Part shown: piece by piece, positions 1 to 64,000 of the stretch
How positions within the stretch are numbered: position 1 is the stretch's first letter
Layout: each line of letters starts with the position of its first letter
Origin: Marinobacter sp. BW6
GTDB lineage: Bacteria; Pseudomonadota; Gammaproteobacteria; Pseudomonadales; Oleiphilaceae
Assembly (NCBI RefSeq): GCF_008107725.1
Contig: NZ_VIRN01000064.1
Location: forward strand, 1,364,001 to 1,428,000
DNA: 64,000 nt
Direction: 5' to 3'
The notes under the pieces: generated by a model
What the model saw: the letters and a program-made list of their open reading frames with translations, nothing else
What the model was told of the DNA's origin: nothing
The model's database searches: none
Translations under genes and position numbers: made by a program

Positions 1-1
1 C

Positions 2-682
2 CTGGGCAGCGGCAGCGGCTATCTGGTGTTGGATCGCAATGGCAACGGCAAGGTGGACGATGGCACTGAGCTCTTCGGTCCCCGGAGCGGTTCCGGTTTC
101 GGCGAGCTGGCCAGGTTCGATGACGACGGCAACCGCTGGATCGATGCCAATGATGAGATCTTCGCGTCGCTGTCCGTATGGGTGCAAACTGCGGACGGCT
201 CGCAGGCTCTGAAATCCCTTGAGGAGGTCGGGGTTCAGGCCCTGTACGTGGACAATGTCGAAGACCGCTTCACCCTCGCCAACAGCCAGGGCGTGCCCCT
301 GGGCCAGATCAAGGGTTCCGGCATTTACCTGACCACCGACGGTGAGGTCCGCACCCTGGAAGAAATCGACCTTGCAGAACAGAATACCGTTGAAGCGCCG
401 GCCGCTGAGAGAGTCCTGAACACGGAGCGTGGCTCGCCAGACCGCGGCGGTAATGGCTTGGTGGAGGCCAGGGTGGAAGCGATACGCTCGGCGCTCGAGA
501 AGCTGAACGAGATCCGCGAGAAGCAGAAGGCATTCATCGAAGAATCCAAAGACGCTGGCAAGCCCGAATCACCGCTTGATGATTACCTGAAGCTGATCGA
601 CAAGATGCGTTTGGAGATGCTCAATAGTCAGGATGAGAAGAAGCAGGCTGCTAGCCGATATCTCGAATTCGCCAGCCTTTGA
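2..682 (+). CDS. Calcium-binding repeat protein, C-terminal part (5' end outside window)
   Basis: The reading frame is open to the left edge, so this is the C-terminal end of a longer protein. The visible start contains two Asp/Asn-rich loops of the EF-hand/RTX-adjacent kind (DRNGNGKVDDGTELFG, then a second loop DDDGNRWIDANDE). In large secreted bacterial proteins such loops bind calcium. The last ~70 residues are highly charged and look like a coiled coil (residues from about VEARVEAIRSALEKL onward). Function is not recognisable beyond a likely surface or secreted calcium-binding role, which is inferred. It ends in a convergent arrangement with the DUF3750 gene, with a palindromic repeat between them. 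Confidence 0.7.
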   Translation: MGSGSGYLVLDRNGNGKVDDGTELFGPRSGSGFGELARFDDDGNRWIDANDEIFASLSVWVQTADGSQALKSLEEVGVQALYVDNVEDRFTLANSQGVPLGQIKGSGIYLTTDGEVRTLEEIDLAEQNTVEAPAAERVLNTERGSPDRGGNGLVEARVEAIRSALEKLNEIREKQKAFIEESKDAGKPESPLDDYLKLIDKMRLEMLNSQDEKKQAASRYLEFASL

Positions 683-704
683 ATTCCAGCTTCGGAGCAC
701 GAAC

Positions 705-805
705 CAGGCGGGCAGGGCCTCCCAAAAAACGCTGTGAATACATCCCTGTACGCTTGGCTCCGCCATCCCTGGCTCCGCACATTTTTGGGAGGCCCTGCCC
801 GCCTG
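705..805. repeat. Palindromic intergenic repeat, copy 1
   Basis: A perfect 24-base inverted repeat (705-728 against 782-805) encloses a 53-base core. The core contains a motif related to GAATACATCCCTGTACGC that recurs at about 30672-30722 (opposite orientation) and 60131-60186. It lies between two convergent genes. The long stem could fold in RNA from either strand and act as a bidirectional terminator or 3' end stabiliser; that role is inference. It encodes nothing I can see. Confidence 0.8.
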
Positions 806-815
806 TTTCCCGTAT

Positions 816-1586
816 CTAAGGAGTAGTTTCGGGCATTGGGTTGGTGTTTCTGAGCGCCAACTCCCCGATGCCCGGAAGTTTGATCCCTAATGCCAGCGGA
901 TTGATACCGAAGGAAAGGCCAAGAAGGTTCAGCTCCAGGCCCTCCCGAATACCCGCTAGCACCCCAAAGTACCCGCCCAACGAGACCTGATAACCAGCGC
1001 CACCCGGAACCTCTGCTATCACTCGGTCGCCGAGGTAGTCTTTGCCAATAGCGTGGTTGGGCAAAGCAACATCCAGCCCCGGAACGTCCCGTATTACCCA
1101 GGCCACGAAGGTATTGCTGTTCGGGCCCGGCCAGGCTTCGTACTCGGTAGGGTAGGGGTAGGACTCCACCGCCTGGTAGATGTCGGGAATCAGCGTTTCG
1201 GCCTCTTCTCCGCGGATGTCGGCATAGAGTTCCGGTTTTGCGCCGTACCAGTGCCTGTCGGGTTCACCCGGGCGGGAGTTGACCACGTAGCTGCGCCATC
1301 CGGTGACCTCATGAACCCGATAGTGGCTGGCGCCTTTTTCCTTGGTGGCTATCCAGGTATGGACGGCAAAGTAACCCCGCCAGCTCCAGGCCCGGGCTCC
1401 GTAAATCTGCACGATGGCTTCCTCGGCTTGGTCAGGCCGGGGTGCAATGCGGGCACTTTCCCGGGTCGCTGTTTGCCAGCTCTCCGCCCCCTGCAGACTG
1501 CCGCTGGTGGCAAGCAGAATCGGGCCGGAAAGCAGCAGGAATATGGCACCGAGGAACCAGCCGGTGTATTTGAAAAATCGTTTCAT
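816..1586 (-). CDS. DUF3750 family membrane-anchored protein
   Basis: 256 residues from the ATG at 1586. The longer upstream reading (to 1763) was rejected because the added residues lack protein-like character and cover the intergenic promoter region. An N-terminal hydrophobic helix (about residues 9-30, WFLGAIFLLLSGPILLA) should anchor it in the inner membrane or act as an uncleaved signal. The body matches my recollection of the DUF3750 family: it has a conserved HTWIA segment, GWRSYVV, and an EAWPGPNSNTFV stretch. No biochemical role is established for the family as far as I know. It is divergent from the dodecin gene, with 193 bases between the starts. Confidence 0.7.
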   Translation of the reverse strand: MKRFFKYTGWFLGAIFLLLSGPILLATSGSLQGAESWQTATRESARIAPRPDQAEEAIVQIYGARAWSWRGYFAVHTWIATKEKGASHYRVHEVTGWRSYVVNSRPGEPDRHWYGAKPELYADIRGEEAETLIPDIYQAVESYPYPTEYEAWPGPNSNTFVAWVIRDVPGLDVALPNHAIGKDYLGDRVIAEVPGGAGYQVSLGGYFGVLAGIREGLELNLLGLSFGINPLALGIKLPGIGELALRNTNPMPETTP

Positions 1587-1779
1587 GAACTCAGTCCGAA
1601 GCCTTGGGTTAACCGGGACCCTGCGGGATACAGAAAGTTCCGGATCAAGATTTTTATTGTAGTGGACACATACGCCAGTCGTCAGTTGACAGATGAGGGC
1701 TGGGCCTGGCTGCAGTTTGCTGGCAGTGCGCTTGTCTTCTAGGCTCAAGAGTACAAGTTGCAATTTTGAGGAGGCTTTT

Positions 1780-1995
1780 ATGTCTGACCATCACGTGTAT
1801 AAAAAAGTGGAAATTGTTGGTTCTTCGAAGAAAAGCATTGAAGACGCAATCGAGAATGCACTTGAGGAGTGTGGAAAAAGCGTCCGCAACATGGAGTGGT
1901 TTGAAGTGACCGAAACCCGCGGCCACATTGTCGACGGCAAGGTTGGCCACTATCAGGTTGTGATGAAAGTAGGGTTTCGTATCGTTAACAGCTGA
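1780..1995 (+). CDS. Dodecin, flavin-binding storage protein
   Basis: 71 residues, the usual dodecin length. Dodecins assemble into hollow dodecamers that bind FMN, FAD or riboflavin and protect the cytoplasm from free flavin. The sequence carries the family pattern: YKKVEIVGSS at the start, a helix IEDAIENALEECGKSVRN, then WFEVTETRGHI with the flavin-stacking Trp (residue about 38), and a closing strand YQVVMKVGFRI. The start at ATG 1780 is preceded by a strong GAGGAGG ribosome site at 1768-1774. It converges with the next gene with only 13 bases between. Confidence 0.93.
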   Translation: MSDHHVYKKVEIVGSSKKSIEDAIENALEECGKSVRNMEWFEVTETRGHIVDGKVGHYQVVMKVGFRIVNS

Positions 1996-2008
1996 GGGTG
2001 GCGGATCC

Positions 2009-2674
2009 TCAACTGCTTCGAATGGTCCGGTGCCGGATGGACGAAACCAGCTGATTCATCAGTTCCCGGGCCTCGCCTTCATGCAGACTGTGGCATTTGT
2101 CCTGTAGTACCCGACGATCGTGATTGGATGAAGCACTGGAGGCGTCCTTGAGCAGGTCCAGATATTGGCAGGCGGCCAGATGAGCTTTGATCTCGGCATC
2201 AATCAGCCTGGTAACCAGTACATCGACGGATTCGGTGCAGAAGGGGCGGTTCCGGTTCAACAGATTGCGCGCTTCCAGTGCCGCATTGCGGGCCTCCAGC
2301 CTGAGTTCGCCGGGCGGTTCGCCCGCTTCAACTGCCCTCAGGAACATGCCAAGGCGTTCATGGAGATGCCATATCTGGGGCCAGATCTTGCTGTAGGCTT
2401 CCACTTCTGTGTGGTAGCGGGCTTCCTCCACTGGCGAGCCTGACGCCCCGTTGCCAGCCTCGCCGGGACGATTGAATTGCGCAACCCGTACGTCGTCTAC
2501 TTCCCGCCACAGAGTATCGGAACGTTCCCGCAACGCTGTCAGCTGGTCCTGGCTACGGCGGCGGGCCCCCGTGCCTAAAAACAGTGCGATAAGAGCCAGG
2601 CCCAAGGCTCCCGCCGAAAGCAGAAGCGGTAGACTGCCTGCTGATAACATGTCCCAAATTGGGGCTGTATCCAT
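2009..2674 (-). CDS. Hypothetical membrane-anchored coiled-coil protein
   Basis: 221 residues. One N-terminal transmembrane helix (about residues 13-34, rich in Leu, Ala and Gly) is followed by a basic patch RRRSQDQ. The remainder is a mostly helical cytoplasmic domain with several stretches suited to coiled-coil formation (SQDQLTALRERSDTLWREVDD). No catalytic motif is visible and I do not recognise the family. It is transcribed in the same direction as the GNAT-like gene upstream, with 48 bases between, so the two may be co-transcribed. Confidence 0.6.
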   Translation of the reverse strand: MDTAPIWDMLSAGSLPLLLSAGALGLALIALFLGTGARRRSQDQLTALRERSDTLWREVDDVRVAQFNRPGEAGNGASGSPVEEARYHTEVEAYSKIWPQIWHLHERLGMFLRAVEAGEPPGELRLEARNAALEARNLLNRNRPFCTESVDVLVTRLIDAEIKAHLAACQYLDLLKDASSASSNHDRRVLQDKCHSLHEGEARELMNQLVSSIRHRTIRSS

Positions 2675-2722
2675 AATGTCTGACCCCCGCTCAAATCCTG
2701 TCTGGGTCTTTCAGTATAGAGG

Positions 2723-3889
2723 TTAATCCAGCGTCTGCTGTCTAAACGGCAAGACAGATTCGGCCTCGTTAAAGTAAGCGAGCACGTGGTCCGCTTCTTC
2801 ATGGGTGAAGTTTGCAACGGCCTCGCGGAAACCGGGATTCAGAATTCCATGCCAGGAATGGGTAATCACCGGCTCGAAGCCACGAACCAGTTTGTGTTCA
2901 CCCTGGGCGCCGGCGTCGATATGGCTCAGGCCCAGATCCATGGCCAGCTCAATGCCCTGGTAATAACAGGTTTCGAAGTGCAGGTGGTTGTACTCGTCCA
3001 GACATCCCCAGTAACGCCCATAGAGAGTGCTTTTGCCGGCCAGAAACAGGGCCCCCGCAATCATTTCGTCTTCGTGCACTGCAATCACCAAGTGCACATG
3101 CTCGGGTAACTGCTCCAGAAGCAGCTCAAAGAATCGCTTGTTGAGGTAGGGCCGCTGGCCCCGCTTCAGGTAGGTCGCCTGGTAAAACACATAGAAGGCA
3201 GAAAGCACATGTTCCGGAATGTCCCGGCCGTGGAAGCGGACAAAGGAAATGCCCTGTTCAGCAACCTGGCGACGCTCCCTGCGTATGGATTTTCGCTTGC
3301 GGGAGGTCAGTGCTGCCAGAAAATCCTCGAAATTCCGGTAACCGTGGTTGTGCCAGTGGAACTGGCATCCGATGCGGTGTAACTCCTGGTCGTGGTGGAG
3401 CAGTTTCTGGTCCTCGCTGTCCGGAAACAGCAGGTGCCAAGAATGGGCGCCCAGTTTATCGGTCAGCGTGTCCAAAAGGTCATGAACCTGTTCTGGTGTC
3501 AGTTGTTGTCGCAGCTCCGGATCCAGCAACAACCGGGGGCCGGCCGAGGGCGTAAACGGAATGGCGATCAACAGCTTCGGGTAATAGGCGAGGCCATGAC
3601 GCTGATAGGCATCGGCCCAGGCCCAGTCAAAAACGTATTCACCCATGGAGTGGCTTTTCAGGAAAGCCGGCGCCAGGCCAACGATCCTTCCATCCGACCG
3701 GAACACCAGGTGACTCGGAGACCACCCCGTTGCTGTGGATGTGCAACCGGACGCTTCCAAAGCCTGGAAAAACTCGTAGCGAAGAAAGGGGTTGGTACAT
3801 CCCGCCAGGCGTTCCCACTCTCGTGCAGGAATGTCATGAATGCTGGTACAGGTTTCCAGTGTGAGAGTCGCTGGTCCGGATTCTGGCAT
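2723..3889 (-). CDS. GNAT-fold peptidogalycan biosynthesis/recognition family protein (DUF482)
   Basis: 388 residues from ATG 3889, chosen because AAGGAG lies just upstream on the coding strand; a longer form to 3958 has no such site. The protein resembles COG3146/DUF482, a FemAB-like double-GNAT family: FLRYEFFQALEASGC near the N-terminus, a central SRKRKSIRRERRQV basic helix, and YGRYWGCLDEYNHLHFETCYYQGIELA in the second lobe. FemAB-like folds often transfer aminoacyl or acyl groups. The actual substrate of this family is not known to me. Its start faces the response-regulator gene across 196 bases that hold a triple 10-base repeat. Confidence 0.8.
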   Translation of the reverse strand: MPESGPATLTLETCTSIHDIPAREWERLAGCTNPFLRYEFFQALEASGCTSTATGWSPSHLVFRSDGRIVGLAPAFLKSHSMGEYVFDWAWADAYQRHGLAYYPKLLIAIPFTPSAGPRLLLDPELRQQLTPEQVHDLLDTLTDKLGAHSWHLLFPDSEDQKLLHHDQELHRIGCQFHWHNHGYRNFEDFLAALTSRKRKSIRRERRQVAEQGISFVRFHGRDIPEHVLSAFYVFYQATYLKRGQRPYLNKRFFELLLEQLPEHVHLVIAVHEDEMIAGALFLAGKSTLYGRYWGCLDEYNHLHFETCYYQGIELAMDLGLSHIDAGAQGEHKLVRGFEPVITHSWHGILNPGFREAVANFTHEEADHVLAYFNEAESVLPFRQQTLD

Positions 3890-3940
3890 GTGAGGGAAAA
3901 CTCCTTTGTGTTCCCGATACGATACGTCAGAACACGGCTT

Positions 3941-3970
3941 CTGATCACCCTTGATCACCTTTGATCGCCC
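3941..3970. repeat. Three tandem 10-base repeats in a divergent promoter region
   Basis: The bases read CTGATCACCC, TTGATCACCT, TTGATCGCCC: three copies of YTGATCRCCY at exact 10-base spacing, one helical turn. They sit between the divergent GNAT-like gene and the two-component system. Phased short direct repeats are typical binding sites for OmpR-family regulators, so autoregulation by the adjacent response regulator is a reasonable inference, not shown. Confidence 0.5.
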
Positions 3971-4085
3971 CGGACATGCCTGTGTAAAGGTTCTGCAAAG
4001 TGAGTAAGGCCGAATCAGCGGCTTGCCTTGAGCGTGTTAGACTTCAGGCAGCAACGGTCGCCGGCACGACAGGTGGAGAGGCAAG

Positions 4086-4772
4086 ATGCAGAACAGGGTG
4101 TTACTGGTCGAAGACGATGATGAATTGCGGGAACTGCTTGCCCGTTACCTGGCCAATCAGGGTTTCACCGTCCGCGAGGCGGCAAACGGTCGGGACGGAC
4201 TGGCCCTGGCGCTTGGCCAGGACTGCGATATCGTGGTGCTCGACATCATGCTGCCGGACATCAGCGGCCTTGAGGTGCTGAGGGAATTAAGGGCGGAGAC
4301 TCACCTGCCGGTTGTACTGCTGACTGCCCGGGGCGATGAAACCGACAGGATCGTGGGGTTTGAAGTCGGTGCCGATGACTATATCCCCAAACCCTGCAAT
4401 CCCCGGGAGCTCGTGGCGCGCTTGCAGGCGCTGTTGCGGCGGATTGCCTGGGACCAGAAAACCGAAGTCAATGCTGCTCGGACCTATGGCGACCTGAGGG
4501 TCGAGCCCGGCCATCGCCGTATTTACCAGAATGATGTTGTCATGGAACTGACCGCCACTGAATACGAGGTACTGCAGGTCCTGTTGGCTCATGCTGGCAG
4601 TGTGGTGCGCAAAACCGACCTGATGCAATGGGCTCTGGGCCGCCGGCTTGAGGCATACGACCGTACCCTTGATATGCACATCAGTAACCTTCGAAAAAAA
4701 CTGGGCAACGATGACCCAGCCCGTATTGAGACCGTTCGAGGGCTGGGTTACAGCTATCGGGTGCCCGAATGA
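4086..4772 (+). CDS. OmpR/CpxR-like response regulator
   Basis: 228 residues. The receiver domain (1-120) has the acidic pair (EDDD at 9-12), the phospho-acceptor Asp53 in VVLDIML, Thr80 and Lys102 in YIPKP. The C-terminal OmpR-type winged helix (about 130-227) has the LTATEYEVLQVLL and DMHISNLRKKLG recognition segments. The KPCNPRELVARLQALLRR stretch resembles CpxR. It should bind DNA and regulate envelope-related genes when phosphorylated by the histidine kinase encoded next, whose start overlaps its stop by 4 bases (ATGA). The signal is unknown. Confidence 0.9.
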   Translation: MQNRVLLVEDDDELRELLARYLANQGFTVREAANGRDGLALALGQDCDIVVLDIMLPDISGLEVLRELRAETHLPVVLLTARGDETDRIVGFEVGADDYIPKPCNPRELVARLQALLRRIAWDQKTEVNAARTYGDLRVEPGHRRIYQNDVVMELTATEYEVLQVLLAHAGSVVRKTDLMQWALGRRLEAYDRTLDMHISNLRKKLGNDDPARIETVRGLGYSYRVPE

Positions 4773-6091
4773 AGCAGCGGCCCATTTTCCCCCTGTTCTG
4801 GCGGATTTTCCTCTCGATCTGGCTCGCCATGGCGGTCACTGTGGCAGCCAGCAACCTTGCAACCAGAATGCTTCTGGACCGGGAGCGAGAAGCGATCGAG
4901 CGCCAGGCAGGTCTGCGGGACCTGGCTGACGAGGCGATCGCAATCCGTGAGTCCGGTGATCGCGGTGGTGCGTGGCGTTTTCTGCGGGACGAGGGAGAGC
5001 GTCTTGAATTGTTTCTGGTGCTCATTCAACAGGATGAAAACGATGGTCAGCTGCCCTCGTTTATTCGCGATCGCATGAAGTCCGGCTGGTATCCGCAGAA
5101 ACCGGCGGTTCTGGATGTTGGCAGCGGTTACCGGTTGGTGGCCTGGCCCAGGGTACAGGGCGCTGGCTGGCTCAACCCCAGATTCTTCCGGGCTATTGAG
5201 CTGGGGCTGGCTTTGCTGATGATTTCCCTGGCGTGCTGGTGGATCGCCCGCCTGGTATCACGACCGCTGCGGCATATGGAAGCCACGGCACAGGCGATTG
5301 CGGGCGGGGATAATTCGCTCAGGGTCAGCGCAGAGATCGCACAACGCAGGGATGAGGTGGGGCAGCTCGCAACGGCGTTCAATGCCATGACAGAGCAGCT
5401 CTGCAGTCTGCTGGAACGCCAGAAGCACCTGCTCCGGGATATTTCGCACGACCTCCGAACCCCGCTCACCCGCCAGCGTATTGCCATTGAACTGGCAAAC
5501 GAGGCGGGTGCCGATGAAGAGCTCATGGCCAGTATACTTCGCCAGAATGAGCGACTGGAGACCATGACCGGGCAGATTCTGACCCTGTATCGGGTGACTG
5601 ACGCTGGCGGTGATATTGAGCGGGAACCTCTGAGGCCCGTGCACGTGATCAATCAGGTGCTGCAGGATGCGGCAGACTACGCCGAACACCAGGGTGTGGA
5701 CTGCAAACTGGTTGTTTCACAGGAAAGTTCACGGGCATCCGTTCTCGGCGACGAAGGCCTCTTACAGAGGGCCATCGACAATATCCTGCAAAACGCCCTG
5801 GATCATACGCCGCCGGGCAAGGCCGTTCATCTGAGCGTAACGGTTTCCGATGGCTGGCTCAGTCTGACGGTTGATGATGAGGGTCCGGGGGTCGCGGAGG
5901 AGCTTGTCGGCCAGCTTTTCGAGCCGTTTTTCAGAGCGGATAAGTCCCGCGGAGGCAAGGGCTGGGGATTGGGTCTGGCGATTGCCAGAGACATCGTTGC
6001 CGCCCACGATGGTGAAATAGCGGCAACGCCTGGTGAGCGCGGTGGCTTACGGGTGACGCTTCGCCTTCCGGTGTTTTTCGGGGGCGGCTGA
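4769..6091 (+). CDS. CpxA-like sensor histidine kinase
   Basis: 440 residues. A transmembrane helix near residues 10-30, a periplasmic loop of about 110 residues, and a second helix near 142-160 are followed by a HAMP segment (161-213). The H-box RDISHDLRTPLTR contains the phosphorylated His227. The ATPase domain shows the N-box (AIDNILQNALDHTPPG), G1 (VDDEGPGV), F-box and G2 (GWGLGLAIA). The layout matches CpxA/EnvZ-type kinases. Overlap with the response regulator gene implies translational coupling. The 3' end overlaps a small antisense ORF by 45 bases. Confidence 0.9.
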   Translation: MKQRPIFPLFWRIFLSIWLAMAVTVAASNLATRMLLDREREAIERQAGLRDLADEAIAIRESGDRGGAWRFLRDEGERLELFLVLIQQDENDGQLPSFIRDRMKSGWYPQKPAVLDVGSGYRLVAWPRVQGAGWLNPRFFRAIELGLALLMISLACWWIARLVSRPLRHMEATAQAIAGGDNSLRVSAEIAQRRDEVGQLATAFNAMTEQLCSLLERQKHLLRDISHDLRTPLTRQRIAIELANEAGADEELMASILRQNERLETMTGQILTLYRVTDAGGDIEREPLRPVHVINQVLQDAADYAEHQGVDCKLVVSQESSRASVLGDEGLLQRAIDNILQNALDHTPPGKAVHLSVTVSDGWLSLTVDDEGPGVAEELVGQLFEPFFRADKSRGGKGWGLGLAIARDIVAAHDGEIAATPGERGGLRVTLRLPVFFGGG

Positions 6092-6247
6092 TTCCGGCTC
6101 CGGACAAGAGGGTTTCAGTTTCTCCGCTCCGGAAAAGTCGATACCCTCCTTCAGCTCTTCTTCGTCAAAGCGGATCCCGCAGGCCGCTTTCCGGATTTTT
6201 GCTGGTTTGGCAGTGCCCGGGTTGTTGTATTCGTCTTCAGAGGCCAT
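6047..6247 (-). CDS. Small charged hypothetical protein, antisense overlap with the kinase gene end
   Basis: 66 residues from the ATG at 6247 (MASEDEYNNPGTAKPAKIRK...). The sequence is acidic/basic and low in hydrophobics, with CGIRFDEEELKEGIDF as a distinctive segment, and does not look like random antisense translation. It fills the otherwise empty 168-base gap between the kinase and the YigZ gene, and is divergent from the latter with starts 12 bases apart. Ribosome-site evidence is weak. I do not recognise the family. Expression remains unproven. Confidence 0.45.
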   Translation of the reverse strand: MASEDEYNNPGTAKPAKIRKAACGIRFDEEELKEGIDFSGAEKLKPSCPEPESAAPEKHRKAKRHP

Positions 6248-6259
6248 AGGTCGTTGTCC

Positions 6260-6865
6260 ATGAAAAAAGATTACCCCGTTCCCGCAGGATACCTTGAGCG
6301 TGAAACGGAAGTGAAGAAAAGCCGGTTTATTGCCCGGGTAACGCCGGTGAGCTCCAGGGATGAAGTAAAGGATTGGCTGGAGCAGGCTCACCAGGATCAT
6401 CCGGACGCCCGTCATATCTGCTGGGCCTACCAGATCGGCCGCCCCGGTTCTGCCGCCGAGGCCGGCATGAACGACGATGGCGAACCTTCCGGAACGGCCG
6501 GCAAGCCGATTCTGAATGTGATTCAGCACAAGGATATGGGCGATGTCCTGGTAATGGTTATCCGGTACTTTGGCGGTATCAAGCTGGGTGCCGGCGGGCT
6601 GGTGCGAGCCTATGCCGGGGCGGCAGAGAGCGTACTATCAGCGGTTGACCGGGTCGTCCAGAAACCCATGACCGATGCGCTGGTTTCCCTGTCCTTTGCC
6701 GACGAGCAGCCCCTACGCCACTGGTGCGAGATTAACGGTGCAACGGTGGAGTCTGTTGATTATGGGGCGTCCGTCCGTGCCCGAGTGCTGGTTCCGGAGG
6801 ATCGCCAGGCTGAGTTCGGGGCTTTCTGCGATGCCCAGAAGCTGGATTACAGTTTTGAAAGGTGA
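6260..6865 (+). CDS. yigZ: YigZ/IMPACT family protein
   Basis: 201 residues from ATG 6260; a TTG two codons upstream is possible. The N-terminal IMPACT (UPF0029) domain shows the family signature: KKSRFIARV, DARHICWAYQIG, DDGEPSGTAGKPIL and VMVIRYFGGIKLGAGGLVRAY. The C-terminal ~70 residues form the smaller DUF1949 domain. Family members relate to eukaryotic IMPACT and are thought to touch translation or ribosome-associated regulation, but the bacterial function is not settled. Confidence 0.9.
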   Translation: MKKDYPVPAGYLERETEVKKSRFIARVTPVSSRDEVKDWLEQAHQDHPDARHICWAYQIGRPGSAAEAGMNDDGEPSGTAGKPILNVIQHKDMGDVLVMVIRYFGGIKLGAGGLVRAYAGAAESVLSAVDRVVQKPMTDALVSLSFADEQPLRHWCEINGATVESVDYGASVRARVLVPEDRQAEFGAFCDAQKLDYSFER

Positions 6866-6944
6866 TGGATCCCGGGGGCATCGTTGCATGTTCGCTAGGG
6901 GTATACTGTTTTAATAGCGATCTTCTCAATTGAGGACAAAAATC

Positions 6945-7475
6945 ATGATGCGTTTTCTGATGTTAGCGGTTGTTACCTTGGCTATGACCGGTTGCGCCAG
7001 CAATGTGGTGACCGACTACAACTCGTCTGTGGTTTTTGGAAATTACTCATCCTGGGCGTTTGCCAGTGGTACCGACTCGTCATCCTTTACATCACTCGAC
7101 GGCACTCGGGTACGCAGTGCCGTTGAGAGAGAGCTGAATCGCAAGGCGCTGCGACAGGTGCCCGAGGCGGAGGCGGATTTGCTGGTCAGCTGGCAGATTG
7201 TGCCGGAAGAGCGGCTTGAGCAGACCGGCGTGGGACTCGGGTTTGGTTTTGGCAGCGGTAACTTCGGCTGGGCACTGTCCGCGCCACCGCCGGTGCGTGA
7301 GATTGAAGAAGGCAAGCTGGTGGTAGAACTGGCGGACAGCAAGTCCAAGGAAGTTGTCTGGCGTGCAGCCAGCCGACGCTATCTCAATGAAAACCAGTCA
7401 CCTGAGACCCGGAGAGAATTGATCGACGAGGTCGTGACTGAAATGTTCACCAAGTATCCCCCCGGTCTTGATTGA
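6945..7475 (+). CDS. DUF4136 lipoprotein
   Basis: 176 residues from ATG 6945, with TGAGGA at 6931-6936 as ribosome site; ATG 6948 is also possible. The N-terminus is a lipoprotein signal (MLAVVTLAMTGC) with acylated Cys17. The remainder fits DUF4136: a DYNSSVVFGNYSSWAF start, an LLVSWQIV strand, a glycine-rich loop (GVGLGFGFGSGNFGW) and VWRAASRRYL. It is probably outer-membrane anchored, facing the periplasm. The function of DUF4136 is unknown. A TATACT at 6902-6907 could be its -10 box. Confidence 0.85.
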   Translation: MMRFLMLAVVTLAMTGCASNVVTDYNSSVVFGNYSSWAFASGTDSSSFTSLDGTRVRSAVERELNRKALRQVPEAEADLLVSWQIVPEERLEQTGVGLGFGFGSGNFGWALSAPPPVREIEEGKLVVELADSKSKEVVWRAASRRYLNENQSPETRRELIDEVVTEMFTKYPPGLD

Positions 7476-7510
7476 AAGACCTGGCAAGACAGGAATAGCA
7501 GGGAGACGGA

Positions 7511-7867
7511 ATGAAGAAGCGATCTGAGGGCGGACTAGTTTTTTCGACCGAGCAGGGGCGAATGTGCCCCGATTGCCGCAACCCGGTGAGTGAATGCAGC
7601 TGCACCGCATCATCACGGCCTGCCGGAGACGGTGTCGTCAGGGTGAGCCGGGAAACCAAAGGCCGCAAAGGCAAAGGTGTAACCCTGGTCACCGGCATTC
7701 CATTGGATGACAAAGAACTCAAAGCCTACGCCAAGGTGTTGAAAGCCAAGTGCGGCACCGGTGGTACGGTAAAAGACGGTGTGGTCGAAATCCAGGGTGA
7801 TCAGCGGGACCTGCTGGTTCCATTGCTTGAACAGAAGGGTTGGACCGTCAAGCGCGCTGGTGGCTGA
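7511..7867 (+). CDS. yciH: SUI1/YciH translation-factor homologue
   Basis: 118 residues with an eIF1/SUI1 domain over the C-terminal two thirds: GKGVTLVTGIPLDDKELK, AKVLKAKCGTGGTVKDG, IEIQGDQR-type strand, and the LLEQKGWTVKRAGG end. The N-terminus carries four Cys (CPDC, CSC) that could form a small zinc site. YciH homologues associate with the small ribosomal subunit and influence start-site fidelity, as inferred from family work. GGGAGACGG just upstream supports the start. Confidence 0.93.
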   Translation: MKKRSEGGLVFSTEQGRMCPDCRNPVSECSCTASSRPAGDGVVRVSRETKGRKGKGVTLVTGIPLDDKELKAYAKVLKAKCGTGGTVKDGVVEIQGDQRDLLVPLLEQKGWTVKRAGG

Positions 7868-8011
7868 TGGTATAACACGCAATTCCCGCATGCTCACGTT
7901 ACAATAGAGCCCGCGAATAACGAATCCCGAGTTTCACATCAACCGGAATCTGGCCGGAACTCCCCGGGAATATCCTGAGGGATGGCGGGTTCCGTTCGAC
8001 CGGAGGCAGGC

Positions 8012-9265
8012 ATGCATATACTGGTTTTGGGCGCAGGCGTTGTAGGCACCACCTCGGCCTGGTATCTGCAAAAGCAGGGACACCAGGTAACCGTGGTGGA
8101 TCGCCAGAATCAGGCCGGCCTGGAAACCAGTTATGCCAACGGTGGCCAGATCTCCGTATCCCATGCCGAGCCCTGGGCCAATCCCTCAGCCCCTTTGAAA
8201 GTGTTGAAATGGCTCACCCGGCCGGACGCACCCTTGTTGTTCAGGCCAAGGCTCGATCCAGACCAGTGGCGCTGGGCGCTTTCTTTCCTGGGCCAATGCA
8301 CCTCGGCCAGGGCCGCTCACAATATTCGCCAGATGGTGAACCTTGGCACCTACAGCCGAAGCCAATTGCAGACTCTGCGTAAGGAGGCCGGCGTAGAGTA
8401 TGACCACCTAGAGAAGGGGATCCTGCATTTCTACACCAATCCCGCCGAGTTTGATGGCGCTATCGAGCCTACCCGGATCATGCAGGATCTGGGTTGTGAT
8501 CGGCAGATTATCGATGCAGACCGTGCGGTTGAGCTGGAACCGGCACTCAAGCCGATCCGCAACCGGATTGCCGGAGCAACCTACACCTCTGAAGACGAAT
8601 CTGGTGATGCGCGGTTATTCACCCAGAATCTCGCAAAGCGTTGCGCGGAGGCCGGCGTAGAGTTCCGGTACGGTACTGAGATCCTGAGTTTTGAGCGTGC
8701 CGGCGAGCGGGTACTCGGGGTCCAGACTCTCCATGACGGGGGCTATGAGACCCTCCGTGCGGATGCCTATGTGCTGAGTATGGGCAGCTTCAGTGCGGCA
8801 CTTGCCCGGCAGTTGGGTATTTTCCTCAACATTTACCCGGCCAAAGGCTACTCGATTACGGTACCCGTGAAGAACGAGGAGGCGGCGTTCAATGTCAGCC
8901 TCACTGACGACGAGTACAAGCTGGTTTATTCCCGCCTCGGTGATCGCATGCGTGTGGCGGGCACGGCCGAACTTAACGGCTACAGCCGGAAACTGAACTA
9001 CACCCGCTGCCGCGCTATCGTGCGCCGCACAGCGGAAGTCATGCCCGAAGCAGGTTATTGGGATCAGGCCGAATTCTGGACCGGTTTGCGGCCTGCGACG
9101 CCCTCCAACGTTCCGTACATCGGAAAGAGCCACTTCGCCAACCTCTACCTGAATACCGGACACGGTACCCTGGGATGGACCCATTCCTGTGGTTCCGCCG
9201 CGGCCCTTGCGGACATTATTGACGGCCGCAAGCCGGAGGTGGATTTTACGTTTTCCGGTCTATAA
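8012..9265 (+). CDS. dadA: D-amino-acid dehydrogenase
   Basis: 417 residues. ATG 8012 was chosen because CGGAGG lies at 8001-8006 and the FAD-binding Rossmann motif begins at once (MHILVLGAGVVGTTSAWYL). Other family segments are ETSYANGGQISVSHAEPWANP, YPAKGYSITVPV, and the C-terminal FWTGLRPATPSNVPYIG with NLYLNTGHGTLGWTHSCGS. The enzyme oxidises D-alanine and other D-amino acids to 2-oxo acids at the inner membrane, passing electrons to the quinone pool. No dadX racemase is adjacent, so it stands alone here. It ends at a strong terminator shared with the next, convergent gene. Confidence 0.93.
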   Translation: MHILVLGAGVVGTTSAWYLQKQGHQVTVVDRQNQAGLETSYANGGQISVSHAEPWANPSAPLKVLKWLTRPDAPLLFRPRLDPDQWRWALSFLGQCTSARAAHNIRQMVNLGTYSRSQLQTLRKEAGVEYDHLEKGILHFYTNPAEFDGAIEPTRIMQDLGCDRQIIDADRAVELEPALKPIRNRIAGATYTSEDESGDARLFTQNLAKRCAEAGVEFRYGTEILSFERAGERVLGVQTLHDGGYETLRADAYVLSMGSFSAALARQLGIFLNIYPAKGYSITVPVKNEEAAFNVSLTDDEYKLVYSRLGDRMRVAGTAELNGYSRKLNYTRCRAIVRRTAEVMPEAGYWDQAEFWTGLRPATPSNVPYIGKSHFANLYLNTGHGTLGWTHSCGSAAALADIIDGRKPEVDFTFSGL

Positions 9266-9267
9266 AA

Positions 9268-9312
9268 CTGAAAGGGGCCAGATGAACCCCTTCATCTGAC
9301 CCCTTTTTCCTG
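9268..9312. terminator. Bidirectional rho-independent terminator between dadA and acyl-CoA ligase
   Basis: A 16-base stem (9271-9286 with 9291-9306, one G-T mismatch) with a 4-base CCCC loop is flanked by an A-rich side and a T-run. It would stop transcripts from both converging genes. Confidence 0.85.
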
Positions 9313-9324
9313 CTCCGGTACAGT

Positions 9325-10968
9325 CTACTGCAGCTGATCCCGAATCAGTTTCTTGTTGATCTTGCCAACACTGGTCTTCGGAATATCTTCGACGAAATCA
9401 ATGTGCTCCGGGATTGCCCATTTGTTGATTTCGCCGCTTTCCACAAACTGCTTCAGGTGGTTCTGGATATCCCCGGCACTGGCTTGCTCTCCCGGCTTCA
9501 GGGTGACGAGTGCGTGCGGCCGTTCGCCCCATTTTTCATCAGGCACACCCACCACGGCAGCGCCTGCGACGGCCGGGTGCTGGCTGATCAGGTTTTCCAG
9601 GTCCAGTGAAGACAGCCACTCACCGCCGGTCTTGATCACGTCCTTGATGCGATCCTTGATGGTGATGGTGTTGTCCGGCTCCATCGAGGCAACGTCGCCG
9701 GTGTGAAGCCAGCCACCTTCCCAGAGCTGTTCGCCTTTCTCGGGCTCCTTGAAGTAACCCTGGGTCAACCACGGCGCGCGGGCCACGATTTCGCCTTTGG
9801 CCTCGCCATCGTGGGGGACCGGATTGCCTTCGGGGTCCACAATTTCCATCTCAACCATGGGCGTCGCAATGCCGGTCTTTACCCGGATCGCAGTTTGCTG
9901 TTCAAGAGGCAGTTCCATGTCCTCCGGTTTGAGGTGGGAGGCGCAGAGCAACGGACAGGTCTCAGACATGCCGTACGCAGTGTACAGTTTGATTCCGAGC
10001 TTGGCCCCAGCATCGCACAGGCCTTTGGTGAGGGCGCTGCCGCCGATCAATACGTGCCAGTTGCTCAGATCGGCCGTCTTGATGGATTCGGTGGCCATCA
10101 TCATCTGCATGATGGTGGGCACGCAGTGAGAGAAAGTCACTTTGTGTTCCTTGAGCAGATCGACCAGCAGCTCCGGCTCATAGCGGCCGGGGTAAACCTG
10201 CTTGATGCCCATCATGGTGGCGGCATAGGGTACACCCCAGGCATGCACATGGAACATGGGCGTCACTGGCATGTAAACCGACGAGGAACGCATCAGCGGC
10301 ATCTCGTCGAATGACGCCACGGTGCCTGTCATGGCCAGCGTGTGCAGTACCAGCTGGCGGTGGCTGAAGTAAACGCCCTTCGGGTTGCCTGTGGTTCCCG
10401 TAGTGTAGAAGGTGGTCGCCACACTGTTTTCGTCGAAATCGGGGAAGTCGAACTTGTCATTGGCCTTGGCGAGCAGGCCCTCATACTCCCCGATAGCATC
10501 AACAGGTGCCTTTTTCGCGGCATCGCTGTCGGTGAGCTGAATCCAGGTCTTGACCGTTTTGATCTCGTCTTTGACGGCCTCAATGATCGGGAGGAAGTCG
10601 TCGTGCACCAGAACCACATCGTCCTCGGCGTGGTTCATGGTGTAGACGATCTGGTCCGGGGACAACCGTATATTGACCGTGTGCAGAATGGCACCAATCA
10701 TCGGAATGGCAAAGAAGCACTCCAGGTACCGGGGTGTATCCCAGTCCATCACTGCAACCGTATCCCCCGGTTTTACACCGGCATCGGTCAAGGCGTTTGC
10801 CAGGCGGTGGATGCGCTCAACCAGATCGGTATAGGTGTACTTGCTGCGGTTAGAGTAGACGATTTCCTGATCCGGATTATAGCGAGGGCCGGAAAGCAGG
10901 AGCTGTTTGATCAAAAGTGGGTACTGATAGGCGTTGTCAGCCGGAGATAGGATGCGGGTCTGTGCCAT
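9325..10968 (-). CDS. Medium/long-chain fatty acid-CoA ligase (AlkK-like)
   Basis: 547 residues of the ANL superfamily. The AMP-binding P-loop TTFYTTGTTGNPKGVYFSH, the YGMSETCPLL adenine-site segment, WLHTGDVASM and the C-terminal KDVIKTGGEWLSSLDLE hinge plus SVGKINKKLIR catalytic Lys are all present. It activates fatty acids with ATP and CoA for beta-oxidation. Sequence style resembles AlkK of alkane degraders, which suits the alkB gene 20 kb away. Start ATG 10968 is preceded by AGGAAAC on the coding strand. Chain-length preference cannot be read from sequence. Confidence 0.9.
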   Translation of the reverse strand: MAQTRILSPADNAYQYPLLIKQLLLSGPRYNPDQEIVYSNRSKYTYTDLVERIHRLANALTDAGVKPGDTVAVMDWDTPRYLECFFAIPMIGAILHTVNIRLSPDQIVYTMNHAEDDVVLVHDDFLPIIEAVKDEIKTVKTWIQLTDSDAAKKAPVDAIGEYEGLLAKANDKFDFPDFDENSVATTFYTTGTTGNPKGVYFSHRQLVLHTLAMTGTVASFDEMPLMRSSSVYMPVTPMFHVHAWGVPYAATMMGIKQVYPGRYEPELLVDLLKEHKVTFSHCVPTIMQMMMATESIKTADLSNWHVLIGGSALTKGLCDAGAKLGIKLYTAYGMSETCPLLCASHLKPEDMELPLEQQTAIRVKTGIATPMVEMEIVDPEGNPVPHDGEAKGEIVARAPWLTQGYFKEPEKGEQLWEGGWLHTGDVASMEPDNTITIKDRIKDVIKTGGEWLSSLDLENLISQHPAVAGAAVVGVPDEKWGERPHALVTLKPGEQASAGDIQNHLKQFVESGEINKWAIPEHIDFVEDIPKTSVGKINKKLIRDQLQ

Positions 10969-11060
10969 TACTTGTTTCCTCTTTCCCAGTTGTTGGTGTT
11001 ATCGCGAGAAACAGGAATAAATCTGACACAGATTGGCTGAAACAGGAACCGGTAACAGTG

Positions 11061-11112
11061 AAAAAATGCAGAGCGAACGGTAGCTTAGATGTGATGTCCG
11101 TTTCGCTCTGCG
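11061..11112 (-). terminator. Terminator downstream of ppnP
   Basis: A 13-14 bp stem (11067-11080 with 11098-11111, one bulged base) is followed on the minus strand by a run of six T (A-run at 11061-11066 on plus). It lies 25 bases past the ppnP stop. Confidence 0.75.
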
Positions 11113-11136
11113 GACGTGCCCGTCAGGGCGGCAGTA

Positions 11137-11418
11137 TTACTCGTAAGTGCAGAGGTACGCGGTATCGATGTCGGTCTTTGCTTTGAAGCTAGCCTGCCCG
11201 GCTACGTCAAAACTCTCGCCGGCTCCGTAGGTCATCCACTCCTCCATGCCGGGGAGCAGCACGGTGAGCGCACCGCTTATGACAGTCATGGTTTCTTTCT
11301 TGCTGGTACCGAACTCATACTCGCCCGGGCTGATCACACCAACGGTGGCTGGCAGGGTCGAGGTCTGGAAAGAAATGGACTTGGCCTGGCCGTCGAAATA
11401 TTCATTTACTTGCAGCAT
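11137..11418 (-). CDS. ppnP: Pyrimidine/purine nucleoside phosphorylase
   Basis: 93 residues, a single-domain cupin of the former DUF1255/YaiE family. Diagnostic stretches are VNEYFDGQAKSISF, TVGVISPGEYEFGT, ETMTVISGALTVLLPG and a C-terminal CTYE. PpnP splits nucleosides such as uridine, adenosine, inosine and xanthosine with phosphate to give the base and ribose-1-phosphate. It is a monocistronic unit: promoter-like boxes lie upstream and a terminator downstream. ATG 11418 has GGAG about 8 bases upstream. Confidence 0.93.
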   Translation of the reverse strand: MLQVNEYFDGQAKSISFQTSTLPATVGVISPGEYEFGTSKKETMTVISGALTVLLPGMEEWMTYGAGESFDVAGQASFKAKTDIDTAYLCTYE

Positions 11419-11450
11419 GTGCTGGGCTCCTGGAATAAGTTTGGGCGACT

Positions 11451-11478
11451 ACTATACGGGAATTTTGTGCACTTCCAA
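11451..11478 (-). promoter_or_regulatory. Likely sigma-70 promoter of ppnP
   Basis: On the minus strand a TTGGAA -35-like box and a TATAGT -10 box are separated by 16 bases, ending 33 bases upstream of the ppnP start. The -10 matches consensus at five of six positions. Confidence 0.5.
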
Positions 11479-11489
11479 TGACAAAATAA

Positions 11490-11897
11490 TCAGTCTGAGG
11501 CGTCCTTACTGTTGTGGGATATTGGCCGCTCTGTTTCAGTCTCAAGTCCGCTGTAAAGCTTGTGAGTGTCTGGATCGTATCGTTCCCGCAGTTCGTCTTT
11601 GGTGGTACCGCTCCAAAGCGAAATACCGGTGAAATAACCCGCCCGCCCTATGACATGAGCAGCAATCGGTGCCGTTAACAGGATAAATACGATGAACGCG
11701 ATCGCCCTTGCGGCGACAGCGCTGTCGGAGAAATGAAGCGCCACCCCGGCCATCGTCAGTATGGCGCCCATCGCACCCGCTTTGGTGGATGCATGCATGC
11801 GTGTTGGCAGGTCCGGCAACCTCACGATGCCGATGGCTGCAAGCACCATGAACGAGGCCCCTGCCAGTAACAGGATAGAAACGAAAATTTCACTCAT
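11490..11897 (-). CDS. mrpG: Mrp Na+/H+ antiporter subunit G (operon 1)
   Basis: 135 residues. Three transmembrane helices with the MrpG pattern: ASFMVLAAIGIVRLPDLPTRMHASTKAGAMGAILTMAG, then FIVFILLTAPIAAHVIGRAGYF. The C-terminal tail of about 40 polar residues is longer than in the second MrpG of this window (110 aa). MrpG is part of the seven-subunit antiporter that exchanges cytoplasmic Na+ for H+ at the inner membrane. It overlaps mrpF by 8 bases and is the last gene of its operon. Confidence 0.93.
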   Translation of the reverse strand: MSEIFVSILLLAGASFMVLAAIGIVRLPDLPTRMHASTKAGAMGAILTMAGVALHFSDSAVAARAIAFIVFILLTAPIAAHVIGRAGYFTGISLWSGTTKDELRERYDPDTHKLYSGLETETERPISHNSKDASD

Positions 11898-12162
11898 CCT
11901 TGAGGCCTCCGCGCTCCAGGAACCTGGCGAACCCTATTGCCGCGAGGAAAGCGGTGAGTGATATCACGATAGCCACATCAAGAAAACTGGAAACACCGGT
12001 ATCAATGGCATGAACCCCAACATAGCCAACCACCACGGATGCAATCAGCTCAAGTGCAACCACTCGGTCTGCCAGGGAAGGGCCCCGGGTTAACCGGATG
12101 AAGGCAAAAAGTAACGCCAGGGACAGCATGAGATAAACAATATTAATGGCGATTCCAAGCAT
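11890..12162 (-). CDS. mrpF: Mrp antiporter subunit F (operon 1)
   Basis: 90 residues, three predicted transmembrane helices. The family core LTRGPSLADRVVALELIASVVVGYVG is present, including the conserved Asp in the ADRV loop, followed by FLDVAIVISLTAFLAAIGFARFLERG. It is a small subunit of the antiporter complex; related MrpF proteins have also been linked to solute efflux. Nine bases separate it from mrpE and it overlaps mrpG by 8 bases, so translation of the block is tightly coupled. Confidence 0.93.
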   Translation of the reverse strand: MLGIAINIVYLMLSLALLFAFIRLTRGPSLADRVVALELIASVVVGYVGVHAIDTGVSSFLDVAIVISLTAFLAAIGFARFLERGGLKDE

Positions 12163-12171
12163 GGTGGCCTC

Positions 12172-12645
12172 CTAGCGCATAACCTTCAGGATTCGGTGTT
12201 CCAGTTCTCTCAGGTCATTTCTGAGCTGCTCCTCGTCCTGAAGAAACATGGCGTGGATGAACAGCACCCGTCGATCATCGGAAACATCCAGGCTGAGGGT
12301 CCCCGGTGTCAGTGAGATCACACTACTGACGAACATGATCTCCATATCGGTACGCGCCTGTAGCGGAAATGCGATCACACCGGGCTTCATGTGCCAAACC
12401 GGCGTGGCGACATCGTAGGCAACTCGCAGGTTGGATTTCACCAGCTCTTTCAGGAAAAAGGCCAGGAAGGCGATTAATCTCGGAATTCTCCGGGAGTAGC
12501 CCTTCAAAGCGGGCACCTGGTTTTGTAGAACCATGAGCGCAATGTAGCCAAAACAGAAGCCGGCCAGCAGGTTCATGGCAGTGACGCTGCCACTGAGAAC
12601 CACCCAGGCGATTGCAAGCAGCAGGTTCCAGAACAGGCCAATCAT
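12172..12645 (-). CDS. mrpE: Mrp antiporter subunit E (operon 1)
   Basis: 157 residues from ATG 12645. This start overlaps the mrpD stop by 4 bases and begins with the typical hydrophobic leader [19 protein letters not shown]; a longer frame to 12762 adds only shadow sequence from mrpD. The soluble C-terminal part carries the MrpE signature [26 protein letters not shown]. MrpE supports full antiporter activity and assembly in characterised systems. Confidence 0.92.
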
Positions 12646-14156
12646 TTCGGCGTCCCTCCAAGAACCGCTTCTATGTACAGCTGCGGGTTCATCAACTGGT
12701 CTGCGGCCGTCTCGGCCAGAACGTAAATGGGCTGCCCGTACAGGCCAATAATGAGCGTGCAAGCCGCAAGCCCGACCACCGGCACATAGTAGGCCCAGTT
12801 GTGCGTATTTTTTATCTCGCCGTTGAGCCTGCCGACATCGGTCACATGGTCGGGAACCTTTTTCCAGAAGACTTCCGCCCAGATCTTGATCATTGAGTAC
12901 AGGGTCAGCAAGCCAACCAGCAGAGCGATGGCGGAGATCACATATTCACTGGCCTCCAGGCTGGCTTTCACCACAATGAACTTGGCGAAAAAACCGGACA
13001 AAGGCGGAATACCGGCGAGCGAGAGCGCCGGAATCAAAAACAACAGAGCGAGGTACGGGCGCTGACGGTAAACACCGCCCAGGTTCTTCAGCTCATAGCT
13101 CCCAAGCAGACGGTAGGTGATGCCGCTCACCAGGAACAGATTCGTCTTCACAATGATGTGGTGCATGATGTAAAACACGCCGCCAATCAGGGCCAGAGGC
13201 GTGAATAGCGCCAGCCCGAGCAGCATGTAGCCGATCTGGCTGACAATGTGGAAAGAAAGGATTCGCCGGAATTCGAACTGCGCCGCCGCGCCGAGAACGC
13301 CGGTCAGCATTGTCAGGGCCGCGGCCCAGAGTAATATGGTGTGTGTGTAGGCGACGTCCTGCGTGAAGATCAGCGTGAACACCCGATAGAGTGCGTAAAC
13401 CCCTACCTTGGTCAGGAGCCCTGCAAACAGCGCTGAGACGGCGACTTGCGGCGTGTGATAGGAGGCAGGGAGCCAGAAAAACAGCGGGAACGCCGCCGCC
13501 TTGATGCCGAACGATACCATGAACATCAAGGAGACCACCGTCACCATGCCCGGGTCTTCCACGCTGTTCAGTTTTTGGGCGATGTCCGCCATGTTCAGGG
13601 TGCCCACCATCCCGTAAAGCAGGCCCACGGCGGAGAGAAAAATAGCCGACGAGAACAGGTTCAGGGTCACGTACTTGATGGCGCCTTCCATCTGGGCCCG
13701 CTCTCCGCCCAGGGTCAGGAGAGCAAACGATGCGAGCAGCATCACCTCGAACCAGACGAACAGGTTGAATATATCGCCAGTCAGAAAGGCTCCGGCCACG
13801 CCGGCGAGTAGCAGGTGCATCAGGGGGTAATAACCGAATTTTTCATGACCTTTCGGCGTTGAGGCCAGCGAATAGATTGCGATGGCAAGGCCGATAATGC
13901 CGGTTAGCACAATCATGATGGCGCCAAGAACATCGGACACCAGCACGATGCTGAAGGGTGCAGGCCAACTGCCCATTTCCACCACCAGGAAGCCCTGCTC
14001 AATAGTTGAGTGCATGAGCCAGATGCCGGCCGCCAGCAACAGCCCGGTGGCAATAACTGCAAGGATCCGCTGAAGCTTGATGGAGCGCCAGAATGCCAGG
14101 GACAGAGCTCCGGCTGTCAGGGGTATCAGGATCGGGAGAACGAGTTCCGGGTTCAA
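12642..14156 (-). CDS. mrpD: Mrp antiporter subunit D (operon 1)
   Basis: 504 residues with about 14 transmembrane helices, homologous to the proton-pumping subunits NuoM/NuoN of complex I. Family markers: a conserved Glu in [18 protein letters not shown], Lys in [40 protein letters not shown], and [13 protein letters not shown]. These charged residues form part of the ion or proton path. It overlaps mrpC and mrpE by 4 bases each. Confidence 0.95.
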
Positions 14157-14500
14157 GTATCCGTATCCTTCATCTTGTCCAGGTCATCGGTTCCGACCAC
14201 TTCGTAGGCACGACGGATCAGAACCACGGCGAACGCCAGGACGCTGAAAGCAATCACAATGGCGGTGAGAATAAGGGCCTGTGGCAATGGGTCGGCCACT
14301 GCTCCAACGACTTCGCTCGCCCCATCAGGAATCAGAGGTGGCGCGCCCCGGGTCAAACCCGCGACGACGAAAATCAGTAGGTTGGCCGCATTGCTCAGAA
14401 TGATCAGGCCAATGACGAGTTTGACGATAGAGCGGCGCAGCATCATGTATATGCTGGCTGTAAAAAGCAGCCCAACGACATAGGCCATCAATGTTTCCAT
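14153..14500 (-). CDS. mrpC: Mrp antiporter subunit C (operon 1)
   Basis: 115 residues, three transmembrane helices, homologous to NuoK. Family segments: [30 protein letters not shown] and [28 protein letters not shown]. It sits 34 bases after mrpB and overlaps mrpD by 4 bases. Confidence 0.94.
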
Positions 14501-14534
14501 AACTGAGACACCTCCCTGGCAATGAATGCACCGT

Positions 14535-14956
14535 TCATTCTTCCGACTCCATCAGGCTGATCACAAAGGTCATCAGCGTGCCCAGGACGGCCAGGTACAC
14601 GCCAATGTCGAAAATCAGAACGGTTGATAGTTTCAGGTAGCCTTCACCGGGGAGTGGAACCTCCCACCAGAGTGCGGTAAGCATGGCCTGGCCAGTCCAG
14701 AAGGCAGGGATTGTTGAGGCGAGACCGAAGAGCAAACCGGCTGCCAGAATATCCCGAGGGCTGACACGCAGCAGCTGGCGTGTTGATTCAGCGCCAAAGG
14801 CGAAGGCATAAAGCACAAAAGCACTTGCCGCCACCAGTCCACCGATAAAACCGCCGCCGGGTTCGTCGTGCCCGCGCAAAAGCAGGAACACCGAAAACAT
14901 CAGTTGTAGCGGCATAATGGCAAGAGCGGCGGTGTGGAGAATGAGCGTGTTGGTTT

Positions 14957-14960
<4 letters not shown>
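14535..14960 (-). CDS. mrpB: Mrp antiporter subunit B (operon 1, separate gene)
   Basis: 141 residues. Four transmembrane helices with the MrpB signature [25 protein letters not shown] and a C-terminal [22 protein letters not shown]. Here MrpB is a free-standing gene overlapping mrpA by 4 bases. In the other operon the same domain is fused to MrpA, so the two systems belong to different architecture classes. Confidence 0.94.
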
Positions 14961-17266
<2,306 letters not shown>

Positions 17267-17381
17267 TCAAGGGTGCTCCTTTAAGACCCAAGTTAAAACG
17301 TCCTGCAGTTAACGGCGGTTTTTATAATCAGTATTTAATACGATTCCTTAGCAAAAAAAGTTCTTTGAGTTATTGACTGAA

Positions 17382-17714
17382 TTACTGGTCCCAGGGGTGG
17401 CCCCGGGTGTTTTCTGTGGTTTTAACCTTCAAATGCATGGCAGCTTTTGCCAGGAAGTTGGCGCTCACAGGCGCTGTCATGAACAGAAAGGCGGTGATCA
17501 GGAATTCCTCAATACCAATACCCTGTCCAAGTGTGCTGAAGTAGATCACAGAGCTGATTACAATAGCGCCTACCCCAACCGTGGTGGCTTTGGTGGGGCC
17601 ATGAAGGCGAGTGAAGAAGTCAGGTAAGCGAGCCAGGCCAATAGCGCCGATCAGGGTAAATGCGCCGCCGATAAGCAAAAGCAGGCAGATGGCGTATTCA
17701 GCATAGGGATTCAT
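17382..17714 (-). CDS. mrpG: Mrp antiporter subunit G (operon 2)
   Basis: 110 residues with three membrane helices: GGAFTLIGAIGLARLPDFFTRLHGPTKATTVGVGAIV followed by FLFMTAPVSANFLAKAAMHLK. Last gene of the upstream Mrp operon, 41 bases beyond mrpF. The sequence is clearly diverged from the other MrpG of the window (HGPTKA versus HASTKA at the conserved loop), as expected for paralogous systems and not a recent duplication. Confidence 0.93.
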   Translation of the reverse strand: MNPYAEYAICLLLLIGGAFTLIGAIGLARLPDFFTRLHGPTKATTVGVGAIVISSVIYFSTLGQGIGIEEFLITAFLFMTAPVSANFLAKAAMHLKVKTTENTRGHPWDQ

Positions 17715-17755
17715 CGGGTGTTTCCTCCAGGAGCATTTGTTTGCCGGGTGTGGGC

Positions 17756-18025
17756 TTACTCAATGACGCTGCCCCGTTTCAGATATTTGGCCATGGCGAC
17801 GGTTCCAACAAAGCCCATTACAGCAATCAGTAGAGCCGCCTCAAGGTACATGCGTGTTCCAAGTGTGAGGCCCAGCAGAATGATCAAAGCAATGGCGTTG
17901 ATGTAGAGCGTGTCGAGTGCCAGCACTCTATCGGGCGCATCCGGTCCCTTGATCAGACGGTATACATTTAAAAGCGCCGCCACAGTGACCATGGCAATGG
18001 TGATGTAGAGGGCGGTAACTATCAT
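17756..18025 (-). CDS. mrpF: Mrp antiporter subunit F (operon 2)
   Basis: 89 residues, three transmembrane helices, with the family core LIKGPDAPDRVLALDTLYINAIALIILLG and EAALLIAVMGFVGTVAMAKYLKRG. The DRVLALDTL loop differs from the DRVVALELI loop of operon 1, a typical difference between the two Mrp classes. It overlaps mrpE by 4 bases. Confidence 0.93.
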   Translation of the reverse strand: MIVTALYITIAMVTVAALLNVYRLIKGPDAPDRVLALDTLYINAIALIILLGLTLGTRMYLEAALLIAVMGFVGTVAMAKYLKRGSVIE

Positions 18026-18510
18026 TGAAACATCTCCAGCAGAGGCTTCTCGTAGCGGGTTTTGATCGTGTCGATAACTGTCTGATCATCTTCCGCGTCG
18101 AGCGCGTGAATCAGTAGCAGCTTGTTGTCATCACTGACGTCAGCGCTAACAGTGCCGGGCGTCAACGAGATGGTGCTTGCCAGAATTGTGATGGCCAGAG
18201 GGTGCTCCAGCTCCAGGGGATAACAGACAAATGCAGGTCGTGCCGGCCGCGGGCTGAGGATGAGCCTTGCCACTTCAACACTGGCGATAACAATATCCCA
18301 GACAACGCGCAGGAGGTAGGCCGGCACTCTCCAGGCTTTTATGAACGCCGGCGGATCAGGCCAAAAGCCCTGGGTTATCTGCGGTATTGCCCACGCCAGG
18401 ATCAGGCCCAGTACCGCACTGCCGCCGCTTATTCCGTCACTCAGAAACTGCCAGGTGATAAAAAGGGTAAGGCTCAGCCAGGGCTGGGGAAAACTCAGGC
18501 GATCAAGCAT
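18022..18510 (-). CDS. mrpE: Mrp antiporter subunit E (operon 2)
   Basis: 162 residues. Hydrophobic N-terminal half with FITWQFLSDGISGGSAVLGLILAWAIP, then the signature STISLTPGTVSADVSDDNKLLLIHALDAED, matching MrpE. It overlaps mrpD by 1 base and mrpF by 4. The protein should be an inner-membrane subunit needed for assembly or activity of the second antiporter. Confidence 0.92.
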   Translation of the reverse strand: MLDRLSFPQPWLSLTLFITWQFLSDGISGGSAVLGLILAWAIPQITQGFWPDPPAFIKAWRVPAYLLRVVWDIVIASVEVARLILSPRPARPAFVCYPLELEHPLAITILASTISLTPGTVSADVSDDNKLLLIHALDAEDDQTVIDTIKTRYEKPLLEMFQ

Positions 18511-20027
18511 CAGCTATCCTCCCTGACCATCTTGGTTTGCAGGATCTCAATATAGGCATCCTTGTTGTGCAACTGTTCTGCCGTGGCATCGGTGTAGCGG
18601 GTAATCGGGCCGGCCAGCACGACGATCACCACTGCCAGTGCGGTCAGGGCACCGGCTGCGACAGAAATCCGGCCGTTGAGCGGATCTGGCTTTTCCAGAT
18701 GACCATCCACCGTGCGCCAGAAAACGATACTGCCAGCGCGGCTGTACGCGATAACGGTCAGGAAACTGCCGATCAGAAGTACTGACCAGAGCCATGCCAT
18801 TTCGGTTCCCGACTGAACAGATTGCAGAATCAGTACCTTGCCGAAAAAGCCACTCAATGGCGGAAGACCAGCTGCTGCTACGGCACCGACCAGGAACAGC
18901 ACGCTCAGGAAGGTGCGGTTCTGCATTTTGGGGGCGGTAACGATTCGGTCCTTGGCCGAGCCCCTTTGGTTGGCCACCAACTCCGATACCAGGAACAGGC
19001 CGCCAACCGTCCAGGTGGTGCTCAAAAGATAGAACAGGGCAGCAGACAGACCTGCTTCGGACCCGAGCGAGATCGGCGCCAGCAACGTGCCCACGGAAAT
19101 GATGACCTGCCACGCGACCAGGGTTTTCAGGCTGCCGGACCCCAGCGCGCCAATAACCCCCATGGCGAGGGTGGCCAGGGCAATTGGGAATAGCCAGTCC
19201 ATGCCCAGATTGGCAAGTTCGCCGGCGTCGTCGCCGAAGATCAGGAGATACACCCGCAGAATGGCGTATATGCCAACCTTGGTCATCACTGCGAACAGCG
19301 CGGCCACGGGCGCCGTGGCTTTGGAGTAGGCACGGGGTAACCAGAAGCATAGGGGAAGGATTGCGGCCTTGAGACCGAAAACCACCAGTAACATCATGCC
19401 GCCGGCTTTGACGATGTTCAGACCTTCCCCGGACACCTGCGGAATCTTGACGGCCAGGTCTGCCATGTTGAGAGTGCCAGTGACGCTGTAGATCATGCCG
19501 ACACTGATCAGGAACACGGCGGAGCCAATCAGGTTCAGCACAACATAGTGCAGGCCCGGAACGGTCCTTATCGTGCCGCCGCCATGCATCAGCAACCCGT
19601 ACGAGGCAATAAGCAGTACCTCGAAAGCAACAAACAGGTTGAACAGGTCACCCGTCAGGAAGGCGATGTTCAGCCCCATCAGCTGGAACAGGAAAAGTGC
19701 ATGGAACTGGCGGTTACCCTCGTCGGCACCGCCGATCGAATAAATGTGACAGAACAGGGCCAGCACGGCCGTCATGACCAGCATCAGTGCCGCCAGGCGG
19801 TCCAGGACCAATACGATCCCGAATGGTGGCTGCCAGTTGCCGAACGCATAGATGCGATAGCTGCCGTCGTCTGCCATTACCAGCAGCACGATGGCAGAAA
19901 CCAGCATCAAAACGGTTGTAGCCAGTGCCAGCGTGCGGCGAAGACTGATGGGTGCATAGCCCATGAAAGCCTGAAGAATGCCACCTAGCAGCGGAATCAG
20001 AACAGGAGCGGTAAGCCAGTGGTTCAT
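18510..20027 (-). CDS. mrpD: Mrp antiporter subunit D (operon 2)
   Basis: 505 residues, about 14 membrane helices, NuoM/N-like. Core segments: GDLFNLFVAFEVLLIASYGLLMHGG with the conserved Glu, GLKAAILPLCFWLPRAYSKATAPVAALFAVMTKVGIYAI with ion-path Lys residues. It contains LSGFFGKVLILQSVQ near the C-terminal half, comparable to operon 1. Overlaps mrpC by 4 bases and mrpE by 1. Confidence 0.95.
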   Translation of the reverse strand: MNHWLTAPVLIPLLGGILQAFMGYAPISLRRTLALATTVLMLVSAIVLLVMADDGSYRIYAFGNWQPPFGIVLVLDRLAALMLVMTAVLALFCHIYSIGGADEGNRQFHALFLFQLMGLNIAFLTGDLFNLFVAFEVLLIASYGLLMHGGGTIRTVPGLHYVVLNLIGSAVFLISVGMIYSVTGTLNMADLAVKIPQVSGEGLNIVKAGGMMLLVVFGLKAAILPLCFWLPRAYSKATAPVAALFAVMTKVGIYAILRVYLLIFGDDAGELANLGMDWLFPIALATLAMGVIGALGSGSLKTLVAWQVIISVGTLLAPISLGSEAGLSAALFYLLSTTWTVGGLFLVSELVANQRGSAKDRIVTAPKMQNRTFLSVLFLVGAVAAAGLPPLSGFFGKVLILQSVQSGTEMAWLWSVLLIGSFLTVIAYSRAGSIVFWRTVDGHLEKPDPLNGRISVAAGALTALAVVIVVLAGPITRYTDATAEQLHNKDAYIEILQTKMVREDS

Positions 20028-20389
20028 TTACCGGTTACCTCCTCTTCTTCCGGAGCCGGCGATTTGTAGGGCTGTTTACCATCCACATGGTCGTCCTCGT
20101 TGTCTGCCAGGTTGCGCAGTGACAGTACGACAACGAACGCGGTCATGGCGAAGCCAATCACGATAGCAGTCAGTACCAGTGCCTGTGGCAGCGGGTCGGA
20201 ATAGCTCGCAGCGGTTCCGAGGACCGGTTGCTGGCCGGTCGCCAGGCGACCGCTGGAGAAGAGAAAAAGATTCACACCGTAGGACAGCATGGTGAGTCCC
20301 ACGACTACAGGAAAGGTGCGAGCCCGCAGAATCAGATAAACGCCGGATGCCGTCAGGGCACCAATGACCAGCGCAAAAACAAGCTCCAT
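20024..20389 (-). CDS. mrpC: Mrp antiporter subunit C (operon 2)
   Basis: 121 residues, NuoK-like with three helices: SGVYLILRARTFPVVVGLTMLSYGVNLFLF and DPLPQALVLTAIVIGFAMTAFVVVLSLR. A charged C-terminal tail (DNEDDHVDGKQPYKSPAPEEEEV) is longer than in operon 1. The start overlaps the stop of the fused mrpAB gene by one base (TAATG). Confidence 0.94.
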   Translation of the reverse strand: MELVFALVIGALTASGVYLILRARTFPVVVGLTMLSYGVNLFLFSSGRLATGQQPVLGTAASYSDPLPQALVLTAIVIGFAMTAFVVVLSLRNLADNEDDHVDGKQPYKSPAPEEEEVTGK

Positions 20390-23190
20390 TATGCACCCTC
20401 CTTTTTACTCTTTATGGCGGAATGGGGGGATATCCGGCCGATACTTACCAGCGCAAGCAGGGTAGCGCCGATCACGGTGAGATAGACGCCCAGGTCAAAG
20501 ATAAGGGCAGACGCGACCTCAAATTTGCCAACCACGGGCCAGGTTATGTAATCGAACGTGGAGGTCAGGAACGGATAGCCAAAGGCGAGGCTTCCGGCGC
20601 CTGCAACCGTTGCGAAGAGCAGGCCCAGGCCGATCACGTTGTGGTAGCGGAAAGTGATTCGGTCCTCGGTCCAGTTCATGCCGCTGGCAATGTACTGGAG
20701 GATAAGGGCAACCGAAGTGACCAGGCCGGCGATAAAGCCGCCACCGGGCAAATTGTGGCCCCGCAGGAAAATGAATGCGGATACCATCAGTGCCAGTGGC
20801 AGCATGGGTCGGGCAATCAACCGAAGCATCAACGGGTGGGAATCCCGCGTCCACGCATGGCCCTCGCCGTCGCTGGGCGGTGGCGTCAGGGCGGTGTCCT
20901 TGAGCATCGCGTAAATACCCAGGGCCGCAATGGCGAGAACGGTGATCTCGCCCAGGGTATCGAAGCCCCGGAAGTCCACCAGGATCACGTTGACCACATT
21001 GGTACCGCCACCGCCGGATTTGCTGTTTTCGAGGAAGAAATCAGAAATCGAGCTGAACGGTTGGGTCAGCATGGCCAGGGTGACCAGCGTCATGCCAATC
21101 CCGGCAACCGCCGCAATGGCAATATCCCGCAGCCGACGTTTCAGCGGTGTCTCGATTGGAGTCCATGCAGGCATGTAAAAGATCGCAAGCATCAGCAGAA
21201 CAATGGTCACGACTTCGACGGAAAGCTGTGTCATTGCGAGATCTGGTGCTGAGAAGCGGGCGAAAGCCAGAGCTACGATCAGGCCGACCACGCTCAGAAG
21301 AACAAGCGCATAGAACCGCTGCCGGTGCAGGATGGCTGTTGTCAGTGCACAGAGGATCAACAGACCGGCCGCGATCGCCGTTGGCATATCTACCGGGCTT
21401 AGCCCGTTTTCGCCAACAAAAATGCCAAGACCAAGAAGCGGCATGGCTGCGACCGCGATGGCGCTTACCAGGAGAAGCATGACGTATCGCTGAAGCGAGC
21501 CATTTTCGATGCGCGTGGTGAATCTGTTGGCCATATCGACAATTCGCAGGACCACCGCTTCAAACACCGCCTTCTCATCAATCTCCTTGAATCGGGCGTG
21601 GAAGTCGAAGAAGCGCTGACGCTGACTGTACATCAACAGACCACCGAAGAACGCGACAAAACTCATGATCAGCGGAAGGTTGAAGCCATGATAGACAGAA
21701 AGCGTGTAGTCCGGCACGTCGCCGCCGAGCGTGGCCGAGGCGGCGATATGGAGCAGAGGGCCGACAGAGATGGCAGGGAAAACACCGACCATGATGCAGG
21801 CAAACACCAGGATCTCAACCGGAAACTTCATGTAGCGAGGAGGCTCATGAGGTGGATAAATAGGAAGATCCACGGGCTTGCCGTTGAAGAACACATCGTG
21901 GACAAAGCGGGCCGAATACGCCACAGCGAAAATACCGGCGAGAGTGGCGACAATTGGTGGTAGCCAGGCCCAAAGCCCCGGCAGGTTCAACTCCAGTGAC
22001 TCGGCGAAGAACATCTCCTTGCTCAGGAAGCCGTTCAGCAAGGGGACACCGGCCATGGATGAAGCGGCCACCATGGCCAGGGTCGCGGTGTGGGGCATGT
22101 AGCGCCAGAGGCCGTTGATGCGGCGCATGTCCCGGGTGCCGGTCTCGTGATCGATAATCCCGGCCGCCATAAACAGAGAGGCTTTAAAGATGGCGTGGTT
22201 GATCACGTGGAAGACGGCGGCCACGGCGGCGAGCTGCGTGCCCATACCGAACAGAAGGGTGATCAGGCCCAGATGGCTCACCGTTGAGTGCGCCAGAAGT
22301 CCCTTAAGATCATGCTTGAACATGGCGACATAGGCGCCGATGAGCAGGGTGGCCATGCCGGTAAAGCTGACCATGTAGAACCACTGTTCCGTGCCTGCCA
22401 GGGCCGGATACAGCCGGGCCATGAGAAAGATACCGGCTTTGACCATGGTGGCCGAGTGCAGGTAGGCAGATACCGGGGTCGGCGCCTGCATGGCGTGCGG
22501 TAGCCAGAAATGGAACGGAAACTGGGCCGATTTGGTGAAGGCCCCGAGCAGAACCAGGGTAAGAGCGACCGGATACAGGGCATGGGCCTTGATCTGGTCA
22601 CCGGCCGCCAGAACATCATCGAGTTCGAAGCTGCCGACAATATTGCCGATGATCAGTATGCCGGCCAGCAGCGCGAGTCCACCGCCGCCGGTGACGGCAA
22701 GTGCCATCCGTGCGCCACGACGGGCGTCCTGTTTGTGGGTCCAGAAGCTGATCAGTAGGAACGAGGTCAGGCTGGTCAGCTCCCAGAAAATCATCATCAG
22801 GAGCAGGTTGCTTGAGAGCACGATGCCGAGCATGGAGCCCTTGAAGCACAGCAGCAGGGCGTAGAACTTGCCGACGTTTTCATGAGCCTTCAGGTAATAG
22901 CGGGCGTAGAGAATGATCAGCAGCCCGATAATCAGGATCAGCAGGGCGAACAGCAGGGAAAGCCCGTCCAGCCGGAAACTGAAGGAGAGCCCGAGGGCCG
23001 GCAGCCATTCGTAGCTGTGCAGAACCACGCCGCCACCGGCAAGCGTATCCCAATGCGGGAAAAGGGCTGCGAGTGCAATCAACGCGGGTACAGAAGATGC
23101 AACGGCAATCGCCGTTCTGCCGCCCTGGGCGAACAGGGGGGCGGCTATGGCGCCCAGAAAAGGCAGTAAAACAACCAGCGGTAGCGACAT
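20389..23190 (-). CDS. mrpA: Fused Mrp antiporter subunit AB (operon 2)
   Basis: 933 residues. Residues 1 to about 770 are MrpA: NuoL-like core with KSAQFPFHFWLPHAMQAPTPVSAYLHSATMVKAGIFLM and NHAIFKASLFMAAG, then the NuoJ-like extension ending FRGFDTLGEITVLAIAALGIYAML. From about residue 783 an MrpB domain follows in the same frame (FIFLRGHNLPGGGFIAGLVTSVALIL, SALIFDLGVYLTVIGATLLALVS). This fusion is the hallmark of six-gene group 2 Mrp operons. It is the first gene of its operon, preceded by a 353-base region with a possible leader ORF. Confidence 0.95.
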   Translation of the reverse strand: MSLPLVVLLPFLGAIAAPLFAQGGRTAIAVASSVPALIALAALFPHWDTLAGGGVVLHSYEWLPALGLSFSFRLDGLSLLFALLILIIGLLIILYARYYLKAHENVGKFYALLLCFKGSMLGIVLSSNLLLMMIFWELTSLTSFLLISFWTHKQDARRGARMALAVTGGGGLALLAGILIIGNIVGSFELDDVLAAGDQIKAHALYPVALTLVLLGAFTKSAQFPFHFWLPHAMQAPTPVSAYLHSATMVKAGIFLMARLYPALAGTEQWFYMVSFTGMATLLIGAYVAMFKHDLKGLLAHSTVSHLGLITLLFGMGTQLAAVAAVFHVINHAIFKASLFMAAGIIDHETGTRDMRRINGLWRYMPHTATLAMVAASSMAGVPLLNGFLSKEMFFAESLELNLPGLWAWLPPIVATLAGIFAVAYSARFVHDVFFNGKPVDLPIYPPHEPPRYMKFPVEILVFACIMVGVFPAISVGPLLHIAASATLGGDVPDYTLSVYHGFNLPLIMSFVAFFGGLLMYSQRQRFFDFHARFKEIDEKAVFEAVVLRIVDMANRFTTRIENGSLQRYVMLLLVSAIAVAAMPLLGLGIFVGENGLSPVDMPTAIAAGLLILCALTTAILHRQRFYALVLLSVVGLIVALAFARFSAPDLAMTQLSVEVVTIVLLMLAIFYMPAWTPIETPLKRRLRDIAIAAVAGIGMTLVTLAMLTQPFSSISDFFLENSKSGGGGTNVVNVILVDFRGFDTLGEITVLAIAALGIYAMLKDTALTPPPSDGEGHAWTRDSHPLMLRLIARPMLPLALMVSAFIFLRGHNLPGGGFIAGLVTSVALILQYIASGMNWTEDRITFRYHNVIGLGLLFATVAGAGSLAFGYPFLTSTFDYITWPVVGKFEVASALIFDLGVYLTVIGATLLALVSIGRISPHSAIKSKKEGA

Positions 23191-26617
<3,427 letters not shown>

Positions 26618-26632
26618 AAGGATTTAAAATCG

Positions 26633-26797
26633 TTAGCGGGCGGCTTTCAAGGCATTGGAAATCGCCTCGGCTTCCGCTTCAAGTACCTGACATCTAAAGC
26701 TGTTTCCCTGATGCAGTGCCTGCTCGATCTGCTTGCGCTTCATGTCGTATAGCTTGCTCAGAATGTCTGCCTGGCTTTGTCTGATTGGTGCGTTCAT
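26633..26797 (-). CDS. Small hypothetical protein, 54 residues
   Basis: ATG 26797 is preceded on the minus strand by GGGGAGGTCCGCC, a strong ribosome site. The 54 codons give a protein that reads as an amphipathic helical hairpin: MNAPIRQSQADILSKLYDMK at the start, a single Cys in FRCQVLE, then alternating Glu/Ala (EAEAEAISNALKAAR). No transmembrane segment. I do not recognise the family. It fills the gap between the CNNM gene (convergent, 15 bases away) and the GlxA-type regulator. Confidence 0.65.
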   Translation of the reverse strand: MNAPIRQSQADILSKLYDMKRKQIEQALHQGNSFRCQVLEAEAEAISNALKAAR

Positions 26798-26907
26798 GGC
26801 GGACCTCCCCATAGTGACACCTGTCGGTAATCTTTACGTTTCAGACCGGATATTGGCCTTCGCTGAAAACCAATGCATAAGCCGGGCCATCCAGGATAGC
26901 GCGGGCA

Positions 26908-27903
26908 TTACCTGACAAAGCGCGAGCGGTAGGCGCCCGGAGACAGTCCAGTATGTTTACGAAACAGCCGAGTAAACGAACTCACGTCTTCATACCCCAC
27001 TAACTGGGTGATTTCATCAATCGGTAACCGCGATTTCTCCAGATGCTGACGTGCAACCTCAATCCGCAGCAGCTGCAGGTATCCGGTTGGCGTGTCGCCG
27101 GTTGCCGCCTTGAAGCGGCGAATCAAAGAACGCTCGGTTAATCCGCCCAATAGGGCCAGACGTTGGAGGGTTACCGGTTCGCTGTAATGGCTGTCCAGCC
27201 AGTCCTGTAATTTCAGAATGGCAGCATCGGAGTGGTAACGCCGGGCCTGCAGGGCACTGTAGGGCGCCTGACTGGTCCGGCCGGCATCAATTACAAACGC
27301 TTTCGCCAGCTCCCGCGCGACCTGTGCCCCCGCATATCTTTCTACCAGGTAAATTCCCAGATCCCACCAGGCCATACCGCCCCCTGCACAGGCAATGTCG
27401 CCGTCCACCGTCACCAGCTTGTCCGGCTGCAGGTTCACAGTTGGGAAGCGCTGCCGGAACTGATGACTAAACCCCCAGTGAGTCGTCGCCAGACGACCAT
27501 CAAGCAGGCCTGCCTCGGCAAGCAAAAACGCCCCGGTGCAATTACTGGCCACCCGGACCTGCCCGGCGTCTGACGACCGAAACGCGCCGAGCCACTCAAT
27601 GAGTTCCGAATTCCCGGCCAGAACAACCTCGATCGGACCCCCAATAGTCGGGATCACCACCAGATCACTGCCGTCGCCACCCGGTAGCAGATCATTCCAG
27701 GCTCCGTCTGGCTGAATGGTCAGCCCGTTAATGCAGCGACAGGGGGCTCCGTCTTTCGTCAGAAGCCGGGTTGTGAACCGGGGTGTCGGCGCTTCATCGT
27801 TAATCCGCGCCCAGGTAACGCCGGCAAGTCGGAAAAGATCAATAATTCCGGTGATAGCACTGGCAAGTGCCCCGTCAAAACCGATAACAGAGACCGTTCG
27901 CAT
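26908..27903 (-). CDS. GlxA-family transcriptional regulator (DJ-1/PfpI + AraC HTH)
   Basis: 331 residues from ATG 27903. Residues 1 to about 195 form a DJ-1/PfpI-like class I glutamine amidotransferase-type domain (VSVIGFDGALASAITGI, VASNCTGAFLLAEAGLLDGRLATTHW), which in regulators serves as a sensor. The C-terminus has two AraC helix-turn-helix motifs (TERSLIRRFKAATGDTPTGYLQ and YEDVSSFTRLFRKHTGLSPGAYR). It is divergent from an acyl-CoA dehydrogenase/crotonase operon with 114 bases between the starts, suggesting it controls that operon. The inducer is unknown. Confidence 0.9.
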   Translation of the reverse strand: MRTVSVIGFDGALASAITGIIDLFRLAGVTWARINDEAPTPRFTTRLLTKDGAPCRCINGLTIQPDGAWNDLLPGGDGSDLVVIPTIGGPIEVVLAGNSELIEWLGAFRSSDAGQVRVASNCTGAFLLAEAGLLDGRLATTHWGFSHQFRQRFPTVNLQPDKLVTVDGDIACAGGGMAWWDLGIYLVERYAGAQVARELAKAFVIDAGRTSQAPYSALQARRYHSDAAILKLQDWLDSHYSEPVTLQRLALLGGLTERSLIRRFKAATGDTPTGYLQLLRIEVARQHLEKSRLPIDEITQLVGYEDVSSFTRLFRKHTGLSPGAYRSRFVR

Positions 27904-28017
27904 ACATTCTCCAAAGTAGGTCACCAGTGGCAATATTGACCATAATTATGTCATAAACGCCGGTTTCCAGAAAAAACCAGTTGTGAGAGGCTAATGACAA
28001 CAAACAGGAGACCAAGC

Positions 28018-29820
28018 ATGACCGACACCCTGATCGACCGCCGCGACCTGGCGTTCCAGCTCTACGAAGTTCTCGATACCGAAAACCTCACCACCCGCGA
28101 GCGCTTCAGCGAACACAACCGCGACACCTTCGATGCCGTCATTGAAACCGCCGACAAGATGGCCCGGGAAAAGTTTGCCACCCATAACAGCGCCGCCGAC
28201 AAGGACGAACCAAAGTTCGTCAACGGCCAGGTCGAGATGCTGCCGCAGGTCAAAGAAGCCTTTGATGCATACGCCCAGGCCGGCTTCATCGCCGGACGCT
28301 ATGACTATGAGCTGGGCGGCATGCAGTTGCCTGAATCGGTCATGGCCGCTTGCAATGGTTTCTTCACTGCGGCCAACCCGGGTACCGCGGGTTACCCGTT
28401 CCTCACCACCGCCGCCGCCAACCTGATCCGGGTTTTTGGCAACGACCAGCAAAAAGCCACCTTCCTGCCGAACATGCTCAGCGGTCGTTTCAGCGGCACC
28501 ATGGCCCTGACCGAGCCCCACGCCGGTTCCTCCCTCGCGGATATCCGGACTTCGGCGTCGCCCACAGATGAAGGCCACTACCTGATCAAGGGCGCGAAGA
28601 TTTATATCTCCGGTGGCGAGCAGTCCATCACTGACAACATCGTTCACATGGTGTTGGCCAAGATCAAAGGCGCGCCGGCGGGCGTGAAAGGTATCTCCCT
28701 GTTCATCGTGCCCAAGTTTCTGGTGGATGACGAAGGCAACCCTACAGAACGCAACGGCGTCAGCCTCGCTGGCCTGATTCACAAGCTGGGCTACCGCGGA
28801 ACCACCTCCACCGCCCTGAGCTTCGGTGATGATGCTCCCTGCCACGGCTATCTGGTTGGCGAACCTCATCAAGGCCTGAAGTACATGTTCCAGATGATGA
28901 ATGAGGCGCGGGTTGGCGTCGGATTCGGCGCTGCCGTAATCGGTTATCGTGGGTACATGCACAGCCTGGAATACGCCAAAGACCGGCTGCAGGGCCGCAA
29001 GGCCAGCGAGAAGAACCCGGAATCCCCACAGGTGCCTATCATTGATCACGCCGATGTCCGTCGTATGCTGCTGGCCCAGAAAGCCTACAGCGAGGGTGGT
29101 CTGGCTCTCTGCCTCTACGGCGCCCGACTGATGGATGACCAGCATACCCATCCGGACGAACAGAAGCGCCAGGAAGCCGGAAAGCTACTGGACCTGCTAA
29201 CTCCGGTCATCAAGGCCTGGCCATCCGAATACGGCCCCAAGGCCAACGACCTGGCCATTCAAGTCTATGGTGGCGCGGGTTACACCCGGGAGTATCCGGC
29301 GGAGCAATGCTGGCGTGACAACCGCCTGAACCCGATTCACGAGGGCACCAACGGTATCCAGGCCCTCGACCTGTTGGGTCGGAAGATCTGGCAGGATCAG
29401 AGCCACGGCCTGCAACTGCTGATGCAGGAAATGCAGGTGGATCTGCAGGCAGCCACCACCGATCGCTGCCAGCAGTGGGCGCTGTCTCTGAGCGAAACCC
29501 TGCAGCAGGCGGTAAAAGTCACCCAGAGTTTGGGTAAATCCCTCATGGAAGGCGACCCCGATAAAACCCTGGCCAACGCCTCCTGCTACCTGCACCTGTT
29601 CGGACACATTATGGTGGCCTGGATGTGGCTGCGTCAGGCCAACGCTGCAGCTCACGCCCTGGGTTCGGCGAACACCGATGACGAGCGCAACTTCTACCAG
29701 GGCAAACTGCAGGCGGCCCAGTACTTCTTCCACTGGGAGTTGCCAACAGTGGCTCAGGATCTGGTGCTGCTACGCAATCAGGACGATACCTGCCTGAACA
29801 TGAAATCGGAGTGGTTCTGA
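28018..29820 (+). CDS. Acyl-CoA dehydrogenase, extended type
   Basis: 600 residues, in the class of large acyl-CoA dehydrogenases with an additional C-terminal domain. Family signatures: GTMALTEPHAGSSLADIRT (FAD/substrate site), YRGTTSTALSFGDD, MMNEARVGVGFGAAVIGYRGY, and VYGGAGYTREYPAEQCWRDNRLNPIHEGTNGIQALDLLGRK. The residue aligned near YTREYPAEQ/HEGTNGIQ should carry the catalytic base region. ATG 28018 was chosen for the CAGGAG at 28005-28010. The stop overlaps the start of a crotonase gene by one base. Together they would oxidise an acyl-CoA and hydrate the enoyl-CoA; the substrate is not evident. Confidence 0.92.
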   Translation: MTDTLIDRRDLAFQLYEVLDTENLTTRERFSEHNRDTFDAVIETADKMAREKFATHNSAADKDEPKFVNGQVEMLPQVKEAFDAYAQAGFIAGRYDYELGGMQLPESVMAACNGFFTAANPGTAGYPFLTTAAANLIRVFGNDQQKATFLPNMLSGRFSGTMALTEPHAGSSLADIRTSASPTDEGHYLIKGAKIYISGGEQSITDNIVHMVLAKIKGAPAGVKGISLFIVPKFLVDDEGNPTERNGVSLAGLIHKLGYRGTTSTALSFGDDAPCHGYLVGEPHQGLKYMFQMMNEARVGVGFGAAVIGYRGYMHSLEYAKDRLQGRKASEKNPESPQVPIIDHADVRRMLLAQKAYSEGGLALCLYGARLMDDQHTHPDEQKRQEAGKLLDLLTPVIKAWPSEYGPKANDLAIQVYGGAGYTREYPAEQCWRDNRLNPIHEGTNGIQALDLLGRKIWQDQSHGLQLLMQEMQVDLQAATTDRCQQWALSLSETLQQAVKVTQSLGKSLMEGDPDKTLANASCYLHLFGHIMVAWMWLRQANAAAHALGSANTDDERNFYQGKLQAAQYFFHWELPTVAQDLVLLRNQDDTCLNMKSEWF

Positions 29821-30599
29821 TGGCTTTGGTTAACGTCGAAAAGAAGGGCCATATCCTGTTGATTGGTCTCAACCGCCCGGAAAAAATGAACGCCATGAAC
29901 CGCGAGATGTACCACCAGATCGCGGCGGCGTATTACCAGCTGGAAAATGACCCTGAGCTAAGGGTCGGCCTGATGTACGCTGAAGGCGACCACTTCACCA
30001 GCGGCCTGCAACTGGACGACTGGGCGGGCGTGTTTGCCAATGGCAAAGGCATCGAGCCGGGCGAGGGTGAACTGGACCCCTTCCATATTACCGGTCAGTC
30101 GCTGAGCAAACCTGTGGTCTTTGCCGCCCAGGGTATCTGTTTCACCTGCGGCGTTGAGATGATGCTGAACACCGACGTGCGAGTTGCGGCGAAAGGCACT
30201 CGCTTCGCGCAGCTGGAGGTAAGGCGCGGCATCTTTGCCTGCGGCGGCGCCACCATTCGCCTGCAGCGTGAAATCGGCTGGGGCAATGCCCAGCGTTACC
30301 TGCTGACTGGCGATGAGTGGACCGCCGATCAGGCGTATCAATGGGGGTTGATTCAGGAACTGGTGGAACCCGGCGAGCAGTTTAACGTCGCGTTGGAAAT
30401 TGCCGAGAAAATTGCCAGGGCGGCGCCACTGGGTGTCCAGGGCAGTCTTAAATCCTCAAAAATTGCTGTCAGCGAAGGGCAGGAGGCTGCGAAGCAGCGT
30501 TTGTTCCCGGATCTCCAGCCGGTTATGGCCAGTGAGGATGTCAAAGAAGGGATTCAGTCTTTCCTGGAGAGGCGAGAGGCGGTGTTCAAGGGCCGTTAG
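29820..30599 (+). CDS. Enoyl-CoA hydratase/isomerase (crotonase) family protein
   Basis: 259 residues, the standard crotonase length. ILLIGLNRPEKMNAMNREM starts the fold. The oxyanion-hole segment LMYAEGDHFTSGLQLDDWA matches the usual pattern; the second part FAAQGICFTCGVEMMLNTDVRVAAKGTRFAQLEVRRGIFACGG lacks a Glu where classical hydratases have the first catalytic acid, with Cys/Gly in the region instead, so hydration chemistry is not assured. A purely isomerase or other crotonase activity is possible. Translationally coupled to the upstream dehydrogenase (TGATG). Confidence 0.88.
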   Translation: MALVNVEKKGHILLIGLNRPEKMNAMNREMYHQIAAAYYQLENDPELRVGLMYAEGDHFTSGLQLDDWAGVFANGKGIEPGEGELDPFHITGQSLSKPVVFAAQGICFTCGVEMMLNTDVRVAAKGTRFAQLEVRRGIFACGGATIRLQREIGWGNAQRYLLTGDEWTADQAYQWGLIQELVEPGEQFNVALEIAEKIARAAPLGVQGSLKSSKIAVSEGQEAAKQRLFPDLQPVMASEDVKEGIQSFLERREAVFKGR

Positions 30600-30642
30600 G
30601 CTGTGCGCCTCAGCAGTAAGGACTGCCCCACCAGAACTGGCT

Positions 30643-30750
30643 GCGGCTGACCGATCACCCCTGCCGGGAGTGTGAGCAGCATGGATGCTGCGATCAAGCC
30701 CCCATGGATGGGTTTACGGCGTCTCCCGGCAGGGGTGATTGGTCGGCCGC
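30643..30750. repeat. Palindromic intergenic repeat, copy 2
   Basis: Inverted arms 30643-30670 and 30723-30750 match at 26 of 28 positions. The enclosed core is related to the reverse complement of the core at 729-781 (shared ...GGATG...CAAGC...GGATG...TTACGGCGT pattern). It lies between the convergent crotonase and alkB genes. Same possible terminator or repeat-element role as copy 1. Confidence 0.75.
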
Positions 30751-30798
30751 CTGCACTCGACCCTGAAGGTTGGGGCCCGAGCTGGCAGGCGGCTATAT

Positions 30799-32067
30799 TC
30801 AGGCAGCCTCGGATTTCCCGGATTCGCGGCGAGCCTTCGCTTCAGCCGCTACCTCAGCAGCGTAGTCCGCATACCTGGCCATCAGCTCCGCCTTCCGATC
30901 CGGATCCCAGTTGATTTTGCTCAGATCCCCCTCGTAGTGATCAATCACCCGCTTATCCATGGTTTCGTACCACCACTGGGGCAGATAGGCCGGCAGCAGC
31001 ATCGAGGCATAACCACCGGGTAACTGTGGTGCCTTCTCGAAATGCCTCAGAGCCTGGAAGCTGCGCTGAGGGTGAGCGTGATGGTCTGAATGCCGCTGCA
31101 GCTGATACAGGAACAAATTGGTCACAATGTGGTTGCTGTTCCAGCTATGCTCGGGCTGGGTGCGCTCGTACTGGCCGTTCTTGTCCTTCTGGCGCAGCAG
31201 GCCATAGTGCTCAATGTAGTTCACACTTTCCAGCAGGCTGGCACCATACACCGCCTGGGCCGCCAGGAAAGGAACCGCTCTCGGGCCGCAAACCAGAGTT
31301 GTTGCGCCAAAGAAGCCAGCGCTCATGGCCCAGCCTTGCAGCAGTTCGTTGTCCAGGCTCCAGAAATTCTTGCCTTTGCGGGCAAGCCTCGCCTTCTCGA
31401 TCTTGATGGACGATTTGATACCACCCACCACCGTACGCGGCAGGAACTTCCAGAAACTCTCCCCCATACGACTGCTGGCCGGATCCTCCGGCGTTGCCAC
31501 CCGTTTGTGATGGCCGAAGTTATGCTCGACAACGAAGTGGGTGTAGCCGGTGGGGGCGAGGGCTGCCATCGCCAGCAACTTGTTCAGTTTGTTGGATTTG
31601 TGGCCCAGCTCATGGGCCGTGTTGATCCCTACGCCATTGATGGCGCCAACTGTCAGCGTCAATCCTATCTTGTCGTCCAGCGGGGTGTTTTTGCGGCTGG
31701 CAAGCCAGGCACCCATAAAAGTCATGGCGTACTGGGTCGGAATAAACGCCTTCACGATCCGGTCGTAGTATTTGTCCTGCTCCAGTGTCTTGACAGCAGA
31801 CTCCGGTGGATTGCTCTGGTCCTCTCCAATAGCCCGGTCCAGGGCAGGAATGATGCCGTGCACCAGCGCCGGGCCGGTCCAGGCCAGGGCCTTCAGTTTT
31901 TTTGGGGCCACGGCGTAACCGGTCAGAGCGGCCAGTCCGATGCCCGGCAGAGCTGGGCCTAGTAACCACATGTAGCGTTTCGGGTCTTTCCATTTGCCAG
32001 TGGAGTCTTTTCCGGCAGGTGAAGTGATCTGGTTTGATTGCAGATGGTCTGGGGTTTTGGCGTTCAT
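30799..32067 (-). CDS. alkB: Alkane 1-monooxygenase
   Basis: 422 residues of the integral-membrane non-haem di-iron family. All histidine boxes are visible: HELGHK (His152, His156), EHNFGHHKR (His182, His186, His187), NYIEHYG (His287) and LQRHSDHHA (His326, His329, His330). About six membrane helices surround them. It hydroxylates the terminal carbon of n-alkanes using O2 and electrons delivered by rubredoxin. No rubredoxin, rubredoxin reductase or alcohol dehydrogenase gene is adjacent, so partners must lie elsewhere. A palindrome exactly fills the spacer of its likely promoter. Confidence 0.96.
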   Translation of the reverse strand: MNAKTPDHLQSNQITSPAGKDSTGKWKDPKRYMWLLGPALPGIGLAALTGYAVAPKKLKALAWTGPALVHGIIPALDRAIGEDQSNPPESAVKTLEQDKYYDRIVKAFIPTQYAMTFMGAWLASRKNTPLDDKIGLTLTVGAINGVGINTAHELGHKSNKLNKLLAMAALAPTGYTHFVVEHNFGHHKRVATPEDPASSRMGESFWKFLPRTVVGGIKSSIKIEKARLARKGKNFWSLDNELLQGWAMSAGFFGATTLVCGPRAVPFLAAQAVYGASLLESVNYIEHYGLLRQKDKNGQYERTQPEHSWNSNHIVTNLFLYQLQRHSDHHAHPQRSFQALRHFEKAPQLPGGYASMLLPAYLPQWWYETMDKRVIDHYEGDLSKINWDPDRKAELMARYADYAAEVAAEAKARRESGKSEAA

Positions 32068-32097
32068 TGTTCTCTCCCGTTCGGTGCGCGTATCTGA

Positions 32098-32126
32098 AAT
32101 TTATGTCGGACAATCCAACAATGCAA
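32098..32126 (-). promoter_or_regulatory. Candidate alkB promoter with operator-like palindrome in the spacer
   Basis: On the minus strand TTGCAT (-35-like) and TAAATT (-10-like) are separated by 17 bases. The spacer, 32104-32120, is an imperfect palindrome TGTTGGATTGTCCGACA (six of eight half-site bases pair symmetrically). It is 30-60 bases ahead of the alkB start. A regulator bound there would contact RNA polymerase directly. Confidence 0.4.
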
Positions 32127-32279
32127 CGGCCGTCCAGGATCGGTAAGAACCTTGGCTCGAAATGACAAATGGCATTTCTTTGGCAGAAAGCGGATTTCTG
32201 GGCCAGACTCAGCGAGGGCCCCGGCGTTATTCCGAGGCTCCCCAGATAAGAAGAGCTTGATCACAAGGAAGAATCAGCC

Positions 32280-32531
32280 ATGCCTAATCCTTCGTCTGCG
32301 ACCGCCTCGTACTCTGTTCAGGGGATACTTCGGGAGTACCTGTCTTCCGGCAGGCTCACTGAGGTGGTCTACCGGGACAGTGCCGGTCAGATCTGCATGG
32401 TTCATGATGTCATTCGCGACCTCTTCAGCCGGGCCGGTCGGGACTTTTTGCTGCTCGGGCGGGGTACCATGCTTCCGTTTGATCACGTGATTACCATTGA
32501 TGGCCAGTTGCTCTCTGACAGCGCCGGTTAA
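32280..32531 (+). CDS. Small hypothetical protein, possibly Sm-like/Rof-like fold
   Basis: 83 residues from ATG 32280, with AAGGAAG at 32268-32274 as ribosome site. The order GRLTEVVYRDSAGQICM, VHDVIRDLFSRAGRDFLLLGRGTMLPFDHVITIDGQ suggests a small beta-barrel: strand, helix with DLFSRAG, strand, and a closing IDGQL strand. The arrangement recalls Rof, the inhibitor of Rho, but sequence similarity is too faint for a firm call. It is divergent from alkB across 212 bases. Confidence 0.55.
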   Translation: MPNPSSATASYSVQGILREYLSSGRLTEVVYRDSAGQICMVHDVIRDLFSRAGRDFLLLGRGTMLPFDHVITIDGQLLSDSAG

Positions 32532-32621
32532 CGAAAGGGTAATCGACCGGTAATTGCCTTGGGTCCGACCCGGCCGTACTCTGTGCTTCGCTGTAAATAC
32601 TTACCAACAGAGGGATATGGT

Positions 32622-32918
32622 ATGAACAAGCTCACACTGAGTGCGCTATTGATGGTTCTGACACTTGGCCTTGCTGCCTGCAGTTCGGAAGACAACGAGG
32701 GGGTGGATGTCGAGCAGGCTGCGGATAACGCCGGAGACATGATGGAGGACGCGGCCGATTCCACAGAGGAAGCCGTTGAAGAGGCAACTGGCCAGGACGA
32801 AAGTGCCATGGGCGAGTTGCAGGAAGGCGCAGAGGAAGCTGGTGATGCCATGACTGATGCCGCTGAAGAAGCAGGCGATTCCATCGAAGAAGGCTACGAA
32901 GAAGCCACCCAGCAGTAA
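32622..32918 (+). CDS. Acidic repeat lipoprotein
   Basis: 98 residues from ATG 32622, with AGAGGGA upstream. A lipoprotein signal (LLMVLTLGLAAC) with Cys20 is followed by a strongly acidic Ala-rich helix built of imperfect 11-residue repeats (DAADSTEEAVEEATG, EGAEEAGDAMTDAAEEAGDSIEEGYEEA). The pattern resembles small stress or desiccation (LEA-like) acidic lipoproteins, and a surface-exposed or periplasmic helical rod is likely. Function not known. Confidence 0.8.
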   Translation: MNKLTLSALLMVLTLGLAACSSEDNEGVDVEQAADNAGDMMEDAADSTEEAVEEATGQDESAMGELQEGAEEAGDAMTDAAEEAGDSIEEGYEEATQQ

Positions 32919-33016
32919 CTGAGTGGTCTGGCCGCCCGCTGAACCATGGTGTTTGGGGGCGGTCAGCGCTTCATTGTTCGCCCATGTAAGATAACGTTAA
33001 CGCATTTGTCTTCTAA

Positions 33017-33034
33017 CCTTACGATTACTGTCAC
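33017..33034 (+). promoter_or_regulatory. Possible Pho box upstream of the PhoX-like gene
   Basis: CCTTACG-ATTA-CTGTCAC: the second half (CTGTCAC, 33028-33034) matches the PhoB repeat well, the first half poorly. The 7-4-7 spacing is right. Position 64-81 bases before the ATG fits. Phosphate control of a PhoX-like gene is expected from the family. Confidence 0.35.
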
Positions 33035-33097
33035 ATTTCCCGCCGAAACTGGCCTCTCAACAACATCGACCCGCTGTTCTTTGAGAGAGGCAACAAC

Positions 33098-35119
33098 ATG
33101 GCTAAGCATGACCTTGATCCCAATTACCTGGATCCCAACTACGAGCCGGTAGTTAACCACGCTGAAAACACCCCCTTCCACCAGGTCCTGGCTGCGCGCA
33201 TGCAACGGCGCACTGTGATGAAAGGCAGCGTTGGTGCTGCTCTTGCCAGTGTGATGGGTCTGGGGCTGGCTGGTTGTGGCAGCGATAGCAACGACAGCAC
33301 CACAAGCAGCAATGTGTCCAGCACGGATATTGGCTTCAAGGCTGTACCGACCTCCACGGCAAATGAGGTGGTCGTTCCTGAGGGCTACTCTTCAGAAGCG
33401 TTTCTTCCCTGGGGCACCCCCATTACCGGTTCCTACCCTGAATACAAACCTGATGGCACGAATACCGGTGCTGAGCAGGAGCAGCAGATGGGTATGCACC
33501 ATGATGGCGTGCACTTCTTCCCGATCGATCTGAAAGCTGGCGGTAACAGCTCCAGCGAAGGTCTTCTGGTGATGAACCATGAGTACATCAACCAGGGCGC
33601 GTTGCATGCTAATGGCGCCACCAAAGCAACAGATAATGGTGGAGTCCGTCCTGCGGATGAGGTTCGCAAGGAAATCGCAGCCCACGGTGTTTCTGTCGTG
33701 CACATCAAGCGTGACACCAATGGCAAGTGGGACATCGTCTTTGGCAGCCCCTTCAACCGTCGCATCACCGGTAACACCGAAATGGACATCCGCGGCCCGG
33801 TTCGCGGTTACAGCAAGCTGATAACCAAGTACAGCCCGGACGCCACCGAGACCCGCGGAACCCTCAACAACTGTGCCATGGGTCCGACGCCCTGGGGAAC
33901 GTACCTGGCTGCTGAGGAAAACTGGCACGGCTACTTCAAGAATACAGATGCAGACCGCCCACGTGAGCAAGTGCGCCATGGAGTTGATGAGACTTCCCGC
34001 TACGACTGGGAGCTTGCCGACAGCGGTGCGGACCAGTACGTTCGCTTCAATGTGACGCCGACAGGCGCATCTGCAGTTGATGACTACCGTAATGAAGCCA
34101 ATACCTATGGATTCATGGTCGAAATCGATCCGTTCACTCCGGAGAGTAAGCCTCAAAAGCGCACTGCCCTCGGCCGTTTCGGCCATGAAGGTGTTATCTT
34201 CGCGCCGGCCAAGGAAGGTGAGCCGGTGGTTTGCTACTCAGGTGACGATTCCCGCTTTGAATACATCTACAAGTTCGTTTCGTCTAAGCCGTACTACGCT
34301 GCGACGGCCGGTGGTTACCTGCTTGATGAAGGTACTCTTTACGTGGCCCGCTTCAATGAGGATGGCTCGGGTGATTGGTTATCTCTGGATCTGGACGATG
34401 CAGACTTTGCAGCCAAGGTTGCTGCCGCGCAAGGCAACATGGTGGGGGATATCCAGTTTGACGGTTTCCAGAACCAGGCTGATGTTTTGCTGAACACTCG
34501 CCTGGCGGCTGACATTGCTGGAGCGACAACGATGGATCGGCCAGAGTGGGGTGCCGTCGACCCGAACTCAGGTCAGGTTTATTTCACCCTTACAAACAAC
34601 TCCAACCGTGGCAAGGATGGTTATGACGGTGTTAATGCCGCCAACCCCAATGAAATCAACCGCACTGGCCATATCATTCGTTGGAGCGAGGAAGGCAACG
34701 ACCACACCGCTACCAGCTTTGACTGGGATATCTTCGTCTTTGCCGGCGAGCAGGGTACGGAAACCGTGGTGGATGACGAGGTCATCGTCTCACTCACCGA
34801 CGACAACATCTTCAACAGCCCGGATGGCCTCTGGTTCGACTACAACGGTCGACTCTGGATCCAGACCGACGGCTCTGATGCCGCGCCGTATCAGAACAAC
34901 ATGATGCTGGCCGCCAACCCGGAGACCCGCGAAATCAAGCGCTTCTTTGTAGGTCCCCAGGGTTGTGAGGTTACGGGTGTCGTTTCCACACCGGATGTGA
35001 AGACTATGTTCGTCAATATTCAGCACCCAGAGGGCAACTGGCCGGACTCCAGCGATCCGCGTCCACGCGATGCAACCGTGATTGTTACGCGTGATGACGC
35101 TGGCGTGATTGGCGCCTGA
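33098..35119 (+). CDS. PhoX family protein (DUF839), Tat-exported
   Basis: 673 residues. A twin-arginine motif QRRTVMKG (Arg37, Arg38) precedes a hydrophobic stretch ending LGLAGC, so it is probably a Tat-exported lipoprotein with acylated Cys60. The body fits the PhoX family: LPWGTPI, MGMHHDGVHFFP, GLLVMNHEYIN, NNCAMGPTPWGTYLAAEENW, RFGHEGVIFAPA, YSGDDSRFEYIYKFVS and SPDGLWFDYNGRLWIQTDG. Characterised PhoX enzymes are calcium/iron phosphomonoesterases in the periplasm or on the cell surface. Whether this one is a phosphatase is untested. A rho-independent terminator follows. Confidence 0.88.
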   Translation: MAKHDLDPNYLDPNYEPVVNHAENTPFHQVLAARMQRRTVMKGSVGAALASVMGLGLAGCGSDSNDSTTSSNVSSTDIGFKAVPTSTANEVVVPEGYSSEAFLPWGTPITGSYPEYKPDGTNTGAEQEQQMGMHHDGVHFFPIDLKAGGNSSSEGLLVMNHEYINQGALHANGATKATDNGGVRPADEVRKEIAAHGVSVVHIKRDTNGKWDIVFGSPFNRRITGNTEMDIRGPVRGYSKLITKYSPDATETRGTLNNCAMGPTPWGTYLAAEENWHGYFKNTDADRPREQVRHGVDETSRYDWELADSGADQYVRFNVTPTGASAVDDYRNEANTYGFMVEIDPFTPESKPQKRTALGRFGHEGVIFAPAKEGEPVVCYSGDDSRFEYIYKFVSSKPYYAATAGGYLLDEGTLYVARFNEDGSGDWLSLDLDDADFAAKVAAAQGNMVGDIQFDGFQNQADVLLNTRLAADIAGATTMDRPEWGAVDPNSGQVYFTLTNNSNRGKDGYDGVNAANPNEINRTGHIIRWSEEGNDHTATSFDWDIFVFAGEQGTETVVDDEVIVSLTDDNIFNSPDGLWFDYNGRLWIQTDGSDAAPYQNNMMLAANPETREIKRFFVGPQGCEVTGVVSTPDVKTMFVNIQHPEGNWPDSSDPRPRDATVIVTRDDAGVIGA

Positions 35120-35144
35120 GCCAACGCCGAAATTACCATCTGAA

Positions 35145-35200
35145 CACCGCAAACCCGGCCACTCGGTAACAGAGTGCGTCGGGTTTGCGGTTTTTTGTTT
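35145..35200 (+). terminator. Rho-independent terminator after the PhoX-like gene
   Basis: A 12-bp stem, ACCGCAAACCCG at 35146-35157 pairing with CGGGTTTGCGGT at 35180-35191, with a 22-base loop, then a T-rich tail. Confidence 0.85.
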
Positions 35201-35225
35201 CAGAAATACCCGCGCCCGCCGATAA
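35199..35225 (+). promoter_or_regulatory. Possible FliA (sigma-28) promoter for the chemoreceptor gene
   Basis: GCCGATAA at 35218-35225 is an exact copy of the sigma-28 -10 consensus. The -35 position (35199-35202) reads TTCA against TAAA, a weak match. It lies 113 bases upstream of a chemoreceptor start, a class of gene often FliA-dependent. Confidence 0.4.
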
Positions 35226-35337
35226 CTGTGTTATATGCACTAAAGTATCAGTTATTAACTCATGTCAATTCTTTAGTCTCCACAATGGCCTTCAATAACA
35301 ACATGTTTGCAGTAGAAACAAAAAAGAAGAGGTTTTT

Positions 35338-36978
35338 ATGGGGTTGCTGGATCGAGCTTCAGTCTTATGGGGGGGGGCGTTTGCCGTTGTTCTTGCTGTC
35401 ATCTGTGCAGTGGTGGCGCCGGTGTTAGGTCTAGAAATCGCCCCGATTCTTATTGGGTTCGTCATCGGCCTCATAGCCGCTGGTGGCTTCCTGATTGTTC
35501 GGGTTTTGGAGCCTACGGAGCGGGGCCTCAAGGCTCTGAATGACGGCAGCCTGGCCGAGAATCATCCGCTACAGACCCAGTGCCGCCAACTGCTTGCCGA
35601 CGCCAGGGCAGGGCGCGCTCTGGTGGAAACCCTTTCCGGAAGTGCTGATCGAAATGCCATTTCCGCTGCCCAGGTGTCTTTCGCGGCCGATCAACTGAAG
35701 CTCCGGTTGGACCGCCAGGTTGAAGAGACCGCCCAGATGGCTGATTACGCCGGCCAAATTACCGAGACTGTTCGGGAATCCTCAGAACAGGCCACCGATG
35801 CAGCCACTATGGCGCTGCAGAACAAGCAGGTGAGTACCGAGGGTCGTGAAGCCCTGATCTCGGCCATCGACAGTGTGCGGGCGGTGCATCAGCAGTCCGG
35901 GGAGAACCTTAGGCTGATCCAGGAGTTGAACGAGAAGTCCAACAAGATCCAGGGTGTAACCACCACAATCCAGGGAATCGCTGAACAGACCAACCTGCTT
36001 GCCCTCAATGCTGCCATCGAGGCGGCCAGGGCAGGTGATCAGGGTCGCGGTTTTGCAGTGGTAGCCGATGAAGTGCGCCAGTTGGCAGGTCGAACGGCTC
36101 AGGCGACAGGGGAAGTGGCGGAAACCCTGGAGGAAATACGGTCCGATACCACTCTGATCGTGTCCCGAATCGAAGACCTTGCCCGCAGCATTGAAGAGGG
36201 ACTGACCTCCGTGGAAAGTGTTGGGGAGCGGTTGGAGCAGATCAGCGATCAGTCTGAACGGGTGCAGCAGCAGGTCGCCCGTATTGCTGAAATTGACCAG
36301 AACAATGAGCAGAGCCTTGCCCAGGTGTTCTCCGCTATTGAAACGGTTCGTGACCAGATTTCCGAGAGCGACACCAGTGTTTCCTCGCTAGCGGAGCAGG
36401 CCGCTACGTTGATGGAACTGGCGGAAAAAGCCAATGCCTCATTCGCGTTAAACAGCGAAGTCAGTTATCACCGGCCCTTCTTTGATCAGGCTCGAGCGGG
36501 CGCTGACCAGATTGGCCAGATGTTCGAGCAGGCAATCAGGGATGGCAAGCTCTCGGAAAGCGCGCTATTCGACAAGACCCGTAACCCGATTTCGAACACG
36601 CACCCGCCAAAGTACTCCAGCAGCTTCGATAAGTTTACCGATCAATACCTGCCGACCATCCAGGAGCAGGTGAAGAATGCCCATGAGGCCATTGTCTTTG
36701 CTATCGCTGCGGCCCCGGACGGGTATGTGCCGACCCACAATCGCGATTTCGCCCACGCTCCGACCGGAGATCCGAAGGTGGATCTGGTGAAGAGCCGGAG
36801 CAAGCGGCTGTTCAATGACCGCACCGGTATTCGTTGCGGTCAGCATACCGAGGACATGCTGTTGCAAACCTATCGCCGGGATACCGGGGAGATCATGCAC
36901 GACCTCTCGGTGCCGATCTTTGTAAACGGCAAGCACTGGGGTGGTTTCCGGGTTGGGTATCGTCCGGACAATCACTGA
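35338..36978 (+). CDS. Methyl-accepting chemotaxis protein with C-terminal sensor-like domain
   Basis: 546 residues. Two membrane helices near the N-terminus (about 9-30 and 34-52) have almost no periplasmic loop. The signalling hairpin tip ([37 protein letters not shown]) lies around residues 216-255. After the signalling helices the last ~165 residues form a separate cytoplasmic domain ([29 protein letters not shown]-like [38 protein letters not shown]) that recalls ligand-sensing domains. So sensing is probably intracellular. The gene contains nine consecutive G near its start. Confidence 0.9.
35369..35377 (+). repeat. G9 homopolymer tract within the chemoreceptor gene
   Basis: Nine G residues in a row span codons 11-13 of the chemoreceptor. 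Insertion or loss of one G by slippage would shift the frame and terminate the protein early. Such tracts act as phase-variation switches in some bacteria. Here it could also be chance. Confidence 0.7.
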
Positions 36979-37046
36979 CTGCTGCGGGATTTCCGCCTGT
37001 AATAGCTGTGATAGACTCCGGTGATTAGCCCGAGAGGAGAGTTGTC

Positions 37047-37412
37047 TTGAGTGAACCGGAGTTCATACCCGCCGATTCGGATCCCGCATCCCGTCGGTCA
37101 GACCCGGCCCGCAATCTTGCGGTGGTGGTCTACATCCTTCAGGCATTGTCGTTTTTCGTCGGTGGGATTACCGGTCTGGTTGGCGTGATTATCAATTACG
37201 TCAAACTGGACGATGTCCGTAACACCTGGGTGGAGCGTCATTTCCGCTGGCAGATTCGCACCTTCTGGATCGGCCTGCTCTGGACCGTGATTGGCATAGT
37301 GACAACGCCGATTATCATCGGCTGGTTTATTCTCCTTGGTATTTCTATCTGGATCATCTACCGGGTCGTTAAAGGCGCCCTGGCCCTGAATGATGGCAAG
37401 GCGCCCTCCTGA
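37047..37412 (+). CDS. DUF4870-like small membrane protein
   Basis: 121 residues with a TTG start at 37047, preceded by GAGAGGAGAG; no in-frame ATG is available early. Three hydrophobic segments: VYILQALSFFVGGITGLVGVIINYV, FWIGLLWTVIGIVTTPIIIGWFILL and a short IIYRVVKG end. The pattern DDVRNTWVERHFRWQIRTFW between helices 1 and 2 is typical of this family of unknown function. Inner membrane. Confidence 0.8.
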   Translation: MSEPEFIPADSDPASRRSDPARNLAVVVYILQALSFFVGGITGLVGVIINYVKLDDVRNTWVERHFRWQIRTFWIGLLWTVIGIVTTPIIIGWFILLGISIWIIYRVVKGALALNDGKAPS

Positions 37413-37734
37413 GTGTTTTCAAGAGTTCCTTCTCTTGTGGAACTGTTAGACAATGTAAATTTTCTCGTATAAAGAGAAACCGATGGAAACAATGGTCCAC
37501 CCTCATTATTCATATTGGTTTTAAATATATGCCTGAAAACTAAAGTTTTTCCTTTCACTTTGTTTTCAAGCTAATGCCTTCCTTCCCTATGCGGTGTCAT
37601 TTCTGACGCAAATCCCGGCAATTTCGGCCAAGGTTTGGCCTGCTGAGCTTTCCTAATCTCCTTTCGCATTGATCTGAGCTTCCTTTTAAAAGGCGCGCGG
37701 TGGCAATGGCAATAAAAAAAAGAAGGATGCAGGC
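37413..37734. other. 322-base AT-rich intergenic region before the OmpA gene
   Basis: No supported gene on either strand. It is clearly more AT-rich than its surroundings (for example 37501-37570), so it likely carries the OmpA promoter and untranslated leader. A small imperfect hairpin (AGTTCC...GGAACT, about 37426-37447) close to the upstream gene could be a weak terminator. A purine-rich AAAAAAAAGAAGGATG stretch ends just before the ATG and supplies the ribosome site. Confidence 0.5.
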
Positions 37735-38805
37735 ATGAGCAGAGCACCAACACTTTCAACACCAATTCCAATCCTGTTGCTGGTTTTAGCGTCAACAGGA
37801 ATTCAGGCAGAGACGCTGGAATATCGAAACGACCTGTCGATCATGGGGTCTTACATCATCCCAGATGATGATCGAACGGATGAATACGGCACGGCATTCA
37901 GAGTCAGCTACGGTAAACAACTTGGAGAATACTGGTGGCTGGAGCCAACTGTTTCTGCCGGTGTCTTCGAAACAGGGCGTACCGGATTGACCGACTATTA
38001 CCAGCAAGCTGCTGGTATCGATATGTCCTATCGACTGTTTCGAAACAAAGGTTTTACGCCTTTTGCACTCGCCGGGATTGGCGTCTCCAGAAACGATGTA
38101 GCTAATCATGACGACAGTGAAATTGGCGGTTACGGGAATCTCGGTGTGGGTTTTCTGACGTCGCCCACTACTGACTTCGGTTTGAGGTTCCGCGCCGAGG
38201 TCAGGTATCTGTACGACTCCTTTGACGATGGCCTTTCAGATGTCCACCTTTCAGCCGGAATAACCCTCCCTCTGGGGGCTACACAGCGCCACGTTGTCGA
38301 AAAGATCCAGTACATCGAGAAACCAGTGGTTGTGGAGAAAGAGAAGCTTGTCGGCATGGCTGATTCAGATGCGGACGGGGTGGTTGATGGCGTTGATCAA
38401 TGCCCTAACACGCTCAAAGGGCTACAGGTGAACTCGGTTGGCTGTGTGGCGACTGACCAGGAGCAGAGCGTTGTTTTGCTGGGAGTTTCGTTCGAGTTTA
38501 ATTCTGCTCGCCTGACGGCCAATGCAAAGGACATCCTGGTTAAGACCGCGGATGCCCTGAAGGGACAGCCTGATCTTCGGGTTGAACTTGCGGGGCACAC
38601 AGACAGCGTTGGGGCGGAGAGCTATAACCTCAAGCTTTCCCAGGAACGGGCTGACTCTGTTCGCAACTACCTGATCGATCTGGGAGTAGCTCCGGAACGA
38701 TTGGAAGCCGAGGGATATGGCGAAGCCAAACCAATCCGGAGTAATGGAACCGACGAAGGGCGAGAGCGCAATCGTCGTGTCGAGTTCAACGTGATTTCCG
38801 AGTGA
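37735..38805 (+). CDS. OmpA-family outer membrane protein with TSP3 linker
   Basis: 356 residues. Signal peptide (IPILLLVLASTGIQA) likely cut after Ala25. Residues 26 to about 185 form an OmpA-type beta-barrel (alternating YRLFRNKGFTPFALAGIGVS, GNLGVGFLTSP, FRAEVRYLYDSF). A thrombospondin-type-3 calcium loop follows (DSDADGVVDGVDQCPNTLKG, about 210-230). The OmpA peptidoglycan-binding domain ends the protein (VELAGHTDSVGAESYNLKLS, ERADSVRNYLIDLGV, GRERNRRVEFNV). Comparable to OprF-type proteins. Seven bases separate it from a TSP3-repeat lipoprotein gene, implying a joint surface role. Confidence 0.92.
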   Translation: MSRAPTLSTPIPILLLVLASTGIQAETLEYRNDLSIMGSYIIPDDDRTDEYGTAFRVSYGKQLGEYWWLEPTVSAGVFETGRTGLTDYYQQAAGIDMSYRLFRNKGFTPFALAGIGVSRNDVANHDDSEIGGYGNLGVGFLTSPTTDFGLRFRAEVRYLYDSFDDGLSDVHLSAGITLPLGATQRHVVEKIQYIEKPVVVEKEKLVGMADSDADGVVDGVDQCPNTLKGLQVNSVGCVATDQEQSVVLLGVSFEFNSARLTANAKDILVKTADALKGQPDLRVELAGHTDSVGAESYNLKLSQERADSVRNYLIDLGVAPERLEAEGYGEAKPIRSNGTDEGRERNRRVEFNVISE

Positions 38806-38812
38806 GCGTGGG

Positions 38813-40312
38813 ATGAAAAAAATGACTTCAATAACAATGCGATGGTCCTTGGTAGTTCTGGTTGCTCTTGTCTTCGGCTTAACGGGATGCCGGTCCGACA
38901 GCAGCCCAGCAGAGTTAGCTGATGATTCCGGCTCCGATGGTGGCACGACGGTATTTGATGCAGATCAGGATGGCGTTCCCGACAATCAGGATTCCTGCCC
39001 TAATGTTGCCAATACCGGCGTAGATGCCGACGCTGACGGGATCGATGACGCTTGCGATACTGACGTAGGCACGTCAAATGATCTGGACAGCGATGGCATC
39101 CTGAATAGCGCGGATAATTGTCCCGATATTGCTAATAGCGATCAGGCGAACCGGGATTCAGATCTGTTTGGCGACGTTTGTGACACCGATGCTGACGGCG
39201 ACGGCGTTGACGACAAGGTAGATAATGGAGACGGGAGTTTCTCCGCATTGGCAGCTTCCAGCGGAGGAGACAATTGCCCTTTGGTGCCGAACGATGGTCA
39301 ATCTGATCTTGATTCAGACGCTAGCGGAGACGCCTGCGACACGGATGCCGATGGCGATACAGTTGCTGATAAAGCCGACGAGGGCGACGGGAAGTTCACT
39401 GTTATAAATACCGCTGACGGAGGCGATAACTGTCCTCTGGTAGCAAACGTCAGTCAGGATGATGCTGATGGTGATGGCGTTGGCGACGCCTGTGAAAATG
39501 ATGGCGACAGCGATGGTATTCCGGACGGCGCCGATAACTGTCCTGCCATAGCGAATCCCGGGCAGGAGGATCTTGACGGGGACGGTAGCGGCGACGTCTG
39601 TGATTCTGATGTAGATGGTGACGGTATCAATAACGAAGACGCAATCGGTCAGTCTCTAGACAATTGTCCGAGAGTCTCCAACTCCGATCAGTCCGATACC
39701 GATGGTGACGGCATCGGAGATGCCTGCGATCTTGTAAACGATGCAGAGTATGCCTGCGGAATTAACGGTGAGCAGTTTACACCCATACTCGCCACCGACT
39801 CAGACCTGTCAGCCGAGGCGTCAAAAGATCTGTCCGGTTGCCTGCTCGGCCTGGGGCTGCTTTGCGACGTCCAGTCTCCGGGCAACGTGGTAGACAGTGA
39901 TCTCTCCAATGTAGCGACGATGCAGAACACCGACCTGTTGGGGCTCTCGACGGTGACTTTGAGAGTCGCGACGACCACAGGTTTTGCCTACTCTGGTGCA
40001 AATGCTCTTGGTGTGGCCTTTAGCGAAAGTGCTCAGGCTTTGCAGGCTGACTTGTTGGGTGGCGATTTGATCGTGAGAACCAGGCTTAACGGGGAAGTTC
40101 AGGAAGAGAGCACTGGTGCTGGTGTGCTGGATCTCGATCTGCTTGGTGCGTCCGGTCTACTGGGAGGAGCAGACACAAGCTTCCTGGTTTTCCAGACAGA
40201 GCAGCGCTTTGATTCCGTTGAAATTGAGTTTGCGCCATCGTTACTGTCTTTGCTCAATGAAGTTAATGTGCAGGCGGTTTGTGCGAGCAAAACGGACGTC
40301 TCAGTGCCCTGA
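38813..40312 (+). CDS. Thrombospondin type 3 repeat lipoprotein
   Basis: 499 residues. A lipoprotein signal (VALVFGLTGC, Cys26) leads into about 260 residues of tandem TSP3 calcium-binding repeats with the motif DxDxDGxxDxxDxCP (for example DADADGIDDACDTD, DLDSDGILNSADNCPDIAN, DGDGIGDACD). A C-terminal domain of about 180 residues (CLLGLGLLCDVQSPGNVV, DLLGLSTVTLRVATTTGFAY, FDSVEIEFAPSLLSL) is all-beta in look. It is probably a long calcium-stiffened rod on the outer membrane. Transcribed with the OmpA-family gene and followed by a bidirectional terminator. Confidence 0.85.
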   Translation: MKKMTSITMRWSLVVLVALVFGLTGCRSDSSPAELADDSGSDGGTTVFDADQDGVPDNQDSCPNVANTGVDADADGIDDACDTDVGTSNDLDSDGILNSADNCPDIANSDQANRDSDLFGDVCDTDADGDGVDDKVDNGDGSFSALAASSGGDNCPLVPNDGQSDLDSDASGDACDTDADGDTVADKADEGDGKFTVINTADGGDNCPLVANVSQDDADGDGVGDACENDGDSDGIPDGADNCPAIANPGQEDLDGDGSGDVCDSDVDGDGINNEDAIGQSLDNCPRVSNSDQSDTDGDGIGDACDLVNDAEYACGINGEQFTPILATDSDLSAEASKDLSGCLLGLGLLCDVQSPGNVVDSDLSNVATMQNTDLLGLSTVTLRVATTTGFAYSGANALGVAFSESAQALQADLLGGDLIVRTRLNGEVQEESTGAGVLDLDLLGASGLLGGADTSFLVFQTEQRFDSVEIEFAPSLLSLLNEVNVQAVCASKTDVSVP

Positions 40313-40332
40313 TACAGATGCTGGTAAGAATG

Positions 40333-40362
40333 AAAAGAGCCGCAACCAAAGCGGCTCTTTTC
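40333..40362. terminator. Bidirectional terminator between TSP3 lipoprotein and MFS gene
   Basis: An 11-base stem, AAAAGAGCCGC at 40333-40343 pairing with GCGGCTCTTTT at 40351-40361, and a 7-base loop. A-run and T-run on the two sides serve both strands. It lies between convergent genes. Confidence 0.88.
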
Positions 40363-40365
40363 ATT

Positions 40366-41787
40366 TCAGTCTTCGGTGACTTCCTTCAGCCGCATGGCAC
40401 TGAGCATGCCCGCCAGTCCCATGAGGCCCAGAACAATGATGACCGCCACTGCCGAGATCATTGATATGAGGGCGGTGAGGCCACCGGTGACGAGTAAAAG
40501 AACACCGATAACCGTGTTGCTCACCGCCGTGTAATCGGTGCGTTTGTTACCCCCTGCCATATCCACCAGATAGGTTTTACGCCCCAGCCTGACACCCGCG
40601 TGGGCGATACTCAGCACGAAAAAGGCGATCGGATAGAACCACACACTGCCGATATCTTTACCAACGACAGCGGCGGTAATGCCGACGATCAGGCAGGTGC
40701 CGCTGGCCATCGCAGCACCACGGATCATGACTCTCCGGCTGGATGTGTCCGCGGCCCATCCCCAGAAGCTGGCGCTAAGGGAGCTTGCGAGACTGCTGGC
40801 CAGCAGGAAAACGCCCAGCATCCAACCGATATCAGACTCCTGCTGCGCAAGAACCACAAAATAGGGCGACGCCAGTGCCGAGCAGAGAAGCAGGGCCCGG
40901 GTGATCACGAAATGTCGGAAGGGAACATCATCGCGGAGCAGAGAAAGGCTCTGAAACGCCTCGTTTATGGCGTTCCCTCCACCACCGGTTTCTCCGTCAA
41001 ACTCTTCCACTCCGGCAAACAGAAAACCGGCAATCACCCAGAGTACACCGGCCAGAAGCAGGAGCACTGTATAAAAGGCTATCGTCGGGTCGCCGCGTTC
41101 CCAGAACAGCAGGGCGGTCAACACAACCGTGGCCGTGCCTCCAATGGTGGACGCCAGCCCGCCAAGTCTTCCCCGGCGGGTTTTCGGAATGCATTTGCCC
41201 TGAACATCTTTCATGGACACGGAGCAGAACCCGCGGGCCAGGGAAAACACAATGAGGGCGGCGATGATCCCGGAGCCTGCGGCATAACCCTCAAAAAACC
41301 AGATGCTGGCCGCCATGGCCACAACACTGGCGGCCTGTCCGAAGCTTCCAAGAGTCCAGAACCACTTGCGAACAGGTTTGCGGCGGACCCAGGCCGCAAT
41401 GACCATCTGTGGGACGAGCGAACCGGATTCCCGGATCGGCACCAGCCAGGCCACCAGGGCGGGTGCACCGATGGCACTCATTAACCAGGCCAATACGGTT
41501 TTGGGGCTGATCAGCAGGTCGCCCAGTTTAGTCAGGACGTTGCTGGCGAGAATCAGGAAGAAATTACGGGGTACCTCGCGACAGGCTTCCTCCGGAATGT
41601 CTTTACAGACCCGCGCGTCCTCTTCGTTGGCAATCAGACTGTAAAGCTGGTCGATGGTGTCCTTTCTGCTTTCGGGCAAACCGCTGTCCTCCGGAAAATG
41701 ATTCGAAAGGATACCAGTGTGGCCCCGTATCCTTGAGTCCGGAGTACGGCTGTTGCGGGCAATCAGACCAGATGAAGCGACCAGCAT
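40366..41787 (-). CDS. Major facilitator superfamily transporter
   Basis: 473 residues with about 12 membrane helices. A cytoplasmic N-terminal extension of about 70 residues (IDQLYSLIANEEDARVCKDIPEEACREVPRNFF) is unusual for MFS proteins. Loop motifs include ARGFCSVSMKDVQGKCIPKTRRGRLGGLASTIGG and AAWVRRKPVRKWFW. The substrate cannot be told from sequence. The gene stands alone, converging on the TSP3 lipoprotein gene and divergent from rlmJ. Confidence 0.82.
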   Translation of the reverse strand: MLVASSGLIARNSRTPDSRIRGHTGILSNHFPEDSGLPESRKDTIDQLYSLIANEEDARVCKDIPEEACREVPRNFFLILASNVLTKLGDLLISPKTVLAWLMSAIGAPALVAWLVPIRESGSLVPQMVIAAWVRRKPVRKWFWTLGSFGQAASVVAMAASIWFFEGYAAGSGIIAALIVFSLARGFCSVSMKDVQGKCIPKTRRGRLGGLASTIGGTATVVLTALLFWERGDPTIAFYTVLLLLAGVLWVIAGFLFAGVEEFDGETGGGGNAINEAFQSLSLLRDDVPFRHFVITRALLLCSALASPYFVVLAQQESDIGWMLGVFLLASSLASSLSASFWGWAADTSSRRVMIRGAAMASGTCLIVGITAAVVGKDIGSVWFYPIAFFVLSIAHAGVRLGRKTYLVDMAGGNKRTDYTAVSNTVIGVLLLVTGGLTALISMISAVAVIIVLGLMGLAGMLSAMRLKEVTED

Positions 41788-41870
41788 AAAAAGGTTTGTG
41801 TCTCCATGGCCTATTGCCCTAAGCGATGGTGATCGGGCCTAATAACGCGGTTACCAAGGAGTTGTTCTGT

Positions 41871-42710
41871 ATGCTGAGTTATCTGCACGCCTTCCACGCC
41901 GGCAACTTCGCCGACGTTCAGAAACACGGAGCATTGGCATTGGTTCTGTCCATGATGCAGGCGAAGAACTCCGGCATCGCCTGTTTCGATACCCATGCCG
42001 GAAGCGCCATTTACGATTTGCGCAGTGAACGGGCCAGAAAAACCGGAGAAGCCGATGACGGCGTTCAGAAACTCTGGAGTGCCAAAGATCGGCTTCGCTC
42101 CGAGGATTGGAAGCCGTTTCTGGATGTGCTAACAGGATTCAATGCTGGAAGTGGCGAACTCTCCGTTTACCCGGGGTCTCCGGCGTGGTTCCAGCGTTTC
42201 CTGCGGGGCGGGGATGCACTGACGCTTTTCGAGCTCCACCCCTCCGAAAGCGAGCAGCTGGCCGGCTGGGCTTCCGAGGCTCCCATTCGCGTGGTCAGGC
42301 AGGATGGCCTGGGGGGGCTGCTCAGTCAGCTACCACCGAAACAGCCGCGTTTGCTAACACTCATTGATCCCTCTTACGAGATCAAATCTGATTACGTAGA
42401 GGTCGCCGAAACCGTGGGAAAAGCATGGCAAAAGTGCCGTCATGGGGTTTATCTTGTCTGGTATCCCATACTCACCAGTGGCCTTCAGGAGCAGTTGAAA
42501 GACGCGGTCAGGGATTCTGAAGTACGCAAGATACTGTGCAGTGAGGTGCATCTGGAAAATCCGCCAGAGCGAGGTATGATCGGATCAGGCATGCTGGTGG
42601 TTAATCCGCCCTGGGGCTTTGATTCCCGGTTATCCGCAATGATGAACGACGTTGCCGGGCCGGATGTCTTGAATCTGTCACATGATATTGGTTGGCTGGT
42701 TCCGGAGTAG
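41871..42710 (+). CDS. rlmJ: 23S rRNA (adenine(2030)-N6)-methyltransferase
   Basis: 279 residues from ATG 41871, chosen because the RlmJ N-terminus begins MLSYLHAFHAGNFADVQKHG and AAGGAG lies at 41856-41861; the longer frame from 41826 adds nothing conserved. The SAM-dependent fold is present with IACFDTHAGSAIYDL and the catalytic motif LTLIDPSYE (DPPY-like). The enzyme methylates A2030 of 23S rRNA. The adjacent 424-residue gene starts 26 bases after the stop. Confidence 0.95.
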   Translation: MLSYLHAFHAGNFADVQKHGALALVLSMMQAKNSGIACFDTHAGSAIYDLRSERARKTGEADDGVQKLWSAKDRLRSEDWKPFLDVLTGFNAGSGELSVYPGSPAWFQRFLRGGDALTLFELHPSESEQLAGWASEAPIRVVRQDGLGGLLSQLPPKQPRLLTLIDPSYEIKSDYVEVAETVGKAWQKCRHGVYLVWYPILTSGLQEQLKDAVRDSEVRKILCSEVHLENPPERGMIGSGMLVVNPPWGFDSRLSAMMNDVAGPDVLNLSHDIGWLVPE

Positions 42711-42736
42711 TTGGAGCGACAGCACGCAATGGAGCG

Positions 42737-44011
42737 ATGAGGTTGAAGGATAAGCCAGCAAACGAGGCAGAACCCACGTGTATGCCGGGAGGTCTGATCC
42801 CTGTTGAGCAATGGAAAGTGCCTGAAACATCCGTAAGACGTTCGCTGAAAGATGCCTTGCGCCATGCCCTCGCTCAGATTCGTGCGGGTGTAGTGGCAGA
42901 AAAGGAGGTGTTTGAAAGCCTCGATAACCTTCCTGAACTGTCAACAGCCAAGCTTGAATCCTTTGCACCTCGACCCGACCTCCGCGCGCTCGCGGATACC
43001 CTCTCAAGAGCCCTTGAAGAGACAGAGCCCAGCCACGACTCCGGCAAGAGAGTTAGTTTACTGGTGGCTCCACCGTTCTCGGGTATTCGTTCTGCCCTGG
43101 AGTGTTTTCCCGAACGTGAACCGCAGCGAGAAGGCGAGGCAGACCGGTGGTCGCTGATCCTGCCTCCCAAGAACCTGCTTCTCGATGACCGCGGGGCCCG
43201 GGAGTGGTGGGACAAGCAGGATCTTTCCAGGCCGTGGGTGGTTTCCGAACTGGCTGATTTCTGGTTGCGCCATCTTTCCGGCCTGGCTCTGGTTCGGGAA
43301 TTACTCCGTCGGGTTGCCGCCGGAGGTCTTGCTCCTGGCGTTATTGGTTGCTCGAGCTGGTGCTGGCAATTCTGGTCCTCTTACTTCAAGGATGCGCACT
43401 TTTCGCCGATGACACCGTCGCCGATGGCGGCAGTGGATCTTGGTGAATGGTTCGAATCCCTTGCTGCCGGTGATAGCAATCAGTCAATCACTGCCCGAAT
43501 GGCAGACGATGGTTTATGGGTTTTGCCGATGGCGGATGAGAGTGATGGGCAAAAACGCAAACATAGCGGCTTTCTCCGGGATCTCGCCTCCGTTGCGAGG
43601 GGAAATCCGGGCGTTGCGCTGTCGATCTGGCGGCGCGCACTCAGAGCCAGACCCGAAGAAGATGCAGACACCAAAGAGTCTGGCGAGGTTTCCGGTGAAA
43701 ATGGCGCAGTCGCCAAGGTTTGGGTTGTCCCTTTTGATAAATTAGGGCTTCCGACGGTACCCCAGAGCCAGGGCGATAACATTGGCCTGCTTTTGCATGC
43801 CTTGCTTCTGCACGATGGCCTGGACAGTTCTGATTTGCAGCTGGTAACCGGCGTCGCGGAGTATGAGATGGGATTTGTTCTGGCGCGGCTGGCGCGATCA
43901 GAGCTCATTGAGTATGAGGCATCTGATGCTTGCTGGAGGGTTACTGCACATGGATACCCTTCGATCCGTCGGCACTTGCAGAGCTGGGGCTTCCCGGTCG
44001 ACACATTTTAG
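42737..44011 (+). CDS. Hypothetical NTPase-like protein with degenerate P-loop, upstream of MscS
   Basis: 424 residues from ATG 42737; GGAG is close but too near, and a TTG at 42692 overlapping rlmJ is an alternative start. Predicted fold resembles a STAND/AAA ATPase: LVAPPFSGIRSALECFP occupies the Walker A place but lacks the GKS/T Lys, PWVVSEL a Walker B-like place, and ARGNPGVALSIWRRAL the GxP sensor. A winged-helix-like C-terminus follows (LLHALLLHDGLDSSDLQLVTGVA...LARSELIEYEASDACWRVT). Nucleotide hydrolysis is unlikely. Ten bases separate it from the MscS gene, suggesting a linked role. I do not recognise the family by name. Confidence 0.6.
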   Translation: MRLKDKPANEAEPTCMPGGLIPVEQWKVPETSVRRSLKDALRHALAQIRAGVVAEKEVFESLDNLPELSTAKLESFAPRPDLRALADTLSRALEETEPSHDSGKRVSLLVAPPFSGIRSALECFPEREPQREGEADRWSLILPPKNLLLDDRGAREWWDKQDLSRPWVVSELADFWLRHLSGLALVRELLRRVAAGGLAPGVIGCSSWCWQFWSSYFKDAHFSPMTPSPMAAVDLGEWFESLAAGDSNQSITARMADDGLWVLPMADESDGQKRKHSGFLRDLASVARGNPGVALSIWRRALRARPEEDADTKESGEVSGENGAVAKVWVVPFDKLGLPTVPQSQGDNIGLLLHALLLHDGLDSSDLQLVTGVAEYEMGFVLARLARSELIEYEASDACWRVTAHGYPSIRRHLQSWGFPVDTF

Positions 44012-44021
44012 GAGATGAGCC

Positions 44022-44825
44022 ATGGGTGATCTCGGCATTCGAGAGGCGTTCTCAGCGATTACTTCCCAAGCCTTGCTGGAATCATTAATGGTTGTGCTGC
44101 TGGCAACGGGCCTGACCATCGCCATCCAGAAGCTGTTCCCGCGAATCGCAGGTAAACTCGGGGGCAAACCCCGGTTTTATATCCTGGCGTCGGTGCCTTT
44201 GTTGCGGCTGGTCATTATTGTTCTGACCATCATCATTGTGGTCCCGATACTGGTGGAGCCTTCGTTTGAAAACATGGTCGCCATTTTCGGAGCGCTGGGA
44301 CTGGCCCTGGGGTTTGCTTTCAAGGATTACGCGAACAGCCTGATTGCCGGCATTGTAACCCTCTACGAAATGCCTTATCGCCCGGGGGACTGGATCGAAG
44401 TGGACGGCCAATACGGGGAGGTACGCTCGATTGGCACCAGGGCTGCCGAGCTGGTCACGCCCGATGACACCGTGGTGGTAATACCCCACAGCAAACTCTG
44501 GGCTTCGCTGATTGCCAATGCCAACGACGGTACTGACAACCTGATGTGTGTGGCGGAGTTCAATCTTGAGCCCCATCACGATGTCAGCCGGGTTATGAGC
44601 GTTCTCCGGGATGTGGCTTACACATGCCCTCTGACCCGGACGTTTCGTCCTGTCGTTGTGGTGGTCTCCAACAAGCCGTGGGGTATGTGTTACCGGCTAA
44701 AGGCCTATCCGGTCGAGTTGAAGGATCAATTTCGCTTCATTTCCGAGCTGACGGCAAAGGGAGCAAGTGCGCTTGCCTCCGAAGGCGTCAGTTTTGTCTC
44801 AGCCCCCGTCGCCGGAACCCGCTGA
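44022..44825 (+). CDS. MscS family mechanosensitive ion channel
   Basis: 267 residues. Three membrane helices with the MscS pore-lining pattern in FGALGLALGFAFKDYANSLIAGIVTLYEMPYRPGDWIEV, followed by the cytoplasmic beta domain (GEVRSIGTRAAELVTPDDTVVVIPHSKLWAS) and vestibule part. It opens under membrane tension to release solutes at hypo-osmotic shock. GGAGATGAGCC supports ATG 44022. The short upstream gene is likely co-transcribed. The 3' end overlaps the convergent TRAP-binding-protein gene by 27 bases. Confidence 0.9.
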   Translation: MGDLGIREAFSAITSQALLESLMVVLLATGLTIAIQKLFPRIAGKLGGKPRFYILASVPLLRLVIIVLTIIIVVPILVEPSFENMVAIFGALGLALGFAFKDYANSLIAGIVTLYEMPYRPGDWIEVDGQYGEVRSIGTRAAELVTPDDTVVVIPHSKLWASLIANANDGTDNLMCVAEFNLEPHHDVSRVMSVLRDVAYTCPLTRTFRPVVVVVSNKPWGMCYRLKAYPVELKDQFRFISELTAKGASALASEGVSFVSAPVAGTR

Positions 44826-45902
44826 ACTCTGATTTCCGGTTTCGGTGTCTTTAATCAACTGGCGTAACCGCTCAAAAATACGCTGCCCACTCTCGCCGGT
44901 GTGTTCCAGATAGATGTCACGCACCGGCATGCTTGCTTGGCGGAACGCCTCGCGTTCTGCATCGGTGAGGCGGACGACTTTCAGTTGTCCTTCCTCCAGC
45001 ATTTTTTCCAGCCGGGTCTGATTAAGCTCTGCCTGGGTCTCCCAGGCAATCTGAGCAACATCGTTGAGTCCATTATCGAGCCATTGTTGCTGGTTTTCCG
45101 GCAACGCGTCGTACCAGTCAAGATTCGAAACCACGGACGCAACGAATTGGGCCGGTCGGGCGAGCGTCATAGTGCTCTGGACTTCGTAGAAATCCATTTC
45201 CTCGATGGCGAAAACCGGATTGCTCTGGCCATCGATCTTGCGGAGCTGAAGGTCGCTATAGACCTGAGAATAGGGGATCTGGCTTGGTTCGGCACCATAG
45301 GCTCGAAAGGCCTCTTCGGCCATATCGGATGTCATGGTGCGGATCCGTTGCCCATCGAAGTCTTCCGGTGTGCGAAGCGCTTTGTTGGCGGTCCACGCCA
45401 TCCAGCCTTCGGGCACAAAGCCCAGCAGCTTCATGCTCTGCCGGGCGTACGGCTGTTCAAACAGATCGAGCAGTTCCGGGCTCGCGAGAACCTGTCGGGT
45501 GACTTCAGCGTCGTCCGGCAGAATATAGTGCATGGTGAAAACGCCGACTTCCGGAATGGTGTTGGCAAGATGCCCGGGGGAGGCAAAGGCAAGGCTGACC
45601 GAACCATTCTGGACCAATTCAGTAAGCTGAGCCGAGGTTCCCAGCGAGCCATAGGGAAAGATATCAACTTCGATCTTGCCATCGGAGCGCTCTTCTATGC
45701 GCTCTTTCAGTGCTTCGGCATAGGCGTGTTGAACGCTGCCCTCGATTTCTTCCAGCGCGAAGCGCCATGTAACAGGGTATTCAGGCGGTTCCGGTGCCTC
45801 TGAGGTCTCGTTCCCACGGTCATTCTGGTTGTCTGAGCAACCGGTCAGTGCAATGGCCAATGCGAGGCTCAATGGCCAGAACCTGAAACGGGTGGTGGGC
45901 AT
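44799..45902 (-). CDS. TRAP-type substrate-binding lipoprotein (DctP family), orphan
   Basis: 367 residues from ATG 45902; a longer frame to 45959 adds 19 residues before the signal. A lipoprotein signal ends LAIALTGC (Cys22). The DctP fold shows RTPEDFDGQRIRTMTSDMAEEAF, PYSQVYSDLQLRKIDGQSNPVFAIEEM and the conserved Arg in KIRVRTP-like context. TRAP binding proteins capture carboxylates for DctQ/DctM permeases. Neither permease gene is nearby, and lipid anchoring is uncommon for Gram-negative TRAP binding proteins, so it may serve a distant TRAP or a signalling role. Confidence 0.85.
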   Translation of the reverse strand: MPTTRFRFWPLSLALAIALTGCSDNQNDRGNETSEAPEPPEYPVTWRFALEEIEGSVQHAYAEALKERIEERSDGKIEVDIFPYGSLGTSAQLTELVQNGSVSLAFASPGHLANTIPEVGVFTMHYILPDDAEVTRQVLASPELLDLFEQPYARQSMKLLGFVPEGWMAWTANKALRTPEDFDGQRIRTMTSDMAEEAFRAYGAEPSQIPYSQVYSDLQLRKIDGQSNPVFAIEEMDFYEVQSTMTLARPAQFVASVVSNLDWYDALPENQQQWLDNGLNDVAQIAWETQAELNQTRLEKMLEEGQLKVVRLTDAEREAFRQASMPVRDIYLEHTGESGQRIFERLRQLIKDTETGNQSSAGSGDGG

Positions 45903-46041
45903 AACGGGGACTCCAGTTTTCTCAATCCTTGTTTGATATTGGTATACAAGGTAACACAAGAATGCGGTGCTGCCGTGGGTAACAGGGCTCTATTGGATTA
46001 CACTGTCGGCCAAAAGATCCAGTGGTTAAAGGAGAGAATCG

Positions 46042-46077
46042 ATGAAGTTCCCGTGGCTGGCAGGAGGCCGTGAATGA
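46042..46077 (+). CDS. Possible 11-codon leader ORF before the EamA gene
   Basis: ATG 46042 follows AAAGGAGAGAATCG. It encodes [11 protein letters not shown] and stops at TGA 46075-46077, overlapping the ATG of the transporter gene (ATGA). The CAGGAGG inside this mini-ORF serves as the next ribosome site. It could couple translation; function is speculation. Confidence 0.4.
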   Translation: MKFPWLAGGRE

Positions 46078-46982
46078 CGAACCAGAAGCAGGCGATGCTA
46101 TACGGCCTTGGCACGGTGCTGTTGTGGTCCACTGTGGCAACCGCGTTCAAACTCTCCCTCAGGGAGTTGGCTCCCGTTCAGATGCTGCTGATTGCCTGCA
46201 GCGCGTCGGTGGTTGTGATGGCCATTATTCTGATGCTTCAGGGCCGCTGGCATCTGGTGTTTTCACTCAGTCGCAAACAGTACGCACAGTCCTTTGGCAT
46301 GGGGCTGATCAATCCCTGTCTGTATTATTTCTTGTTATTTGGCGCTTTTGACAGGCTGCCGGCCCAGGAAGCGCAACCGCTGAACTACACCTGGGCCCTG
46401 GTGCTGGCCTACATGTCGGTACCGTTTCTGGGGCATCGGCTGCGTAAACTGGATATTGTAGCCGGGCTGATCTGCTATGCCGGGGTGGTGGTGATTGCCA
46501 CACGCGGCGCCGTGACGTCCCTGAGTTTCGAGGATCCGCTCGGGGTGTCTCTGGCCCTTGGCAGCACCGTTGTCTGGGCGTCCTACTGGATTATTGCCAC
46601 CCGGGATACCCGTGATCCTGTGGTTGGCCTGTTTCTGAATTTTCTGTGTGGGCTGCCGGTAATTCTGCTGATTTGCTGGTGGACGGAGGGCCTGAACTTT
46701 GCCACCGGCACGTCGCTCGCCGCTGCGGTGTATGTTGGGGTGTTTGAAATGGGCATTGCGTTTGTGCTCTGGTCCTACGCCATGAAGAAAGCGGAGAACA
46801 CCTCGAAGGTCAGCAACCTGATTTTCATCTCGCCGTTCCTTTCACTGGTGTTTATTTACTTCATTCTGGGCGAGCATATCCTGCCCTCCACCTACATCGG
46901 GCTGGTTCTGATCATGATGGGGCTCTGGATCCAGCAGAAAAAAGTGAAGGATCGGGAAGAGGCCCTGAATCTTGGCAGCTAG
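46074..46982 (+). CDS. DMT superfamily (EamA) transporter
   Basis: 302 residues, ten membrane helices in two EamA repeats. Markers: [34 protein letters not shown] in the first, and [22 protein letters not shown] with [31 protein letters not shown] in the second. Members export amino acids or other metabolites; the substrate is unknown. Strong CAGGAGG at 46061-46067. The end overlaps the GIY-YIG gene by 11 bases. Confidence 0.9.
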
Positions 46983-47250
46983 CTGGTTTGTCTACATGGT
47001 GCGAACCGCCAAGGGGGCGCTCTACACCGGAATAACCACTGACGTTGAAAGGCGTTTCAACGAACATCAGTCGGGTGCTCCCAGGGGGGCGCGCAGTCTG
47101 AGGGGCAAGGGGCCACTGGAGCTTGTGTTCAGCGCAGAGGCTGGGGATAGAAGCCGGGCTTCACGGCTGGAGTGGCACATTAAACAGTGGGCCCGGCCCA
47201 GAAAAGAAGCCCTTGCCCGGGGCGAGCTCAGCCTGCCAGATGACGTTTGA
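46972..47250 (+). CDS. GIY-YIG nuclease-fold protein (UPF0213/YhbQ-like)
   Basis: 92 residues with TTG start at 46972. The GIY-YIG motif ([16 protein letters not shown]) begins at residue 7, so the first in-frame ATG (codon 9) would cut into it; hence the upstream TTG is preferred. Other family elements: [12 protein letters not shown], conserved Arg, [14 protein letters not shown] and [12 protein letters not shown]. Small single-domain members of this kind lack a known cellular substrate. The start overlaps the EamA gene, and the end overlaps the convergent hydrolase gene by 23 bases. Confidence 0.88.
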
Positions 47251-48121
47251 TGTGTTCGCCGGCGGTTTCCATTGCGGCGGTTGCCCGGTCCAGTTGACCG
47301 CTATGCACCTGAAAAACGTGCCAAAGGCTGTTAAAAATCTCGAGCCGGGTTTCCACATCATGCCGGTTTGCAGCCTCGGCCAGCCGTTCGGCATCATTGA
47401 GCAGAATTTCCTGGCTGCCCACCTGGATCAGCAAGGGTGGCAGGCCGCTCAGATCCCCGAATAGCGGTGAGATCAGCGGATTGGTCAGAGACTCCTGGCC
47501 TGCATAGAGCTTGGCGGCTTTGCTGGTCCAGGTGGCCTGGAGTACCGGTTCACATTCCGGCGCGTAGAGCTGCTCCTGAGTAAGGTCTACCCAGGGTGAG
47601 AACACCGTGAGCGATGCCGGAAGCGGGTGATTCTTGTCGCGTAGCCGCATGGCAAGGGTAACGGCGAGGCCCCCTCCGGCGGAATCGCCGGCGACAGCAA
47701 TCTGCTCTGGTTTGAAGCCCTCTTCCAGCAGTCCGTTCCAGCAGGCTTCGGCGTCATCCAGAGCGGCGGGAAACGGGAATTCGGGCGCCAGCCGGTAATC
47801 GGGCGTAACGATGGTGCAGCCGCTGGCTTTGGCCAGGTGCCCGGTTATGCCCCGGTGGGTGCTGGAGGAACCGATGATATAGCCACCGCCGTGCAGATAG
47901 AGGACAGCGCCGTGGGGATTGTTGCCGAAGCCGGTCCTTGTGGCGGGAATGCCGCCCACCGTGGTGTTCTCGAACCTAGCCCCCCGAGGCGGCATCGAAC
48001 TCCGGTAAGCCTGGCGGACAATGCGTCGCTGAAGTGGAACCGGTACCGCCGGATTGAGGAACGGCCTGACAAGTCGTTTCATGGTCTGGCGCAATGTACT
48101 TTCCAGAAGGTACTGCAACAT
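47228..48121 (-). CDS. Alpha/beta hydrolase of the hormone-sensitive-lipase type
   Basis: 297 residues. The HSL/family IV lipase hallmarks are [15 protein letters not shown] (oxyanion hole), [13 protein letters not shown] (nucleophile Ser of GDSAG), and His in [13 protein letters not shown] with an acidic residue in [14 protein letters not shown]. It hydrolyses short acyl esters, with true substrate unknown. No signal peptide. Faces the next hydrolase gene divergently. Confidence 0.92.
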
Positions 48122-48136
48122 CTCCGTCTTTCCCCT

Positions 48137-48165
48137 GCTATGGGTTAGGCCCGCTATGGGTTAGG
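48137..48165. repeat. Short tandem duplication in a divergent intergenic region
   Basis: GCTATGGGTTAGG occurs twice at 16-base spacing (48137-48149 and 48153-48165), between two divergent hydrolase genes. Could be a regulator site or a local duplication. Confidence 0.4.
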
Positions 48166-48215
48166 ATTGAAAGCCCAAAACTTATAACTCATTCATGACA
48201 GGCGTTTAACTCTAC

Positions 48216-49223
48216 GTGTACTGGAAAACAGATACCATAGAAATACCGAACTGGGACAGGCACTCGCTCCTCGACAGACTCGAACCGTTCGACCCGGCCG
48301 GCTCGCGGGATCTCAGTAATGAAATGGTGGCCTATTGCCGCTTTTACGGGCTGGATCTCTGGGTGGAACATCCGGACGTTGCTTATCATCAGGGTTACGT
48401 CAAAGCGTGTGATCACGAGGTTATGGTGCACTATTTCCGGTTGCCGGAGCAGGCAGCTGAGCGAGGTACCGTGTTCATTCTGCACGGCTACTTCGATCAT
48501 GTCGGATTGTATAGCCAGTTAATTGATCGCTGTCTGGGGGCTGGTTTTGATGTGCTGGCTTACGATCAGCCGGGGCATGGTCTTTCCAGCGGCACACCGG
48601 CGGCCATTGGCAGTTTTCTGGAGTACCAGGGGGTTCTGGCAGACGTGATGGCTCAGGTCAGAGAAAAGGTGCGTCAGCCCTGGTTTGCGGTCGGTCAGAG
48701 TACCGGTGGTGCGATCCTGATCGACTACCTGTTGTCCAATCAGCACAACCAGCAGACCTCCGACTTCCGGAAAGTAGTGCTTCTGGCACCCCTGGTAAGA
48801 CCCGCGGGCTGGTTGGGGGCAAAGGTGCTCCATAGCATGGCGAAACCCTTTATTTCCCGATGGCGCCGGGTGTTTGCGGAAAACAGCGGTAACACTCGCT
48901 TTCTGCAATTTCTGCGGGAACACGATCCGCTCCAGGCACGTGCGGTGCATGTGGATTGGGTAAGCGCGCTGCGGAAATGGGTGCCCCATATCGAATCAGC
49001 CAGGCCTGTCGACTTTCCCGTGACCGTAGTGCAAGGTGAGAAGGATCTGACAGTCGATTGGCAACACAATTTGCGCATTATCCGGAATAAATTTTCCTCT
49101 GTGGAGGAACTGAAAATCCCTGACGGACGTCATCATCTTGTGAACGAAGCTCAGGATTTGCAGGCAACCGTATTCAATACCATCATTGATTCATTCACGA
49201 CCTCGACATCACAGACCCGCTAG
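48216..49223 (+). CDS. Alpha/beta hydrolase, lysophospholipase-like
   Basis: 335 residues with a GTG start at 48216 (no early in-frame ATG; the ribosome site is weak). The serine hydrolase elements are HGYFDHVGLY (oxyanion region), GQSTGGAILIDYLL (nucleophile Ser), an Asp in VVQGEKDLTVDWQHN and His in GRHHLVNEA. This resembles monoacylglycerol lipase/PldB-type enzymes. An acyl glyceride or lysophospholipid substrate is likely, not proven. It is followed by an OmpA-type lipoprotein. Confidence 0.88.
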   Translation: MYWKTDTIEIPNWDRHSLLDRLEPFDPAGSRDLSNEMVAYCRFYGLDLWVEHPDVAYHQGYVKACDHEVMVHYFRLPEQAAERGTVFILHGYFDHVGLYSQLIDRCLGAGFDVLAYDQPGHGLSSGTPAAIGSFLEYQGVLADVMAQVREKVRQPWFAVGQSTGGAILIDYLLSNQHNQQTSDFRKVVLLAPLVRPAGWLGAKVLHSMAKPFISRWRRVFAENSGNTRFLQFLREHDPLQARAVHVDWVSALRKWVPHIESARPVDFPVTVVQGEKDLTVDWQHNLRIIRNKFSSVEELKIPDGRHHLVNEAQDLQATVFNTIIDSFTTSTSQTR

Positions 49224-49260
49224 AGGTCTCTGTCAGGAATATCAAGCACAGGAGATAGTA

Positions 49261-49917
49261 GTGAAAAAGACAATACTTGCGTTTGCAGTGGCCACTCTTG
49301 GTCTCGGCGGTTGTATGACCTATGACCCATACACCGGCGAGGAGAAAACCTCCAGTGCGACCAAAGGCAGTATCATTGGCGCCATTGGTGGCGCTGCCGT
49401 TGGTGCGGCAACCTCCAGCAAGAGTGATCGTGGTAAAGGCGCACTGATTGGCGCGGCCAGTGGTGCGGCCATTGGCGGCGGCATTGGTTATTACATGGAC
49501 AAGCAGGAAGCCGAACTGCGTCGCAAGCTGGAAGGCACCGGTGTCCGCGTGGTTCGTAATGGCGATGAGATTGAGCTGGTGATGCCAGGCAATATCACCT
49601 TTGACCTGAATGAATCGAGCATCAAGCCGTCATTCAGCGGAACACTGGAATCTGTGGCTCTGGTTCTGAAGGAGTATGACAAGACCATTATCCAGATCGA
49701 GGGTCATACCGACAGCTCCGGCTCAGACAGCTACAACCAGCTGCTCAGTGAGCGTCGCGCTTCCTCTGTTCGTGACTTTCTGCTGAACCAGGGAATTGAG
49801 CCCAAGCGTACCCGCGCTGTTGGCTACGGTGAGCGTTATCCGGTGGCGTCCAACGATACCTCGGCCGGCCGCGAGCAGAACCGTCGAGTCGAGCTGACGC
49901 TGGTGCCCATGCAGTAA
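49261..49917 (+). CDS. Glycine-zipper OmpA-family lipoprotein
   Basis: 218 residues with GTG start at 49261, preceded by CACAGGAGATAGTA. A lipoprotein signal (FAVATLGLGGC, Cys18) is followed by a glycine zipper (GSIIGAIGGAAVGAATS, GAASGAAIGGGIGYYMD). The OmpA peptidoglycan-binding domain follows (ITFDLNESSIKPSF, IQIEGHTDSSGSDSYNQLLS, ERRASSVRDFLLNQ, GREQNRRVELTL). It is similar to YiaD/Pal-like proteins that tie the outer membrane to the cell wall. A strong terminator follows. Confidence 0.93.
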   Translation: MKKTILAFAVATLGLGGCMTYDPYTGEEKTSSATKGSIIGAIGGAAVGAATSSKSDRGKGALIGAASGAAIGGGIGYYMDKQEAELRRKLEGTGVRVVRNGDEIELVMPGNITFDLNESSIKPSFSGTLESVALVLKEYDKTIIQIEGHTDSSGSDSYNQLLSERRASSVRDFLLNQGIEPKRTRAVGYGERYPVASNDTSAGREQNRRVELTLVPMQ

Positions 49918-49935
49918 GCGAGGCATTCGCAGTCA

Positions 49936-49971
49936 TAAAAAAACCGGAGCAAATGCTCCGGTTTTTTTGTT
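49936..49971. terminator. Bidirectional terminator between OmpA-lipoprotein gene and serA
   Basis: A stem of at least 10 bp (AAACCGGAGC at 49941-49950, GCTCCGGTTT at 49955-49964) with a 4-base loop and flanking A and T runs. Convergent genes on both sides. Confidence 0.92.
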
Positions 49972-49983
49972 CCAGCCCGTGAA

Positions 49984-51213
49984 TCAGAACAGGACGCGGC
50001 AGCGAATCGTTCCTTTCACTTTGAGCAGTTTCTCAAGTGCCAGCTCGCCGTAGGCCTTGTCGACATCCACCACCACGTAGCCGATGTCTTCCTTGGTCTG
50101 CAGGTACTGGCCACAAACGTTGATGCCATTCTCGGAGAACACTTGGTTGATCTCTGACATCACGCCAGGCACGTTTTCGTGGATATGTAGCAGACGGTGC
50201 TGGTTGGGGTGTGACGGCAATGCCACTTCCGGGAAGTTCACAGAAGAGACTGAAGTGCCGTTGTCGCTGTACATGGCCAGCTTTTCCGCGACTTCCCGGC
50301 CGATGTTTTCCTGGGCTTCGATGGTGGAGCCGCCCACGTGCGGGGTCAGGATCACGTTGTCGAATTCCCGCAAAGGAGACACAAACTCCTCGTCGTTGGA
50401 CTTGGGTTCAACCGGGAAAACGTCAATGGCTGCACCCAGCAGCTTACCGCTCGCCAAAGCCTCGGCGAGGGCGTCAATGTCTACCACGGTGCCGCGCGAG
50501 GCATTCATCAGAATGCTGCCGGGTTTCATCTGGGCGAACTGCTCAGCCTTGAACATGTACTTGGTCGCCGGTGTTTCCGGCACGTGCAGGCTGACCACAT
50601 CGGCAATGTTAAGCAGCTCCTGAAGAGTACCCACCTGGGTGGCGTTGCCGATCGACAGCTTGGAGACCACATCGTAGAAATACACATCCATGCCCAGACC
50701 CTCGGCCAGGACGCTGAACTGGGTGCCGATGTTGCCGTAACCGATGATGCCAAGTTTCTTGCCACGGATTTCGTAGCTGTCTTTGGCGGACTTCAGCCAT
50801 TCGCCGCGATGGGCCTTGGCGTTTTTCTCCGGGACACCGCGCAGGAGCAGGATGGCCTGGGCAAGAACCAGTTCCGCGACGCTCCGGGTGTTGGAGAAGG
50901 GAGCGTTGAAGACGGCAATGCCGCGCCGGGTGGCTGCCTGCAGATCCACCTGGTTGGTGCCAATACAGAAACAGCCCACGGCCACCAGTTTCTTGGCGGC
51001 TTCAAATACTTTCTCGGTCAACTGGGTGCGGGAACGGATGCCGACGAAGTGCGCATCGGCAATCTTCTCGATCAGCTCTTCCTCGGCCAGCGAGTGAGAC
51101 AGATACTCGATGTTGGTATAGCCCGCAGCGTTCAGGGTATCAATGGCAGATTGATGCACGCCTTCCAGCAGCAGGATACGGATTTTGCTCTTCTCAAGAG
51201 ACGTATTTGACAT
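49984..51213 (-). CDS. serA: D-3-phosphoglycerate dehydrogenase
   Basis: 409 residues, the E. coli-type SerA length. Segments: the NAD-binding motif LGIIGYGNIGTQFSVLAEGLGM, NASRGTVVDIDALAEAL, and TPHVGGSTIEAQENIG with catalytic His. The C-terminal ~80 residues (from about HENVPGVMSEINQVFSENG) form an ACT domain for serine feedback. It oxidises 3-phosphoglycerate to start serine synthesis and can reduce 2-oxoglutarate to D-2-hydroxyglutarate. The divergent neighbour encodes the enzyme that re-oxidises that by-product. Confidence 0.96.
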   Translation of the reverse strand: MSNTSLEKSKIRILLLEGVHQSAIDTLNAAGYTNIEYLSHSLAEEELIEKIADAHFVGIRSRTQLTEKVFEAAKKLVAVGCFCIGTNQVDLQAATRRGIAVFNAPFSNTRSVAELVLAQAILLLRGVPEKNAKAHRGEWLKSAKDSYEIRGKKLGIIGYGNIGTQFSVLAEGLGMDVYFYDVVSKLSIGNATQVGTLQELLNIADVVSLHVPETPATKYMFKAEQFAQMKPGSILMNASRGTVVDIDALAEALASGKLLGAAIDVFPVEPKSNDEEFVSPLREFDNVILTPHVGGSTIEAQENIGREVAEKLAMYSDNGTSVSSVNFPEVALPSHPNQHRLLHIHENVPGVMSEINQVFSENGINVCGQYLQTKEDIGYVVVDVDKAYGELALEKLLKVKGTIRCRVLF

Positions 51214-51403
51214 GGGCTTGCTTCCGAACCTTTCGTCACGTGAAATGACCCGTGGCCAGTGATCGTCGGGGCTGGCTCACAGAACAGGGGCGGTATGATA
51301 CCATAAACAAAGATTTTCACAGCGCGCCGGTTTGCCTGAATCAACTGTCTGTGATTCCTGTTGCAGGAAGCTCCGGCCCAAACCTGACGAGACCGAAAAA
51401 TCC

Positions 51404-52807
51404 ATGAATTCTGAACAGATCATTGCTTCTCTCAAAGACCTGATGGCCACCGGCGATGCGCCCGGCAAGGTGCTGACCGACCCGGCGGATCTGGACACTT
51501 ATGGCAAGGACTGGACCAAGATCTACCCACCCAAGCCCCTGGCGATCGCGTTACCCAAGACCACGGAGCAGGTTCAGGCGCTGGTAAGGTTCGCCAACGA
51601 GAATCAGGTGGCGCTGGTGCCCTCTGGCGGTCGCACAGGTCTGAGCGCCGGTGCGGTGGCTGCCAACGGGGAAGTGGTTGTGGCGTTTGACAACATGAAC
51701 CAGATCCTGGATTTCAACGCCAGTGACCGCACGGTTCGTTGCCAGGCTGGCGTTGTGACGGAACAGTTGCAAAATGCAGCCGAGGAGAACGGTCTCTATT
51801 ACCCGGTAGATTTTGCCTCCGCCGGTTCCAGCCAGCTCGGGGGTAATCTGTCTACCAACGCTGGCGGTATCAAGGTAATTCGCTACGGCATGAGCCGGGA
51901 CTGGGTTGCTGGTCTCAAGGTCGTGACCGGTAAGGGCGATATCCTGGATCTGAACAAAGATCTGGAGAAAAACAACACCGGTTATGATTTGCGCCATCTG
52001 TTTATCGGCGCGGAGGGCACGTTGGGCTTTATCACGGAAGCTACCATGAAGCTGTCCCGTAAGCCGGATAACCTGACGGTACTGGTTTTGGGTCTGAACG
52101 ACCTGACCAACACCATGGACGTACTGCAGACCTTCCAGAAAAAGATCGACCTCACCGCCTATGAGTTCTTCTCCCATCAGGCCATGGGGCATGTGCTGGC
52201 CCATGGCCAGGTGCAGGCGCCGTTTGAAACCGAGGCGCCGTACTACGCGCTGCTGGAGTTCGAAGCTGTCTCCGATCAGGTGATGGACGATGCCATGGCC
52301 CTCTTTGAGCAATGCGTGGAGAACGGTTGGGTGCTGGATGGCGTGATTAGCCAGAGCGAAACTCAGGCCCAGAACCTGTGGCAACTGCGCGAGCGCATTT
52401 CCGAATCCATCGCGCCCCGCACGCCCTACAAGAATGACATTTCCGTGGTCGTGTCCAAGGTGCCGGGCTTTCTGCAGGAAATCGACGCGGTTGTCACCGA
52501 GCATTATCCGGACTTCGAGATTATCTGGTTCGGCCATATCGGTGATGGCAACCTGCACCTCAACATCCTCAAGCCGGAAGATATGGCCAACGAGGATTTC
52601 TTCGAGAAGTGCCAGCAGGTCAACAAATGGGTGTTCGAAATAGTCGAGCGCTATCAGGGCAGTGTCTCGGCAGAGCACGGCGTGGGCATGACCAAGAAGC
52701 CTTATCTGAAGTACACGCGCAGCGAGGCGGAAATCGCCTACCTGAGAGGGATCAAGCAGGTATTCGATCCCAACGGAATCATGAACCCCGGCAAGATTTT
52801 CGACTGA
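51404..52807 (+). CDS. D-2-hydroxyglutarate dehydrogenase (FAD-binding oxidase/transferase type)
   Basis: 467 residues from ATG 51404. PCMH-type FAD domain: VPSGGRTGLSAGAVA, and VDFASAGSSQLGGNLSTNAGGIKVIRYG; the C-terminal FAD-linked oxidase domain has FGHIGDGNLHLNI with metal-binding His residues and ends SAEHGVGMTKKPYL. Divergent position to serA is the arrangement reported in Pseudomonas, where the enzyme recycles D-2-hydroxyglutarate made by SerA. D-lactate dehydrogenase or glycolate oxidase subunit activity cannot be excluded on sequence alone. It is translationally coupled to the sirtuin gene. Confidence 0.88.
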   Translation: MNSEQIIASLKDLMATGDAPGKVLTDPADLDTYGKDWTKIYPPKPLAIALPKTTEQVQALVRFANENQVALVPSGGRTGLSAGAVAANGEVVVAFDNMNQILDFNASDRTVRCQAGVVTEQLQNAAEENGLYYPVDFASAGSSQLGGNLSTNAGGIKVIRYGMSRDWVAGLKVVTGKGDILDLNKDLEKNNTGYDLRHLFIGAEGTLGFITEATMKLSRKPDNLTVLVLGLNDLTNTMDVLQTFQKKIDLTAYEFFSHQAMGHVLAHGQVQAPFETEAPYYALLEFEAVSDQVMDDAMALFEQCVENGWVLDGVISQSETQAQNLWQLRERISESIAPRTPYKNDISVVVSKVPGFLQEIDAVVTEHYPDFEIIWFGHIGDGNLHLNILKPEDMANEDFFEKCQQVNKWVFEIVERYQGSVSAEHGVGMTKKPYLKYTRSEAEIAYLRGIKQVFDPNGIMNPGKIFD

Positions 52808-53484
52808 TGCAGGACCACATCGTTGTACTGACAGGCGCTGGTATCAGCGCCGAGAGCGGCCTCTCCACTTTCCGTGACAATGGCGGGTTGTGGGAGCAGC
52901 ACAGTGTTTACGATGTGGCCACGCCCGAGGCATTTGCCCGGAATCAGGAGCTGGTGTTGCGGTTCTACAACGACCGCAGGCGCCAGCTGGCATCTGCCCA
53001 GCCCAACCAGGCTCACTGCCTGCTGGCGCAACTCGAGCAGCGCTACCGGGTGACGGTTGTCACCCAGAACGTGGACGATCTGCATGAACGAGGTGGAGCC
53101 AGCAACGTGATTCATCTCCACGGGGAGCTTACCAAGGCACGTAGTTCAAAGTATCCAGAGCTCGTTTACGAGATTGGTTACCGCGATATCAATCCGGGTG
53201 ACACCTGCGACCGCGGCGCCCAGCTTCGCCCCCACATTGTCTGGTTTGGCGAGGAAGTGCCCATGCTGGAGAAGGCCGCCGAAGTTGTCCGTACGGCCGA
53301 TCATCTGCTGATCGTGGGAACGTCTCTGCAGGTATACCCGGCGGCCGGGCTGGTGTACGAAGTGGACAGGGACGTACCCATTACGGTAATTGATCCGGGC
53401 GCCCCCGCTTCGGTATCCCGGGCTCGGATCATACGTAAGGGCGCCAGTGAGGGGATGGCCGAGTGGGTGAGTAGTCTCCGCTAA
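52807..53484 (+). CDS. Sir2-family NAD-dependent deacylase, zinc-less form
   Basis: 225 residues from ATG 52807, overlapping the dehydrogenase stop (TGATG). NAD site: VLTGAGISAESGLSTFRD; TQNVDDLHERGG and HLHGEL with catalytic His; C-terminal IVGTSLQVYPAAGLV. A class III marker is FYNDRRRQL, whose Tyr and Arg correspond to residues that bind acidic acyl groups (succinyl-lysine) in SIRT5/CobB. The usual Cys4 zinc module is absent: only one Cys (DTC) is present in the region, where RSSKYPELVYEIGYRDINPGD replaces it. So it is a likely desuccinylase/deacetylase of the zinc-less bacterial subgroup. Confidence 0.88.
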   Translation: MQDHIVVLTGAGISAESGLSTFRDNGGLWEQHSVYDVATPEAFARNQELVLRFYNDRRRQLASAQPNQAHCLLAQLEQRYRVTVVTQNVDDLHERGGASNVIHLHGELTKARSSKYPELVYEIGYRDINPGDTCDRGAQLRPHIVWFGEEVPMLEKAAEVVRTADHLLIVGTSLQVYPAAGLVYEVDRDVPITVIDPGAPASVSRARIIRKGASEGMAEWVSSLR

Positions 53485-54812
53485 CTCTCGGCGCCAGCGC
53501 GCTCAGAAATCTGAAGGTAACTTTCCAGCTCTTCCCGAAACGCCGCCTGAACGCCCAACCGCTTCAGCATCCAGTAGTGTCCGGCAATCATCCGGTCTAT
53601 AAAGATGCTTTCCACCGGTGGCTTGAAGTAATCCAGGTATTTGAAAACGGTGCTGGTTTTCTCTGCCACGCGTTTGTGGATGTCGGCCTCGGCAAAGTCG
53701 TAGGGCACATCACGCTGTTCGAAGGGTACCACCAGAATATCCCGCCACATGGCGTAGTAGGCTTCATCCACGGCAGGCTGGCTGCCGACCCTTGCGCCCA
53801 GGTCGATCAGGTGCCGATCCAGCGCTTCGTAATCCTCCTCCAGTGCTGAAACCAGGGCATTCCGGTAGGCTTCGATGATCTCCGGTTTGAGTTTTTTCAC
53901 GCAGCCGAAGTCGTACATGATAATGGAACCATCCGGCCGATAGGCGAAGTTGCCGGCATGGGGGTCACCATGGATGCACTGGAATCGAAAAAGCTGGTCC
54001 GCCATCAGGGTGAAGATCCGGTGGCCGATCAGGTTAATTGTATCCTGGTCGTACTGCGCTTTCGTGACCTTGCTGACGTGATCGCCCTCAACCAGCTCCA
54101 TGGTCAGAACCCGGCGGGTTGAATGGCTACTCGCTACTTCAGGGATGAGAACCCAGGGCTGATCCTTGTGGAACTCCCGGAATAGCTCGATGTTTCTGGC
54201 TTCGTTCTCATAATCGAGTTCTTCCTTGAGCCTCTCCCGAATTTCAGCGAACAGCCGGTCGACGGATTCCCTGGGCATTTTCAGCAGGCCGCCCAGTCTC
54301 AGAGCCATGCGCAACTGCTTGAGATCCGAATCGCAGGATTCGTCAACGCCAGGGTACTGAATTTTCACAATAACATCTGTGCCATCGTGAAGCCGGGCGC
54401 GATGCACCTGGCCGATGGAGGCCGCTGCGTAGGGCGTCTCCTGCAGGTACTCAAAAAGCTCGGAGACCGGTTTGCCCAGTTCCGATTCGATCTGCCCCAC
54501 AATGACCTCGAACGGCATGGGCGGCGCTTCTTTTTGGAGTTTCTCCAGCGCGTCCGAGAATTCCTTGGGCAGGAAATCCTGGGTCTGGGAAGCGATCTGC
54601 CCAACCTTCATGACCGCCCCTTTCAGTTCGCCGAGGGTATCGGCAATCTGGTCGGCCATGCGGGTATAGCTTTCGCTCTGGGCGCCCTCGTCATTTTCTG
54701 AGCGGAATAGTCGACGCGCGCGCTGACCGGCGTACTGACCTGCCACAGAGGCCGTCATGCCAGCGAGTTTGAAGAAGCGACCACGTCGGGAGGTTACCGG
54801 TTTCTTTGCCAT
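53481..54812 (-). CDS. ABC1/UbiB (AarF) family kinase-like protein
   Basis: 443 residues from ATG 54812. Family motifs: the KxGQ motif in LKGAVMKVGQIASQTQDFLP, the Ala-rich loop AAASIGQVHRA in place of a P-loop, GDPHAGNFAY and MYDFGCVKKL (DFG-like). Members act in ubiquinone synthesis or membrane lipid handling; UbiB proper is longer with C-terminal membrane helices, absent here. So it is a UbiB paralogue of unclear role. The stop overlaps the convergent sirtuin gene by 4 bases, and it follows the FAH gene by 49 bases. Confidence 0.9.
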   Translation of the reverse strand: MAKKPVTSRRGRFFKLAGMTASVAGQYAGQRARRLFRSENDEGAQSESYTRMADQIADTLGELKGAVMKVGQIASQTQDFLPKEFSDALEKLQKEAPPMPFEVIVGQIESELGKPVSELFEYLQETPYAAASIGQVHRARLHDGTDVIVKIQYPGVDESCDSDLKQLRMALRLGGLLKMPRESVDRLFAEIRERLKEELDYENEARNIELFREFHKDQPWVLIPEVASSHSTRRVLTMELVEGDHVSKVTKAQYDQDTINLIGHRIFTLMADQLFRFQCIHGDPHAGNFAYRPDGSIIMYDFGCVKKLKPEIIEAYRNALVSALEEDYEALDRHLIDLGARVGSQPAVDEAYYAMWRDILVVPFEQRDVPYDFAEADIHKRVAEKTSTVFKYLDYFKPPVESIFIDRMIAGHYWMLKRLGVQAAFREELESYLQISERAGAES

Positions 54813-54861
54813 AAACAGATGTACGCCTTTGACCGGATTTGGGTTTAGCCGGCCCTGCACG

Positions 54862-55524
54862 TTAAACCACTTTGGTCTCCACGAACAGCAGGTCTTCCAG
54901 TTCAAGCGACAGGGTCTGGCGAGAAATCAGTGGGCCAACGCCTTTGGGCGTGCCCGTCAGCACCACATCGCCCGGCAGCAATGTGAACTGGCTGCTGATG
55001 TGGACGATCAGGGGCACAATGGGGTTGAGCATATCGCCGGTATCGCCGGTTTGCTGGCGGTTACCATCGATGTCCAGTGTGAAGTGGATGGGCGCACCGG
55101 AAAACTTCTCAGCTGAGACAAATGGCGACAGCGGGCACGCGCCATCGAAGCCCTTGGCCCGTTCCCAGGGCTGGCCTTTATCCTTGAGCTTGCTTTGCAG
55201 CTCCCGCAGGGTCAGGTCCAGTGCAAGGCCGTAGCCGAGTATGGCGGATTCGGCCTCGCTGGCTGAAGCCCGGGTCAGGGGGCGGCCGATCAGAACCGCC
55301 AGTTCTGTCTCGAAGTGAACCTCGCCCTGGTTTCTCGGGAAATCCAGGGGGCGGGTGATATGCACGGCCGAGGTTGCGGGCTTGATGAACAGTAGAGGTT
55401 CATCCGGCACCGGGTTGTTAAGTTCCCGGGCATGCTCTGCGTAATTGCGACCAATGCAGACGATTTTCCCGAGCGGAAGATGAACCGGGGTGCCGTCTTT
55501 CCAGTGGTGTTGGTAATCCGGCAT
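54862..55524 (-). CDS. Fumarylacetoacetate hydrolase family protein
   Basis: 220 residues, the compact FAH size. Family elements: GKIVCIGRNYAEHARELNN, EPLLFIKP, EVHFETELAVLIGR (metal-binding Glu residues), AKGFDGACPLSPFV, and GDVVLTGTPKGVGPL. Such enzymes cleave acylpyruvates or decarboxylate oxaloacetate with Mg2+ or Mn2+. The neighbouring apt gene ends 23 bases upstream, so it may be part of the same transcript. The specific substrate cannot be given. Confidence 0.9.
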   Translation of the reverse strand: MPDYQHHWKDGTPVHLPLGKIVCIGRNYAEHARELNNPVPDEPLLFIKPATSAVHITRPLDFPRNQGEVHFETELAVLIGRPLTRASASEAESAILGYGLALDLTLRELQSKLKDKGQPWERAKGFDGACPLSPFVSAEKFSGAPIHFTLDIDGNRQQTGDTGDMLNPIVPLIVHISSQFTLLPGDVVLTGTPKGVGPLISRQTLSLELEDLLFVETKVV

Positions 55525-55547
55525 GGTCGCCTCCTGTTTGCTGTTGG

Positions 55548-56090
55548 CTATTCCCCTTCAAACGAGCAGACAGTATAAACCTGAAGACCTTCGTCCTGCA
55601 GCTTGCGCGAGCCACCGAGATCCGGAAGGTCGATCATGGCTGCCACTTCCACAATCTCCGCTCCGATCCTGCGGATCAGGCGGGTAGCCGCCAGCATAGT
55701 GCCACCGGTGGCAATCAGGTCGTCCACCAGGACCACTTTATCGCCCGGCTTGAAGGCATCCTTGTGCAGCTCAACGGAGGCAGTGCCGTATTCAAGCTCG
55801 TAGTCTTCAACCAGCGTATCGAACGGCAGCTTGCCTTTCTTGCGGACCAGTACCAGGGACGCGTTGAGCTCATAGGCCAGGGCCGAGCCGATGATGAAGC
55901 CGCGGGCATCCACCGCTGCCACGGCATCAATCTTGTGGCCGTGATAGCGGTGTACGAAGGCATCAATCAGCTTCCGGAAGGCGGTTTTGTCCTGCAGTAC
56001 CGTGGTGATATCACGAAAGGACACGCCGGGCTTTGGCCAGTCAGGGACGGTGCGAATAGCCTTTTTGATGCTCTCAGAAAAATAATCCAT
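55548..56090 (-). CDS. apt: Adenine phosphoribosyltransferase
   Basis: 180 residues, standard length. The PRPP-binding motif [17 protein letters not shown], the preceding [15 protein letters not shown] and [15 protein letters not shown] match Apt. It converts adenine and PRPP to AMP. Thirty bases separate it from the purine permease gene, a logical uptake-and-salvage pair. Confidence 0.97.
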
Positions 56091-56120
56091 AAACGTTCCG
56101 GTTAATGCTATGGATGCGGA

Positions 56121-57419
56121 TCAGGCTGCATCCAGGAAAATGAATTTCAGAACAAAGACAACAGCAATGATAACAACGCTGGCGTTCAGATCCGCCCAGC
56201 GGCCACTGAGTGCCTTCAGGATGGCGTAGGTGATGAACCCGAGCGCGATGCCGTTCGCGATGGAGAAGGTGAGCGGCATCATCAGGGCGGTGACCACAGC
56301 CGGGGCTGCGTCGGTTACGTCATCCCAGTCAATCAATTTGAGGCCGCTGGCCATCAGAACTGCAACGTAAAGCAGTGCCGGAGCGGTGGCGTAGGCAGGA
56401 ATAATGCTGGCAAGGGGTGAAAGCAGCAGGCACGCCAGGAACAGTGCGGCAACAACCACAGCCGTCAGGCCGGTTCGGCCGCCGGCGGAAATGCCCGCGG
56501 TGGATTCGATGTAGCTGGTGGTGGTCGAGGTGCCGAGGGCAGCACCGGACATAGTGGCAACAGAATCCGACATCAGGGCGCGGCCCAGGCGCGGCAGCTT
56601 GCCGTCTTTGTCGAGCAGGCCACCGCGCTGGGCAGCGCCGATGAGTGTGCCGGAGGTATCGAACAAGTCGACGAACAGGAAGGCAAAGATCACGCTGATC
56701 ATGCCTATGTTCAGGGCGCCAGCCAGGTCCAGCTGCATGAACGTGGGCGCGAGGCTGGGCGGAGCGGAAACCAGGCCCTTGTACTCAACCATCCCCAGTG
56801 CCATGGCGACGCCGGTAACCGCGATGATGCCAATCATGACGGCACCGGTCACCTGGCGGAAAGACAACGCGCAGATCAGCACGAAGCCGCCAAAGAACAG
56901 CAGGCTCTCTGCAACCTTTACCTCGCCCAGGCCCACGAGCGTGGCCGGGTGGTCCACTACAATGCCGGCATTCTTAAGCGCAATCAGGGCCAGGAAAAAG
57001 CCGATGCCGGCGGAAATGCCAAAACGCAGGGACATGGGGATACTGTTTATGATCCATTCGCGGACCTTGAAAATACTGAGCAGGAAGAACAGGAAGCCGG
57101 AGATGAACACAGCCCCCAGTGCCACCTGCCAGCTGTAGCCCATACTGCCAACGACTGTGAAGGAGAAAAAGGCGTTCAACCCCATGCCTGGCGCCAGGGC
57201 GATCGGGTAGTTGGCCCACAGCCCCATGATCAGAGTGCCGATCACGGCTGCAAGGCAGGTAGCAACGAACACAGCCCCGAAATCCATGCCGGTGGATGAC
57301 AGTATGCTCGGGTTGACCACAATGATGTACGCCATGGTCAGGAAGGTGGTAATGCCCGCAACCACTTCTTTACGAACAGTGGTGCCGTGGGCCTGCAGTT
57401 GGAACAGTCGTTCAAGCAT
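56121..57419 (-). CDS. NCS2/AzgA-type purine permease
   Basis: 432 residues from ATG 57419; the longer frame to 57437 adds six residues before the family N-terminus. About 13 membrane helices. Signatures: VRKEVVAGITTFLTMAYIIVVNPSIL, YPIALAPGMGLNAFFSFTVVG and LFVDLFDTSGTLIGAAQRGGLLD, typical for proton-coupled adenine/guanine/hypoxanthine uptake. First gene of a block with apt. No purine riboswitch structure was seen in the 151 bases upstream. Confidence 0.94.
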   Translation of the reverse strand: MLERLFQLQAHGTTVRKEVVAGITTFLTMAYIIVVNPSILSSTGMDFGAVFVATCLAAVIGTLIMGLWANYPIALAPGMGLNAFFSFTVVGSMGYSWQVALGAVFISGFLFFLLSIFKVREWIINSIPMSLRFGISAGIGFFLALIALKNAGIVVDHPATLVGLGEVKVAESLLFFGGFVLICALSFRQVTGAVMIGIIAVTGVAMALGMVEYKGLVSAPPSLAPTFMQLDLAGALNIGMISVIFAFLFVDLFDTSGTLIGAAQRGGLLDKDGKLPRLGRALMSDSVATMSGAALGTSTTTSYIESTAGISAGGRTGLTAVVVAALFLACLLLSPLASIIPAYATAPALLYVAVLMASGLKLIDWDDVTDAAPAVVTALMMPLTFSIANGIALGFITYAILKALSGRWADLNASVVIIAVVFVLKFIFLDAA

Positions 57420-57570
57420 GACGGGTGTCTGCCTCACAGGATGCTGGAAGTTAGTGTTTGAGAGTCTGGTCTGAGCGGAAATCGTGAATTGCGTGAAAAA
57501 ACGGCAATATTACCGGCTCATCCGTCTCAGGCCAAGGGATGATTGACAGTTCGTCAAACTGACGGTGGCG

Positions 57571-58188
57571 CTAGTTGCTGTGTGGATCCCGCTGCAGCCG
57601 GATATCAAACCTTACGGCCAGCATGCGCATAGTCACGATAAAAAGCAGGCCAAGGGTCAGAGGCAGGACTTCATTATCCAGGAACCACTGACACACGAAA
57701 TACAGCCAGCATCCGGCAAAGGAAATGGACGCGTAGATCTGGTCCTTGCGGAAGATGTAGGGCACTTCGTTGCACAACGTATCCCGCAGTGCGCCGCCAA
57801 AGGTACCGGTCATGACTCCGAGCAGTGAGGCGATAAACCACGAGTGCCCCAGGTCGAGCGCCAGTTGGGCGCCAAGAATGGAAAAAACCCCGAGTCCGAT
57901 GGCGTCCGGAAACACGATTCGTGATTCCCTCAGCCGCTCGGCCCGCTGCCAGTAGCTGAAGATAACGGCCATGGCGAGAATAAGCATGGGTTGTTCCTCA
58001 TGCCTGATCCAGTAAAGGGGGTGATTATCCATGATCAGGTCCCGCAGGGTTCCGCCACCCAGGGCCGTGATAAATCCGATGGTAAATACGCCCACAGGAT
58101 CCATATTTTTGGAACGTGCGACGATCATGCCGGAAACCGCAAAAGCAACGATCCCAATCATTTCAAGTATGTAGATGATGTCTAGCAT
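57571..58188 (-). CDS. TRIC-type cation channel family protein (UPF0126/YicG)
   Basis: 205 residues, seven membrane helices in two pseudo-repeats. Each repeat has the glycine-rich signature: ITALGGGTLRDLIMDNHPLYW and MTGTFGGALRDTLCNEVPYIF. Prokaryotic TRIC proteins form trimeric K+-permeable channels. Earlier called UPF0126. The gene points toward the purine permease gene in the same direction with 151 bases between, so co-transcription is uncertain. Confidence 0.93.
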   Translation of the reverse strand: MLDIIYILEMIGIVAFAVSGMIVARSKNMDPVGVFTIGFITALGGGTLRDLIMDNHPLYWIRHEEQPMLILAMAVIFSYWQRAERLRESRIVFPDAIGLGVFSILGAQLALDLGHSWFIASLLGVMTGTFGGALRDTLCNEVPYIFRKDQIYASISFAGCWLYFVCQWFLDNEVLPLTLGLLFIVTMRMLAVRFDIRLQRDPHSN

Positions 58189-58382
58189 GATGGATCCCTA
58201 GGTAGAGCCAAGGGTTGGGCAGGCATGGCCACTCTGAGCGCGCAGGATAGCCGAAAAGACCTTGCCTTTCACCTTCAAGAGTCCTCTGGTGGCTCCCGGA
58301 AACCTCTGAACTGTGATCCATGACGACAGTTTCGGGCGTATCTTGTATCCAACTTACCTTTATCCCGTTGTACGGAGTTTCT

Positions 58383-58949
58383 ATGTCCTTGATGCGCCTG
58401 GCCTATGCCAGTGAAGCCACGTTCGAAGCCAAACCGGTGGAAAAGGGTGTTGAGCCCCACGTTGCACGGATTCTGATGACTTCCCGTAAGAACAATGCCA
58501 AAGACCAGTTGGTTGGCGGCCTTTATTACGGAAATAACTGTTTTTTTCAGTACCTGGAAGGTGAAGAGAACGCGGTGAGAAGCACCTACGACCGGATTTT
58601 GAAGGATGATCGCCATCGCAACATCGTGACTTTGATTGAGGAGCCATTGGGAAGCCGGACCTTCAGCAACTGGTCGATGAAATACGTGCCGCTGTCCCGG
58701 GACGTCAGGAAGTTTCTGGACGAGCAGGGGCTCGAATCCTTTGAGCCGGCGTCTTTCACTTCCGATCAGTGCGAAAAAATGATCGAGCTAATTCGCAATT
58801 CCAGCCACGATCAGAATATGGTTAACCATCACGATCGGAAATCAGTGGGCGAAACGCCTCAGGTATTGTCTTCCGGGATGAAGATGGGGCTGATTGCAGC
58901 GGGCCTGGTTCTCGTCGGGGCTCTGGTGGTTGGCGGTTCCATGCTTTGA
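58383..58949 (+). CDS. BLUF-domain photoreceptor with C-terminal membrane anchor
   Basis: 188 residues from ATG 58383 (GGAG at 58374-58377). The BLUF domain (about 1-98) has the conserved flavin-site Tyr in MRLAYASEA, Asn in SRKNNAKDQLVGGLYY, and Gln in CFFQYLEGEENAV; it binds FAD and senses blue light. After a ~45-residue polar stretch (residues about 118-165, no EAL or GGDEF domain) it ends with one transmembrane helix MKMGLIAAGLVLVGALVVGG. A BLUF domain joined to a C-terminal membrane anchor is an uncommon layout. Partner and output are unknown. Confidence 0.9.
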   Translation: MSLMRLAYASEATFEAKPVEKGVEPHVARILMTSRKNNAKDQLVGGLYYGNNCFFQYLEGEENAVRSTYDRILKDDRHRNIVTLIEEPLGSRTFSNWSMKYVPLSRDVRKFLDEQGLESFEPASFTSDQCEKMIELIRNSSHDQNMVNHHDRKSVGETPQVLSSGMKMGLIAAGLVLVGALVVGGSML

Positions 58950-59047
58950 AGTAATAGCAGTCGAAATAAGCGCCGTTTATGCGTTTAGATAAAAGAACTT
59001 TATTTGCTTCATGATAAGACTCTGTTTAGCTTGACGGATAACAATCA

Positions 59048-59064
59048 CAGGCGAGTGTCGCCTG
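59048..59064 (+). promoter_or_regulatory. Hairpin in the leader of the quinone oxidoreductase gene
   Basis: A 7-bp stem with a 3-base loop (CAGGCGA-GTG-TCGCCTG) lies 29-46 bases before the ATG. Could be an operator or RNA hairpin. No T-run follows, so it is not a terminator. Confidence 0.4.
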
Positions 59065-59093
59065 GAACCTGATCAAACAAAAACGGAGAGTCC

Positions 59094-60074
59094 ATGAAAG
59101 CCATCCTCTGCAAGGAATACGGCCCGGCCGAGACGCTGGTTATCGAAGATGTCCCAAGTCCTGAGGTGAAGGGTCGCGGCGTGAAAGTGCGCGTGAAAGC
59201 CGCCGGCCTGAATTTCCCGGATACCCTCATTATTGAAAACAAATACCAGTTGAAGCCGAGTCTGCCTTTTTCCCCGGGCGGTGAAATGGCGGGTGAGGTT
59301 ATTGAGGTTGGCGACAAGGTAACCCGTTTCAAAGTGGGCGATCGTGTTGCAGGGCTCACCGGTTATGGCGCCTTTGCAGAAGAAGTGATCGTACCGGAGC
59401 AGAACCTCCTGCCTGTTCCTGATGGCATGTCTGATGAGAAGGCAGCCGCCTTCACGATGGTTTACGGCACCTCCTATTACGCCCTGAAGCAGCGCGGCAA
59501 CCTCCAGCCTGGCGAGACGCTTCTGGTTCTTGGTGCCAGCGGCGGTGTTGGCCTGGCCACCGTTGAGCTCGGAAAGGCGATGGGCGCCAAGGTTATTGCG
59601 GCGGCGAGTTCGGCCGAAAAGCTTGCTGTTGCCAAGGAGGCCGGCGCCGACGAGCTGATCAATTACGCCGAGGAGCCTCTCAAAGACGCAGTCAAGAAAC
59701 TCACTCACAGCAAAGGCGTGGACGTGATCTACGACCCCGTCGGCGGTGACTTCACCGAGCAGGCTCTTCGTGCCATGGGCTGGAATGGCCGCCACCTGAT
59801 CATCGGCTTCGCCGCCGGCGACATTCCGAAAATTCCGGCAAATTTGACTCTTCTGAAGGGTTGTTCAGTGGTCGGCGTCTTCTGGGGCAGCTTTACCCAG
59901 CGCGAGCCGGAGGCCAGCGCCCAGAACATGATGGAGCTGATGAAGCTCTATGCCGAAGGCAAGATTGATCCGAAGATCAGTGCGGTTTACGAATTTGAGG
60001 ATTACGCAAAGGCGCTGGGGGCTTTGACCGAGCGGAAAGCGACCGGCAAGGTTGTGCTTAAAGTCGGCTCCTGA
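59094..60074 (+). CDS. NADPH:quinone oxidoreductase family protein (zinc-independent MDR)
   Basis: 326 residues. The MDR fold: GRGVKVRVKAAGLNFPDTLII, FSPGGEMAGEVIEVG and the nucleotide motif LVLGASGGVGLATVELGKAMGA. No catalytic or structural zinc Cys sites, as in the quinone oxidoreductase/enoyl reductase branch. It likely reduces quinones or enone acyl groups with NADPH in the cytoplasm. The convergent repeat and acyl-CoA synthetase gene follow. Confidence 0.92.
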   Translation: MKAILCKEYGPAETLVIEDVPSPEVKGRGVKVRVKAAGLNFPDTLIIENKYQLKPSLPFSPGGEMAGEVIEVGDKVTRFKVGDRVAGLTGYGAFAEEVIVPEQNLLPVPDGMSDEKAAAFTMVYGTSYYALKQRGNLQPGETLLVLGASGGVGLATVELGKAMGAKVIAAASSAEKLAVAKEAGADELINYAEEPLKDAVKKLTHSKGVDVIYDPVGGDFTEQALRAMGWNGRHLIIGFAAGDIPKIPANLTLLKGCSVVGVFWGSFTQREPEASAQNMMELMKLYAEGKIDPKISAVYEFEDYAKALGALTERKATGKVVLKVGS

Positions 60075-60084
60075 GTTTTATCGA

Positions 60085-60195
60085 AGCCTGAAAGCTTTGG
60101 GAGGTTGCCGGTTGGAAGCACTTCCCAAAAACCGCTACGAGCACATCCATGTGCGCTTGGCGCCGGCCATCCTCACCGCTCCGCTAATCCATAAG
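60085..60195. repeat. Palindromic intergenic repeat, copy 3 (degenerate)
   Basis: The section CCCAAAAACCGCTACGAGCA and what follows to about 60186 aligns with the core and inner arm of copy 1 (shared CCCAAAAA, ACATCC, GCTTGGC, GCCATCC, CGCTCCGC-type blocks). The outer palindrome is poorly kept; a shorter local stem (TTTGGGAG/CTTCCCAAA) exists. Again located between convergent genes. Confidence 0.6.
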
Positions 60196-60222
60196 GCTAG
60201 GGCCCAGACAAAAGGCCAATCA

Positions 60223-62049
60223 TCAAAACCGGACCGAAGCCGAGTCAATCTCCGAAACCAGCTCCCGCGTCAGCAAGGTATACCCGTCAGTCCCGGGCAG
60301 CCAGGCGTAGACTTCCTCGCCGTCCCGAAGCGAATAGCCGAGCTTCTGGATATCCACCTTCCGGTACTTGAACGTCCCCGTCTTCTCGATGGCGTGGGTT
60401 ACCCGTACGAATACCGGAACCGCATAGGTCGGCAGATTGTCCCGCAGATAGGCGAACAACCTATTAACGTCAAACTCTCGGCCATTGCTGTGGGGAACCA
60501 GGGTCACCATGCCGGCCTTGCCGTTGGTGCCGGGGATCTCGACGCCGTAGACGATGGCTTCCTCGACCATCCCCGAGCCGTCGATGATGTTTTCCACTTC
60601 CGTCGTTGAGACGTTTTCGCCCTTCCAGCGGAAGGTATCGCCCATACGGTCGACGAACTGAAGGTGGCCGCACCCGATTTCCTTCAGGACATCGCCAGTG
60701 TTGAACCAGGCGTCGTCCTTCTTGAAAGCGTTGCGGAGGATCGATTTTTCCGTGGCCTCTTTCTGGGTGTAGCCCTCGAACGACCATTTTTTGGTGATCT
60801 CGCCGATCAAGAGGCCGGGCTCGCCTTTAGCCACTTCCTGCATGAAGCCTTTTTCGTTACGAATTGGATCCCGTGTGCCGTCGTGGAATTTCACCAGCTT
60901 GTAGGGGGCGGTGGAAAAGCCCACGGTGTTGTCCATGTTGAAGAAGTTGCTGAAGCCGATGTTGCCTTCGCTGGAGGCGTAGAGCTCTGCGACTGTCTCT
61001 ATCCCGAAGCGCTCCTTGAATTCCTTCCAGATGGACGGGCGGAGGCCGTTGCCGATCATTTTGGTGAGGCTATGGTTCCGGTCCTGTTCGCTGGGTGGCT
61101 GGTTCAGCAGGTAGCGGCAGAGTTCGCCGACGTAGCCGAAGGTGGTGGCGTGGTAATAGCGAACGTCGTCCCAGAAGGCGCTGGCGGAGAATTTGCGGCG
61201 CAGGGCAATGGCGGAGCCGCCGGCCAGGACTGAGCCCCAGCAGACCAGCAGTGCGGTGCCGTGATAAAGGGGGAGTGTGCAGTAAAGAACGTCCTCGGGC
61301 TTCATGGCCAGCGACATCAGGCCGAACCCGCCATAGGCCTTTATGAATTTCCGGTGGGAGCCCGGGGCAGCCTTGGGCAGGCCGGTGGTGCCGGAGGTGA
61401 ACAGGTAGATGGCGATGTCACCCATCGTCGGGGGATCGCTCAGAACCGGCTCATCACTGTTGAAGGTGCTTACCTCACGGGCCATGTTGGTGTAGCCGGC
61501 TGGCGCATCGCCAAAGGCGTTTAACGTGTTGGTATCCGCCAGAAACTGGAATGGTTGCGGATGGTCGGTGTTGATCTCCGCCTTGATAACGTCGAAGGCG
61601 TCTACCAGTTCCTCGCCCGCGATCACCATCTTGGGTTCAATCAGGTTGATGCTGTGTTCGAGTACTTTGCCTTTCTGGGAGGTGTTGAGCATGGCGCAGG
61701 CGACGCCAAGTTTGGCGGCACCGGCTACCACGGCGAGCAGTTCCGGGCGGTTTTCAAGAAATACCGCGATGGCATCGCCTTTGGCAAGCCCCTGGTTTTG
61801 AAGGTAGCGGGCGATGCGGTTGGCCCAGCCATTGAGCTCGCTCCACGTGATCGTGCGGTCTTCAAACAGAATGGCTGACCGGTTACCCAGGTTTCGGGCG
61901 TTGTTTTCGATAAGCGTGCCGAGGGTAAGTTCCCGGTTCTGGTTTTTAAGGGAGTAGTAGTACAAGCCCCGGGTAATGGCCGGCAGTCGGCGGAAAATCC
62001 CGGGGAGGCTGCGGGCTATGTCCAGTGCGGATACGTTGTCTTGGCTCAT
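60223..62049 (-). CDS. atuH: Very-long-chain type acyl-CoA synthetase, probable AtuH
   Basis: 608 residues from ATG 62049. FATP-like ANL enzyme: AMP motif YLFTSGTTGLPKAAPGSHRKF, ELYASSEGNIGFSNFF, WFNTGDVLKEIGCGHLQFVDRMGDTFRWKGENVSTTEVE, and KTGTFKYRKVDIQ near the end. Members activate long-chain or branched acids to CoA esters. The gene order biotin carboxylase - SDR - acyl-CoA synthetase is the atuF-atuG-atuH order of Pseudomonas acyclic terpene utilisation; hence the assignment. A generic fatty acid role is the alternative. Confidence 0.72.
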   Translation of the reverse strand: MSQDNVSALDIARSLPGIFRRLPAITRGLYYYSLKNQNRELTLGTLIENNARNLGNRSAILFEDRTITWSELNGWANRIARYLQNQGLAKGDAIAVFLENRPELLAVVAGAAKLGVACAMLNTSQKGKVLEHSINLIEPKMVIAGEELVDAFDVIKAEINTDHPQPFQFLADTNTLNAFGDAPAGYTNMAREVSTFNSDEPVLSDPPTMGDIAIYLFTSGTTGLPKAAPGSHRKFIKAYGGFGLMSLAMKPEDVLYCTLPLYHGTALLVCWGSVLAGGSAIALRRKFSASAFWDDVRYYHATTFGYVGELCRYLLNQPPSEQDRNHSLTKMIGNGLRPSIWKEFKERFGIETVAELYASSEGNIGFSNFFNMDNTVGFSTAPYKLVKFHDGTRDPIRNEKGFMQEVAKGEPGLLIGEITKKWSFEGYTQKEATEKSILRNAFKKDDAWFNTGDVLKEIGCGHLQFVDRMGDTFRWKGENVSTTEVENIIDGSGMVEEAIVYGVEIPGTNGKAGMVTLVPHSNGREFDVNRLFAYLRDNLPTYAVPVFVRVTHAIEKTGTFKYRKVDIQKLGYSLRDGEEVYAWLPGTDGYTLLTRELVSEIDSASVRF

Positions 62050-62112
62050 GGTCTTTCCGTTTGTCCCTTTTATTGTGTGGACGTTGAGCCCGAAACAACG
62101 CATGCCTCGGGC

Positions 62113-62940
62113 TCAGTCCAGAAACAGATCTGGCATCAGGGGCTTGTCGCCCGGCTCATACCGGTAATGATCGAAGTCCGTAATGCCGTCCTGCCTGAGC
62201 AGGTCCTCGTCGATCAGGTTCTGGCCGGTCATGGTTTCCGACGACCGGTTCAGGATGCTGGCGGCAGCATCGGCCATGATGTCAGGCTTCCTGCCCTGGG
62301 CCATCATCTGGGGCCCGCCCACTTCAAATTCGATGGCCGCCGTGGCAATCAGCGTTTTTGGCCACAGCGTGTTAACCGCAATGCCGTACCGCTTGAATTC
62401 CTCGGCCATGCCCAGACTCAGCATCGTCATGGCGTATTTTGTGGTGGTGTAGGGCCCATACTGGGCGAACCACCGGGTATTCAGGTTTAGAGGCGGCGAC
62501 AGGCTCAGGATATGGGCCTGGTCAGACTCCTTCAGCCAGGGCAGGGCCGCTTGGCTGCAGGCCATCACCGCCCGTGCATTGACCTGATGCATCAGGTCAT
62601 ATCGACTGACCTTGAGGTTTTCCACGCCCGTCAGTCGGATGGCGCCAGCATTGTTCACAAGGGCGTCGATGCCGCCGAAATGTTCGCCAGCTTCATCGAC
62701 ACGCTGGCGAATCTGCTTCTCGTCACGGACATCCAGGACCAGTGGCAGTGCCTGGCCGCCGGCTTCACACACTTCCTCGGCCACCGTATGAATCGTGCCG
62801 GGCAGTTTCGGGTGCGGTGTGTCCGATTTGGCAGCAATCACCACGTTGGCGCCCTGCCGGGCACAGGCGAGGGCAATGGCCCGGCCAATGCCCCGGCTGG
62901 CGCCGGTGATAAAAACGGTGCGGTTACGCAATGTGCTCAT
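62113..62940 (-). CDS. atuG: Short-chain dehydrogenase (HSDL2-like), probable AtuG
   Basis: 275 residues. Rossmann motif FITGASRGIGRAIALACARQG, NNAGAI, and the catalytic YGPYTTTKYAM (Tyr and Lys). LSLSPPLNLNTRWF matches the HSDL2-like group with Ser before the active site. The start overlaps the stop of the biotin carboxylase gene by 4 bases and it is followed by the acyl-CoA synthetase. In atu clusters AtuG is the equivalent SDR, thought to oxidise a terpenoid intermediate. Confidence 0.75.
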   Translation of the reverse strand: MSTLRNRTVFITGASRGIGRAIALACARQGANVVIAAKSDTPHPKLPGTIHTVAEEVCEAGGQALPLVLDVRDEKQIRQRVDEAGEHFGGIDALVNNAGAIRLTGVENLKVSRYDLMHQVNARAVMACSQAALPWLKESDQAHILSLSPPLNLNTRWFAQYGPYTTTKYAMTMLSLGMAEEFKRYGIAVNTLWPKTLIATAAIEFEVGGPQMMAQGRKPDIMADAAASILNRSSETMTGQNLIDEDLLRQDGITDFDHYRYEPGDKPLMPDLFLD

Positions 62941-64000
62941 GCGTTGCTCTCCTGTTCGGCCGTCTCGTTGGCAGTAATCTCAACCAGCAACTGGCTTCGT
63001 TTCACCTGGTCACCTTTGCTGGCTTGGACCGCGCCAACAATACCGTCGCGGTCGGCTTTCACCGGATGTTCCATTTTCATGGCTTCCAGTATCACCAGCG
63101 TATCGCCCTGACGAACGCTCTGGCCAGTCTCGACCAACACGTCAATGATAGCGCCATCCATGGTTGCCTGAATTCGGCCGCTGCCGGCACCACCAGCACC
63201 CTGCGCAGGCTGGTGGGTAACATCCCGCACCGACCAGGATTGCCCGAACGCCTGCAAATATAGAGAATCGCCCTGGCGGTGATATTGGCAAGTCTGACGA
63301 ACGCCGTTGTCGATAATGCATAAAAGGCCATCGCGCTGGCTTTCGAGGACCAGGGTATGCTGGGTTTCACCCATACTGACAGACAACCGGTTGCCGCTGC
63401 GGGTAACCAGTAACTCAACGGTGGTTTCGCCGGTTTCCAGCTTGATTGGTGTCATGGTGGCCGGCGCATTGCTCCAGGCGCTCTGGCCTGAACTGCCATG
63501 GTCGAGCACGCAGGCGGCCAGGGCAAGCTGGCGAATGGTCAGGTTTTGCGGCTGAAGGGACGGATCGTCCTTGAAGGCCTGTTGAAGGAAGGCCGTGGTC
63601 GCCCCGCCGGCCCCGAAAGTCTCGTCTGCGATAATCCGGCTCAGGAAATGGCGGTTGGTGGTCACACCGAACACGGTCGTGTCCTCAAGCGAGCGGATCA
63701 GCCGACGGCGGGCTTCATCTCGGTTCTGGCCCCAGGCAATTACTTTTGCCAGCATGGGGTCGTAGTGGGGAGTGATGCTGTCCCCGGAGCGAACGCCCGT
63801 ATCGTATCGAAGGCCTTCCCCCTCGGCGGGTTCGAAGGCATACAGCGGGCCGGTCTGGGGCGTGAAACCCTGGGCAGGGTCTTCCGCATAAAGCCGTACT
63901 TCGATGGCGTGGCCGTTCAGGCGGATATCGTCCTGGGCCAGAGGCAACGAAAGCCCCTCGGCAACGGTGAGCTGCCAGGCCACGAGGTCCTGGCCGGTAA
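62937..64000 (-). CDS. atuF: Biotin-dependent acyl-CoA carboxylase alpha subunit, C-terminal part, probable AtuF (partial)
   Basis: The frame runs off the right edge, so only the C-terminal ~354 residues are visible. Seen are the biotin carboxylase C-terminal portion (GHAIEVRLYAEDPAQGFTPQTG, DTGVRSGDSITPHYDPMLAKVIAWG) and a biotinyl domain with EAMKMEH, where the Lys carries biotin. Within atu clusters this is the alpha subunit of geranyl-CoA carboxylase, but 3-methylcrotonyl-CoA carboxylase alpha is near-identical in layout. The beta subunit gene should lie outside, upstream of this gene. Confidence 0.75.
   Translation of the reverse strand, partial: TGQDLVAWQLTVAEGLSLPLAQDDIRLNGHAIEVRLYAEDPAQGFTPQTGPLYAFEPAEGEGLRYDTGVRSGDSITPHYDPMLAKVIAWGQNRDEARRRLIRSLEDTTVFGVTTNRHFLSRIIADETFGAGGATTAFLQQAFKDDPSLQPQNLTIRQLALAACVLDHGSSGQSAWSNAPATMTPIKLETGETTVELLVTRSGNRLSVSMGETQHTLVLESQRDGLLCIIDNGVRQTCQYHRQGDSLYLQAFGQSWSVRDVTHQPAQGAGGAGSGRIQATMDGAIIDVLVETGQSVRQGDTLVILEAMKMEHPVKADRDGIVGAVQASKGDQVKRSQLLVEITANETAEQESNA

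Follow-up and report, generated by a model that had tools for sequence, protein, structure and literature searches.

A single-domain BLUF photoreceptor with a predicted C-terminal membrane anchor in Marinobacter, and a stand-alone EAL phosphodiesterase as its candidate partner

The window analysed here, a stretch of 64,000 nucleotides from Marinobacter sp. BW6, carries on its forward strand a gene for a small BLUF protein, the single BLUF match in the genome (Table 1). An upstream ATG at 58320, which would give a protein of 209 residues, was rejected as the start, as in three relatives (L042, L044 and L045) the frame opens only from the match to ATG 58383, leaving 189 codons; the latter ATG is also preceded by GGAG, 5 nt before it. 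A promoter and terminator scan around the gene returned one of each, both on the minus strand and at about the level of shuffled sequence. The Pfam BLUF model (PF04940) matches residues 3–100 at 91.7 bits, where the cut-off is 25 (E = 3.3e-26). The Tyr, Asn, Gln, Trp and Met residues that have roles in BLUF photochemistry are represented by Tyr8, Asn38, Gln56, Trp97 and Met99, and all five are kept in 49 of 49 aligned sequences, the window protein included, so the initial annotation was right to call the key Tyr, Asn and Gln intact. It was equally right that the protein has no covalent output domain: Pfam and NCBIfam detect no second domain in the 188 residues (NCBIfam itself gives no match), and Pfam finds no EAL within the chain, which is thus not a BLUF-EAL protein of the BlrP1 type.

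Table 1. Features of the BLUF locus (window coordinates) and EAL genes found beside BLUF genes at other loci
Feature	Position	Strand	Basis or remark
Gene for predicted tail-anchored BLUF protein, 188 aa	58383..58949	+	ORF (ATG 58383, stop end 58949), Pfam BLUF, aligned orthologues
GGAG, possible ribosome binding site, 5 nt 5' of ATG	58374..58377	+	Inspection only
BLUF domain, residues 3-100 (Tyr8, Asn37/Asn38, Gln56, Trp97, Met99)	58389..58682	+	Pfam PF04940, E 3.3e-26
C-terminal cap helices, residues 106-114 and 127-142, plus loop	58698..58808	+	AlphaFold2 model; mean conservation of 127-142 0.75
Flexible linker, residues 143-163 (21 residues)	58809..58871	+	pLDDT <50 at 145-163; conservation 0.48
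Predicted single membrane helix, residues 164-187, ending at the last residue but one	58872..58943	+	Model, hydropathy 2.38
Divergent neighbour, two Pfam Gly_transporter stretches	57571..58188	-	Pfam; standing Marinobacter neighbour
Downstream neighbour, zinc-binding dehydrogenase / quinone oxidoreductase family	59094..60074	+	Domain searches; standing Marinobacter neighbour
EAL beside BLUF, L124 Mangrovitalea	~190 nt downstream	Same strand	
EAL beside BLUF, L138 Burkholderiales MAG	~140 nt	Convergent	Contig end cuts EAL
EAL beside BLUF, L148 Ectothiorhodospiraceae MAG	~590 nt upstream	Same strand	

In the AlphaFold2 model (mean pLDDT 80.3) the BLUF fold is followed by a pair of cap helices, a linker that is disordered and a terminal helix at residues 164–187, for which the block means of pLDDT are 56 (161–170), 82 and 76. 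Its top PDB fold matches in Foldseek are PixD crystal structures (E = 2.6e-11, TM-score on target 0.84), and the top sequence match among solved structures is 1x0p (Tll0078; E = 3.2e-18). Pfam, AlphaFold2 and Foldseek therefore agree on a single-domain protein of the PixD type, with a BLUF fold and cap helices and without an output domain. The initial annotation had described the protein as standing in place of the free PixD form, which does not hold, since the soluble part is that form. Over its best 19 residues the tail has a Kyte-Doolittle mean of 2.38, where 1.6 is the customary membrane-helix threshold. As a single hydrophobic helix at the extreme C-terminus, it has the predicted form of a tail anchor; it is predicted to insert into the membrane, and the N-terminus would be expected on the inner, cytoplasmic side. 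Mean conservation is 0.82 in the domain, 0.75 in the cap helix 127–142, 0.61 in the tail helix and lowest, 0.48, in the linker. Within the tail, hydrophobicity appears to be conserved more than the actual residues.

This tail is a regular feature of the genus. A sample of 124 genomes, whose named relatives are nearly all Marinobacter, contains a BLUF match in 70, and in 66 of these 70 it is of the window type (one of the 66, G085, was assigned from match and frame lengths, its tail not being read). From genomes other than G067 (L076, which gave no ORF), G074 and G085, 77 genus BLUF ORFs were read, 65 of the window type, the window ORF included, and 12 others. The best 19-residue hydropathy lies between 1.88 and 3.17 in all 65 window-type ORFs and at or below 0.61 in the other 12, and in none of the 65 does the last stretch of 19 positions hold a charged residue. 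Together with the modelled helix, these values corroborate the single C-terminal transmembrane-type helix that had been proposed, as a prediction. Four genomes (G003, G067, G074 and G120) have other or partial BLUF matches only, the one in G074 containing a stop codon. G087 carries a tandem (L027:1495-2070 and 2167-2619), in which a close relative of 148 residues, without the tail, comes after a BLUF that has the membrane tail.

On the evidence of sequence comparison, the window protein belongs to a group of BLUF proteins from Gammaproteobacteria and Burkholderiales whose tails are a hydrophobic helix or, nearly always otherwise, short and basic. Of 135 BLUF ORFs, 111 score more than 100 bits against the family model, and 86 of these have a hydrophobic helix in the last 40 residues and 25 do not; below 100 bits it occurs in 2 of 24 rows, both from L155. 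Of the 25 helix-less high-scoring rows, 24 end in a short basic tail and one, the tandem copy of L027, in none. The lower-scoring rows lack a tail of at least 12 residues in 16 of 19 cases, a count that omits rows in which no W[SAHTQD]M-like motif occurs, and hence the two helix-tailed L155 BLUFs. Membrane-type helix tails are found in relatives from Mangrovitalea, Halopseudomonas, Alcanivorax, Dyella, Lysobacter, Massilia and others, and short basic tails, which in many cases contain Trp or Phe, in Microbulbifer, Thalassolituus and Ectothiorhodospiraceae; another eight long proteins, from seven genomes at the class level, comprise one helix and seven basic tails. In a tree of the domain only (65 rows, with many unsure branches), the two tail types require two changes. 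This tree uses 14 of the 65 genus rows and skips rows lacking a W[SAHTQD]M-like motif (L181, L187 and two L155 ORFs) as well as eight named rows, six of them for being short, partial or odd (L149 and L152–L157 among others).

A net positive charge was found in 31 of 31 basic tails tested. Amphipathicity reached p = 0.05 against shuffles of a tail's own letters in 2 of 31 (combined p = 0.011, for sequences that are related), and when a Microbulbifer member is modelled with AlphaFold2 its tail is of low confidence (last blocks pLDDT 53–57), and beyond helix 128–157 the tail forms no further helix of at least four residues. The term amphipathic helix was dropped on these grounds in favour of short basic tail. 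Because amphipathicity is weakly supported and the model has no confident tail helix, we put forward membrane attachment of the basic-tailed forms as a proposal.

Several loci in this wider set are unusual in other ways. L155, recorded as Streptomyces cinereus JCM 3040 (sequence010), has three BLUF frames within about 5 kb, distant from the group, two of which have a hydrophobic helix at the C-terminus (hydropathy 2.57 and 2.29). As the host is unexpected, the contig is possibly misassigned; given L155, the hydrophobic BLUF tail may have arisen twice. In L148 (5872-6501 and 6567-7013) and in L382/L383 (G651:C17:20211-21205) a basic-tailed long BLUF has a second BLUF, different and tail-less, close behind it, which looks like a pair acting jointly. 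BLUF proteins also occur on plasmids (57 records, all below 60% identity), and among the 15 matches listed the alignment reaches only the first 156 residues.

As regards possible partners, the divergent gene, whose Gly_transporter stretches we take to be of the TRIC/UPF0126 type, adjoins BLUF in 34 of 80 loci (cluster 8). Both this gene and the quinone oxidoreductase were set aside, because neither was seen within four genes of BLUF at the loci listed for other genera. At two loci the BLUF gene adjoins a gene for a DUF2238-type membrane protein (L125:6559-7158, by Pfam; L147:375-998, by clustering), and in Microbulbifer (L134, L136, L140 and L141) the basic-tailed BLUF lies near TPR-repeat and alpha/beta hydrolase-like proteins, identified by Pfam in L134 only.

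A different lead comes from loci outside Marinobacter. In three of 33 such loci (L124 and L126–L157, some with short flanks), an EAL gene adjoins the BLUF gene, in three different families, and by our estimate about 0.02 cases within 1 kb would be expected by chance in 33 loci if a genome of 4 Mb held one such EAL. No EAL of this candidate group was found beside BLUF in 20 loci of the order (L168–L187) or in 12 of the class (L372–L383), with flanks of up to 1.5 kb. A 528-residue ORF of G276 (L368:1387-2970) is a BLUF domain fused to an EAL of the candidate group. A second BLUF-like frame lies near this fusion on the opposite strand, and in L380 (G666:C42) a frame of 480 codons containing a different kind of EAL (E = 2.1e-22) has a short BLUF without a tail immediately behind it.

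With the three adjacent EALs as alignment query, the window's own genome yields their orthologue at G000:C23:366736-367485 (E = 1.2e-117), the one member of the candidate group among 26 EAL matches, the next of which has E = 3.9e-30. It has 262 residues, with a Cys-rich N-terminal stretch, and carries the motifs EALVRG, SINF, FELTE, DDFGAG, KLDM and AEGVE, which are of the catalytic type. Among solved structures it is closest to 6ih1/6ifq (E = 1.9e-77), which in the case of 6ih1 we take to be VcEAL of Vibrio cholerae, then to BlrP1 (2.7e-37), with others from 8.5e-19. The nearest NCBIfam model is RimA (NF052265), whose name refers to ribosomal S6 modification, at 323.1 bits and thus under its cut-off of 430; the ORFs next to the EAL in L188 look by eye LysR-type and dehydrogenase-like, not RimK-like. 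BLUF and EAL genes are both present in the genome, as for PapB and PapA, yet lie on separate contigs (C12 and C23) and so lack the linkage assumed for the papA and papB genes. The initial annotation had left the partner as unknown. It is still unproven, but neighbourhood, fusion and co-occurrence narrow it to a stand-alone EAL candidate, against which there is also counter-evidence. These gene comparisons, which fall short of proof, suggest the EAL phosphodiesterase as the best lead for a BLUF partner.

Within the genus, 59 of 124 genomes have both genes, 7 BLUF only, 18 EAL only and 40 neither (Fisher p = 1.3e-11); an EAL of the candidate group was searched for in the seven BLUF-only genomes and not found. 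On a tree built from rpoB for 112 of the 124 genomes (ten have no rpoB match at the limit, and G064 and G075 are incomplete), a model in which BLUF and EAL depend on each other gains an LR of 34.1 (p = 7e-7). NarJ, taken as a control at matches of about 1e-25 or better (78 of 111 genomes listed), also co-occurs with BLUF (Fisher p = 7.5e-7; tree-based LR 17.3, p = 0.0017) and with EAL (tree-based LR 9.9). The tests therefore overstate significance, and part of the BLUF-EAL signal is shared history or genome content, although among the three pairs the association is strongest for BLUF-EAL. Rhodopsin, considered as a control for a light-exposed lifestyle, was too rare (7 of 124 genomes).

In a sample of 390 genomes of the order, at thresholds of E ≤ 1e-70 for EAL (92 of 113 listed at 1e-40) and ≤ 1e-36 for long BLUF (26 of 123), EAL is present in 20 of 26 genomes with a long BLUF versus 54 of 267 without any BLUF. 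Genomes with short BLUFs only do not differ from the BLUF-less ones (18 of 97; p = 0.77). Outside the genus, EAL is found in 11 of 16 long-BLUF genomes versus 70 of 358 others (p = 4.6e-5). EAL is missing from 6 of the 26 long-BLUF genomes, and a long BLUF from 72 of the 92 EAL genomes. In a class sample of 266 genomes, EAL (1e-60) was found in none of seven BLUF carriers (≤ 1e-25), the window's own genome excluded, although L138 and L148, which by name also lie outside the order, do carry it.

It might be argued that lifestyle or genome content produces the co-occurrence as a side effect, the EAL being a RimA-type enzyme with other tasks. RimA is indeed the nearest NCBIfam model, EAL is frequent without BLUF, the NarJ control co-occurs too and the seven class-level BLUF carriers have no such EAL; we regard this reading as a serious if doubtful possibility. 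Against it stand the three adjacencies and the fusion, the higher LR of the BLUF-EAL pair (34.1 versus 17.3 and 9.9), and the missing association for short BLUFs. Since RimA is the nearest model and the EAL is common without a long BLUF, the candidate probably has other roles besides BLUF.

Our leading explanation, a hypothesis, is that the window protein is a PixD-type sensor anchored by its tail at the inner face of the membrane, whose partner is the stand-alone, BlrP1/RimA-like EAL and whose output is light-switched breakdown of c-di-GMP, a signal molecule associated with whether cells swim or settle. We give this reading a probability of roughly 0.45. Blue light would alter the hydrogen bonds around the flavin, as the conserved residues imply, and the change would pass to the C-terminal cap helices, by analogy with PixD, PapB and BlrP1. 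The cap helices would then act upon a separate protein, in Marinobacter most likely the one EAL of the candidate group described above, and the anchor would hold the sensor, and hence its partner, at the cytoplasmic membrane, on its inner face. Blue light could in this way switch c-di-GMP breakdown via a membrane-tethered complex, an arrangement comparable to a split, tethered BlrP1 or to PapB plus an anchor. The sequences establish the domain with its intact residues, the tail and its conservation, and the two tail types of the group; membrane insertion, topology, partner and direction of the effect we infer. The tail would serve as a tether rather than as a signal path, because the linker is flexible and the helix is swapped for a basic tail in sister lineages. 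It would be tempting to extend the idea to the whole BLUF group, built for the membrane via two interchangeable tails and acting as a light-driven anchor of EAL for local c-di-GMP control, the split and tethered counterpart of BlrP1; this broader version we consider rather unlikely.

Three other readings concern the tail and the output. The membrane helix itself might signal, with light altering its contacts within the bilayer with the TRIC-type neighbour, an unlinked transporter or a chemoreceptor. A small-xxx-small motif in 56 of 65 tails (a count without shuffle control) and the TRIC-type membrane protein gene next door in many Marinobacter loci fit this idea. However, the tail helix is less conserved than the domain and the cap helix, with the least conserved linker between them; the basic tail of sister lineages is probably too short and polar to span a membrane; and the TRIC-type gene is not within four genes of BLUF at the non-Marinobacter loci listed. 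Signalling by the helix is thus improbable. The same holds, in our judgement, for an output through a transcription regulator held at the membrane and kept off DNA in one light state. BlsA, which acts on Fur, resembles the soluble part (6w6z, E = 1.2e-16, and also a fold match), and in L143 (Massilia) a MerR-type gene lies directly downstream of BLUF, but this is one locus among the neighbours annotated in other loci, and in Marinobacter the neighbours are of the transporter and dehydrogenase types. A precedent for the MerR case is BluF, which acts on the MerR-type repressor BluR (PMC3509220). That the hydrophobic tail instead stays outside the membrane, buried in a homo-oligomer ring like those PixD proteins form with their partner PixE, or that the BLUF protein works alone, has those rings as a precedent, membrane insertion of the tail being a prediction, but is highly improbable given the uncharged, strongly hydrophobic 19-residue stretches in 65 of 65 tails, the basic alternative tails of the group, such as often occur at membrane surfaces, and a linker that is predicted to be disordered.

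The proposed tethered sensor with a separate EAL can be set beside several known systems. Cyanobacterial PixD proteins (Slr1694 and Tll0078) have the same fold and two cap helices and likewise no covalent output domain, but the matched chains, of 136–150 residues, correspond to the soluble part only and have no membrane tail. BlsA of Acinetobacter, which acts on transcription regulators, is also a single-domain BLUF, similar in sequence and fold, and its chain of 156 residues again matches the soluble part only. In BlrP1 of Klebsiella pneumoniae, whose EAL is the second-nearest solved kind to the candidate (E = 2.7e-37), BLUF and EAL form one fused protein, whereas the Marinobacter BLUF protein contains no EAL. 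The candidate partner resembles stand-alone EALs of both the RimA type, below whose cut-off it falls, and the 6ih1 type. The arrangement proposed here, a separate BLUF and a separate EAL, is that of PapB and PapA in Rhodopseudomonas palustris; according to a review, PapB, a short BLUF protein, forms a heterotetramer with the solo EAL PapA, BlrP1 is the fused form, and both are thought to signal through their C-terminal cap helices (PMC8846402). PapB is described there as short and as having no recognisable domain besides BLUF, with no anchor mentioned in the passages on it, and our likening of the two goes by this description (PMC8846402). The PapB-PapA complex is known physically, while the Marinobacter pairing is a prediction from gene comparisons.

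Single-domain BLUFs and BLUF/EAL pairs and fusions are thus already known, and what appears new is a single-domain BLUF with such a tail, perhaps a PapB/PapA-like system tethered to the membrane. The initial annotation's claim of novelty stands in so far as no natural BLUF with a membrane tail is described in the accessible parts of the open-access literature searched, including PMC8846402, PMC4844311, PMC3666943, PMC2654016 and PMC12558739, an earlier mention elsewhere being possible; it does not extend to rarity, as 66 of the 70 BLUF-bearing genomes of the genus have such a protein.

BLUF sensors are usually treated as soluble proteins. Membrane-bound BLUFs would supply natural membrane-targeted modules for optogenetics, and the predicted partner can be tested directly in Marinobacter, a culturable genus. 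Moreover, a conserved membrane-bound BLUF group would let non-photosynthetic marine bacteria signal light at a fixed site in the cell, and would raise the question of local light control of c-di-GMP.
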